In this document: piece after piece, positions 1 to 37,326 of the stretch
How the letters are laid out: each line of letters starts with the position of its first letter
How positions within the stretch are numbered: position 1 is the first letter of the stretch
Source of the DNA: Polaromonas sp. UBA4122
GTDB taxonomy: Bacteria; Pseudomonadota; Gammaproteobacteria; Burkholderiales; Burkholderiaceae_C
Length of the DNA: 37,326 bases
Assembly: GCA_002381615.1 (NCBI GenBank)
Contig: DFWY01000104.1
Location: 23,608-60,933, forward strand
Direction of reading: 5' to 3'
The notes under the pieces: generated by a model
Database searches by the model: none
What the model was told of the DNA's origin: nothing
The model's input: the letters and a program-made list of their open reading frames with translations, nothing else
Position numbers and translations under genes: made by a program

Positions 1-629
1 CCCTCACCGGACCCATCGGCTTTTACCCCGTGGTGCCAGACGCTGCGTGGGTGCAGCGCCTGCTGGGCTGGGGAGTGCGCACGGTCCAGCTACGCATCAA
101 GGCTGCTGACCACACGCCCGCCGAAATTGACCAGCAGGTTCGCGCCGCAGTTCTTGCCGGCCGTGCCGTGACGGGCGCGCAGGTGTTCATCAACGACCAC
201 TGGAAACTGGCCTTGGCCGCAGGCGCATACGGTGTGCATCTGGGCCAGGAAGACCTGGACACCGCCGATCTGAATGCGTTGCGCAATGGCGGCCTGCGTC
301 TGGGCCTGAGCACACATACCCCCACCGAGCTCGCCCGTGCCAGCGCCGTGCAACCGTCGTACCTGGCTATCGGCCCGGTCTACCCGACCACCCTCAAGGT
401 CATGCCCTATGAGCCCGTGGGTCTGATGCGCCTGAAGGACTGGGCGGCGCAGGCGGCACCGTACCCGGTGGTGGCGATAGGCGGCATTTCGCTGGCGCGG
501 ATACAGGGCGTGATGGCCTGCGGTGTTGATGGCGTGGCCGTGGTCAGCGCAGTGACACAGGCGGCTGACCCGCAGCAGGCTTCGCTAGCCGGGTTGCAGC
601 TGGCGGCCAAAGGAATGGCAAATTCGTAA
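1..629 (+). CDS. thiE: Thiamine phosphate synthase, 5'-truncated by window edge
   Basis: Joins HMP-pyrophosphate and thiazole phosphate to make thiamine phosphate in the cytoplasm. The frame is open from base 3, and the residues before the first possible GTG (30) read GFYPVVPDAAW, which fits the first beta-strand of ThiE, so the true start lies outside the window. TIM-barrel ThiE motifs are visible in order: TVQLRIK, FINDHW, GVHLGQEDL, GLSTHTPTELARA, IGPVYPTTLK (phosphate-loop region), VVAIGGISLARI and GVDGVAVVSAV. The TTLKVM stretch departs from the usual PTxTK. Ends convergently with the oxidoreductase gene on the other strand. Family call is firm; which thi genes precede it cannot be seen. 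Confidence 0.93.
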   Translation, partial: LTGPIGFYPVVPDAAWVQRLLGWGVRTVQLRIKAADHTPAEIDQQVRAAVLAGRAVTGAQVFINDHWKLALAAGAYGVHLGQEDLDTADLNALRNGGLRLGLSTHTPTELARASAVQPSYLAIGPVYPTTLKVMPYEPVGLMRLKDWAAQAAPYPVVAIGGISLARIQGVMACGVDGVAVVSAVTQAADPQQASLAGLQLAAKGMANS

Positions 630-634
630 TTTGC

Positions 635-666
635 AGGTCGGGTGACGCCGGCGACCAAACCGACCT
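635..666 (+). terminator. Hairpin after thiE, possible terminator
   Basis: Inverted repeat AGGTCGG (635-641) / CCGACCT (660-666) starts six bases after the thiE stop; the loop contains further GC-rich self-complementarity (GTGACGCCGGCGAC). There is no T-tract, so intrinsic termination is doubtful. Confidence 0.3.
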
Positions 667-729
667 ACGGGCTACAGCGAAAGCGGGGAGTCCTCACCCC
701 TCCTTCTCCCAGAGGCAGAGGAAGTAAAT

Positions 730-778
730 TGGCTATAGCCCCATAACAGCGGGGTTATTTGGCTATCATTATGATAGC
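730..778 (+). repeat. Dispersed two-hairpin repeat, copy 1
   Basis: First hairpin GGCTATAGCC, then a GGGG-containing middle, then second hairpin GCTATCATTATGATAGC. The layout matches the copies at 8241, 16845, 23215 (inverted), 30438 (inverted), 35857 and 36670 (inverted). It lies between the convergent thiE and oxidoreductase genes and runs over the latter's stop codon. Confidence 0.65.
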
Positions 779-1872
779 GTCTGATAGTCGGTATAGCCCT
801 TGGCGCCGCCGCCGTAAAAGGTGGCTGGGTCGGGCTTGTTGAGTGGCGCGTTGCGGCGCAGGCGTTCCACCAGGTCGGGGTTGGCGATGAAAGGTTTGCC
901 AAAGGCGACCAGGTCGGTACCGTCGGCCACGGCTTGCTCGGCCAGGGCCTTGTCGTAACCGTTGTTCACCATCCAGGCCGCTTTGCCACCCGCTGTGCGG
1001 TACGTGGCTTTGAGGGCTGAGTAGTCAAACGGACGATCAGGCAGCTCGCGCGGGCCACCCGTTGCGCCTTCAATGATATGGATGTAGGCCAGATTCAGCG
1101 TGGCGAGTTTTTGGATCACGTAGTCAAACAGCGGCTGCGGATCGGCATCGTACGCGTCGTTGGCTGGCGTGACGGGCGACAGGCGAATGCCGGTGCGGCC
1201 GCCACCCACGGCGGTCGTCACCGTGCGCACTACTTCGAGCAGCAGGCGCGCGCGATTTTTGATGCTGCCGCCGTAGTCGTCGGTGCGCTGGTTGGAGCCG
1301 CTTTTGAGGAACTGGTCGAGCAGGTAGCCGTTGGCGGCATGGATTTCGACGCCGTCAAAGCCGGCGGTTTCCACTGCGTTGCGTGCTGCGGCCTGGTAGG
1401 TGTGCACCAGGCCGGGCAGCTCTTCGGCGTCGAGGGCGCGCGGCGCGGAGGTGTCCACAAAGGTAGGCACGCCGTTCTTGATCAGCACGGTTTTGGTCTT
1501 GGCGGTGATGGCCGACGGTGCCACGGGTTGGCCGCCGTCCGGCTGCAATTCATTGTGCGAGACCCGGCCCACATGCCAGAGCTGCACCACAATCTTGCCG
1601 CCCGCGTCGTGCACGGCCTCGGTGACGCGCTTCCAGCCGTCGAGCTGCTCGGTGCCATAGAGGCCGGGCACATCGGAATAGCCCTGGCCCTGGTGGCTGA
1701 TAGCGGTGGCTTCGGTAATCAAGAGGCCGGCGCTGGCGCGCTGGGTGTAGTACTCCGCCATGAGCGGGGTGGGGATGGCGTCGGGTGCGCGGTTGCGCGT
1801 CAGCGGTGCCATGACGATGCGGTTGGCGAGTTGCAGGTCGCCGACCTGGGTGGGGTCAAATAATGAGCGCAT
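769..1872 (-). CDS. Old Yellow Enzyme family NADH:flavin oxidoreductase (NemA-like)
   Basis: FMN-dependent ene-reductase that reduces activated C=C bonds, quinones, nitro compounds or maleimides with NAD(P)H. With the ATG at 1872 the protein is 367 aa, the usual family length, and begins MRSLFDPTQVGDLQLANRIVMAPLTRNR. An in-frame ATG 13 codons upstream gives an unlikely extension. Visible motifs: APLT (Thr25, flavin contact), QLWHVGR around 98-103, EIHAANGY with His178/Asn181 (substrate-binding pair) and Tyr183 (proton donor), RTDDYGGS, and VAFGKPFIANPDLV near the C-terminus (FMN phosphate). Monocistronic on the minus strand, downstream of a glutathione transferase in the same orientation, suggesting an electrophile-detoxification pair. 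No NemR-type regulator is visible. Confidence 0.93.
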   Translation of the reverse strand: MRSLFDPTQVGDLQLANRIVMAPLTRNRAPDAIPTPLMAEYYTQRASAGLLITEATAISHQGQGYSDVPGLYGTEQLDGWKRVTEAVHDAGGKIVVQLWHVGRVSHNELQPDGGQPVAPSAITAKTKTVLIKNGVPTFVDTSAPRALDAEELPGLVHTYQAAARNAVETAGFDGVEIHAANGYLLDQFLKSGSNQRTDDYGGSIKNRARLLLEVVRTVTTAVGGGRTGIRLSPVTPANDAYDADPQPLFDYVIQKLATLNLAYIHIIEGATGGPRELPDRPFDYSALKATYRTAGGKAAWMVNNGYDKALAEQAVADGTDLVAFGKPFIANPDLVERLRRNAPLNKPDPATFYGGGAKGYTDYQTLS

Positions 1873-1982
1873 GGAAGGGTTCCGGGATTGAAGACAGGCT
1901 TTAGTGTGCACCTATCTGAAGTGTCTGGGCAAGACGGATTACCGGATTTGCGCTAACTGGCTGGCCTTTGCGCTATGTCAGC

Positions 1983-2591
1983 TTACTTGAGCAAGCCTTC
2001 TTCTTTCATGGCGGCCTGAACGGCGGGGCGGGCCGCCATGCGCTCGCGAAACGCCGCGAGGTGGGCAAAGCTGGAAATATCCATGCCCACATAAGGCGGC
2101 CAGTTGGTCACGGTAAAGAGGTAAGGGTCGGCCACGCTGAAGGCATCGCCCATCAGGTAGTGCTTGCCGGCCAGCTCGCCGTCCACCCACTGCAGGCGCG
2201 ACAGCAACCTGTCGATCACGATGGGCTTGTAGTCTGCGGGTGTGGCCGGGTTGAACAGTGGGCTGAAGCCCTTGTGCAGCTCGCTGCTGATGAAGTTGAG
2301 CCACGACTGCAATTGTGCGCGTGCGAGGGTGCCGTTGGCCGGTGCCAGCTTCTTGTCGGGCACCTGGTCGGCGATGTACTGCACGATGGCCGGGCCTTCC
2401 GTCAGGCGCGTGCCATCGTCCAGCTCCAGCAGGGGCACAGCGCCCAGCGGGTTGATGGTGTAGTAGTCGGTGCCGTCCAGCAGGCGGTGGGTTTTGGTGG
2501 ACGCTAAAACATGCTCGAACGCCAACCCTGACTCGTGCAGCGTGATGTGCGGAGACAGGGAGCAGGCGCCCGGGGAGTAGTAAAGCTTCAT
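1983..2591 (-). CDS. Glutathione S-transferase, beta class
   Basis: 202-aa cytosolic GST, conjugating glutathione to electrophiles or acting as a glutathione-dependent reductase. The N-terminal thioredoxin-like domain (1-80) starts MKLYYSPGACSLSPHI, with Cys10, the active-site cysteine typical of bacterial beta-class GSTs, and continues to NPLGAVPLLELDDG and the Ser/Thr-rich glutathione-binding TEGPAIVQYIAD. The all-alpha C-terminal domain carries GDAFSVADPYLF, the N-capping motif. Length matches GstA/GstB proteins. An AAGGA Shine-Dalgarno lies upstream of the ATG. Oriented like the neighbouring oxidoreductase 110 nt downstream, so the two could be co-transcribed. Confidence 0.93.
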   Translation of the reverse strand: MKLYYSPGACSLSPHITLHESGLAFEHVLASTKTHRLLDGTDYYTINPLGAVPLLELDDGTRLTEGPAIVQYIADQVPDKKLAPANGTLARAQLQSWLNFISSELHKGFSPLFNPATPADYKPIVIDRLLSRLQWVDGELAGKHYLMGDAFSVADPYLFTVTNWPPYVGMDISSFAHLAAFRERMAARPAVQAAMKEEGLLK

Positions 2592-2904
2592 GGGGTTGGT
2601 CCTTGTTTTTTTGGAGATGGGGGGATTGAAACAGCCCCCATGCTAGCTGCAAAGCAGGTTTTCTGATGCGCCGTGGGCGTGCCCCTCTCGGCAGGCGTCG
2701 CGCCCCATATGCCTGAACTCACGCTTTCGCCCAAATAATGGGCGTGGGTGGCTGCGGGCTTGTCCTACAGCGGCATGCGGGCGCTGCTGATTCTTTGGCG
2801 ACGCAGGCACTTTTATTATTGAGCGGTGGTGGTATGACTTTTCATGATTGGAGTTAGTGCTTTATTTTGCTTGGTGAGGCCTTGCATTGGCGAAGGAGAA
2901 CCTG
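2592..2904. other. Intergenic region between divergent genes
   Basis: 313 nt upstream of both the GST gene (minus) and the DUF1328 gene (plus), so it should hold both promoters. The only clear structure is CGCCCA (2728-2733) / TGGGCG (2739-2744) with a 5-nt loop and no T-run. I see no open reading frame of interest. Confidence 0.5.
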
Positions 2905-3090
2905 ATGCTCAAATACGCGATTTTTTTTACGGTGATTTCACTGATCGCTGGCGCCCTCGGTTTTGGGGGTGTGGCGGCAGGCGCTGCCGGCATTGCCAAG
3001 ATCCTGTTCGGCCTGTTCCTGATTCTGGCAGTTATTTTTGTGGTGTTGGCGGCCCTGGGTGTGGGCGCGGTGCAGAAGGTGATGAAATAA
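2905..3090 (+). CDS. DUF1328 (UPF0391) small membrane protein
   Basis: 61-aa hydrophobic protein, [20 protein letters not shown] followed by a glycine/alanine hinge ([16 protein letters not shown]) and a second hydrophobic helix, so two membrane spans. This is the pattern of the DUF1328/UPF0391 family, of unknown function, often seen among stress-induced genes of proteobacteria. The ATG at 2905 is chosen because AAGGAG sits at 2893-2898; a TTG six codons upstream lies inside that ribosome-binding site. The gene is alone, with no partner within 700 nt. Confidence 0.85.
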
Positions 3091-3849
3091 ATGAATCCTC
3101 CCGTTTCGGTGCCGCCAGGCACGGTGGTGTCCCGGCTCAAGGAACGGCTTCGTTATCCCTGCGCGCATACTGGGATTGACGTGGCAACAAGCCCGGCGAC
3201 AGCGGTAGTGCCATTGATGCCCGGACGTCAAACTGGCTTTCCGGCCAGCATTGCGGAATTTTTGCTTGTGTTCCGTTTGCGTGCGCGCCGCTCTTCGGCA
3301 AGTTCTACTGATGTGATGGCGCGCGCCGTTCGCATGGTCTTGGTGACCTGCCAACACTGGTTTGCCGCAGCGGACCGTCAGAAAACCGGTCCTCGCAGGC
3401 GTTGCTGATACTGGCCGCGTGATGGCGGTCTGGTTCTGTTTTTTTTCTTTACACCGGCGATCAATTTCATACACACTTCCCTTGTTGATTCCTTGCTGGA
3501 GTGCGAGGTCCGCAGCCCGTCAGTCGTTGTAGTGGAGCCATTAGTTGACGATAAACGGACGGCCCGTTGACGTGGTTTTGCTACGGGACGGCAAGTTTTT
3601 CACGTCGTGAGAGGACGGCTTAATTGGCGACTTGTTGGAATTTGACGCCGGGGCTTTGGAACCCGGCGCTTCAAGTCCGACAGATTTCTGGAGCCCTGCG
3701 GCTGTCGCATTTTGAGAATTTGCGGGCTGTTCTGCTGCTGTGTCAGGGTTTGTCCTAGGTGTGTTCTGGGGGCTGATTTCAATAATGGCTATGCAGCTTC
3801 ATTCATAGCAAGGCATTTCAGCGTTGCCGCTACCCAAGGAGACCCCCTC
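3091..3849. other. Long gap upstream of the aldehyde oxidoreductase operon
   Basis: 759 nt with no credible gene; the open frames on both strands have atypical composition and match nothing I recognise. Visible structure: a hairpin-like CCGGG...CCCGG around 3650-3670 and a GCTATG...CATAGC inverted repeat near 3788-3809 that may be a decayed dispersed repeat. The aor promoter and any aldehyde- or tungstate/molybdate-responsive site should lie here, but I could not recognise a defined operator, sigma-54 promoter or riboswitch. Confidence 0.4.
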
Positions 3850-4326
3850 ATGCAAAAGGTGTTGCACATCAACCCTGACAAATGCACTGGCTGTTTGCAG
3901 TGCGAGATGGCCTGTTCTTTTGAGAACTACGGCGTCTTCGCGACCGCCAAGTCGCGCATCAAGGTGTTCGACTTTCACGATACCGGCAAAAAGGTGCCCT
4001 ACACCTGCACCCAGTGCGATGAGGCCTGGTGCTTGCACGCCTGCCCGGTGGAGGCCATCACGGTGGACAAGCTCACGGGTGCGAAGGTGGTCAACGAAAC
4101 CACTTGCGTGGGTTGCAAGGTCTGCACCATCGCCTGCCCGTTCGGCACCATCAACTATGTGCAGGAAACCGGCAAGGTGCAAAAGTGCGACCTGTGCGGC
4201 GGTGAACCCGCCTGCACTGAGGCGTGCCCCACCCAGGCCATCACCTTCATTGACGCCAACTGGACCGGTCTGGGCAAGATGCAGCAATGGGCTGACAAGC
4301 TTGGCAACCAACCTTCGGCCGCTTAA
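3850..4326 (+). CDS. aorA: Aldehyde oxidoreductase, polyferredoxin electron-transfer subunit
   Basis: 158-aa 4Fe-4S protein that would carry electrons between the pterin subunit and the flavin subunit. Sixteen cysteines form four cluster-binding sets: CTGCLQCEMAC, CTQCDEAWCLHAC, CVGCKVCTIAC and CDLCGGEPACTEAC. This matches the small subunit of the Aromatoleum-type (AorABC) aldehyde oxidoreductases and related DMSO-reductase-type ferredoxins. The ATG at 3850 follows AAGGAG with 8-9 nt spacing; an upstream in-frame ATG at 3712 lacks such a site and adds non-ferredoxin sequence. Twelve nucleotides separate its stop from the catalytic gene, so the two are transcribed together. Confidence 0.9.
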   Translation: MQKVLHINPDKCTGCLQCEMACSFENYGVFATAKSRIKVFDFHDTGKKVPYTCTQCDEAWCLHACPVEAITVDKLTGAKVVNETTCVGCKVCTIACPFGTINYVQETGKVQKCDLCGGEPACTEACPTQAITFIDANWTGLGKMQQWADKLGNQPSAA

Positions 4327-4338
4327 GGAGTAACGAAT

Positions 4339-6186
4339 ATGTCTTGGGCAGGAAAAATTCTTCGCGTTGACTTGAGCACCGGAACCGTCAAGTCTGAACC
4401 CCTCAACATGGACTGGGCGCAGACCTATCTGGGCTCGCGTGGCCTGGGCAGCAAATACTTGGTGTCCGAAGTGGACCCCAAGGTGGACCCGCTGTCGCCT
4501 GGCAACAAAATCATCTGGGCCACCGGGCCGCTGACGGGCACTATGGCTTCCACCGGGGGCCGTTACACCGTCATCACCAAGAGCCCGCTGACCGGCGCCA
4601 TTGCCTGTTCGAATTCGGGCGGCTATTGGGGTGCCGAGCTCAAGATGGCAGGCTGGGACATGATCATTTTCGAGGGCAGGTCGGCCAAGCCGGTGTACCT
4701 TTATATCAACGACGACATGGCGGAGCTGCGCGACGCGGCTCACCTGTGGGGCAAGAGCGTCTGGCAGACCGAAGCCATGCTCAAAACAAGTCTGCAAGAT
4801 CCCTTGGTGCGCGTTTCGAGCATTGGCAAGGCGGGTGAAAACGGCGTGCTGTATGCTGCCGTGGTCAACGATCTGCATCGCGCCGCCGGCCGTTCGGGCG
4901 TGGGCACGGTGATGGGCGGCAAGAACCTCAAGGCGATTGCGGTGCGTGGCACAAAGGGCGTGGGCAATATTCGCGATCCCGAGGCCTTCATGAAGGTCAC
5001 CTACGAGAAGAAGAAGATCCTGCATGACAACGCCGTCACGGGCCAGGGCCTGCCGGCCTTTGGCACCCAGGTGCTGATGAATGTGATCAACGAAATAGGT
5101 GCGCTGCCCACCCGCAACCACCAGGATGTGCAGTTCGAGGGGGCCAAGGACATCTCGGCCGAAGCCATGGCCACGCCGCGCAAGACCGACGGCAAAAAGC
5201 AACTGGTCACCAACCAGGCCTGCTTTGGTTGCACCATCGCCTGCGGCCGCATCAGCAAGATGGACGCGGGTCACTTCACGGTGGCCAACAAGCCCCAGTA
5301 CTGGGGTGCATCAGGCGGGCTGGAGTACGAGGCCGCCTGGGCCTTGGGCGCAGCCAACGGCGTGAACGACCTGGAGGCGCTGCAGTACGCCACCTTGATT
5401 TGCAACGAGGAAGGCATTGACCCCATCAGCTTCGGCGCCACCATTGGCGCGGTGATGGAGATGTATGAAATGGGCGTGCTGACCAAGGAGCAGCTCGGTA
5501 TCGAGGCACCCTTTGGGTCGGCCAAGGCGCTGGCCTTCCTGGTTGAAGAAACCGTGAACAACCGCGGCTTTGGCAAGGAAATTGGCCAGGGGTCCAAGCG
5601 CCTGACGGCCAAGTACGGCCACCCTGATCTGTCCATGACGTCCAAGGGGCAGGAATTTCCGGCCTACGACGGGCGGGCCATCCAGGGCATCGGGTTGGCT
5701 TACGCCACGTCCAACCGGGGTGGCTGCCACCTGCGGGGCTACACCATTGCATCTGAAGTGCTGGGCATTCCGGTCAAGACCGATCCACTGGAGCATGAAG
5801 GCAAGCCCGAGTTGGTCAAGGCCTTCCAGGACGCCACGGCGGCGTTTGATTCGTCAGGCTTGTGCGTATTCACCACCTTCGCCTGGGGTCTGGCTGATTT
5901 GGCACCCCAGTTGCAGGCGGCCTGCGGCGAGCAGTACACGACCGAAGAACTGGAAAAAATCGGCGAACGCATCTGGAACATGGAGCGCGAATTCAACAAC
6001 GCGGCGGGTTTCACCAAGGCGGATGACTCGCTGCCCAAGCGCCTGCTGACCGAACCCGCCAAAACCGGCCCGGCCAAGGGCAAGGTCAACATGCTGGCCG
6101 AGATGCTGCCCAAATACTACGCCGCGCGCGGCTGGGACAGCGAAGGCGTTCCGACGACCGCGACCCGGCAGCGTCTGGGCCTATAA
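4339..6186 (+). CDS. aorB: Tungsten/molybdenum aldehyde:ferredoxin oxidoreductase, catalytic subunit
   Basis: 615-aa AOR-family enzyme oxidising aldehydes to carboxylic acids (reversibly, acids to aldehydes) at a bis-metallopterin W or Mo centre. N-terminal domain: GKILRVDLSTGTVKSEPL, then the pterin-binding region NSGGYWGAELKMAGWD and GRSGVGTVMGGKNLKAIAVRG. The [4Fe-4S] ligands are Cys295, Cys298 and Cys302 (CFGCTIAC) and Cys463 in SNRGGCHLRGY, the expected AOR arrangement. Length is typical. A GGAG site precedes the ATG. The FAD/NAD partner and MoaD gene downstream place it with the mesophilic multi-subunit NAD-linked AORs rather than archaeal single-subunit enzymes. Whether W or Mo is used cannot be read from sequence. 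Confidence 0.93.
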   Translation: MSWAGKILRVDLSTGTVKSEPLNMDWAQTYLGSRGLGSKYLVSEVDPKVDPLSPGNKIIWATGPLTGTMASTGGRYTVITKSPLTGAIACSNSGGYWGAELKMAGWDMIIFEGRSAKPVYLYINDDMAELRDAAHLWGKSVWQTEAMLKTSLQDPLVRVSSIGKAGENGVLYAAVVNDLHRAAGRSGVGTVMGGKNLKAIAVRGTKGVGNIRDPEAFMKVTYEKKKILHDNAVTGQGLPAFGTQVLMNVINEIGALPTRNHQDVQFEGAKDISAEAMATPRKTDGKKQLVTNQACFGCTIACGRISKMDAGHFTVANKPQYWGASGGLEYEAAWALGAANGVNDLEALQYATLICNEEGIDPISFGATIGAVMEMYEMGVLTKEQLGIEAPFGSAKALAFLVEETVNNRGFGKEIGQGSKRLTAKYGHPDLSMTSKGQEFPAYDGRAIQGIGLAYATSNRGGCHLRGYTIASEVLGIPVKTDPLEHEGKPELVKAFQDATAAFDSSGLCVFTTFAWGLADLAPQLQAACGEQYTTEELEKIGERIWNMEREFNNAAGFTKADDSLPKRLLTEPAKTGPAKGKVNMLAEMLPKYYAARGWDSEGVPTTATRQRLGL

Positions 6187-6210
6187 ACCGGCACGGTCCA
6201 TAAAAGGCTC

Positions 6211-6243
6211 GGGTGGGCACTGCTTGCAGGCCCACCCTTTTTT
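6211..6243 (+). terminator. Intrinsic terminator between aorB and aorC
   Basis: Stem GGGTGGGC (6211-6218) / GCCCACCC (6230-6237), with the loop itself pairing as CTGC-TT-GCAG around a single bulged A, followed at once by six T residues (6238-6243). It lies 25 nt after the aorB stop and 19 nt before the aorC start, inside what is otherwise one operon. Confidence 0.85.
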
Positions 6244-6262
6244 GATTTTGGAGAACAAGCTT

Positions 6263-7552
6263 ATGACCCACCACGTCATTCTGGGCGCAGGCCCTGCCGG
6301 TGTGATTGCCGCCGAAACCATTCGCAAACAGGCCCCGCACGACACCATCACGCTGGTCGGCGACGAAGCCGAGCCGCCTTACTCGCGCATGGCCATTCCC
6401 TACCTGTTGATGGGCAACATCGACGAGCGCGGCACCTACCTGCGGAAAAATCCGGCTCATTTCCGGGATTTGAAGGTTAATCAGATCCAGGCCCGCGTCA
6501 AGTCTGTGGATATTGCTCTCAAAAGCGTAGCGCTGGACAATGGCCAGGCCGTGCCTTATGACCGGCTGCTGATCGCCACCGGCTCGTGCCCCGTGCGCCC
6601 ACCGATTCCGGGCATGGACAGTGCTGGCGTATACCCCTGCTGGACCTTGCAGGATGCCCGTCACATCATGGCGCTGGCCCGGCCCGGCGCACGCGTGCTG
6701 CAGATGGGTGCGGGCTTTATCGGCTGCATCATCATGGAGGCGCTGATGCAGCGCGGCGTGCAGCTGAGCGTGGTCGAGATGGGCGACCGCATGGTGCCGC
6801 GCATGATGGGTGCTATGGCCGGCGGCATGATCCGCGACTGGTGCGAAACCCAGGGCGTGCAGGTCTTCATCGGCACCCGGGTTGAAGCCATTGAGCCCGG
6901 CACGCCTCTGAAGGTGCGCCTGTCCGGCGGGCAAACGGTGGAGGCTGATCTGGTCATCAGCGCCACCGGCGTCAAGCCCAACATCGGTTTTCTGGAACAT
7001 TCCGGCATCACCTGCCTGCAGGGTGTGCTGACCGACGAGCACCTGCAGACCAGTGTGCCGGGCATCTACGCGGCAGGCGATTGCGCCGAAGCCTTTGACA
7101 AAGTCAGCGGCAAGACCATCGTCAGCGCCATCCAGCCCAACGCGGCCGAGCAGGCCCGGGTGGCCGCGCTCAACATGGTCGGTCAACAGGTCGAACTCAA
7201 TGGCGTCACCCAGATCAACGTGCTGGACACGCTGGGCCTGATTTCCACCAGCTTTGGCAACTGGGAGGGCGTCCCCGGCGGTGAGCAGGTGGTGCTGACC
7301 GACCGCGGAGCCGATGGCGGAAAGGGCCGTCACCTGAGCCTGCAGTTCAAGGACGATGTGATGGTGGGCTGCAACAGCGTGGGCTGGACCGAGCATGTGG
7401 GCGTGATGCGCGGGCTGGTGGAGGGCGCCGTCCATCTCGGCCCCTGGAAGGAAGTTCTGAAACAAGACCCGACCAAACTGATGGAAGCCTATCTGGCCAG
7501 CGCCCAGGCGCAGGGCCAATGGAGCGGGGCAGCCGACGAGCGGCGGCGATGA
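6263..7552 (+). CDS. aorC: Aldehyde oxidoreductase, FAD/NAD(H)-binding subunit
   Basis: 429-aa pyridine nucleotide-disulfide oxidoreductase-fold protein, expected to pass electrons from the AorA ferredoxin chain to NAD+. The first Rossmann motif GAGPAG is at 8-13 (FAD), the second, GAGFIG, at 149-154 (NAD(H)), and the FAD-closing motif GIYAAGDCAEAF at about 267-278. No redox-active CxxxxC pair is seen, so it is not a disulfide reductase. The ATG at 6263 is preceded by GGAG; an upstream in-frame ATG at 6224 lies within the terminator hairpin. It overlaps the next gene by ATGA. It follows the intrinsic terminator, so expression depends on read-through or a separate promoter. Confidence 0.88.
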   Translation: MTHHVILGAGPAGVIAAETIRKQAPHDTITLVGDEAEPPYSRMAIPYLLMGNIDERGTYLRKNPAHFRDLKVNQIQARVKSVDIALKSVALDNGQAVPYDRLLIATGSCPVRPPIPGMDSAGVYPCWTLQDARHIMALARPGARVLQMGAGFIGCIIMEALMQRGVQLSVVEMGDRMVPRMMGAMAGGMIRDWCETQGVQVFIGTRVEAIEPGTPLKVRLSGGQTVEADLVISATGVKPNIGFLEHSGITCLQGVLTDEHLQTSVPGIYAAGDCAEAFDKVSGKTIVSAIQPNAAEQARVAALNMVGQQVELNGVTQINVLDTLGLISTSFGNWEGVPGGEQVVLTDRGADGGKGRHLSLQFKDDVMVGCNSVGWTEHVGVMRGLVEGAVHLGPWKEVLKQDPTKLMEAYLASAQAQGQWSGAADERRR

Positions 7553-7803
7553 AGATCACCTTCAAGCTGTTTGCCACGCTGACCGACTACCTGCCCGTGT
7601 CTGCGCGCCGCAGCAACATCGTCGAACTGGACGTGGCGCCTGACGCCGCCATCAGCCAGATCATCGAACCCTTTGGACTGCCGCCGAAACTGGTGCACCT
7701 GGTGCTGGTCAATGGCCGCTACATCGAGCCGGACCAGCGCCTGACCACCACCCTGAGCGAAGGCGACGTGCTGGCCATCTGGCCACCGATTGCTGGCGGC
7801 TGA
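7549..7803 (+). CDS. MoaD/ThiS-family sulfur carrier of the aor operon
   Basis: 84-aa ubiquitin-fold protein, MKITFKLFATLTDYLP at the N-terminus and GDVLAIWPPIAGG at the C-terminus. The terminal Gly-Gly is the adenylated/thiocarboxylated tail of MoaD-type carriers that donate sulfur during molybdopterin synthesis. The ATG overlaps the aorC stop (ATGA), so translation is coupled; a GTG 10 codons upstream would add aorC-antiparallel sequence. Its place in this operon suggests a dedicated carrier for the tungsto/molybdopterin of AorB, as in other aor operons (often called aorD). No MoaE partner is in the window, so it would have to use a shared one. Confidence 0.85.
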   Translation: MKITFKLFATLTDYLPVSARRSNIVELDVAPDAAISQIIEPFGLPPKLVHLVLVNGRYIEPDQRLTTTLSEGDVLAIWPPIAGG

Positions 7804-7814
7804 AGGGCCGGCTG

Positions 7815-8114
7815 ATGCAGTCCCACTACCTCGAACAGTTCGAGCGCGACATGGGCTGCACCGAAGTCGAGTGGCTGGGCTGGTTGCCGGCCGCGCTCGG
7901 GCAGCATCTTTGGCAGCGCGATGGCGCTTCGGTGCAGGTGTCGATCGGCCCTGGTAGCTTGCAGATTCACTGGCAGCAGGCTGAACCCCGCGTGCTGGGC
8001 CTGGCTCGCATTCCGCGCCTGCTGGTGCGCTTTGCCTTTGCCGGGCTGGACGATGCCCAGCGCTACGTCTTTATGAAGCGGTTTGACCTGTATATGCAGC
8101 GCGGTGGCGGCTGA
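7815..8114 (+). CDS. Uncharacterised small protein, fifth gene of the aor operon
   Basis: 99-aa protein I do not recognise. It is soluble (no membrane span or signal peptide), rich in aromatic residues (three Tyr, five Trp), with one cysteine (Cys15) and a strongly basic C-terminal half (RIPRLLVRFAFAGLDDAQRYVFMKRFDLYMQR). The gene begins 11 nt after the MoaD-like stop, reads in the operon direction, and the following gene is convergent, so it very likely belongs to aor expression. Possible roles are insertion or assembly of the metallopterin or iron-sulfur subunits; that rests on position alone. A clear Shine-Dalgarno is lacking, which fits translational coupling. Confidence 0.65.
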   Translation: MQSHYLEQFERDMGCTEVEWLGWLPAALGQHLWQRDGASVQVSIGPGSLQIHWQQAEPRVLGLARIPRLLVRFAFAGLDDAQRYVFMKRFDLYMQRGGG

Positions 8115-8240
8115 TTGTTGGCCCGAGTTGCCGGGTTGACTGGAATCTGATGCCCATTTCCCCCGCCCTTGATGCTGTTGGGCGTCTCCTGGGGTTAAAA
8201 ATGGGTCGTCTGCAGTGTGGCCCGGTTTTTAGAGGGGAAA

Positions 8241-8290
8241 GTGCTGCTAGCCCAATGAATACGGGCATAAAAGCTACAAAATACATAGCA
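8241..8290 (+). repeat. Dispersed two-hairpin repeat, copy 2
   Basis: GCTGCTAGCCC, then ACGGGCAT, then GCTACAAAATACATAGC. The GCCC/GGGC pair forms one hairpin and GCTA/TAGC the second. It lies between the convergent ends of the aor operon and the acyltransferase gene. Confidence 0.75.
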
Positions 8291-8314
8291 AGCAATGGCC
8301 TGTGCGGTCCGCTC

Positions 8315-11005
8315 TCACAGGGCGTGCGTCACCAGTTTGAAATCCGGGTCTTCGGCAAAAGGCTTGACGGCAAAGCCCAGACCTTTCATGAGCTTGAGCA
8401 TGCTGGGGTTGTTGGCCAGCACCAGACCGTCGATTTCAGTTAGCCCCTTGTCGCGAGCCACATCCATGATGCTTTGCATCAGGCGCGAGCCCAGGCCCTT
8501 GCTGTTGAAGTCGTCGGCCACCACCAGCGCGAACTCGCAGCTGGACTGGTCAGGGTTGGTGATGTAGCGTGACACGCCGACGATGCGCTCGGTCTCGAGG
8601 ATCTCGCCCTTTGGCCCGGCTCGGCGCTCCTTGAACACGGCCACCAGCGCCATTTCGCGGTCGTAGTCGATCAGCGTGAAACGTGCCAGCATGGACGGCG
8701 GCAGCTCGACCATGGATGAGATGAAACGGAAATAGCGGCTTTCGGGCGAGAGGTGCTGCATCAGGTCCTGCAGCATCTGCGCATCGTCCGGGTGGATGGG
8801 GCGCACGGTGTACTCGCCGCCGCCGCGCAGCGGCCACAGCTGTTCGTAGCGCGCCGGGTAAGGCAGGATGGCCAGGTGGTTGTAGTTGTTGGCGCGGCCG
8901 CTCATGGCTTGCGGCGCGTGGTCGATGATGATGCGCGCGTCCACCGCCACGGCACCTGACTCGTCGACGATGATGGGGTTAATGTCCATCTCGCGCAACT
9001 GGGGCAGCTCGCACACCATTTCCGAGACGCGCAGCAATATCTGCTCCAGCGCGTCCATGTTGACCGCGCTGGCGCCGCGCCACTCGCCCAGCGTCTCCGC
9101 CACGCGCGAACGTTCGATCAGGCGGCGCGCCAGAAACTGGTTGAGCGGCGGCAGCTCCATGGCGCGGTCGTTGATGAGTTCGATCATGGTGCCGCCAGCG
9201 CCGAAGGCAATTACCGGGCCGAAGGGGTCGTCGGTGACAAGCCCTACGCAGACCTCGCGGCCGCGCCGGGCGCGCGCCATGTTCTGCACGGTCACGCCGT
9301 TGATGCGCGCGTTGGGTTGCAGGCGCGCCACGGCTTGCATCATGTCGTTGTAGGTGTCACGCGCGCCGGTGGCGTTCATGATGTTGAGCGCCACGCCTTC
9401 CACGTCCGACTTGTGGCTGATGTCGGGTGAGTCGATCTTGAGTGCCACCGGAAAGCCCAGTTGCGTGGCGATCATCATGGCCTCGTTGGCGCTGCGCGCC
9501 AGGATGGTTTTGGTGACGGGAATGTGGAAGGACGAAAGCAGGGTCTTGGACTCCATCTCGGTCAGCACCTTGCGGCGCTCGGCCAGCACATTTTCGATAA
9601 TCAGTCGCGCGCCCTCGATGTCGGGCTTGGCCAGCATGGACAGGGGCGGTGGGGTTTGCTGGAGCAACTGCTGGTTTTGATAGAACGAGGCGATGTTGCC
9701 GAAGGCGCCTACGGCCGCCTCGGGCGTGCGGAAACTGGGAATGGCCGCCGCTTTGAGAAGGCCGCGTGCCGCAACCACTGCGGTATCACCCATCCAGCAC
9801 GCCAGCAGCGGCTTGCCCATGCTGCGCTTGACCTCGACCAGCGCGCGCGCCACCTCCGAGGCGTCGGCGCCGGCTTTGGGTGAATAGATGGCCAGCACGC
9901 CGTCAATCTGGCGGTCCTTGCCTGCTGCTTCAATCGCCGCCCGGTAGTGCTCGGGGCTGGCGTCTTCCGACAGGTCGATCAGATCCGACAGCGACGCGAA
10001 GTCAGGCAACTGCGGCTTGAGGGCGCTGACAGACTCGGGCGAGAGCTTGCCCAGCTGCAAGAAAATTTCATTGACCCAGTCAGCCGCCAGCACGCCGGGC
10101 CCGCCGCCGTTGGTGACGATGGCCAGGCGCCGACCCACCGGGCGGTAGCGTGAGGCCAGGCACTTGGCCGCCGAGAACAGTTCCACGAACGAGCGCACCC
10201 GCACCGCGCCGGCACGGCGCAGGGCGGCGTCAAACACATCGTCGCTGCCGACGATGGCGCCGCTGTGGGTCTGCGCCGCCTCGTTGCCAGCCGGTTTGCG
10301 ACCGGCCTTGAGCACCACCACCGGCTTGGCACTGGCAGCCGTACGCAGCGCGCTCATGAAGCGGCGCGCGCTGGAGATGCCCTCCAGATAAATGACGATG
10401 CTGTGGGTTTGCTGATCGTTGGCCAGGTAATCCAGCACCTGGGCAATGTCCACCGAGGTATTGGGTCCCAGGGAAATGACCGAAGAAAAGCCCACCGCGT
10501 TGCTGTTGGCCCAGTCGAGCATGGAGGCGGTCAGCGCACCCGACTGCGACACCAGCGCGAGAGAGCCGGCCTTGGCCAGCGGTCCAGCCGCGCTGGCATT
10601 GAGCTGCAGTTGCGGACGCTGGAAACCCATGCCATTGGGGCCGAGCAGGTACATGCCTTCGCGGCGCGCAATTTTCTTGAGCTCGTCGGCCTTGTCGGCG
10701 CTGATGCCGCTGGAGATCACCAGCGCCGCGCGGCAGGCCATGCGGCCGGCAATCTCCAGCGCGGCGGTCACGTCCTGCGGCGGCAGCGCAATGATGGCCA
10801 GATCCGCCCGCGTTTGCGCCAGGTCCGCCAGCGTGCCACTGGTGTGGATGTCCAGAAACACCAGGGTGCCGCTGTAGCGCTGGGCACGCAGGGCCTCGTG
10901 CAAGGCCTTGGCGTGCGTGGTCTGCGTGGCCGGATCGTCGGCCTGGCCGGCGAAGACAACGATGGATTCAGGCGAGAAAAGCGGAGTGAGGTAGTGTTTG
11001 TCCAT
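8315..11005 (-). CDS. PatZ-type protein lysine acyltransferase (ADP-forming acyl-CoA synthetase fused to GNAT)
   Basis: 896-aa fusion protein. Residues ~1-130 form a CoA-binding Rossmann domain (LLGPNGMGF). Residues ~140-470 are succinyl-CoA-ligase-like (LVSQSGALTASMLDW; QTHSGAIVG with His247). Residues ~480-710 are an ATP-grasp domain (GFPVALKIDSPDISHKSD, VIAFGAGGTMIELI, REMDINPIIVD). Residues ~725-896 are a GNAT domain (YTVRPIHPDDAQ, KGLGSRLMQSIMDVA). Family members acetylate lysines, for example of acetyl-CoA synthetase, and so adjust acetate metabolism. His247 sits where ADP-forming synthetases carry the phospho-histidine, so the synthetase half may still be active. Monocistronic. The ATG at 11005 has a GGAA-type site upstream. 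Confidence 0.9.
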   Translation of the reverse strand: MDKHYLTPLFSPESIVVFAGQADDPATQTTHAKALHEALRAQRYSGTLVFLDIHTSGTLADLAQTRADLAIIALPPQDVTAALEIAGRMACRAALVISSGISADKADELKKIARREGMYLLGPNGMGFQRPQLQLNASAAGPLAKAGSLALVSQSGALTASMLDWANSNAVGFSSVISLGPNTSVDIAQVLDYLANDQQTHSIVIYLEGISSARRFMSALRTAASAKPVVVLKAGRKPAGNEAAQTHSGAIVGSDDVFDAALRRAGAVRVRSFVELFSAAKCLASRYRPVGRRLAIVTNGGGPGVLAADWVNEIFLQLGKLSPESVSALKPQLPDFASLSDLIDLSEDASPEHYRAAIEAAGKDRQIDGVLAIYSPKAGADASEVARALVEVKRSMGKPLLACWMGDTAVVAARGLLKAAAIPSFRTPEAAVGAFGNIASFYQNQQLLQQTPPPLSMLAKPDIEGARLIIENVLAERRKVLTEMESKTLLSSFHIPVTKTILARSANEAMMIATQLGFPVALKIDSPDISHKSDVEGVALNIMNATGARDTYNDMMQAVARLQPNARINGVTVQNMARARRGREVCVGLVTDDPFGPVIAFGAGGTMIELINDRAMELPPLNQFLARRLIERSRVAETLGEWRGASAVNMDALEQILLRVSEMVCELPQLREMDINPIIVDESGAVAVDARIIIDHAPQAMSGRANNYNHLAILPYPARYEQLWPLRGGGEYTVRPIHPDDAQMLQDLMQHLSPESRYFRFISSMVELPPSMLARFTLIDYDREMALVAVFKERRAGPKGEILETERIVGVSRYITNPDQSSCEFALVVADDFNSKGLGSRLMQSIMDVARDKGLTEIDGLVLANNPSMLKLMKGLGFAVKPFAEDPDFKLVTHAL

Positions 11006-11473
11006 AGGTGTTCCAGTCAGCGCCTAGCAGCCCGCCTGACATGCGCAGTGGCACTGCGCGCCAGCGGGTTGAGCGCATAGCCATCTTCCAGGCAGGAGAG
11101 AGATGATACGGCCACTTATAGCGTTGGGCGGCGGCCCTGAGCTTCTGCGTGACCCGACGCGTCGTCGGTCTCGGCAAAGCCGGGCTTGCCCCAGCCGCTC
11201 GGGCATTTGGGGGGTGAGCGCCATTTCGTGACGTGTGCAATCGACATGGGTGAGAGGTAGGTAGAAAGCAAATCAGTGTTCTTGGGCAACCCTGGCGACT
11301 CCAGCCAGATTCCGCTGTCAGTTTAGGCCTGCCGGCGCTGGACCGTTTTGATGTAAAACATGTTTTGCGATTACCTCCAGCGCATTTTTGACACCCGCGC
11401 AGATAGGCATGAAGACAAGGGCTCAACGCAGGCAACACGAGACGATCCGTTGATCTCGCAATCATGGCGGCAT
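11006..11473. other. Gap upstream of the acyltransferase gene
   Basis: 468 nt with no gene I can support. It must contain the promoter of the minus-strand acyltransferase near 11006-11100. A perfect 12-bp palindrome AAAACATGTTTT lies at 11355-11366 and could be an operator left over from a lost gene. The rest has no recognisable coding homology on either strand. Confidence 0.4.
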
Positions 11474-11855
11474 TCACCTTTGATTTGCGTGGTTTACAAA
11501 GCCAAAAGTGTCGCCAGCGCGGCTCAGTGCAAACGCCTTGTGCGCCACCCAAGCATTGCGCGTTGAGTTGCAGCGGCACCAGATGGCTTTGCGAGCGCAG
11601 GCCACCCAATGGACCGGGGGAGGCGCTAAGCACGCCAACCACCTTGCCGGCGAAGGACTTGAAGCCCTCCTGCCAAGCCGGGTACTCCTGCATCAGTTGT
11701 CACCCGCCCCTCACGTCTGGGCTTCCAGGTCGGCGTTGTACATCAGTAGGTCAAAGTCGGTCAGTTTGCGCTTGGGGAAGTTCAGGCGCCTGATTTCACC
11801 ACAGGCTGTGGGGGCAATGCTGAACAGCTGGTTGTTGCACTGAAACCCATTAAAA
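11474..11855 (-). pseudogene. Relic of an NAD(P)H-dependent FMN reductase
   Basis: Three family segments survive in broken frames on the minus strand. Near 11710-11840: NNQLFSIAPT...EIRRLNF...LTDFDLLMYNADLEAQ, the N-terminal part ending in the family's LYNADLE motif, then a TGA. From 11693 in another frame: FAGKVVGVLSASPGPLGGLRSQSHL, the typical central SASPG..GG.R motif. After about 11560, in a third frame: AHKAFALSRAGDTFGFVNHANQR, ending at 11474. The segment between the first two (normally ~50 residues including the TPEYN..(I/V)PGVLKNA flavin loop) is missing, so this is an internally deleted, frameshifted remnant. Confidence 0.7.
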
Positions 11856-11863
11856 TGTACAAA
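11835..11863 (+). promoter_or_regulatory. Candidate promoter of the toxin-antitoxin operon
   Basis: TTGCAC at 11835-11840 and TACAAA at 11858-11863 are separated by 17 nt. The -10 match is moderate. The -10 hexamer lies in the left arm of the inverted repeat at 11856-11880, as expected for an autorepressed toxin-antitoxin promoter. Confidence 0.4.
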
Positions 11864-11880
11864 ATAAATTTTTTTGTACA
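11856..11880. promoter_or_regulatory. Inverted-repeat operator upstream of the antitoxin
   Basis: Perfect 9-bp arms TGTACAAAA (11856-11864) and TTTTGTACA (11872-11880) with a 7-nt spacer, ending two bases before the antitoxin ATG. The decamer TGTACAAAAT also recurs directly at 11875-11884, running into the start codon. Phd/YefM-type antitoxins repress their own operon from such sites. No Shine-Dalgarno is present between the repeat and the ATG. Confidence 0.7.
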
Positions 11881-11882
11881 AA

Positions 11883-12131
11883 ATGCACACCATTGCCCTG
11901 AGTGAATTCCGCGCCCATGCTTCGGCCATGATTGACCTGGTCGAGCGGGGAGAGACCATACGCATCTTGCGGCATGGCAAACCCGTGGCCGAGCTGGTGC
12001 CTGCAAAACCGGCAGCGCCTGAGAAGATTCCGAGTTGGAAGCGCCCCATCAAGCCGCTGGAGTATCTGCGTGCTGATGGCAAGACCTTGGCGCAACTGAT
12101 CATTGAAGAGCGTGAAAGCGCACGGTACTGA
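11883..12131 (+). CDS. Antitoxin, Phd/YefM family
   Basis: 82-aa protein starting MHTIALSEFRAHASAMIDLVERGETIRILRHGKPVAELVPA, the Phd/YefM DNA-binding fold (strand-helix-helix with the RHGKPVAEL wing), followed by a proline-rich linker and a C-terminal helix (LAQLIIEERESARY) that would wrap around the toxin. The ATG at 11883 is chosen because family members begin right at this strand; a TTG three codons upstream lies in the operator. Its stop (12129-12131) overlaps nothing, and the toxin ATG follows at 12133. Very likely represses its own promoter through the inverted repeat just upstream. Confidence 0.85.
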   Translation: MHTIALSEFRAHASAMIDLVERGETIRILRHGKPVAELVPAKPAAPEKIPSWKRPIKPLEYLRADGKTLAQLIIEERESARY

Positions 12132-12132
12132 A

Positions 12133-12552
12133 ATGAAATTATTACTGGATGCCTCGGCCATTATCAAGCGTTACAAGCGCGAGATCGGCCATGACGCGGT
12201 GGCGCGTCTGCTGATGACCGCTGATGTTGTGGTGCTGGCCGCGCATTGCAAGGTTGAAATTTCCTCCAGCTTGAGCCGCGAGGTCGATGACAACTCGATT
12301 GACACGGGCCAGTATGCGCGTGTGATGAGCGAGGTAGCGCAGGATTTTGTGGACTTTGATGTGCGGCCCATCAGCCCCGAGATTGAAGCCCTGGCGATCG
12401 CGTCCATGGAACACAACCGCTTGTGCGCCATGGATGCGCTGCACATCGGCACCGCCCAAGCGGCAAGGGTTGATTTGTTTGTCACGGCTGATCGAAAACA
12501 GGCGCTGGCGGCGCAAGCCGCAGGCCTGAAAACTGAACTGATAGAGGCCTGA
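12133..12552 (+). CDS. PIN-domain toxin (VapC family)
   Basis: 139-aa PIN-domain ribonuclease. The acidic metal-binding residues are all present: Asp6 ([12 protein letters not shown]), Glu42 (KVEISSSL), Asp101 ([11 protein letters not shown]) and Asp120 (FVTADRKQ). VapC-type toxins cut tRNA or rRNA and are neutralised by the upstream antitoxin. The ATG at 12133 follows the antitoxin stop by one base; a farther in-frame ATG at 12103 lies inside the antitoxin gene. The stop codon is one base from the mnmG start, so toxin and mnmG are probably on one transcript. Confidence 0.87.
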
Positions 12553-12553
12553 A

Positions 12554-14548
12554 ATGTTTTATCCTCAAGAATTTGACGTGATCGTGGTCGGCGGTGGCCA
12601 TGCGGGTACCGAAGCCGCGCTGGCGGCAGCCCGCATGGGCTGCAAGACCCTGCTCCTGTCACACAATATCGAAACGCTGGGCCAGATGAGCTGCAACCCG
12701 TCGATAGGCGGCATTGGCAAGGGTCACTTGGTCAAGGAAGTGGATGCCATGGGCGGCGCGATGGCGCTGGCCACCGACGAGGGCGGCATCCAGTTCCGCA
12801 TTCTCAACAGCTCTAAAGGCCCGGCTGTGCGCGCCACCCGCGCGCAGGCCGACCGCATTTTGTACAAGGCGGCGATTCGCCGAAGGCTGGAGAACCAGCC
12901 CAACCTGTGGCTGTTTCAGCAAGCCGTCGATGACCTGCTGGTGGAGGGTGACCAGGTAGTCGGTGCGGTGACGCAGGTCGGCATCAAGTTCCGTTCGCGC
13001 ACCGTGGTACTGACGGCCGGGACTTTTCTGGACGGCAAGATCCATGTGGGGCTGAACAATTACGCAGCAGGCCGGGCGGGTGACCCGCCGGCGGTGTCGC
13101 TCAGCGCCCGCCTGAAAGAACTCAAGCTGCCGCAAGGCCGCCTGAAAACCGGCACGCCGCCGCGCATTGACGGCCGCTCGATCGACTTCAGCAAATGCGG
13201 GGTGCAGCCGGGTGACGGCATGCCGGGCGGCTTGGCCGGGCCGGTGCCGGTGTTCAGCTTCATGGGCGGGAACATCCCGCACCCGCAGCAAATGCCGTGC
13301 TGGATCACCCACACCAATGCGCGCACGCACGACATCATTCGTTCCGGGTTTGACCGCAGCCCGATGTTCACCGGCAAGATTGACGGCATAGGCCCGCGCT
13401 ACTGCCCGAGCGTGGAAGACAAGATCAACCGCTTTGCCGACAAGGATAGCCACCAGATTTTTCTGGAGCCGGAAGGTCTGACGACGCACGAGATTTACCC
13501 CAACGGCATCTCCACCAGCCTGCCTTTTGACATCCAATACGCCCTGGTGCGTTCCATGGCAGGCATGGAAAATGCCCACATCCTGCGACCCGGCTACGCC
13601 ATTGAGTACGACTACTTTGACCCGCGCGCGCTCAAAACCAGCTTTGAAACCCGGGCGATAGGCGGTTTGTTTTTTGCCGGGCAAATCAATGGCACCACCG
13701 GCTACGAAGAGGCCGCCGCCCAAGGCATGTTTGCTGGCATCAATGCTGCGCTCCAATGCCAGGACAAGGAGGCCTGGCTACCCAGGCGCGACGAAGCCTA
13801 TCTGGGCGTGCTGGTTGATGACCTGATTACCAAGGGCGTGACCGAACCCTACCGCATGTTTACCAGCCGGGCGGAGTTCCGCCTGATGCTGCGTGAGGAC
13901 AACGCCGACCTGCGCCTGACCGAAAAGGGCAGGGAGCTGGGGCTGGTGGACGACGCCCGCTGGGACGCTTTCAACCGCAAGCGCGACGCTGTTTCACGTG
14001 AAACAGAGCGCCTTCGTTCCATCTGGATCAACCCCAACAACCTGCCTGTGGCGGAAGCCGAGCGGGTATTGGGCAAGGGGATTGAGCGCGAATACAATCT
14101 GGCCGATTTGTTGCGCCGCCCTGATGTGAACTACGCCGGGTTGATGTCGCTGAGCGAGGGTAAATATGCCAATCCTGACATTCCGGTGGGGCAGGTCACT
14201 GTTTCACGTGAAACAGCTTTGCCTGCGGACTTGGTTAAAAACGTGATTGAGCAAATCGAGATCACCGCCAAATACGCGGGCTATATTGACCTGCAGAGGG
14301 TTGAAGTGGAGCGGGCTTCGCACTACGAAAATCTCAAGTTGCCGGCCGATCTGGATTACCTGCAGGTCTCGGCTCTGAGCTTTGAGGCGCGCCAGACTTT
14401 AGCCACGCAGCGACCCGAAACGCTGGGCATGGCATCGCGGATTTCAGGCATTACCCCTGCGACGGTGTCGCTGCTGCTGGTTCATCTTAAAAAGAACCTG
14501 TGGAAAAACACCGCACCGCTTAAATCCAACGAGCAAGCCGAAGCCTGA
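12554..14548 (+). CDS. mnmG: tRNA uridine-5-carboxymethylaminomethyl(34) synthesis enzyme MnmG
   Basis: 664-aa FAD enzyme that, with MnmE, installs cmnm5/nm5 on the wobble uridine of several tRNAs. N-terminal FAD motif [17 protein letters not shown] (residues ~13-29), then the family signatures [19 protein letters not shown] and [13 protein letters not shown], the middle [31 protein letters not shown], and a C-terminal helical domain binding MnmE. Full length. Two parS sites lie in its coding sequence; each encodes the peptide VSRET (near residues 480 and 550). Overlaps rsmG by one base (TGATG). Its ATG is one base after the VapC-like toxin stop, so its own promoter, if any, lies inside the toxin-antitoxin genes. 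Confidence 0.97.
13989..14006. promoter_or_regulatory. parS: parS site 1 (ParB binding)
   Basis: TGTTTCACGTGAAACA at 13990-14005, a perfect 16-bp palindrome identical to the bacterial chromosomal parS consensus, extended by C/G on each side. It lies inside mnmG. Cognate parA and parB are 2-4 kb downstream. Confidence 0.95.
14199..14216. promoter_or_regulatory. parS: parS site 2 (ParB binding)
   Basis: A second perfect TGTTTCACGTGAAACA at 14200-14215, again with flanking C/G, exactly 210 bp after site 1 and in the same reading frame of mnmG (encodes VSRET again). Confidence 0.95.
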
Positions 14549-15225
14549 TGCGCGGCGCCGAACAGGATTTGCGATCCGTGTTGTTGGCTGGCTTGCGGGC
14601 GCTGCGGCTGGACTTGAGCGACCAGCAGGTGCTCCAGTTGCTGGACTACCTGGGCTTGATCGAGAAATGGACCAAGGTTTATAACCTCACGGCCGTGCGC
14701 GATCCGGCGGAAATGATGACGCACCACCTGCTGGACAGTCTGGCGGTCATCGTGCCCTTGCGGCAGCACCTTCAAAAGGCCGGGCTGGAGCAGGGTAGTC
14801 GCCTGCTCGACGTGGGTTCCGGTGCTGGCCTGCCGGGTGTAGTTATCGCGATATGCTGCCCCGAGGTGACGGTGACTTGCGTGGACACAGTCGCCAAAAA
14901 GGCGGCTTTCATCAAGCAGGCCGCGCTGGCCCTGAAGCTGCCCAATCTGGCGGGGCTGCATGCGCGGGTGGAAACCATCGTTCAACCATTCGATGTAATC
15001 TGCTCCCGGGCATTTGCCTCGCTGGCCGATTTCACCCAATGGTCTGCAGGGGCGCTGGCACCGCATGGCGCATGGATGGCAATGAAAGGCAAACACCCGG
15101 CGGACGAATTGGCGGCATTGCCACCCGGCGTGGAAGTGTTTCACGTGGAACACCTGCAGGTGCCGGGGCTGGACGCTGAGCGTTGCATTCTCTGGATGCG
15201 CGCCAAGAACTGTGGCGTCAGCTGA
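14548..15225 (+). CDS. rsmG: 16S rRNA (guanine527-N7)-methyltransferase RsmG
   Basis: 225-aa SAM-dependent methyltransferase for G527 of 16S rRNA, formerly GidB. Features: LIEKWTKVYNLTAVRDPAEMMTHHLLDSLAV at residues ~37-67, the SAM-binding motif I LLDVGSGAGLPGVVIAI, a second strand VTCVDTVAKKAAFIKQ, ICSRAFASLADF, and AMKGKHPADEL. Translationally coupled to mnmG by the overlapping TGATG. A third parS site lies near its 3' end, where it encodes VFHVEH. Confidence 0.95.
   Translation: MRGAEQDLRSVLLAGLRALRLDLSDQQVLQLLDYLGLIEKWTKVYNLTAVRDPAEMMTHHLLDSLAVIVPLRQHLQKAGLEQGSRLLDVGSGAGLPGVVIAICCPEVTVTCVDTVAKKAAFIKQAALALKLPNLAGLHARVETIVQPFDVICSRAFASLADFTQWSAGALAPHGAWMAMKGKHPADELAALPPGVEVFHVEHLQVPGLDAERCILWMRAKNCGVS
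15137..15152. promoter_or_regulatory. parS: parS site 3 (ParB binding)
   Basis: TGTTTCACGTGGAACA, one mismatch from a perfect palindrome; its reverse complement TGTTCCACGTGAAACA is the classical asymmetric parS sequence. Located inside rsmG, 921 bp after site 2. Confidence 0.9.
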
Positions 15226-15353
15226 AAACTGCGCCTGAAAATGCCCACCAATTCCAGTTTTGAGTGGGTTACGGCGGAAACAAAGACGCGCTCATCACCG
15301 CCCAGCCGCCTACGCTGTCGTAAACTCAAGCCCTCTACTTCTGGGGAAATTCC

Positions 15354-15989
15354 ATGCTGGGCTTATCTGCCAGTGTTGTCGGCATTACCGATTACGGCGC
15401 TTTTGTCGCCGCCATTATTATTTTTCTGGCTATTCCCGGTCCCGGCAACCTGGCGTTAATCACCTCCACCGGCAAGGGCGGCATCCCCGGCGGGCTGGGT
15501 GCGACATTTGGCGTCATCGCAGGTGACCAGGTCCTGCTTTGGGCTGCCGTGGCCGGTGTATCAGCAGTGATGGCCGCTTACCCCACCGCCTTTCATGCCG
15601 TGCAGTGGTTAGGCGCGGCCTACCTCGCCTGGATGGGGTTCAAGATGCTGATCGCCAAGCCAGGCGATACCCCAATTCTGCAGATCAAGCCGCACCACTA
15701 CTTCCGTCAGACGCTGATGATCACGCTGCTCAACCCCAAGGCGATTGTGTTTTACATGGCCTTTTTTCCACTGTTCGTGGATCCATCCCAGCATCAGGGC
15801 CTGAAAACCTTCGGCGTGATGGCGGCGACCATTGCCGTGCTGACCTTTCTTTACGGCCTGGTTGCCGTGCTGCTCACGCATTACCTGGCCGAGCGCATCC
15901 GGGCCAACCCCAAAATTTCGGCCACGCTGAAAAAAGCCGCGGGTGTTTTTTTGATCGGCTTCGGTATCAAGCTGGCCATTTCGAAGTAG
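15354..15989 (+). CDS. LysE/RhtB family amino-acid exporter
   Basis: 211-aa inner-membrane protein with about six hydrophobic segments. Family marks: IPGPGNLALITSTGKGG near the N-terminus (the GPG motif of LysE/RhtB), AWMGFKMLIAKPG after the third span, and FRQTLMITLLNPKAIVFYMAFFPLFVDP (LLNPKA motif) in the middle. Such proteins export lysine, homoserine, threonine or related compounds; the substrate cannot be read here. It sits between rsmG and parA in the same direction, 128 nt after rsmG and 60 nt before parA. Confidence 0.9.
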   Translation: MLGLSASVVGITDYGAFVAAIIIFLAIPGPGNLALITSTGKGGIPGGLGATFGVIAGDQVLLWAAVAGVSAVMAAYPTAFHAVQWLGAAYLAWMGFKMLIAKPGDTPILQIKPHHYFRQTLMITLLNPKAIVFYMAFFPLFVDPSQHQGLKTFGVMAATIAVLTFLYGLVAVLLTHYLAERIRANPKISATLKKAAGVFLIGFGIKLAISK

Positions 15990-16049
15990 TCCCCGGATAG
16001 TCCCTTGCCTCTGCTTTTCCCCTCAACAGAACAACAACTAAAACATTCC

Positions 16050-16820
16050 ATGGCCAAAATATTCTGCGTTGCCAACCAAAAGGGCGGGGTGGGCAAGACC
16101 ACCACTACGGTGAATCTGGCTGCCGGCCTGGCTAAAGTCGGCCAGCGTGTGCTGATGATTGACCTTGATCCGCAGGGCAACGCCACCATGGGCTCGGGCG
16201 TGGACAAGCGCAAGCTCGAACTCACGGTGTACGACGTGCTGCTCGAATCGGCGTCGGTGGCCGAAGCGCTTGTGCACAGCGAGAAGTGTGGCTACGACGT
16301 GCTGGGCGCCAACCGCGAGTTGGCTGGCGCCGAGGTTGAGCTGGTCCAGGTGGAGCGCCGCGAAAAGCGCCTCAAGCTGGCCTTGGTTGAAGTGAATAGC
16401 GCCTACGACTTCGTCCTGATTGATTGCCCGCCGTCGCTCTCCATGCTCACGCTCAATGGCCTGTGCTGCGCGCATGGCGTGATTGTGCCCATGCAGTGCG
16501 AGTACTTTGCACTTGAGGGCCTGACCGATCTGGTCAACACCATCAAGCAGGTGCACGCCAACCTCAACAAGGATTTGCAGATCATCGGCCTGTTGCGCGT
16601 GATGTTTGATCCGCGCATCACGCTGCAGCAGCAGGTGAGCGAGCAGCTCAAGCAGCACTTTGCCGACAAGGTGTTCAACACCGTGATCCCGCGCAATGTG
16701 CGCCTGGCCGAAGCGCCCAGCTACGGCTTGCCCGGCGTGGTGTTTGACCCGTCCTCCAAAGGGGCGCAGGCGTTTGTGGCCTTTGCCGAAGAAATGGTGG
16801 CGCGCATCAAAGACATGTGA
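16050..16820 (+). CDS. parA: Chromosome-partitioning ATPase ParA (Soj)
   Basis: 256-aa Walker-type ATPase that with ParB and parS segregates the origin region. It begins MAKIFCVANQKGGVGKTTTT, with the deviant Walker A box KGGVGKT at 11-17 (signature lysine at 11), then MIDLDPQGNATMGSG (A' motif), VLIDCPPSLSMLTLN (Walker B) and IPRNVRLAEAPSYG, typical of chromosomal Soj proteins. There is no N-terminal HTH domain, unlike plasmid type Ia ParAs. The ATG at 16050 is chosen because the 15-residue upstream extension has no homology to the family. Confidence 0.96.
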   Translation: MAKIFCVANQKGGVGKTTTTVNLAAGLAKVGQRVLMIDLDPQGNATMGSGVDKRKLELTVYDVLLESASVAEALVHSEKCGYDVLGANRELAGAEVELVQVERREKRLKLALVEVNSAYDFVLIDCPPSLSMLTLNGLCCAHGVIVPMQCEYFALEGLTDLVNTIKQVHANLNKDLQIIGLLRVMFDPRITLQQQVSEQLKQHFADKVFNTVIPRNVRLAEAPSYGLPGVVFDPSSKGAQAFVAFAEEMVARIKDM

Positions 16821-16844
16821 ACAAGGTATTTTTTAAATAAAAAT

Positions 16845-16893
16845 GGCTACAAGCCCTTGTTTTACGGGCATAGGCAGCTATTAAAAGCATAGC
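16845..16893 (+). repeat. Dispersed two-hairpin repeat, copy 3
   Basis: GGCTACAAGCCC, then ACGGGCAT, then AGCTATTAAAAGCATAGC. Lies between parA and the hydrolase gene, ending 18 nt before the hydrolase start, so it could shape the mRNA between the two genes. Confidence 0.78.
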
Positions 16894-16911
16894 AATTAAT
16901 CATTTGAACGC

Positions 16912-17463
16912 ATGAAACCCAGCAATGTCCTGATTCTTCCCGGCTGGCAAAACAGTGGCCCCGAGCACTGGCAAAGCCGCTGGGAGAGCGCGCAGGGCTA
17001 CACGCGCGTGGAGCAGCACGACTGGATGCGGCCGCTGCGTGGCGACTGGATCGCGCGGCTTGAAGACGTGCTGCTGTCCTGCGACTTCGAGCGTGAGGGC
17101 CCCGCCGTGCTGGTGGCGCACAGCCTGGGTTGCGTGCTTGCGGCGGCGTGGGCCTCGCACTCCCGGAATACCTGCCGCGTCAGAGGGGCGCTGCTGGTGG
17201 CACCGCCCGATGTGGAACGCGAAGATATGCGCCAGATGCTGACCAGCTGGGCGCCCGTTCCCCTGCACAAGCTGCCCTTTCAAACCGTGCTGTTCGCCAG
17301 CAGTGACGACCCGTTCTGCGCATTGGAGCGTTCCCAGCTGTTTGCCGCTGCCTGGGGCGCTGATTTTGTAGACGCCGGACCGCGCGGCCACCTCAATGCC
17401 GAGAGTGGTTTGGGCGACTGGCCGCTGGCCCATGAACAGCTGCTGCAGCTGATGCGTCCATGA
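16912..17463 (+). CDS. RBBP9/YdeN-family serine hydrolase
   Basis: 183-aa small alpha/beta hydrolase. It starts MKPSNVLILPGWQNSGPEHWQSRWE, the family's GxxxS..HW signature, followed by the nucleophile elbow VAHSLGC (Ser71), the acid loop SSDDPFC and the catalytic histidine loop GPRGHLNAESGLGDWP. The natural substrate of these hydrolases is unknown. It lies between parA and parB, 54 nt before parB, an arrangement I believe recurs in related bacteria, so co-transcription is likely; any link to partitioning is unproven. Confidence 0.88.
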   Translation: MKPSNVLILPGWQNSGPEHWQSRWESAQGYTRVEQHDWMRPLRGDWIARLEDVLLSCDFEREGPAVLVAHSLGCVLAAAWASHSRNTCRVRGALLVAPPDVEREDMRQMLTSWAPVPLHKLPFQTVLFASSDDPFCALERSQLFAAAWGADFVDAGPRGHLNAESGLGDWPLAHEQLLQLMRP

Positions 17464-17517
17464 CGCCTCTACAAGGCACAGCCCCGCTAATTTGAATTAA
17501 AGAAAGACAACCCCCAC

Positions 17518-18453
17518 ATGGTCACCAAAAAACTCAAAGGCCTCGGCCGCGGACTTGAAGCGCTGCTCGGTCCCAAGGTCAACGAATCAGCGGGCGCGGA
17601 CAACGCCAACAGCAGCGCGACCAGCCCCGGCCTGTCGGCGACGCTGCAGCTCACCGACCTGGTTGCCGGCCAGTACCAGCCGCGCACCCGCATGGACGAG
17701 GGCGCGCTGTATGAACTGGCCGAGTCCATCAAGGCGCAGGGCATCATGCAACCCATCCTGGTGCGGCGCCTGAACAGTGGCGCCAACGACGGCAAGTACG
17801 AAATCATCGCAGGGGAACGGCGCTTCCGGGCGGCCAAGCTGGTAGGGCTGGACAGTGTGCCTGTGCTGGTGCGCGACGTGCCGGATGAGGCCGCCGCGGC
17901 CATGGCGCTGATTGAAAACATCCAGCGCGAAGACCTCAACCCATTGGAAGAAGCCCACGGCCTGCAACGCCTGGTGAAAGAGTTTGGGCTCACTCACGAG
18001 TTGGCGGCGCAGGCCGTGGGCCGCTCCCGCAGTGCCGCCTCCAACCTGCTACGCCTGCTGAATCTGGCCGACCCGGTGCAAACCATGCTGATGGCCGGCG
18101 ACCTGGACATGGGCCATGCGCGGGCCCTTTTGAGCCTGGACCGCGCCGCACAAATTACCGCAGCCAACCAGATAGCGGCCAAAAAAATGTCAGTGCGCGA
18201 GGCTGAAAGCCTGGTCAAAAAACTCAGCGCCGAGTTTTCGCTGAAACCGCAAAAAGCGTCCAAGGAAAAGTCACGCGACACCCGCCGCGTTGAGGAAGAG
18301 CTGGCCGACCTGTTGATGGCCGAGGTGGAGGTCCGCATCAAAAAGCAGGTCAAACGCAACGGCAGACGCGAAGACATGGGTGAGGTGGCGATCCAGTTTG
18401 CCTCGATGGACGAGTTGAATGGGCTGATTGAGCGGCTGCGCGGCGTCAAATAA
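17518..18453 (+). CDS. parB: Chromosome-partitioning protein ParB (Spo0J)
   Basis: 311-aa CTP-dependent DNA clamp that loads at parS. N-terminal KKLKGLGRGLEALLG (ParA-interacting helix), then the CTPase domain with IMQPILVRR and GERRFRAA (99-106), ALIENIQREDLNPLEEA, the HTH region LTHELAAQAVGRSRSAASNLLRLL, and a C-terminal dimerisation domain. Its three parS sites are 2.4-3.5 kb upstream in mnmG/rsmG. Followed by an intrinsic terminator at 18558. Confidence 0.96.
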   Translation: MVTKKLKGLGRGLEALLGPKVNESAGADNANSSATSPGLSATLQLTDLVAGQYQPRTRMDEGALYELAESIKAQGIMQPILVRRLNSGANDGKYEIIAGERRFRAAKLVGLDSVPVLVRDVPDEAAAAMALIENIQREDLNPLEEAHGLQRLVKEFGLTHELAAQAVGRSRSAASNLLRLLNLADPVQTMLMAGDLDMGHARALLSLDRAAQITAANQIAAKKMSVREAESLVKKLSAEFSLKPQKASKEKSRDTRRVEEELADLLMAEVEVRIKKQVKRNGRREDMGEVAIQFASMDELNGLIERLRGVK

Positions 18454-18458
18454 GCCCG

Positions 18459-18477
18459 CAGCCTGCGCCGCAGGCTG
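18459..18477. terminator. Hairpin directly after parB
   Basis: CAGCCTGCG (18459-18467), a single-C loop, CGCAGGCTG (18469-18477). Very stable stem five bases after the stop codon but with no T-run, so it may protect the 3' end or slow polymerase rather than terminate alone. Confidence 0.45.
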
Positions 18478-18557
18478 GGTAGGTTCCGGCGGCTTTGGTG
18501 ACGCGCCGGTTTGCCAGATGAGCGATATCCAGAAAACAAGTTTCTGGCGCGATGCAT

Positions 18558-18583
18558 AAAGCCCGGTCCAGCCGGGCTTTTAT
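18558..18583. terminator. Intrinsic terminator of parB, possibly bidirectional
   Basis: AAAGCCCGG (18558-18566) / CCGGGCTTT (18572-18580), loop TCCAG, followed by TAT. With the A-run on one side and T-run on the other it could stop transcription from both parB and the convergent dehydrogenase gene. Confidence 0.8.
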
Positions 18584-18661
18584 GTCAAAGCAGTCACTGG
18601 CCCGGGAAAGACCGTCGCAGCAAGCGATTAAAAGGGAGCGCCTCAACGCTCCCAGCCCCTC

Positions 18662-20083
18662 TCACAGCGTAAAAATCTTCCCCGGATTCATGATGTTTTT
18701 CGGGTCGAGTGCGCGCTTGATGGTGCGCATCATCTCCACCGCGCCGTCGCCGGTCTCGGTCACTAGAAAGTCCATTTTGCCCAGGCCGATTCCGTGCTCG
18801 CCGGTGCAGGTGCCTTCCAGCGCCAAGGCGCGGCTCACCAGTTGGTGGTTCAGGGCTTCGGCCACTTGGCGTTCCTCAGGCCTGTTGGGGTCGATCAGGT
18901 AGCCAAAGTGGAAATTGCCGTCGCCCACATGGCCGACGAGGAAGTAGGCAATGCCACTGGCATCGGCCTCGGCCACGGATTCGAGCAGGCAGTCGGCCAG
19001 CCGTGAAATCGGCACGCAGGTGTCGGTGGAAATCGCGCGGCAGCCGGGCTTGCTCTGGATGGCCGCGAAATAGGCGTTATGCCGGGCGGTCCAGAGCCGG
19101 GTGCGCTCTTCGGGCGTGCTGGCCCATTCAAAGGCCTTGCCGCCGTGACCGCTGGCCAGTTCCTGCACCAGCTCGGCCTGCTCTTTCACGCTGTTCGGGG
19201 TGCCATGAAACTCCATCAGCAGCATGGGCTCTTCGCGCAGGCCCAGTTTGGAGTGTGCGTTCACCATGCGCACGGCGTTGTGGTCAATCAGTTCCACGCG
19301 TGCAATCGGCACGCCCAGCTGGATCACTTCGATCGTGGTGCGCACGGCCGCTTCAATGCTCGGGAAAGAACAGATCGCGGCCGAAATGGCCTCGGGCAGC
19401 GGATAGAGCCTGACCGTGATTTCAGTGATCACGCCCAGCGTGCCTTCGCTGCCCACCATGAGGCGCGTGAGGTCGTAGCCGGCCGAGGATTTTTTGGCGC
19501 GGGTTCCGGTGCGGATGATGTCGCCGCTGGCGGTGACAACTTCCAGCGCAAGCACGTTCTCGCGCATGGTGCCGTAGCGCACGGCGTTGGTGCCGCTGGC
19601 GCGCGTGGCGCTCATGCCGCCAATCGTTGCATCAGCACCTGGATCAATCGGGAAAAACAGGCCGGTGCTTTTGATCTCTTCGTTGAGCTGCTTGCGCGTC
19701 ACGCCGGCCTGCACGGTCACGGTCAGGTCTTCAGCGTTGATAGCCAGCACCTTGTTCATGCGGCTTACATCGATGCTGATGCCGCCTTGCACGGCCAGCA
19801 AATGGCCTTCGAGCGAGGTGCCGACGCCAAAGGGGATGACCGGCACGTTGTATTGGCTCGCCAGCTTCACGGCATCAGCCACGTCGGCCGTGCTTTCGGC
19901 AAACACCACGGCGGCGGGCGGTGGGGCGGCAAACGAGGATTCGTCACGGCCGTGCTGCTCGCGCACCACCAGGGCGGTTGAGCAGCGTTCGGCAAAGCGG
20001 GCTTTGAGGGCGTCTATCAGCGCCGAGGGCGTTTCGCGCTGGCGGATTTCGGTCAGCAGGTGTTGGGGTAGCGGTGCGTTCAT
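18662..20083 (-). CDS. FAD-linked oxidase, D-lactate dehydrogenase (cytochrome)/glycolate oxidase GlcD family
   Basis: 473-aa flavoprotein oxidising a 2-hydroxy acid (probably D-lactate or glycolate) and passing electrons to the respiratory chain. Domain order: FAD-binding type 4 (PCMH) domain at ~50-230 with VVFAESTADVADAVKLASQYNVPVIPFG, GTSLEGH, GADATIGGMSATRASGTNAVRYGTM and LMVGSEGTLGVITEITVRLYP, then the C-terminal domain with GHVGDGNFHFGYLID and TCTGEHGIGLGKM. Length fits mitochondrial-type D-lactate dehydrogenases. The ATG at 20083 (MNAPLPQHLL) is chosen; an ATG 18 codons upstream gives an implausible arginine-rich extension. Stands alone, with no glcE/glcF partners, favouring D-lactate dehydrogenase. 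Confidence 0.88.
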   Translation of the reverse strand: MNAPLPQHLLTEIRQRETPSALIDALKARFAERCSTALVVREQHGRDESSFAAPPPAAVVFAESTADVADAVKLASQYNVPVIPFGVGTSLEGHLLAVQGGISIDVSRMNKVLAINAEDLTVTVQAGVTRKQLNEEIKSTGLFFPIDPGADATIGGMSATRASGTNAVRYGTMRENVLALEVVTASGDIIRTGTRAKKSSAGYDLTRLMVGSEGTLGVITEITVRLYPLPEAISAAICSFPSIEAAVRTTIEVIQLGVPIARVELIDHNAVRMVNAHSKLGLREEPMLLMEFHGTPNSVKEQAELVQELASGHGGKAFEWASTPEERTRLWTARHNAYFAAIQSKPGCRAISTDTCVPISRLADCLLESVAEADASGIAYFLVGHVGDGNFHFGYLIDPNRPEERQVAEALNHQLVSRALALEGTCTGEHGIGLGKMDFLVTETGDGAVEMMRTIKRALDPKNIMNPGKIFTL

Positions 20084-20181
20084 GGGGTCTCCGGATCGAA
20101 GGCATAGTTTACGACTTGTGGGCCGTGCCTGCGCCATGGATGCGTCCGGAGCATTGACGTCGGGAGGTGAGGAACTCCAGA

Positions 20182-20556
20182 TCAGAAACCCGCGGCCTGG
20201 TTGAACTCGTCGCGCGAGATGAAACTGTCGTGGTCGGTGTCGATCTGCTCGAATCGATGAGCCAAGGCCGGGAAATGCTCGGTTTCCTGGCGGTTCAGCT
20301 TGCCATCCCTGTCGGTGTCGGCCCGGTTGAATGCGGCCTCCAGATCTTTGCTGGTGGCCTTGTTGGGGGGAATCGTGCCAGGCGTGCCCGAAGAAGCCAT
20401 TTGCAGGTGCGGGCTGTTGGGGTTGGCGGGCGAGGCCGCGGAAGCCTGCGCCTGCGCGGCGGTGGCTGCGCCCATGGCCAATGCGGCAAACAGCAGCACG
20501 CTGTGGATTTCAAAGTTGGGAATAGAATGTTTTTTCACCGTCGTGGACACAGTCAT
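20182..20556 (-). CDS. Exported EF-hand calcium-binding protein
   Basis: 124-aa protein from the ATG at 20556. The N-terminus has a basic stretch (TVKKHS) and then a hydrophobic run SVLLFAALAMGAATAAQAQA that looks like a signal peptide with cleavage after AQA, so it is probably periplasmic. Two EF-hand loops follow: DTDRDGKLNRQE and DTDHDSFISRDE; the second has Ser in place of the usual Gly at position 6. Start chosen for the GAAGG site upstream; an ATG 11 codons earlier lacks one. Function beyond Ca2+ binding unknown; it lies 98 nt upstream of the dehydrogenase gene in the same orientation. Confidence 0.82.
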   Translation of the reverse strand: MTVSTTVKKHSIPNFEIHSVLLFAALAMGAATAAQAQASAASPANPNSPHLQMASSGTPGTIPPNKATSKDLEAAFNRADTDRDGKLNRQETEHFPALAHRFEQIDTDHDSFISRDEFNQAAGF

Positions 20557-20741
20557 GCAGATAGCCTTCAAAATTGAATAGGGGCTCATTGCAACGCAGC
20601 AAGCCCGGATCTGCCAGCAGTTTTTCAGGGTGTTTCCTCGCTAACATGAGGGCGCACGACGACACATTTCCTTGCCCTGCGTAACGCCCACCCGCGGCTT
20701 GACTTCAGCGCACGCACCGTTCTTCACCGTACTTCAAAATC

Positions 20742-21308
20742 ATGGCCAACAGACTTTCACAGATCGCCACCCGCACGGGCGACAACGGCACCACCGGGCT
20801 GGGCGACAACACGCGCGTTTCCAAAAGCAACCTGCGGGTTCACGCCATGGGCGATGTCGATGAACTGAACTCGAACATTGGCGTACTGCTCTGCGAGGAG
20901 CTGCCAACGGGCGTGCGCGAGTTGCTGGTGGAAGTGCAGCAGCAGCTTTTCAATCTGGGCGGCGAGTTGTCCATCCCGGGCTTTGAGTTGCTCAAACCGG
21001 AAGCCGTTGCGCGGCTGGATGCCGCCCTCGAAGAGCACAACGCCCAACTGCCGCGGCTGGCAGAGTTTATTTTGCCGGCCGGCTCCCGTGCCGCCGCACT
21101 GGCGCATGTCTGCCGCACCGTGGCGCGCCGCGCCGAACGCGCGGTGGTGGCGCTGGGCCTGGCCGAACCGCTCCACGATGCGCCGCGCCAGTACCTCAAC
21201 CGCCTGAGTGATTTGCTGTTTGTGCTGTCGCGCGTGCTCAACCGCATGAACGGCGGCGACGACGTGTACTGGAAGAGCGAGCGACTGGCGCGCACTTCAC
21301 AAGAATAG
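20742..21308 (+). CDS. Corrinoid adenosyltransferase, PduO type
   Basis: 188-aa ATP:cob(I)alamin adenosyltransferase that makes adenosylcobalamin. The N-terminal ATP-binding motif TRTGDNGTTGLGDNTRVSKSN is present, then MGDVDELNSNIG, the conserved arginine-rich helix CRTVARRAERAVVAL and the C-terminal NRLSDLLFVLSRVLNRMNGGDDVYW. Length is normal for the short PduO-like form. No cobalamin biosynthesis or B12-dependent enzyme genes are adjacent, so it may serve salvage. Its product would be needed by enzymes such as methylmalonyl-CoA mutase elsewhere. Confidence 0.92.
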   Translation: MANRLSQIATRTGDNGTTGLGDNTRVSKSNLRVHAMGDVDELNSNIGVLLCEELPTGVRELLVEVQQQLFNLGGELSIPGFELLKPEAVARLDAALEEHNAQLPRLAEFILPAGSRAAALAHVCRTVARRAERAVVALGLAEPLHDAPRQYLNRLSDLLFVLSRVLNRMNGGDDVYWKSERLARTSQE

Positions 21309-21431
21309 CTGTCCTTCAGCGCGCAACACCACGCGTTCATGCCAGGAAGGCGTGCCGTGTTGATGAAACGCAGCGTGCCCGTCACCTGGGGATCAGATCA
21401 CCCCGTGGTCCTTGTCAATCGGTCACTGGTT

Positions 21432-21448
21432 GCTACTTAAACAATAGC
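21432..21448. repeat. Partial dispersed repeat (one hairpin only)
   Basis: GCTACTTAAACAATAGC resembles the GCTAT-AAAA-ATAGC half of the dispersed repeat; the GGGCT/AGCCC half is not recognisable. Located just beyond the CoA-transferase stop codon. Confidence 0.4.
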
Positions 21449-21449
21449 G

Positions 21450-23000
21450 TCAGGCGCGCCGCAGCCGCCGCTCCAGATTCGCGTCAGGCAGCATGTGTCC
21501 AGTCTCGACATAGCGTGCGTGCCAGGACAGCGCCTCGCCCAGTAGGTGCGGCGTGTGCTTGCCCGGCGCGTCGCGCTGGGCGCGTTCGAAGTAGTCAAGC
21601 AGGGCAGGGCGGTAATCGGGATGGGCGCATTTTTCGATGATGAGCCGCGCGCGTTGCGTGGGCGAGAGGCCGCGCAGGTCGGCCAGGCCCTGTTCGGTCA
21701 CGATCACTTCCACGTCGTGCTCGGTGTGGTCCACATGCGAGACCATGGGCACGATGCAGGAGATGGCGCCATCCTTGGCCACCGAAGGCGTCATGAAGAA
21801 CGACAGGTAGGCGTTGCGCGCAAAGTCGCCCGAGCCGCCAATGCCGTTCATGATGCTTGAGCCCATGATGTGGGTGGAGTTGACGTTGCCATAGAGGTCG
21901 GCTTCGATCATCGCGTTCATCGCGATCACGCCCAGGCGGCGAACCACCTGGGGGTGGTTGCTGATCTCCTGCGAGCGCAGCACGATGCGCTTGCTGTAGA
22001 AGTCGATGTTCTCGTTGAAATCGGCCAGCGCCTCTGGGCTGAGCGACAGCGCGGTGGCCGACGCCATGCTCAGCTTGCCCGATCGCAGCATGTCCAGCAT
22101 GCCGTCCTGCAGCACCTCGGTGTAGGCGGTCAGGTTGTTGAACGGGCCATCGTTCAGGCCCGCCAGCACGGCATTGGCGATGTTGCCCACGCCCGACTGC
22201 AGCGGCAGCAAGTCGGCAGGCAGGCGGCCGTGCTTCACTTCATGCTGCAGGAACTCGATGAGGTGGCCGGCGATGCGTTGCGAGGTGCCGTCCGGCGCGG
22301 CAAAAGCGGAGTTGCGGTCGGGCTGGCTGGTCTGCACCACGGCAACCACCTTGCTCAGGTCGCACGTCAGGTAGGGCTCGCCGATGCGGTCGCCGGGGTT
22401 CACCAGCGGAATCGGCAGGCGGTGGGGCGGCAGGCGCGTGCCATAGTAGATGTCGTGCATGCCCTCCAGGCCGGCGTTCTGCAGGGAATTGACTTCCAGG
22501 ATGATCTTGTCGGCCTGGTCCAGCCAGGTTTTGTTGTTGCCCACCGAGGATGAGGGAATCAGCCGCCCGTCCGGCAGGATGCCAGCGACCTCGACCACGG
22601 CCACATCCAGATGGCCCAGAAAGCCGAACCAGGCCAACTGCGCCACATGCGACAGGTGGATGTCGGTGTACTGCATCTGTCCGGCGTTGATCTGCTGGCG
22701 CACCGTGGGGTCCGACTGGTAGGGCAGGCGCATCTCGATGCCGTGCACTTTGGCCAGTGCGCCATCGAGCTCGGGCGCTGTGGAGGCGCCGGTCCACAGG
22801 CCAATGCGAAACGCCTCGCCTGCGGCGTGCAGGCGCTCAATGCGTTGTGCCAGCGCCTGGGGCACCGCCTTGGGGTAGCCTGCGCCTGTAAAGCCGCTCA
22901 TGCCGACATTGGCACCGGCGGGAATCAGCGCGGCGGCCGCTTCGGCCGACATGATTTTTGTTTTCAGGGCGGGGTTGCGCACGCGATCGGCAAGGGGCAT
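21450..23000 (-). CDS. Acetyl-CoA hydrolase / succinyl-CoA:acetate CoA-transferase
   Basis: 516-aa class I CoA-transferase that moves CoA between acetate and succinate (or propionate), or hydrolyses acetyl-CoA. N-terminal RVRNPALKTKIMSAEAAAALIPAGANVGMSGFTGAGYPKAVPQAL, the glutamate loop TAYTEVLQDGMLD (the Glu is the expected CoA-thioester residue), IEADLYGNVNSTHIMGSSIMNGIGGSGDFARNAYLSF, and VIVTEQGLADLRGLSP. The start is uncertain: 23000 (MPLADRVRN) has a GGAG about 11 nt upstream and matches the family N-terminus; an ATG at 23048 would add 16 residues without a ribosome-binding site. Monocistronic on the minus strand. Links acetate metabolism with the PatZ-like regulator elsewhere in the window. 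Confidence 0.9.
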   Translation of the reverse strand: MPLADRVRNPALKTKIMSAEAAAALIPAGANVGMSGFTGAGYPKAVPQALAQRIERLHAAGEAFRIGLWTGASTAPELDGALAKVHGIEMRLPYQSDPTVRQQINAGQMQYTDIHLSHVAQLAWFGFLGHLDVAVVEVAGILPDGRLIPSSSVGNNKTWLDQADKIILEVNSLQNAGLEGMHDIYYGTRLPPHRLPIPLVNPGDRIGEPYLTCDLSKVVAVVQTSQPDRNSAFAAPDGTSQRIAGHLIEFLQHEVKHGRLPADLLPLQSGVGNIANAVLAGLNDGPFNNLTAYTEVLQDGMLDMLRSGKLSMASATALSLSPEALADFNENIDFYSKRIVLRSQEISNHPQVVRRLGVIAMNAMIEADLYGNVNSTHIMGSSIMNGIGGSGDFARNAYLSFFMTPSVAKDGAISCIVPMVSHVDHTEHDVEVIVTEQGLADLRGLSPTQRARLIIEKCAHPDYRPALLDYFERAQRDAPGKHTPHLLGEALSWHARYVETGHMLPDANLERRLRRA

Positions 23001-23214
23001 GAAGGGGCTGGCTCCGGGGGAGGACGACGGCGCAACAGCGCACGACATAAGCCCGGAATTTTAGCAGGCCGACGCTTGGAGACAAGGGTGAACCGTTGTG
23101 CCGGCGCTATGGTGCGGGCCGTCAGTTTCCGTCGCAGCGGAACGAGCGTCGGCCCGGCCGCCTAACGCCGCTCCGCCCGGGGTTGCGCCAGCGCCTCGGA
23201 ATGGACGGAAGGGC

Positions 23215-23262
23215 GCTATTATTTTTATAGCTGCCTGCGCCCGTCAGTCAATGGCTAAAGCC
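23215..23262 (-). repeat. Dispersed two-hairpin repeat, copy 4 (inverted)
   Basis: Read on the minus strand: GGCTTTAGCC, then GACGGGCG, then AGCTATAAAAATAATAGC, the same order as the other copies. Lies downstream of the restriction pseudogene, in the space before the CoA-transferase promoter. Confidence 0.75.
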
Positions 23263-23273
23263 TGATTTTGTCA

Positions 23274-26230
23274 TTAAATCAGCCGCCCCTTCAGCGAAGC
23301 GTCCGCCAGCGGGCGCAAGCGCGCATAGTCCAGCAGCTCGGCCAGGCGAGCGCCTTTGGCTTGCCACTCAAGCACCACGTTTTCCGCCAGCAGCACGTAA
23401 TGCCAGGGGGCGCCGCCGCGCTGGCCGGCGCTCAGCCCATTGATGCGCTCGCACCAGGCCAGCGCCGCCCGAAGCTTGCGCTGCACGTTGGGATGAATGG
23501 TTTGCTGCTGCGCCTTGGTTTCCACCAGATACACCGCGTCGGCAGTGCGTACCAGAAAGTCGGGCGAATAAAACGCGGGCAGGCCGTCATCCTTCACGTA
23601 GCGCAGCCGGGCAAAGGTGTGGCGGTTTTCGCTGATCTTGCAAAACGCCTCAATCTGCGTGTCAGCCTGCGCCCAGTGGATCAAGGTGCGCTCCAGCCCG
23701 CCGTTGCGGGCGGGCCAGGCCAGCCGGGTGTAGATGCACTTGGACACCTCCACCGAATGGCTCTCGCGCATCATCAGGCGCGGCACTTCGGTCAAATGCC
23801 GCAGGTGCACCTCGGTTTGCCCGGTGATGTGCTTTTGCTCGGACTCCAGCAGTGCCACAGCAAACACCTTGGTGATATGGTCCACCACCGGCTGCAGCAG
23901 TAGCACGCGCCAGTTCTCACCATCGAGCGGGTTAAAGGTCGTGCCGAACAATTGAGTCCAGATGTAGTCGTCCAGCCAGCCGGTCAGCTCGGCCGTGTTC
24001 ACCTGCAGGTAGGGCTTGGCCAGGTGCGTTGCCACCTTGTTGCCCTTGGATAGTGGCTCGCTCAGCGCCTGGCTGATGCGCCGCGTCAGGCGCGACAGGT
24101 ACTCGTTGTAGCCGCCCACGTTCATCACCGCGCCATCCACCCGGTAGTCGCCAAACAGCGTGGCGCTTTGCAGATCTTGCGAAATGAAAGTGTCGCCCTT
24201 GCCCAGCAGCCCGGTGAGTTGTTCCACCGTCATGGCCGTGAACGCGGGCAGTGCGGCCAGGTCCAGCGCATGGTGGTCACGCACTTCGTCCGCCTCTTGC
24301 AGGATGAATGGGATACCGAAGTCAAACGCCTCGTAACCCGCGCGCAACTCGGCTGCGATCACGTCGCCGGTTGCACTGGTGTCGTCCATGCCGTCACCCG
24401 TGGTGCCCGCGAGACCTTCCTTGATCAGCTCGTCATAAAACGACTGAAAAGCCGGGTGCTCCACGATCGACAGCACATCCAGCAAACTGCCTGGCTCCTG
24501 ACCAGCATTGATGCGCTCGCGGTTCTCGCGTTTCGGTCGGTGTATTCGTCGTCGCGCCACATCAGCCGCAGGCCGCGGCCAATGGTCTGCTCCAGCAAAA
24601 TCTGGGCTTGCGAACTGCGTAGCGGCACGATCACGCAAATGTTGTTCACATCAAAGCCCTCGCGCAACATCAGCACGCTGACGATGACGCGCGGCGTGGC
24701 GTGGTGGTCCACGCTGAACAGTCGTTGGCGCACCGGTGCCCAGTCTTTCTCGCCTAACTCTGCTTTTTTTCCGGAGTCGATCAGCATCACCTCGGCCTCA
24801 AGCAGACCTTCCTGCTCCTGCAAAAAGGCGGCGACCAGCGGCGACACGCTGGTGTCCTCGCACACCACCAGCATCTTCGGGTGGCGCGTTGGGTCGAGCC
24901 TGGCAAAGTCAGTTTCCAGCTTGCGCAGTTTTTTCAGGCCGGCACGCAGCATCACGCGCTGGCCTTCGCTCAAGGCCGGGTTGCCCTGCTCATCGCGCTC
25001 GGCTTTGAACTCCAGCGGCAGCGCGCCAATCTCCTTGCGCCGGTCCAGCACCAGCGACTTGACCAGCCCGGCGCGCATGGCGCTTTTCAAATCAAAGTCC
25101 GTGATGATGTGCGGGAAGTACACCTTGCGCTTGGTTTTTCCGGCACCCACGTCGTTGTAAGGCGTGGCTGAAAAATCCACCTGCACAAAGCGTCGGCCCT
25201 TGGTTTCGGCAATTTTGGAAAGGCTTCTTTGCCATTCGACCTCGGTGTTTTCGCCCTCGCGCTTGAATTCGTGAATGTGGTGCGCCTCGTCGTTGAACAC
25301 CATCAGTTCCGGTAAACCGGCCAGAAACTCCAGCACATTGCCCCGTGCATAGCGCCGATCCAGCACGTCCAGGCTGTTGCCGGTGGCGCGGCCGGGGCTG
25401 AGCGGCAGCACGGCGTTGATCACCTGCTGCGGCTCCAGCGGTGCGCCCAAGGCTTCCACTTCTTCCACCTCATCGGCGGTGTCGCCTTCATTCAACAGGT
25501 GCCAGTTGGTGATGGCGATCATGCCGTTGCCGGTAGCTTTCAGACCAATCTCGTTTTTGTTGCAGACGTTTCCGCGTACGAAAGCAAACACGGCATCGCG
25601 GTGAGCATCGGGCATGAACAGGTCGGCAAACCGGGCCATGTCGGAAGTGGCGAAGTCGCGCGAACCGTTGCCGTTTTCAATCAGCTTGCCGCAAAACGCA
25701 TCCAGCAGCCGCTCGTAAACGATCAACCCCGGCGCCACCACCATGAACTGGCGCGTGAAGCGGGCGTCGTCAATACCTTCAGCCAGCGCGGCCGTCTTGT
25801 TGAGCATTTGCCAGATCAGCAGCGCCTGCAGCACCCAGGTTTTGCCGGTGCCAGTGGCCATCTTGAAGCAGTATTTGGGATGCGCATGCTTGGCCTGCGC
25901 CACCTCGTTCAGCCGCGTGCCGGTCAGCAGCGCGTCGGGCGCGCAAGCCTTGTACAGGTCCAGCAGCGTCCAGTGCTCATGGTCTTTGCCCAAAACTTCG
26001 TGCGCCACGATGGCGTTCAGAATCGCCTGTTTCTGCCCGGCATGAAAGTTTAGCCCGCTGCGTGCCAGCACCATGTCCTCGCCAAACCACCACATCAGCA
26101 GCTCGGCGGTGGTGGGTGTCACCAGTTCCAGAATGTCGGCGGCACCGGATTCGAGGCCCAGACAGAGTTGCTGGGTCTTGGTGGTGAGGCCGATGGAGAG
26201 CGCGAGTTGGTTGTCTGCCTTGTTACTCAT
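23274..26230 (-). pseudogene. Type III-like restriction endonuclease subunit, frameshifted
   Basis: Two overlapping frames together make one ~985-aa DEAD/DEAH helicase-nuclease. The 26230 frame has Walker A MATGTGKT (124-131), FNDEAHH (DEAH box, ~314), FSATPYND, LREGFDVNN and QTIGRGLRL (motif VI, ~548). After codon 565 (near 24535) it runs into unrelated sequence. The other frame resumes at KRENRERINAGQEPGSLLDVLSIVEHPAFQSFYDELI and carries the nuclease motif SPDFLVR...VYLVETKAQ (PD-ExK). Restoring one G to the GG at 24535-24536 (plus strand) makes the frames continuous. The domains are otherwise intact, so a sequencing error is possible. The start overlaps the end of a methyltransferase remnant by ATGA, the usual mod-res coupling. 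Confidence 0.82.
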
Positions 26231-26511
26231 GCGGCCCCCACGGTGCTGACCACTTCCGCCTCAAAGCCGAACACATCGACCACGCGCACGCACACTTTGC
26301 GTGGGCCGGGTTTGGCGACGGTTGTGAGCACCGCTTGCGTCACCACGCGCAGCGCATCTTCATCGTTGGCCGTGTTGCCCCGGTAGTCCTGCCAGACCGA
26401 GCGGAACACCTTGCCGTCGTAGTCCGGGTCCACTGCCCAGTACTCAATCAGCGCCAGCGGCTCCTGGTTGATCACGGCTTGCAACTTCACGCGGTTGGCA
26501 TCGTCCAGGTT
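26227..26511 (-). pseudogene. C-terminal remnant of the cognate site-specific DNA methyltransferase (mod)
   Basis: The minus strand reads NLDDANRVKLQAVINQEPLALIEYWAVDPDYDGKVFRSVWQDYRGN...RVVTQAVLTTVAKPGPRKVCVRVVDVFGFEAEVVSTVGAA. The WAVDPDYDG..F...WQDYRGN and CVRVVDVFGFE blocks resemble the C-terminal domain of type III-associated methyltransferases, and the stop overlaps the res start by ATGA. All catalytic motifs (DPPY, FxGxG) are absent: upstream of 26512 the sequence is a fragment of an XRE-ImmA/IrrE gene. The longest possible product from an internal ATG (26490) is 87 aa. Identification rests on the C-terminal motifs and position. Confidence 0.65.
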
Positions 26512-27004
26512 GATGCCAGCGGCCTCAGCCGCATTGATCAGTTGGCGGAAATAAACTTCCCATGTGCGCCTACGTCAATGCATAGCACGGCCCGCATATC
26601 AGCGGCGACCGCTCGCACCGGGGCGTCCGTTGCAAAGCGTGCCACAAAGGGCAGGGGATCGGCGCCTTCGTCGTGCAGGTGGTCCAGATACCAGGTTTGT
26701 CGTTGTAGCGATAGGCGGATGGTGTCAAGCAAATCTACGCTGGGGCGCCGCCCACGGTGCGCAGGTCGGGCAGAGGCAAATTTTCAGCGGGTGGCTCAGT
26801 CAGAAACAGGTAGCCAAACGGCGCTTGCAGGGCCTGAGCCAGTTTCTGCGCCTGAATGAATGTGGGTTGGCTTTCGCCCGCTTCCCAACGGATCAGTTGG
26901 TCTGGCGAAATGCTGGCGGCACGGGCGGCATCGCCCACATCCAGCCCACCACGCTCACGCATCCAGCGCAGGATTCGGGGATTGATGTAGGCCTTGGCAG
27001 ACAT
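26512..27004 (-). pseudogene. Truncated, broken copy of the XRE-ImmA/IrrE gene
   Basis: Close copy of the first ~171 codons of the gene at 28894-30033. The start MSAKAYINPRILRWMRERGG and the HTH region survive, but a 13-nt deletion near 26747 and a 10-nt deletion near 26570, relative to the intact copy, break the frame into three pieces. The metalloprotease half (HELAH) is missing: at 26512 the sequence switches to the methyltransferase remnant, right after AAEAAGI. The 13-nt deletion is bounded by the direct repeat GGGGCGC in the intact copy, a typical slippage event. A truncated HTH-only peptide of 89 aa (26735-27004) could still be made and might bind DNA. Confidence 0.85.
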
Positions 27005-27052
27005 GGCGGGAGTCTAAACCAGGGGCAGATCCCGGGCTTTTCTTTCTGGGTT
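26512..27052. repeat. Direct repeat, left copy (541 bp)
   Basis: Matches 29518-30081 along its length with scattered substitutions; the 23-bp length difference is fully explained by the 10-nt and 13-nt deletions. It includes the 5' part of the XRE-ImmA/IrrE gene and its upstream region to TCTTTCTGGGTT. The two copies flank the ATPase/RloB pair. Confidence 0.9.
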
Positions 27053-27096
27053 TGATGTGAGCATGCTTGAGTGAATTATTGAACAAATATAAAATT

Positions 27097-27112
27097 AAAC
27101 AATATTTTGTTT
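27097..27112. promoter_or_regulatory. Inverted repeat in the AT-rich promoter region of the ATPase gene
   Basis: AAACAA (27097-27102) TATT TTGTTT (27107-27112), 22 nt before the ATPase start, in a stretch (27070-27130) far more AT-rich than its surroundings. TTGAAC at 27079 with TATTTT at 27103 is a possible -35/-10 pair. A repressor site is plausible; the divergent XRE fragment is an obvious candidate regulator. Confidence 0.4.
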
Positions 27113-27133
27113 GAAATATGATTTAATTAACCC

Positions 27134-28318
27134 ATGTTGCACCGTTACGCCTTTTCCAATTTCCAGTCTTTCCGCGAACGCACCGAGGTGTCCTGGCTGC
27201 TGGACCGCAAGGTGCCTGACGCGGTGTGGTCGCGCCAGTCGGGCTCGGGCGACCGGGTGAGCACGGTCATGGCGGTGATTGGCCCTAACGCCAGCGGCAA
27301 GACGGCACTGCTCAAGCCGGTGCTGTTTCTGGACTGGTTTTTGCGCCACTCGTTCAGCGCTGAACCTGCCGCACCGCTGCCGTTTCAGCCGCACGCGGCT
27401 GCGCCCACCGAGCCGTCGGAGTTTGAGGTGGAGGTCGATTTTGACGGTCGTTTGTGGCGCTACACGCTGCGCTGCACGCCGCAGCGGGTGCTGCACGAAG
27501 CCCTGTACGTGAAGCACGAGCGCATGCGCTACGTGTTTGTGCGCGAATGGAACGAAGCGGCGCAGGGCTATGACATCAAGCAGCAGGATTTCGGTTTTGC
27601 GCCGTCCGAGGCGCGCAAGGTGCGGCCCAATGCGTCGCTGATCGCCACGGCCGCGCAATACGGCGTGCCGCTGGCGCAGCGCCTGGTGAACAGCAGCGTC
27701 TGGAGCAATATTCATCAGTTTGGCCGCATGGTCAATGACTCGAACCAGTTGATGCGTGCGGCTGCGTACTTTGCGGGCGAAGAGGCGCAGCGCCAGCAAC
27801 TCGTCCGCCTGCTGTCGGCATGGGACCTGGGCTTGAGCGATGTGCAGGTGCGCGAGCTGGAAACGGTGCTGCCCGACGGCAAGAAAGACAAGGTCTGGCT
27901 GCCTTTTGGCATTCACAGTGCCGCGAACGGTGCGCAGTTTGAACTGCCGTTCATGCTGGAATCCAGTGGCACACAAGGCGCGCTGGTGTTGCTGCATCGT
28001 CTGCTGCCGGTGTTGCAGGCGGGGGGGCTGGCTGTGATTGACGAGTTTGAGAATGACCTGCATCCGCATATGCTGGAGCCCATTCTTGACCTGTTTGCCA
28101 ACCCGGCGACCAATCCGCATGGAGGCCAATTGTTGTTCACTTGCCATGCCATGGAGGTTCTGAATATCGTGCACAAGGCGCAGGTGATGCTGGTTGAAAA
28201 AGACGCGAACAATGAGAGCAGCGCTTGGCGGCTTGACAGCGTGGAGGGCATCCGAAGTGATGATAACTTCTACGCCAAGTACATGGCAGGAGCCTATGGC
28301 GCCGTGCCCCAGCTATGA
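27134..28318 (+). CDS. AAA family ATPase of an RloA/AbiLi-like defence pair
   Basis: 394-aa ABC/SMC-type ATPase. It starts MLHRYAFSNFQSFRERTEVSW, the usual OLD/RloA N-terminal strand. Walker A GPNASGKT at 50-57; signature-like ESSGTQGAL at ~276-284; Walker B LAVIDEFENDLHP at ~299-311; H-loop FTCHAMEVL at ~335. This set matches AAA_15/AAA_21 ATPases of the RloA, AbiLi and PARIS AriA type. No Shine-Dalgarno precedes the ATG. Its stop overlaps the start of the next gene (ATGA), so the two proteins are made together; the ATPase presumably senses infection and controls the partner. It lies between direct repeats next to a dead restriction system. Confidence 0.85.
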   Translation: MLHRYAFSNFQSFRERTEVSWLLDRKVPDAVWSRQSGSGDRVSTVMAVIGPNASGKTALLKPVLFLDWFLRHSFSAEPAAPLPFQPHAAAPTEPSEFEVEVDFDGRLWRYTLRCTPQRVLHEALYVKHERMRYVFVREWNEAAQGYDIKQQDFGFAPSEARKVRPNASLIATAAQYGVPLAQRLVNSSVWSNIHQFGRMVNDSNQLMRAAAYFAGEEAQRQQLVRLLSAWDLGLSDVQVRELETVLPDGKKDKVWLPFGIHSAANGAQFELPFMLESSGTQGALVLLHRLLPVLQAGGLAVIDEFENDLHPHMLEPILDLFANPATNPHGGQLLFTCHAMEVLNIVHKAQVMLVEKDANNESSAWRLDSVEGIRSDDNFYAKYMAGAYGAVPQL

Positions 28319-28839
28319 GGCGCAACCCCACAATGCGTCAAGTAGCGCGCACGATATTGCTTGTGGGTGAGGGCGATGCAGAAGTTCAGTTCATGCTTCA
28401 TTTGAAGGGTTTGTATGTGCAACGTGGCTCGGGCGTTGTGGTGACGATCAAGAACGCGCGTGGCAAAGGGGCTGCGCATGTGGTTGACTTCGCGTTTCGC
28501 CAGTCGCGCAATGCGGCATATGACATGAAGGCCACTCTGCTGGATACAGATTCCGACTGGAACGACAAGACCCGTGCGGCTGCCCGCAAGGCCAAGATTC
28601 ATGTGATGCCTTGCCAGCCCTGCCTTGAAGCGGTGTTGCTGACTGTGCATCGCGCACCGGTTGAAGGGCGGACAACGGCACAACTCAAGCAAGCTTTTTC
28701 AGCCCGTTTTGGTTCTGCAGCGTCAGATACATCCATCCTGCGACATTTCAGCCGGGATGTGGTGGACGAAGCCCGATCTCGTATCACCGTCTTGAGTGAA
28801 CTCTTCAATCTGCTGACAAGGGTCGAAATAGAAACTTGA
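28315..28839 (+). CDS. RloB/AbiLii-like protein, probable TOPRIM-type nuclease effector
   Basis: 174-aa protein. RTILLVGEGDAEVQFMLHLKGLY at 12-34 resembles the RloB start (strand, conserved Glu19, helix), LLDTDSDW at 75-82 supplies the DxD acidic pair (Asp77, Asp79) and PCLEAVLLTVH at 102-112 is like the RloB NPCFELWLL motif. Glu plus DxD fits a TOPRIM-like metal site. The ATG at 28315 overlaps the ATPase stop; an ATG at 28333 (MRQVARTILL) is an equally good start by homology. Expected to be the toxic or nucleolytic effector of the pair. The C-terminus (TVLSELFNLLTRVEIET) is short relative to ~200-aa RloB proteins, and its end abuts a truncated gene on the other strand, so slight 3' truncation is possible. 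Confidence 0.72.
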   Translation: MRRNPTMRQVARTILLVGEGDAEVQFMLHLKGLYVQRGSGVVVTIKNARGKGAAHVVDFAFRQSRNAAYDMKATLLDTDSDWNDKTRAAARKAKIHVMPCQPCLEAVLLTVHRAPVEGRTTAQLKQAFSARFGSAASDTSILRHFSRDVVDEARSRITVLSELFNLLTRVEIET

Positions 28840-28897
28840 TGGTCGAGGCCCAGTTTTTGGCTTCAATCAGCGTGTTGGCGTCCAGCAGGTAGTTCAC
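28805..28897 (-). pseudogene. 5' stub of a DUF4411 (PIN-like) toxin gene
   Basis: From a GTG at 28895-28897 the minus strand reads VNYLLDANTLIEAKN, the N-terminus typical of DUF4411 proteins (YLLDAN..I.AKN, with the first PIN acidic residue), then diverges (WASTIKFLFRPLSAD) and stops at 28805 inside the antisense of the RloB-like gene. The GTG overlaps the stop of the XRE-ImmA/IrrE gene (GTGA). XRE-ImmA/IrrE proteins are commonly encoded just upstream of DUF4411 as a toxin-antitoxin-like pair, so this is the remaining ~15 codons of the lost partner. Confidence 0.7.
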
Positions 28898-30033
28898 TGT
28901 TCCAGCTCTCCCGCGAGCAGCCGCAGCTTGCCTGGCTGCACACCAAGGAGGCGTCCGGCATCCCGCAGCAGCAGTCGGCCGCTCAGGGTCTCGGCCAGCA
29001 CGGCGCGGGCAAAGCGCTTGCTGTTCTTGACGCTGGCATTGCGGTAAAAGTTGCCCCCGCCGCCTGGTTTGTCACGAAAGGCGGCCAGTTCGACCTGGTA
29101 GTGCTGCAGGTAGGTGGCGTGGTCCACCAAGCCCAAATCAAGTGCACGCCGCATGATGACGAGGCGGCTGACATGAAAGCGCTGGGCCAGTTCGGCTAGG
29201 CGCTCGGGCAGGCTGGCGGTGCTGGCAGTCCACAGAGGGGTGAACACGTCATGCGGGGCCAGAAACTCACCGGCCACGGCGTTGCAGAAAACTTCTTCAC
29301 GCCGGGCGTTGCCGGGGCTGGCGTTGGATATGCCGCTGCTGCCCACCCATACGTGGGCCAGTTCGTGCATCAGGGTGAACAGGCGTGCGGCCGGGGCGTC
29401 GGCGCTGTTGATGAACACGAGGGGGGCCAGAGGGTGGCAGATGGCAAAGCCTCTGAATTCACCTACGTCCAAACGGCGATGGGTGTTGTTGCCCACGATG
29501 CCGCTGCGCATGACGAGGATGCCAGCGGCCTCAGCCGCATCGATCAGTTGGCGGAAATAAACTCCCCATGTGCGCTGACCATTTTCTACGTCAATGCCTA
29601 GCACGGCCCGCATATCAGCGGCGACCGCTCGCACCGGGGCGTCCGTTGCAAAGCGTGCCACAAAGGGCAGGGGATCGGCGCCTTCGTCGTGCAGGTGGTC
29701 CAGATACCATGCCTGCCGTTGCAGCGACAGGCGGATGGTGTCAAGCAAATCTACGCTGGGGCGCGGCACAGGGGCGCCGCCCACGGTGCGCAGGTCGGGC
29801 AGAGGCAAATTTTCAGCGGGTGGCTCAGTCAGAAACAGGTAGCCAAACGGCGCGTGCAGGGCCTGAGCCAGTTTTTGCGCTTGAAGGAATGTCGGCTGGC
29901 TTTCTCCCGCTTCCCAACGGGCCAGTTGGTCTGGCGAAATGCTGGCGGCGTGGGCGGCGTCACCCACGTCCAGCCCACCGCGCTCACGCATCCAGCGCAA
30001 GATGTTGGGATTGATGTGGGCCTTGGCAGACAT
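28894..30033 (-). CDS. XRE-family regulator fused to ImmA/IrrE metallopeptidase
   Basis: 379-aa two-domain protein. N-terminal HTH: DVGDAAHAASISPDQLARWEAGESQPTFLQAQKLAQAL at ~22-60, followed by FGYLFLTEPP. The middle (100-200) leads into the ImmA/IrrE Zn-protease domain with HELAH at 223-227 and a downstream glutamate-containing stretch (REEVFCNAVAGEFLAP). Such proteins act as antitoxin or derepression protease, usually with a DUF4411 toxin; here only a stub of that toxin remains at the 3' end. The first 171 codons and the upstream region are duplicated at 26512-27052. Full length and free of frameshifts. Confidence 0.9.
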   Translation of the reverse strand: MSAKAHINPNILRWMRERGGLDVGDAAHAASISPDQLARWEAGESQPTFLQAQKLAQALHAPFGYLFLTEPPAENLPLPDLRTVGGAPVPRPSVDLLDTIRLSLQRQAWYLDHLHDEGADPLPFVARFATDAPVRAVAADMRAVLGIDVENGQRTWGVYFRQLIDAAEAAGILVMRSGIVGNNTHRRLDVGEFRGFAICHPLAPLVFINSADAPAARLFTLMHELAHVWVGSSGISNASPGNARREEVFCNAVAGEFLAPHDVFTPLWTASTASLPERLAELAQRFHVSRLVIMRRALDLGLVDHATYLQHYQVELAAFRDKPGGGGNFYRNASVKNSKRFARAVLAETLSGRLLLRDAGRLLGVQPGKLRLLAGELEQ

Positions 30034-30081
30034 GACGTGAGTCTAAACCAAGGGTTAATGTAGGACTTCTCTTTCTGGGTT
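29518..30081. repeat. Direct repeat, right copy (564 bp)
   Basis: The intact version of the repeat at 26512-27052, in the same orientation. Homologous recombination between the copies would delete about 3 kb carrying the ATPase/RloB pair. Confidence 0.9.
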
Positions 30082-30105
30082 CTTTAAAATACCAAATCCG
30101 TTACA

Positions 30106-30177
30106 GGGAAGTCCAACATGAAAAAAAATTGCTTGACGAAATTTACCCTGGCGAAATCCTGCTGGAGGAGTTCATGA
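30106..30177 (+). promoter_or_regulatory. higA translation start region: A8 tract, leader frame and ATGA reinitiation site
   Basis: AGGGAAG (30106-30112) is well placed for ATG 30118, but the eight A residues 30121-30128 put that ATG out of frame with the HigA sequence; nine A would give MKKKLLDEIYPGEI, the expected HigA start. The ATG frame encodes a 19-residue peptide that ends at TGA 30175-30177, overlapping an ATG (30174) in the HigA frame that has GGAGGAG at 30164-30170. Confidence 0.75.
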
Positions 30178-30425
30178 AGCCGCTGGGCATTACGGCCCGG
30201 CAACTGGCGGCCGACATGGATGTGCCGCCCAGCCGCATCAGCGATATCGTGAACGGCGCACGCCCCATCACGGCGGATACGGCCCTGCGTCTGGGGTTGT
30301 TTTTCAGCATGGAGCCGCGTTACTGGCTGAACCTGCAAACCGAGTACGACATGCGCATCGTGACGCGCGAGAGCTGCGACAAGATCGCACCGCGCATCCG
30401 GGTTTTTCAGCCTGTGGCGTCTTGA
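30129..30425 (+). CDS. higA: HigA-family antitoxin, orphan, start displaced by a one-base change
   Basis: The frame encodes LLDEIYPGEILLEEFMKPLGITARQLAADMDVPPSRISDIVNGARPITADTALRLGLFF..., a HigA-type HTH_XRE antitoxin. PGEILLEEF and SRISDIVNGARPITADTALRL are diagnostic, and the C-terminus WLNLQTEYDMRIV is complete. The natural ATG at 30118 is out of frame by one base at an A8 tract. Translation may begin at TTG 30129 (poor), by slippage in the A-tract, or by reinitiation at ATG 30174, giving 83 aa with the complete HTH. No higB toxin is found on either side (HigB normally precedes HigA), so it is an orphan and could repress other operators. Confidence 0.75.
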   Translation: MLDEIYPGEILLEEFMKPLGITARQLAADMDVPPSRISDIVNGARPITADTALRLGLFFSMEPRYWLNLQTEYDMRIVTRESCDKIAPRIRVFQPVAS

Positions 30426-30437
30426 GATTTCTTGAGT

Positions 30438-30486
30438 GCTACAAAATAAATAGCTTCTCATGCCCGTCCACCATGGGCTGAAGCCC
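30438..30486 (-). repeat. Dispersed two-hairpin repeat, copy 5 (inverted)
   Basis: Plus strand: GCTACAAAATAAATAGC, ATGCCCGTC, GGGCTGAAGCCC. Lies between the convergent higA and thioesterase genes, 12 nt past the higA stop. Confidence 0.8.
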
Positions 30487-30496
30487 GATTTGACTA

Positions 30497-30919
30497 CTAT
30501 CTTGGCGCCAGCACCGCCATCGTGATGCGCGACACGCAGGTCAGCTCCCCGGCGCCGTTGCTGAGCTCGATCTGCCAGACCTGCGTGGTGCGGCCGATGT
30601 GAACCGGCCGTGTGATGCCCGTGACCCATCCGCTGGTCGCTCCCCTGAGGTGGTTGGCGTTGATGTCCAGCCCGACAGCGCGATGACCTTCGGGTGCGGC
30701 AAACACGGCGCCGCAGGAGCCCAGTGTTTCAGCCAGAACCACCGACACACCGCCGTGCAGCAGTCCGTAAGGCTGGACCGTGCGGTGATCCACCGGCACG
30801 CGGGCGCGAATGAAATCATCGCCGACTTCCAGGAACTCAATGCCCAGGTGTTGTGTGGCGGTGTTGGCGCTGATGGCGGTGAGCAGTTCGACGGAGATGG
30901 GTTGCTTCCAGACACGCAT
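30497..30919 (-). CDS. Hotdog-fold acyl-CoA thioesterase (PaaI/YdiI/EntH-like)
   Basis: 140-aa thioesterase that hydrolyses acyl- or aroyl-CoA esters. It begins MRVWKQPISVELLTAISANTATQHLGIEFLEVGDDFIRARVPVDHRTVQPYG and carries the signature GLLHGGVSVVLAETLGS, with the catalytic Glu in the AETL helix as in YdiI/EntH/menaquinone-type DHNA-CoA thioesterases, then GLDINANHLRGATSG. The ATG at 30919 has GGAA 8 nt upstream and matches the family length; longer frames to 31084 read low-complexity sequence. Substrate not identifiable. Monocistronic; promoter in the 182-nt gap up to the permease gene. Confidence 0.9.
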   Translation of the reverse strand: MRVWKQPISVELLTAISANTATQHLGIEFLEVGDDFIRARVPVDHRTVQPYGLLHGGVSVVLAETLGSCGAVFAAPEGHRAVGLDINANHLRGATSGWVTGITRPVHIGRTTQVWQIELSNGAGELTCVSRITMAVLAPR

Positions 30920-30994
30920 GGCAATTCCATTGATGTAAACGGCTCCACTATAAGGTAGGCCGCCTACAGCTTGTCGGCAACTTGCCGCGCATGA

Positions 30995-31105
30995 CCGGGC
31001 ACCCTTCCCAAAAAAGCCGCCCTGAGGTGCGAACGCGCCGACCTGGAGCGCGAGTTGGCGGCAACCAAGGCCGCCCTGGCCCAAGCCGAGGAGCCGCGCC
31101 CCTAA
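30995..31105 (+). other. Open 3' end of an unknown coiled-coil gene (relic)
   Basis: The plus frame ends KKAALRCERADLERELAATKAALAQAEEPRP and a TAA overlapping the permease stop. The 28 residues from 31016 form a heptad-like coiled-coil segment, which does not look random, but an in-frame TGA at 30992 leaves no start. It may be the tail of a lost gene. Low confidence. Confidence 0.2.
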
Positions 31106-32388
31106 TTATTGCGGTTGAGCAGCGCGTACAGCAAGATCGCGCCGAAGGTGGCCGTCCCGATGCCGCCCAGCGCGAACTGGCCAAACTTGAGGGTGAAGTC
31201 GCCTGTGCCCAGCACCAGCGTGATCGCCGCGACCAGCAGGTTCTTGTTGTCGGAAAAGTTCACCTTGTTGTCGACCCAGATCTTGGCGCCGGCCACCGCA
31301 ATCAGGCCAAACACCACGATGCTGACGCCGCCCATCACGGGCAGCGGGATGGCCTGAATCAGCGCGCCGAATTTGGGGCTGAACCCCAGCACCACGGCGA
31401 TCAGGCCCGCCACCACAAACACGGCGGTCGAGTAAATTTTGGTCGCGGCCATCACGCCGATGTTTTCAGCGTAGGTGGTCACCCCGGTGCCGCCTGCGCT
31501 GCCCGAGACGATGGTGGCAACGCCGTCGCCGATGAACGCGCGGCCCATGTAGGCGTCTAGGTTTTTGCCGGTCATGGCTGTCACCGCCTTGATGTGGCCG
31601 AGGTTTTCGGCCACCAGGATGATGGCCACCGGCGCGATCAGCAGCATGGCATTGGCGCTGAACACTGGCGCAGCAAAGCTGGGTAAGCCGATCCACGCGG
31701 CGTTGCTGATGCCCGAGAGGTCCAGCGGTTTTCCCAGCCCCAGTCCATTGGTGAGCACCGCATAAATCACGGTGGCCACGATCAGGCCGACCAGGATCAG
31801 CAGGCGCTGCACCATGCCGCGCGTCATCACGGCCACCAGCGCCACGCTGACGAAGGTGACCACCTGCATCCACGAATCAAAGTTGCTCGCCGCCATGTTC
31901 TTGATGGGAATGCTGGCCAGATTCAGGCCGATGACGGCGACCACCGCGCCTGTGACCACGGGCGGCATGAGTCGCTCTATCCAGCCGGTGCCCAGGGCCT
32001 GCACGATGGCGCCTATCAGGGTGTACGCAACGCCGCAAGCAATAATGCCGCCCAGCGCCACGCCTATATTGGGGTTGGGGCCCTTGCCTGCATAAGCGCT
32101 GGCGGCAATCACCACGCCGATGAAAGCAAAGCTGGAGCCCAGGTAGCTGGGCACCTTGCCCCCGGTAATCACAAAAAAGATCAGCGTGCCGACGCCGCTC
32201 ATCAGGATGGCGATGTTCGGATCAAACCCCATCAGGAGGGGCGCCAGCACCGTCGCGCCAAACATCGCAATCACATGCTGCACACCCATCACGGTGGTGA
32301 GCGGCCAGGGCAGGCGTTCGTCAGGCCCGATGACCCCGCCCTGCGGCAACACTGCGCTGTTTTTTTCTTTCCAGTCCAGCATTCCCAT
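31102..32388 (-). CDS. NCS2-family uracil/xanthine permease (UraA/RutG-like)
   Basis: 428-aa inner-membrane nucleobase:cation symporter with about twelve hydrophobic segments. Motifs: PWPLTTVMGVQHVIAMFGATVLAPLLMGFDPN (N-terminal UraA signature), SFAFIGVV, RLMPPVVTGAVVAVIGLNLA, VAENLGHIKAVTAMTGKNLD (substrate/proton Glu), TGVTTYAENIGVMAATKIYST (second Glu). This pattern is that of uracil permeases more than xanthine permeases. Start at ATG 32388, where AAGGAG is 6 nt upstream; the GTG directly before it is less likely. Monocistronic. No rut or pyrimidine genes are adjacent, so general uracil uptake is most likely. Confidence 0.92.
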   Translation of the reverse strand: MGMLDWKEKNSAVLPQGGVIGPDERLPWPLTTVMGVQHVIAMFGATVLAPLLMGFDPNIAILMSGVGTLIFFVITGGKVPSYLGSSFAFIGVVIAASAYAGKGPNPNIGVALGGIIACGVAYTLIGAIVQALGTGWIERLMPPVVTGAVVAVIGLNLASIPIKNMAASNFDSWMQVVTFVSVALVAVMTRGMVQRLLILVGLIVATVIYAVLTNGLGLGKPLDLSGISNAAWIGLPSFAAPVFSANAMLLIAPVAIILVAENLGHIKAVTAMTGKNLDAYMGRAFIGDGVATIVSGSAGGTGVTTYAENIGVMAATKIYSTAVFVVAGLIAVVLGFSPKFGALIQAIPLPVMGGVSIVVFGLIAVAGAKIWVDNKVNFSDNKNLLVAAITLVLGTGDFTLKFGQFALGGIGTATFGAILLYALLNRNN

Positions 32389-32560
32389 CACTCTCTCCTT
32401 GTTGTAAGTGGGGCAATGCTAGCAGCCTGCCGGACTGTGGAAACGTGGTCTGTACATCCGGCAAAAAACTGTCCGCGCTGCCGCCTTGTTTTCGCTTTCG
32501 ACGTCGCAAGCCGGACAGGTATCCTGGACGGACTCAGCCCGGCCCTGCTACGCTAGCGGC

Positions 32561-33799
32561 ATGAAACCTCTTGTCAAATGGGGCGCGGGTGCGCTGGTGG
32601 TGCTGGCCGCTGCGGTGATGCTGGCCGGCCAGCGCGGCACGCCGGTGCAAGTGGTGGCGGTGGCGCGTACCGGCATCGTGCAGTCGGTCGTGGCGACCGG
32701 GCGGATCAATGCGCCGGCACGCATGGACATCGGCGCCGAAGTTAGCGCCACGGTGCTGGAGGTGCGCGTGCGCGAGGGCGATCGCGTCAAGGCCGGCGAC
32801 CTGTTGGTCCGCCTGTCGGATGCTGAAGCCCACGCAGCGCTGCAGCAGGCCCGCGCCGCGCTGGCCGAAGCGCGCGGCCGCGCCACTCAGCAGGCCACAG
32901 TGGCGGCGCCGGTGGCCGCGCAGGCTGTGGTGCAGGCCCAAGCCGCTTTTACTTCTGCCGAACGCGAACACCAGCGCGCCCGCGATCTGGTGGCGCAGGG
33001 TTTCTTTTCCCAGCAAAAGCTCGACGATGCCCAGCGCGCGCTGGACACGGCGCGCAGCGCACTTGAATCGGCCCGCGTGCAGGCGCAGGCCAACCAGGCC
33101 AGTGGCGTGGAGCGCGTGCTGGCCGTATCGCGCGTGGACCAGGCCGTGGCAGCGCTGGAGGTGGCGCAAGCGCGCCTGGAGCGCCTGTCCATCACCAGCC
33201 CGGTCGATGCCGTCGTGCTCAACCGCACTGCAGAGCCGGGCAGCATGGCCCAGCCCGGCCGCGTGCTGCTGTCCCTCGCCGCGCAGGGCGGTTTGCGCAT
33301 CGACGCAGGCGTGGACGAAAAGAACCTGCGCCTGCTGTCCCCCGGCATGGCCGCACGGGCCGTCGCCGACGCCTATCCCGGCCAGTCCTTCGATGCCCAG
33401 CTCAGCTACATCGCCCCGGCGGTGGACCCGCTGCGCGGTACGGTGGAGGTACGCCTTGCGGTGCCGAAACCGCCGGGCTTTTTGCGGCCCGACATGACCG
33501 TGTCGGTTGAGCTGGTGGGCGGCACGAAGAAGGATGCGCTGGTGCTGCCCTCGGGCGCTGTGCGCGATGCTGACCGCGAGGCGCCCTGGGTGCTGGCGCT
33601 GCAAGACGGCCGAGCGGTGCGCGTGCCGGTGAAGCTGGGCCTGCGCGGCGTCGGCGCGGTGGAGATTGTGGACGGTCTCAAGGAAGGCGAAGAGGTCATT
33701 CCCCAGACCGAAAAAGCCGCCCCCGGCGACCGTGTGCGGCGCGGTCCGAGCGTGGCGCAGGGCAAAGGCATGGAAGTGCCGTCGTTCATTTCGCGCTGA
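32561..33799 (+). CDS. Periplasmic adaptor (membrane fusion protein) of a MacAB-like efflux system
   Basis: 412-aa HlyD/MacA-family adaptor. One N-terminal membrane anchor (VKWGAGALVVLAAAVMLAG), then the lipoyl half-motif RMDIGAEVSATVLEVRVREGDRVKAGDLLVRLSD, an alanine-rich alpha-hairpin at ~95-210 (coiled coil), the second lipoyl half (LSITSPVDAVVLNRTAEPGSMAQPGRVLLSLA), a beta-barrel (VDEKNLRLLSPGM) and a membrane-proximal domain (VLPSGAVRDADREAPWVLAL). Start at ATG 32561; upstream in-frame codons lack homology. Followed by the permease (21 nt) and ATPase (8 nt) in one operon; TolC must be encoded elsewhere. Confidence 0.9.
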   Translation: MKPLVKWGAGALVVLAAAVMLAGQRGTPVQVVAVARTGIVQSVVATGRINAPARMDIGAEVSATVLEVRVREGDRVKAGDLLVRLSDAEAHAALQQARAALAEARGRATQQATVAAPVAAQAVVQAQAAFTSAEREHQRARDLVAQGFFSQQKLDDAQRALDTARSALESARVQAQANQASGVERVLAVSRVDQAVAALEVAQARLERLSITSPVDAVVLNRTAEPGSMAQPGRVLLSLAAQGGLRIDAGVDEKNLRLLSPGMAARAVADAYPGQSFDAQLSYIAPAVDPLRGTVEVRLAVPKPPGFLRPDMTVSVELVGGTKKDALVLPSGAVRDADREAPWVLALQDGRAVRVPVKLGLRGVGAVEIVDGLKEGEEVIPQTEKAAPGDRVRRGPSVAQGKGMEVPSFISR

Positions 33800-33820
33800 A
33801 GCGTCTCCCGGCTGAAAGTC

Positions 33821-35086
<1,266 letters not shown>

Positions 35087-35094
35087 GCTGGCCC

Positions 35095-35790
<696 letters not shown>

Positions 35791-35856
35791 GCGCCATGTC
35801 ACATCAGGTCACCTTACGCGGCCGACGCTGCCGATGCGAAAAATTTAAGAAAAAAG

Positions 35857-35905
35857 TGCCTGTAGCCCAATCATGACGGGCATAAACAGCTATAAAAATA
35901 ATAGC
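35857..35905 (+). repeat. Dispersed two-hairpin repeat, copy 6
   Basis: GCCTGTAGCCC, then GACGGGCAT, then AGCTATAAAAATAATAGC. Lies 66 nt past the ATPase stop and 59 nt before the acetoacetyl-CoA synthetase start. Confidence 0.8.
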
Positions 35906-35964
35906 AACAAGCGGTTTGGGTTAGCGCAGCCCAAGCCGACACTGCCACGACGAAAGAAACCAGC

Positions 35965-37326
35965 ATGAGCGAGACAAAAACACCCCCTCACATTCCCCAG
36001 ATCCGCCGCTACCAGAACTGGCTGCGCGAGCGGCGCGGCCTGAGCTTCAAGACCTATCACGAACTCTGGCGCTGGTCTGTCACCGACCTCGATGCCTACT
36101 GGCAAAGCGTCTGGGACTACTTCGATCTGTACTCGCCCACGCCGCACACCGCGGTGCTGGCGAAGAACGTGATGCCAGGCGCAGTGTGGTTTTCCGGCGC
36201 GCAGGCCAACTACGCGCAGCAGGTGTTGCGCCATGTGCAGCCTGCCCATGAAGCGGGTTTTGCCGCCATCATCAGCCGCAACGAGAAGGGCCTCCAACGC
36301 GAACTCTCCTGGCCCGAGCTGCGCCGCCAAGTGGCGTCGCTGGCGCTGCACCTGAAAGCGCAGGGTGTGCAGCCGGGCGACCGCGTGGCCGCCTACCTGC
36401 CCAACATCCCCGAGACCATGGTGGCGTTTCTGGCCACGGCCAGCCTAGGCGGCGTGTGGAGCCTGTGCGCGCCCGACATGGGAACGAATGCCGTGCTCGA
36501 CCGCTTCAAACAGATCGCACCCAAGGTGCTGATCGCCTGTGATGGCGTGAGCTACGGCGGGCGCGACTTTGACCGCATGGACGTGGTGGACGAGCTGCGC
36601 CAGGCCCTGCCCACGGTGCAGCACATACTCCTGCACGACAACCTCGGCACTGCGGATGGGCCGCAGCATGCTACAAATTCAATAGCTGTCTGTACCCGAT
36701 TTGCTTGGGCGACAGCCCGAAATGATGCACAAACGGCAGCTTTTGCGCCCCTGTGGCTGCCGTTCGACCACCCGCTGTGGATTGTTTACTCCAGCGGTAC
36801 CACCGGCCTGCCCAAGCCCATCGTGCACGGCCACGGCGGCACGGTGCTGGTGGCGCTGGCGCTGAAAACCCTGCACAACGACATCGGCTGCAGCTACGAC
36901 GCCAACAACTTGGGCGAGCGCTTTCACTGGTACAGCTCCACCGGCTGGGTGATGTGGAACGCGCAGATGAGCGGCCTGCTCAACGGCACCACCTGCGTGA
37001 TCTACGACGGCAACCCCGGCGGCACGAAAGACCAGCCCGACTGGAGTACCCTCTGGCGCTTTGCAGGTGAACTTGGTGTCACCTTCTTAGGCGCTGGCGC
37101 CACCTTCTACGCCAACTGCCTCAAGGCCGGTGTCGACCTGTCGCAGTGCGGTGACCTGTCGAAAATTCGCGCCCTCGGAACCACCGGATCGCCGCTCTCG
37201 CCCGAGGCGCAAGCCTGGGGCACAGAGCAGTTCCGGCGCATCGCGGGACTGCGAGCCGGGCAGGACATGAGCGCCAACGAACGCAGCGCCGGGCCGCCCC
37301 AAGCAAGTTCAGCCCCCCTGGGGGGC
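35965..37326 (+). CDS. Acetoacetyl-CoA synthetase, 3' end beyond the window
   Basis: The frame is open from ATG 35965 to the window end (454 codons, no stop), beginning MSETKTPPHIPQIRRYQNWL. AMP-forming ligase that activates acetoacetate, for example for polyhydroxybutyrate or ketone metabolism. N-terminal ACAS-type region SFKTYHELWRWSVTDLDAYW and VMPGAVWFSGAQANYAQQVL, middle PNIPETMVAFLATASLGGVWSLCAPDMG, ATP-binding loop IVYSSGTTGLPKPIVHGHGG, and FHWYSSTGWVMWNAQMSGLLNG. Two segments look foreign: residues 236-252, encoded by a dispersed repeat, and residues from about 424 on (MSANERSAGPPQASSAPLGG) where WWCNISGGTD-type sequence is expected. Full-length enzymes have about 650 residues. Whether the protein is functional cannot be decided here. 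Confidence 0.88.
   Translation, partial: MSETKTPPHIPQIRRYQNWLRERRGLSFKTYHELWRWSVTDLDAYWQSVWDYFDLYSPTPHTAVLAKNVMPGAVWFSGAQANYAQQVLRHVQPAHEAGFAAIISRNEKGLQRELSWPELRRQVASLALHLKAQGVQPGDRVAAYLPNIPETMVAFLATASLGGVWSLCAPDMGTNAVLDRFKQIAPKVLIACDGVSYGGRDFDRMDVVDELRQALPTVQHILLHDNLGTADGPQHATNSIAVCTRFAWATARNDAQTAAFAPLWLPFDHPLWIVYSSGTTGLPKPIVHGHGGTVLVALALKTLHNDIGCSYDANNLGERFHWYSSTGWVMWNAQMSGLLNGTTCVIYDGNPGGTKDQPDWSTLWRFAGELGVTFLGAGATFYANCLKAGVDLSQCGDLSKIRALGTTGSPLSPEAQAWGTEQFRRIAGLRAGQDMSANERSAGPPQASSAPLGG
36670..36720 (-). repeat. Dispersed two-hairpin repeat, copy 7, inside a coding sequence
   Basis: Plus strand: GCTACAAATTCAATAGC at 36670-36686, TACCCGATT, GGGCGACAGCCC at 36707-36718. Spans exactly 51 bp, that is 17 codons, in frame with acetoacetyl-CoA synthetase (codons 236-252), encoding ATNSIAVCTRFAWATAR. 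Confidence 0.72.
37268..37326 (+). repeat. Second repeat type with GC-rich hairpin, cut by window edge
   Basis: The last bases read GAGCGCCAACGAACGCAGCG, then GCCGCCCCAAGCAAGTTCAG, ending in a perfect hairpin GCCCCCC (37312-37318) T GGGGGGC (37320-37326). I recognise this as like an abundant comamonad intergenic sequence (CCCCAAGCAAGTTCAGCCCCC...GGGGGGC). It lies inside the open frame of the acetoacetyl-CoA synthetase gene. Only one copy is visible in the window, so the repeat status rests on memory. Confidence 0.5.

Follow-up and report, generated by a model that had tools for sequence, protein, structure and literature searches.

How a single operon yields its subunits in unequal amounts is a general question in bacteria. 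Among the closest described devices are the internal terminators of Clostridial ABC-importer operons, which set subunit ratios with efficiencies of 20.7-96.1% (PMC9045158). The two tested terminators of this set with the fullest U-runs, classed as Type I, work at above 90% (PMC9045158). Cellulosome ratios in Clostridium are set by processing and stabilizing hairpins (SRPS) in the cip-cel operon, which are stem-loops located 3' of a gene that is needed in excess within a multi-subunit complex; 28 of the 33 stem-loops lack a U-run and lie at mapped processing sites, and 5 of the 33 have one (PMC4423207).

Filamentous redox enzymes present a clear case of the same question: the number of cap subunits should set both the number of filaments and their mean length. 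The one characterized class III enzyme (class III WOR) is that of Aromatoleum (PMC13328260). Its purified complex contains 2-4 AorAB per AorC, and the C-terminal helix of AorA is needed for filaments, as established by deletion (PMC10413684). The available parts of PMC10413684 and PMC13328260 describe no expression mechanism for AorABC, and the main text of PMC9765128 gives no proteomic subunit ratios at the two relevant places.

The aor operon and its internal hairpin

The window, that is, the whole 37,326-nt stretch of Polaromonas sp. UBA4122 DNA that was analyzed, carries homologues of AorA, AorB, and AorC in that order, with the C-terminal helix present in the predicted AorA, as in the class III filament enzyme. 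The gene order, the three homologous subunits and the conserved filament helix are all shared with Aromatoleum aromaticum. A MoaD/ThiS-like gene and a probable aorE complete the cluster (Table 1); the latter has tblastn matches in 139 of the 236 loci surveyed below, many of which are too short to contain it.

Table 1. Positions of the aor genes and of the elements at the aorB-aorC junction (numbering of the window)
Feature	Positions	Strand	Evidence
aorA, four-[4Fe-4S] subunit with C-terminal filament helix	3850..4326	+	Fer4 domains (longer ORF); 8c0z_C match over residues 1-157; ATG 3850 chosen as start, preceded by AAGGAG
aorB, tungsten catalytic subunit, 615 aa	4339..6186	+	AFOR_N E 2.3e-81, AFOR_C E 1.1e-135
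Stem-loop (8-bp stem, bulged A6219, inner CTG(C)/(G)CAG)	6211..6237	+	sequence, fold, d score
T6, U-run of the putative terminator	6238..6243	+	sequence
GGAGA, aorC Shine-Dalgarno	6250..6254	+	sequence; anti-Shine-Dalgarno energies
aorC, FAD/NAD-binding cap subunit, 429 aa	6263..7552	+	Pyr_redox_2 E 8.1e-54; 8c0z_E E 3.6e-151
aorD, MoaD/ThiS-like	7549..7803	+	Ub-Mut7C, ThiS (longer ORF); ATGA overlap with aorC
Probable aorE, last cluster gene	7815..8114	+	tblastn matches; without Pfam or NCBIfam match

The gap between aorB and aorC is 76 nt long, and the hairpin begins 24 nt 3' of the aorB stop. Its outer part is an 8-bp GC stem, in which GGGTGGGC (6211-6218) is perfectly complementary to GCCCACCC (6230-6237) on the + strand. 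A6219 is bulged, and the enclosed letters, CTGCTTGCAG (6220-6229), contain the inner CTGC/GCAG. The T6 tract lies directly 3' of the stem and is separated from the aorC ATG by the 19 nt of GATTTTGGAGAACAAGCTT, within which the aorC Shine-Dalgarno (SD) sequence GGAGA begins 6 nt past the U-run.

The initial annotation had reported a hairpin at 6211-6243, at the aorB/aorC boundary, and both sequence and fold bear out its coordinates and description. One detail of that description needs adjustment: the letters of the inner CTGC/GCAG pairing are present, but the minimum-energy fold has 3 bp closing a CUUG tetraloop rather than 4, since adding a fourth pair, C-G, would shrink the loop to two bases. 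The folding energy of the surrounding 71 nt is by itself ordinary (z -1.36; 16 of 200 shuffles equally good). Scored jointly, stem and U-run reach d = 42.4 (-20.1 kcal/mol), compared with 2.1 for the best of 30 dinucleotide shuffles; d was computed with the d'Aubenton-Carafa formula and a zero threshold. No other site on either strand of the whole window scores as high: 14 in all have d > 0, and the runner-up has 29.8. The hairpin is absent from the output of a general terminator scan, which admits loops of 3-8 only.

The junction has what is expected of an intrinsic terminator, namely a GC-rich stem of at least about 5 bp with a U-run immediately after it, and its site between co-directional genes of one complex is that of a stoichiometry terminator. 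A stem-loop at the 3' end of the upstream gene is also what characterizes an SRPS hairpin.

Recurrence at the aorB-aorC junction in relatives

An aorC match at E 1e-60 was found in 17 of 87 genomes of the genus and in 112 of 399 sampled genomes of the family. Some genomes of the genus share their junction with named Polaromonas records, L006 and L051 being an example. Family aorC stretches came from 107 of these 112, with G254, G295, G332, G343, and G419 left out along with second copies that are 45-47% identical. The first set held 240 sequences, in which 233 aorB-aorC junctions were read; seven were set aside, namely L002-L005, which are weak matches to other proteins, L022 and L156, in which the AorC N-terminus is missing, and L239, which lacks aorB. 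The second set consisted of the best 30 of 76 matches in the family of an aorC-bearing genome from the same taxonomic order, and all 30 junctions were read. Together the 263 junctions merge into 236 distinct contexts, the window and L001 being the same junction; the junctions of L273 and L275 stand outside the counts. aorC follows aorB in all 263, a set that loci without both genes could not enter. Premature stops inside some AorC matches were considered and rejected, all six that were checked being ordinary gene ends. Control gaps were defined by our own ORF rule, not by annotation; the rule found 49 of the target junctions among 270 gaps, and three target distances in the control-gap set (105, 334, and 390) look like wrong start choices.

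A hairpin with a U-run at d > 0 is present in 106 of the 236 distinct junctions, while 84 have a gap of at least 40 nt without a scoring terminator and 46 have a gap of less than 40 nt. The first set contributes 209 distinct junctions, of which 101 score, compared with a shuffle mean of 2.4. Grouping by similarity of the 190 gaps that reach 40 nt gives 140 groups, in 73 of which the first member scores. When only gaps of 40-120 nt are compared, a scoring terminator occurs at 20 of 32 aorB-aorC junctions and in 1 of 58 other same-strand gaps from the same loci; at 40-200 nt, 7 of 90 control gaps score. By the measure of both shuffles and other gaps, recurrence at this position is beyond chance, though no scoring terminator is seen in 130 of the 236 junctions. 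In 86 of the 106 that score, 15-30 nt separate the end of the stem from the aorC start, a near-fixed distance that therefore places the U-run immediately 5' of the ribosome site, which is also the arrangement in the window. Median gaps are 81 nt for aorB-aorC (n=236), 23 nt for aorA-aorB (53 loci), and 12 nt for aorC-aorD (158 loci).

Conservation in relatives had been proposed as a check on the element. A hairpin with a U-run does occupy the same place in 10 of the 17 aorC genomes of the genus (among the other seven, the gap is long without one in 6 and short in 1) as well as in many further genera, but its sequence is not kept. Among the 30 loci of the Aromatoleum-type family 7 score as terminators, a count that leans Aromatoleum-like because the other 46 of the 76 matches were left out (3 of those genomes were already in the sample).

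What the junctions share most widely is a strong stem-loop 3' of aorB, which takes the form of a canonical terminator in somewhat less than half of them. Terminator-less long gaps have hairpins that beat all 25 of their own shuffles in 44 of 84 cases, terminator junctions in 45 of 106, and control gaps in 16 of 90. For the 50 named-locus junctions with gaps of 40-200 nt, z-scores differ from those of the controls at p = 1.3e-6, a value that is not a strict probability, the sequences being related.

Turnover of the hairpin sequence

Judged by eye, the hairpins of different clades are unlike one another (GGGTGGGC...GCCCACCC, AGCGGTCC...GGCCGCT, GGGGGCAGT...CTGCCCCC, and AAGGCGGT...ACCGCCTT). A tree built from AorB and AorC requires at least 42 changes of terminator state, compared with a mean of 78 for shuffled labels; the state is inherited, yet quickly gained and lost. 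Eight related hairpins keep 94.8% of their pairs, versus 35-52% with the partner slid, and the changes are mostly wobble changes; double-sided covariation is seen in 1 pair only of these eight hairpins, which 70 of 500 shuffles equal. Place and structure are kept while the letters drift, and covariation proper is weak.

Several individual junctions have features of their own. That of L013, from a genome of the same genus (and the same junction as L055), includes a 5' arm-like GGGATGGGGG and CTGC..GCAG without a matching 3' arm and without a T-run, and looks like a decayed terminator. Junctions of the Limnohabitans type (L070, L076, L083-L085, L087, L088, and L100) contain, beside the aorC-proximal hairpin, an extra inverted repeat with CTGTAGGAGCG, which we take to resemble REP elements. 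A different inserted repeat, with GGGGTCGGATCACCG, is found in the gaps of L115, L122, and L129.

Shine-Dalgarno strength of aorC

The SD of aorC, evaluated by its pairing with the anti-SD letters, has a median energy of -6.4 kcal/mol in the 106 loci with a terminator, -5.9 in the 84 other long gaps, and -4.05 in the 46 short gaps. No such trend across terminator states is seen for the SDs of aorA and aorB (up to 53 loci), and aorD, which is mostly closely spaced, has weak SDs in every state. Phylogenetically independent pairs of terminator and short-gap loci give a median p of 0.02 (n=18, range 0.002-0.23); pairs of terminator loci and all others give a weaker result (n=28, median p 0.08). 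Broken down by distance, the short-gap SDs stand at -3.8 for -4 to 4 nt (20 loci), -5.4 for 5-11 nt (13 loci), and -4.2 for 12-39 nt (13 loci), so overlap with aorB accounts for only part of the effect. The weak SDs of short-gap genes may have other causes. As a lead only, the strong GGAGA would partly repay, in translation, the transcripts lost to termination.

Comparison with Aromatoleum and with Azospirillum plasmids

The initial annotation had also drawn a parallel with the many AorAB protomers per AorC of the Aromatoleum enzyme. In favor of the parallel, the C-terminal filament helix of AorA is conserved. That said, the genome whose AorC is identical to A. aromaticum chain 8c0z_E over 209 residues has a 114-nt gap with a strong hairpin of -36.4 kcal/mol and no U-run. 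The junction thus differs from that of the window, and because of it the inference from Aromatoleum is indirect and the parallel looser than had been assumed.

The AorA helix is kept in all 53 tails that were read from the window and the named loci: 30 with a terminator, 13 with long gaps lacking one, and 10 with short gaps. The terminator is therefore not required for the filament, the helix being kept in 23 of 23 readable terminator-less loci. A link between terminator state and loss of the helix was rejected; with the helix in every tail, the set cannot test the stoichiometry idea.

A plasmid search aimed at class III and class IV enzymes from other phyla yielded five AorAB-MoaD-Nuo-like clusters of Azospirillum (L281, L282, L287, L288, and L289). 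Downstream of their AorA-AorB homologues (AorB about 51% identity), these clusters have a MoaD-like gene together with NADH-quinone-oxidoreductase-like subunits in place of aorC, and they perhaps encode a membrane-linked tungsten aldehyde oxidoreductase. A strong stem-loop without a U-run follows aorB in 5 of 5 loci, and 0, 1, 1, 2, and 0 of 50 shuffles per locus fold as well. These hairpins would fit a device at the boundary between protomer and exit module, five loci from one genus being few. No class IV operon was found on plasmids in the stretches of the seven records examined, among 40 listed of 81 matching.

A proposed mechanism and its alternatives

Of the readings considered, the best takes the element for an intrinsic (Rho-independent) terminator internal to the aorABCDE operon; we give this reading a probability of about two in three. 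Anatomy, position, and enrichment over shuffles and other gaps speak for it, though the U-run-less hairpin of the Aromatoleum-like genome has loosened one of the inferences first attached to it. According to this model, polymerase would transcribe aorA and aorB, and the GC hairpin would form from 24 nt past the aorB stop. At U6 a fraction of the complexes would dissociate, leaving an aorAB mRNA with the hairpin as its 3' cap, and the remaining complexes would read through into aorC, aorD, and aorE, which are presumably co-transcribed with aorAB. The outcome would be an excess of AorAB protomers over AorC caps and MoaD-like maturation proteins, a ratio on which selection may act. The 19 nt between U-run and aorC are too few for a promoter, so the aorC promoter should lie upstream of the hairpin and aorC transcripts would have to pass through it; if the hairpin terminates at all, aorAB would therefore exceed aorC-E in new RNA from the operon promoter. 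Comparative support and published precedents make this stoichiometry model plausible.

The Clostridial ABC-importer terminators are similar in being GC stem-loops with U-rich tails between genes of the same operon, where the upstream product is needed in excess (PMC9045158). Partial termination was demonstrated there by Northern blot and reporters (PMC9045158), whereas for the aor junction it is predicted from sequence. The full T6 tail of the aor element has its like only in the minority Type I of the Clostridial set (PMC9045158), and in the aor operon the downstream gene encodes the one cap subunit of a redox filament. By the Type I yardstick, taken as it is from another phylum, the terminator of the window could be strong; its U6 tail and long stem could stop most polymerases, as against the published 2-4 AorAB per AorC. 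The kind of device is already known, and this member is new as far as our literature search reached, no description of this aor element in print having been found among the matches listed. At 33 nt, and open to disruption or tuning, the element would link RNA ends, subunit ratio, and filament length in a testable way, and it would guide expression constructs for tungsten enzymes used in acid reduction and NADH recycling.

The same ratio could arise from RNA stability, if the operon mRNA were cut between aorB and aorC and the hairpin shielded the aorAB 3' end from exonucleases, with the U-run helpful and not essential. We consider this SRPS-like account unlikely, though it gains from the terminator-less long gaps, which are as hairpin-rich as the terminator junctions, from the strong stems without U-runs at Aromatoleum-type and Azospirillum aorB junctions, and from the cellulosome precedent. 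Most cip-cel hairpins lack the U-run and sit at mapped cleavage sites (PMC4423207), whereas the aor hairpin has its U6 exactly where a terminator needs it; the near-fixed distance from aorC in 86 of the 106 scoring junctions likewise argues for termination. A role in translation is improbable: here the hairpin and the AU-rich stretch would hold the aorC ribosome site accessible and deliver ribosomes to it, as an S1-binding U-rich leader, thereby raising AorC. At -28 to -13 of aorC the T content falls from 0.46 in terminator loci to 0.28 in the remaining long gaps and 0.16 in short gaps, and the U-run stands 6 nt before the SD, but such T richness is expected from the U-run itself and so is not independent evidence. 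Nor does a leader of this kind explain the GC stem directly before the U-run, or the rarity of the stem and U-run pair in comparable gaps (1 of 58).

Most improbable of all, in our estimate, is that aorC-E constitute a unit of their own, the hairpin being either a usual gene-end terminator or an incidental product of inverted repeats in intergenic DNA. The frequent turnover of terminator state on the tree and the inserted repeats in the gaps of some relatives would suit such an origin; the absence of promoter space between U-run and aorC, the enrichment over other gaps of the same loci, and the unbroken succession of aorB and aorC (in a set confined to loci with both genes) all stand against it.

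Beyond the terminator reading for the window itself, it is possible, if doubtful, that hairpins 3' of aorAB have arisen again and again as a means of setting subunit ratios in redox-nanowire enzymes. Cap output would then be kept low by different means, with a terminator accompanied by a strong aorC SD in some loci and a weak SD in a short gap in others, and the same type of hairpin, without a U-run, would serve after aorB in the Azospirillum plasmids.

Surroundings of the operon

A scan of the sigma-70 type only, over 2000-11000, returned no sigma-70-like promoter (1.7 expected by chance), and no Rfam family (riboswitch, attenuator) matched the window above its gathering score. A dispersed-repeat origin of the hairpin was rejected, its pattern being single-copy in the genome with up to 3 mismatches allowed. 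The second-best terminator-like site of the window (29.8) is at 3407-3436 on the + strand, followed by TG and T8, about 410 nt 5' of the aorA start. Between aorE and the convergent ORF at 8315 (8115-8314) there is no site with d > 0, and the internal hairpin scores above anything at the end of the aor operon. Elsewhere in the host genome, with no aorA- or aorC-like gene among the 4 other ORFs beside it (7 kb, Pfam scan), there is a second AFOR-type gene (C72:2091-3917, - strand, L285) that is 57% identical to AorB.
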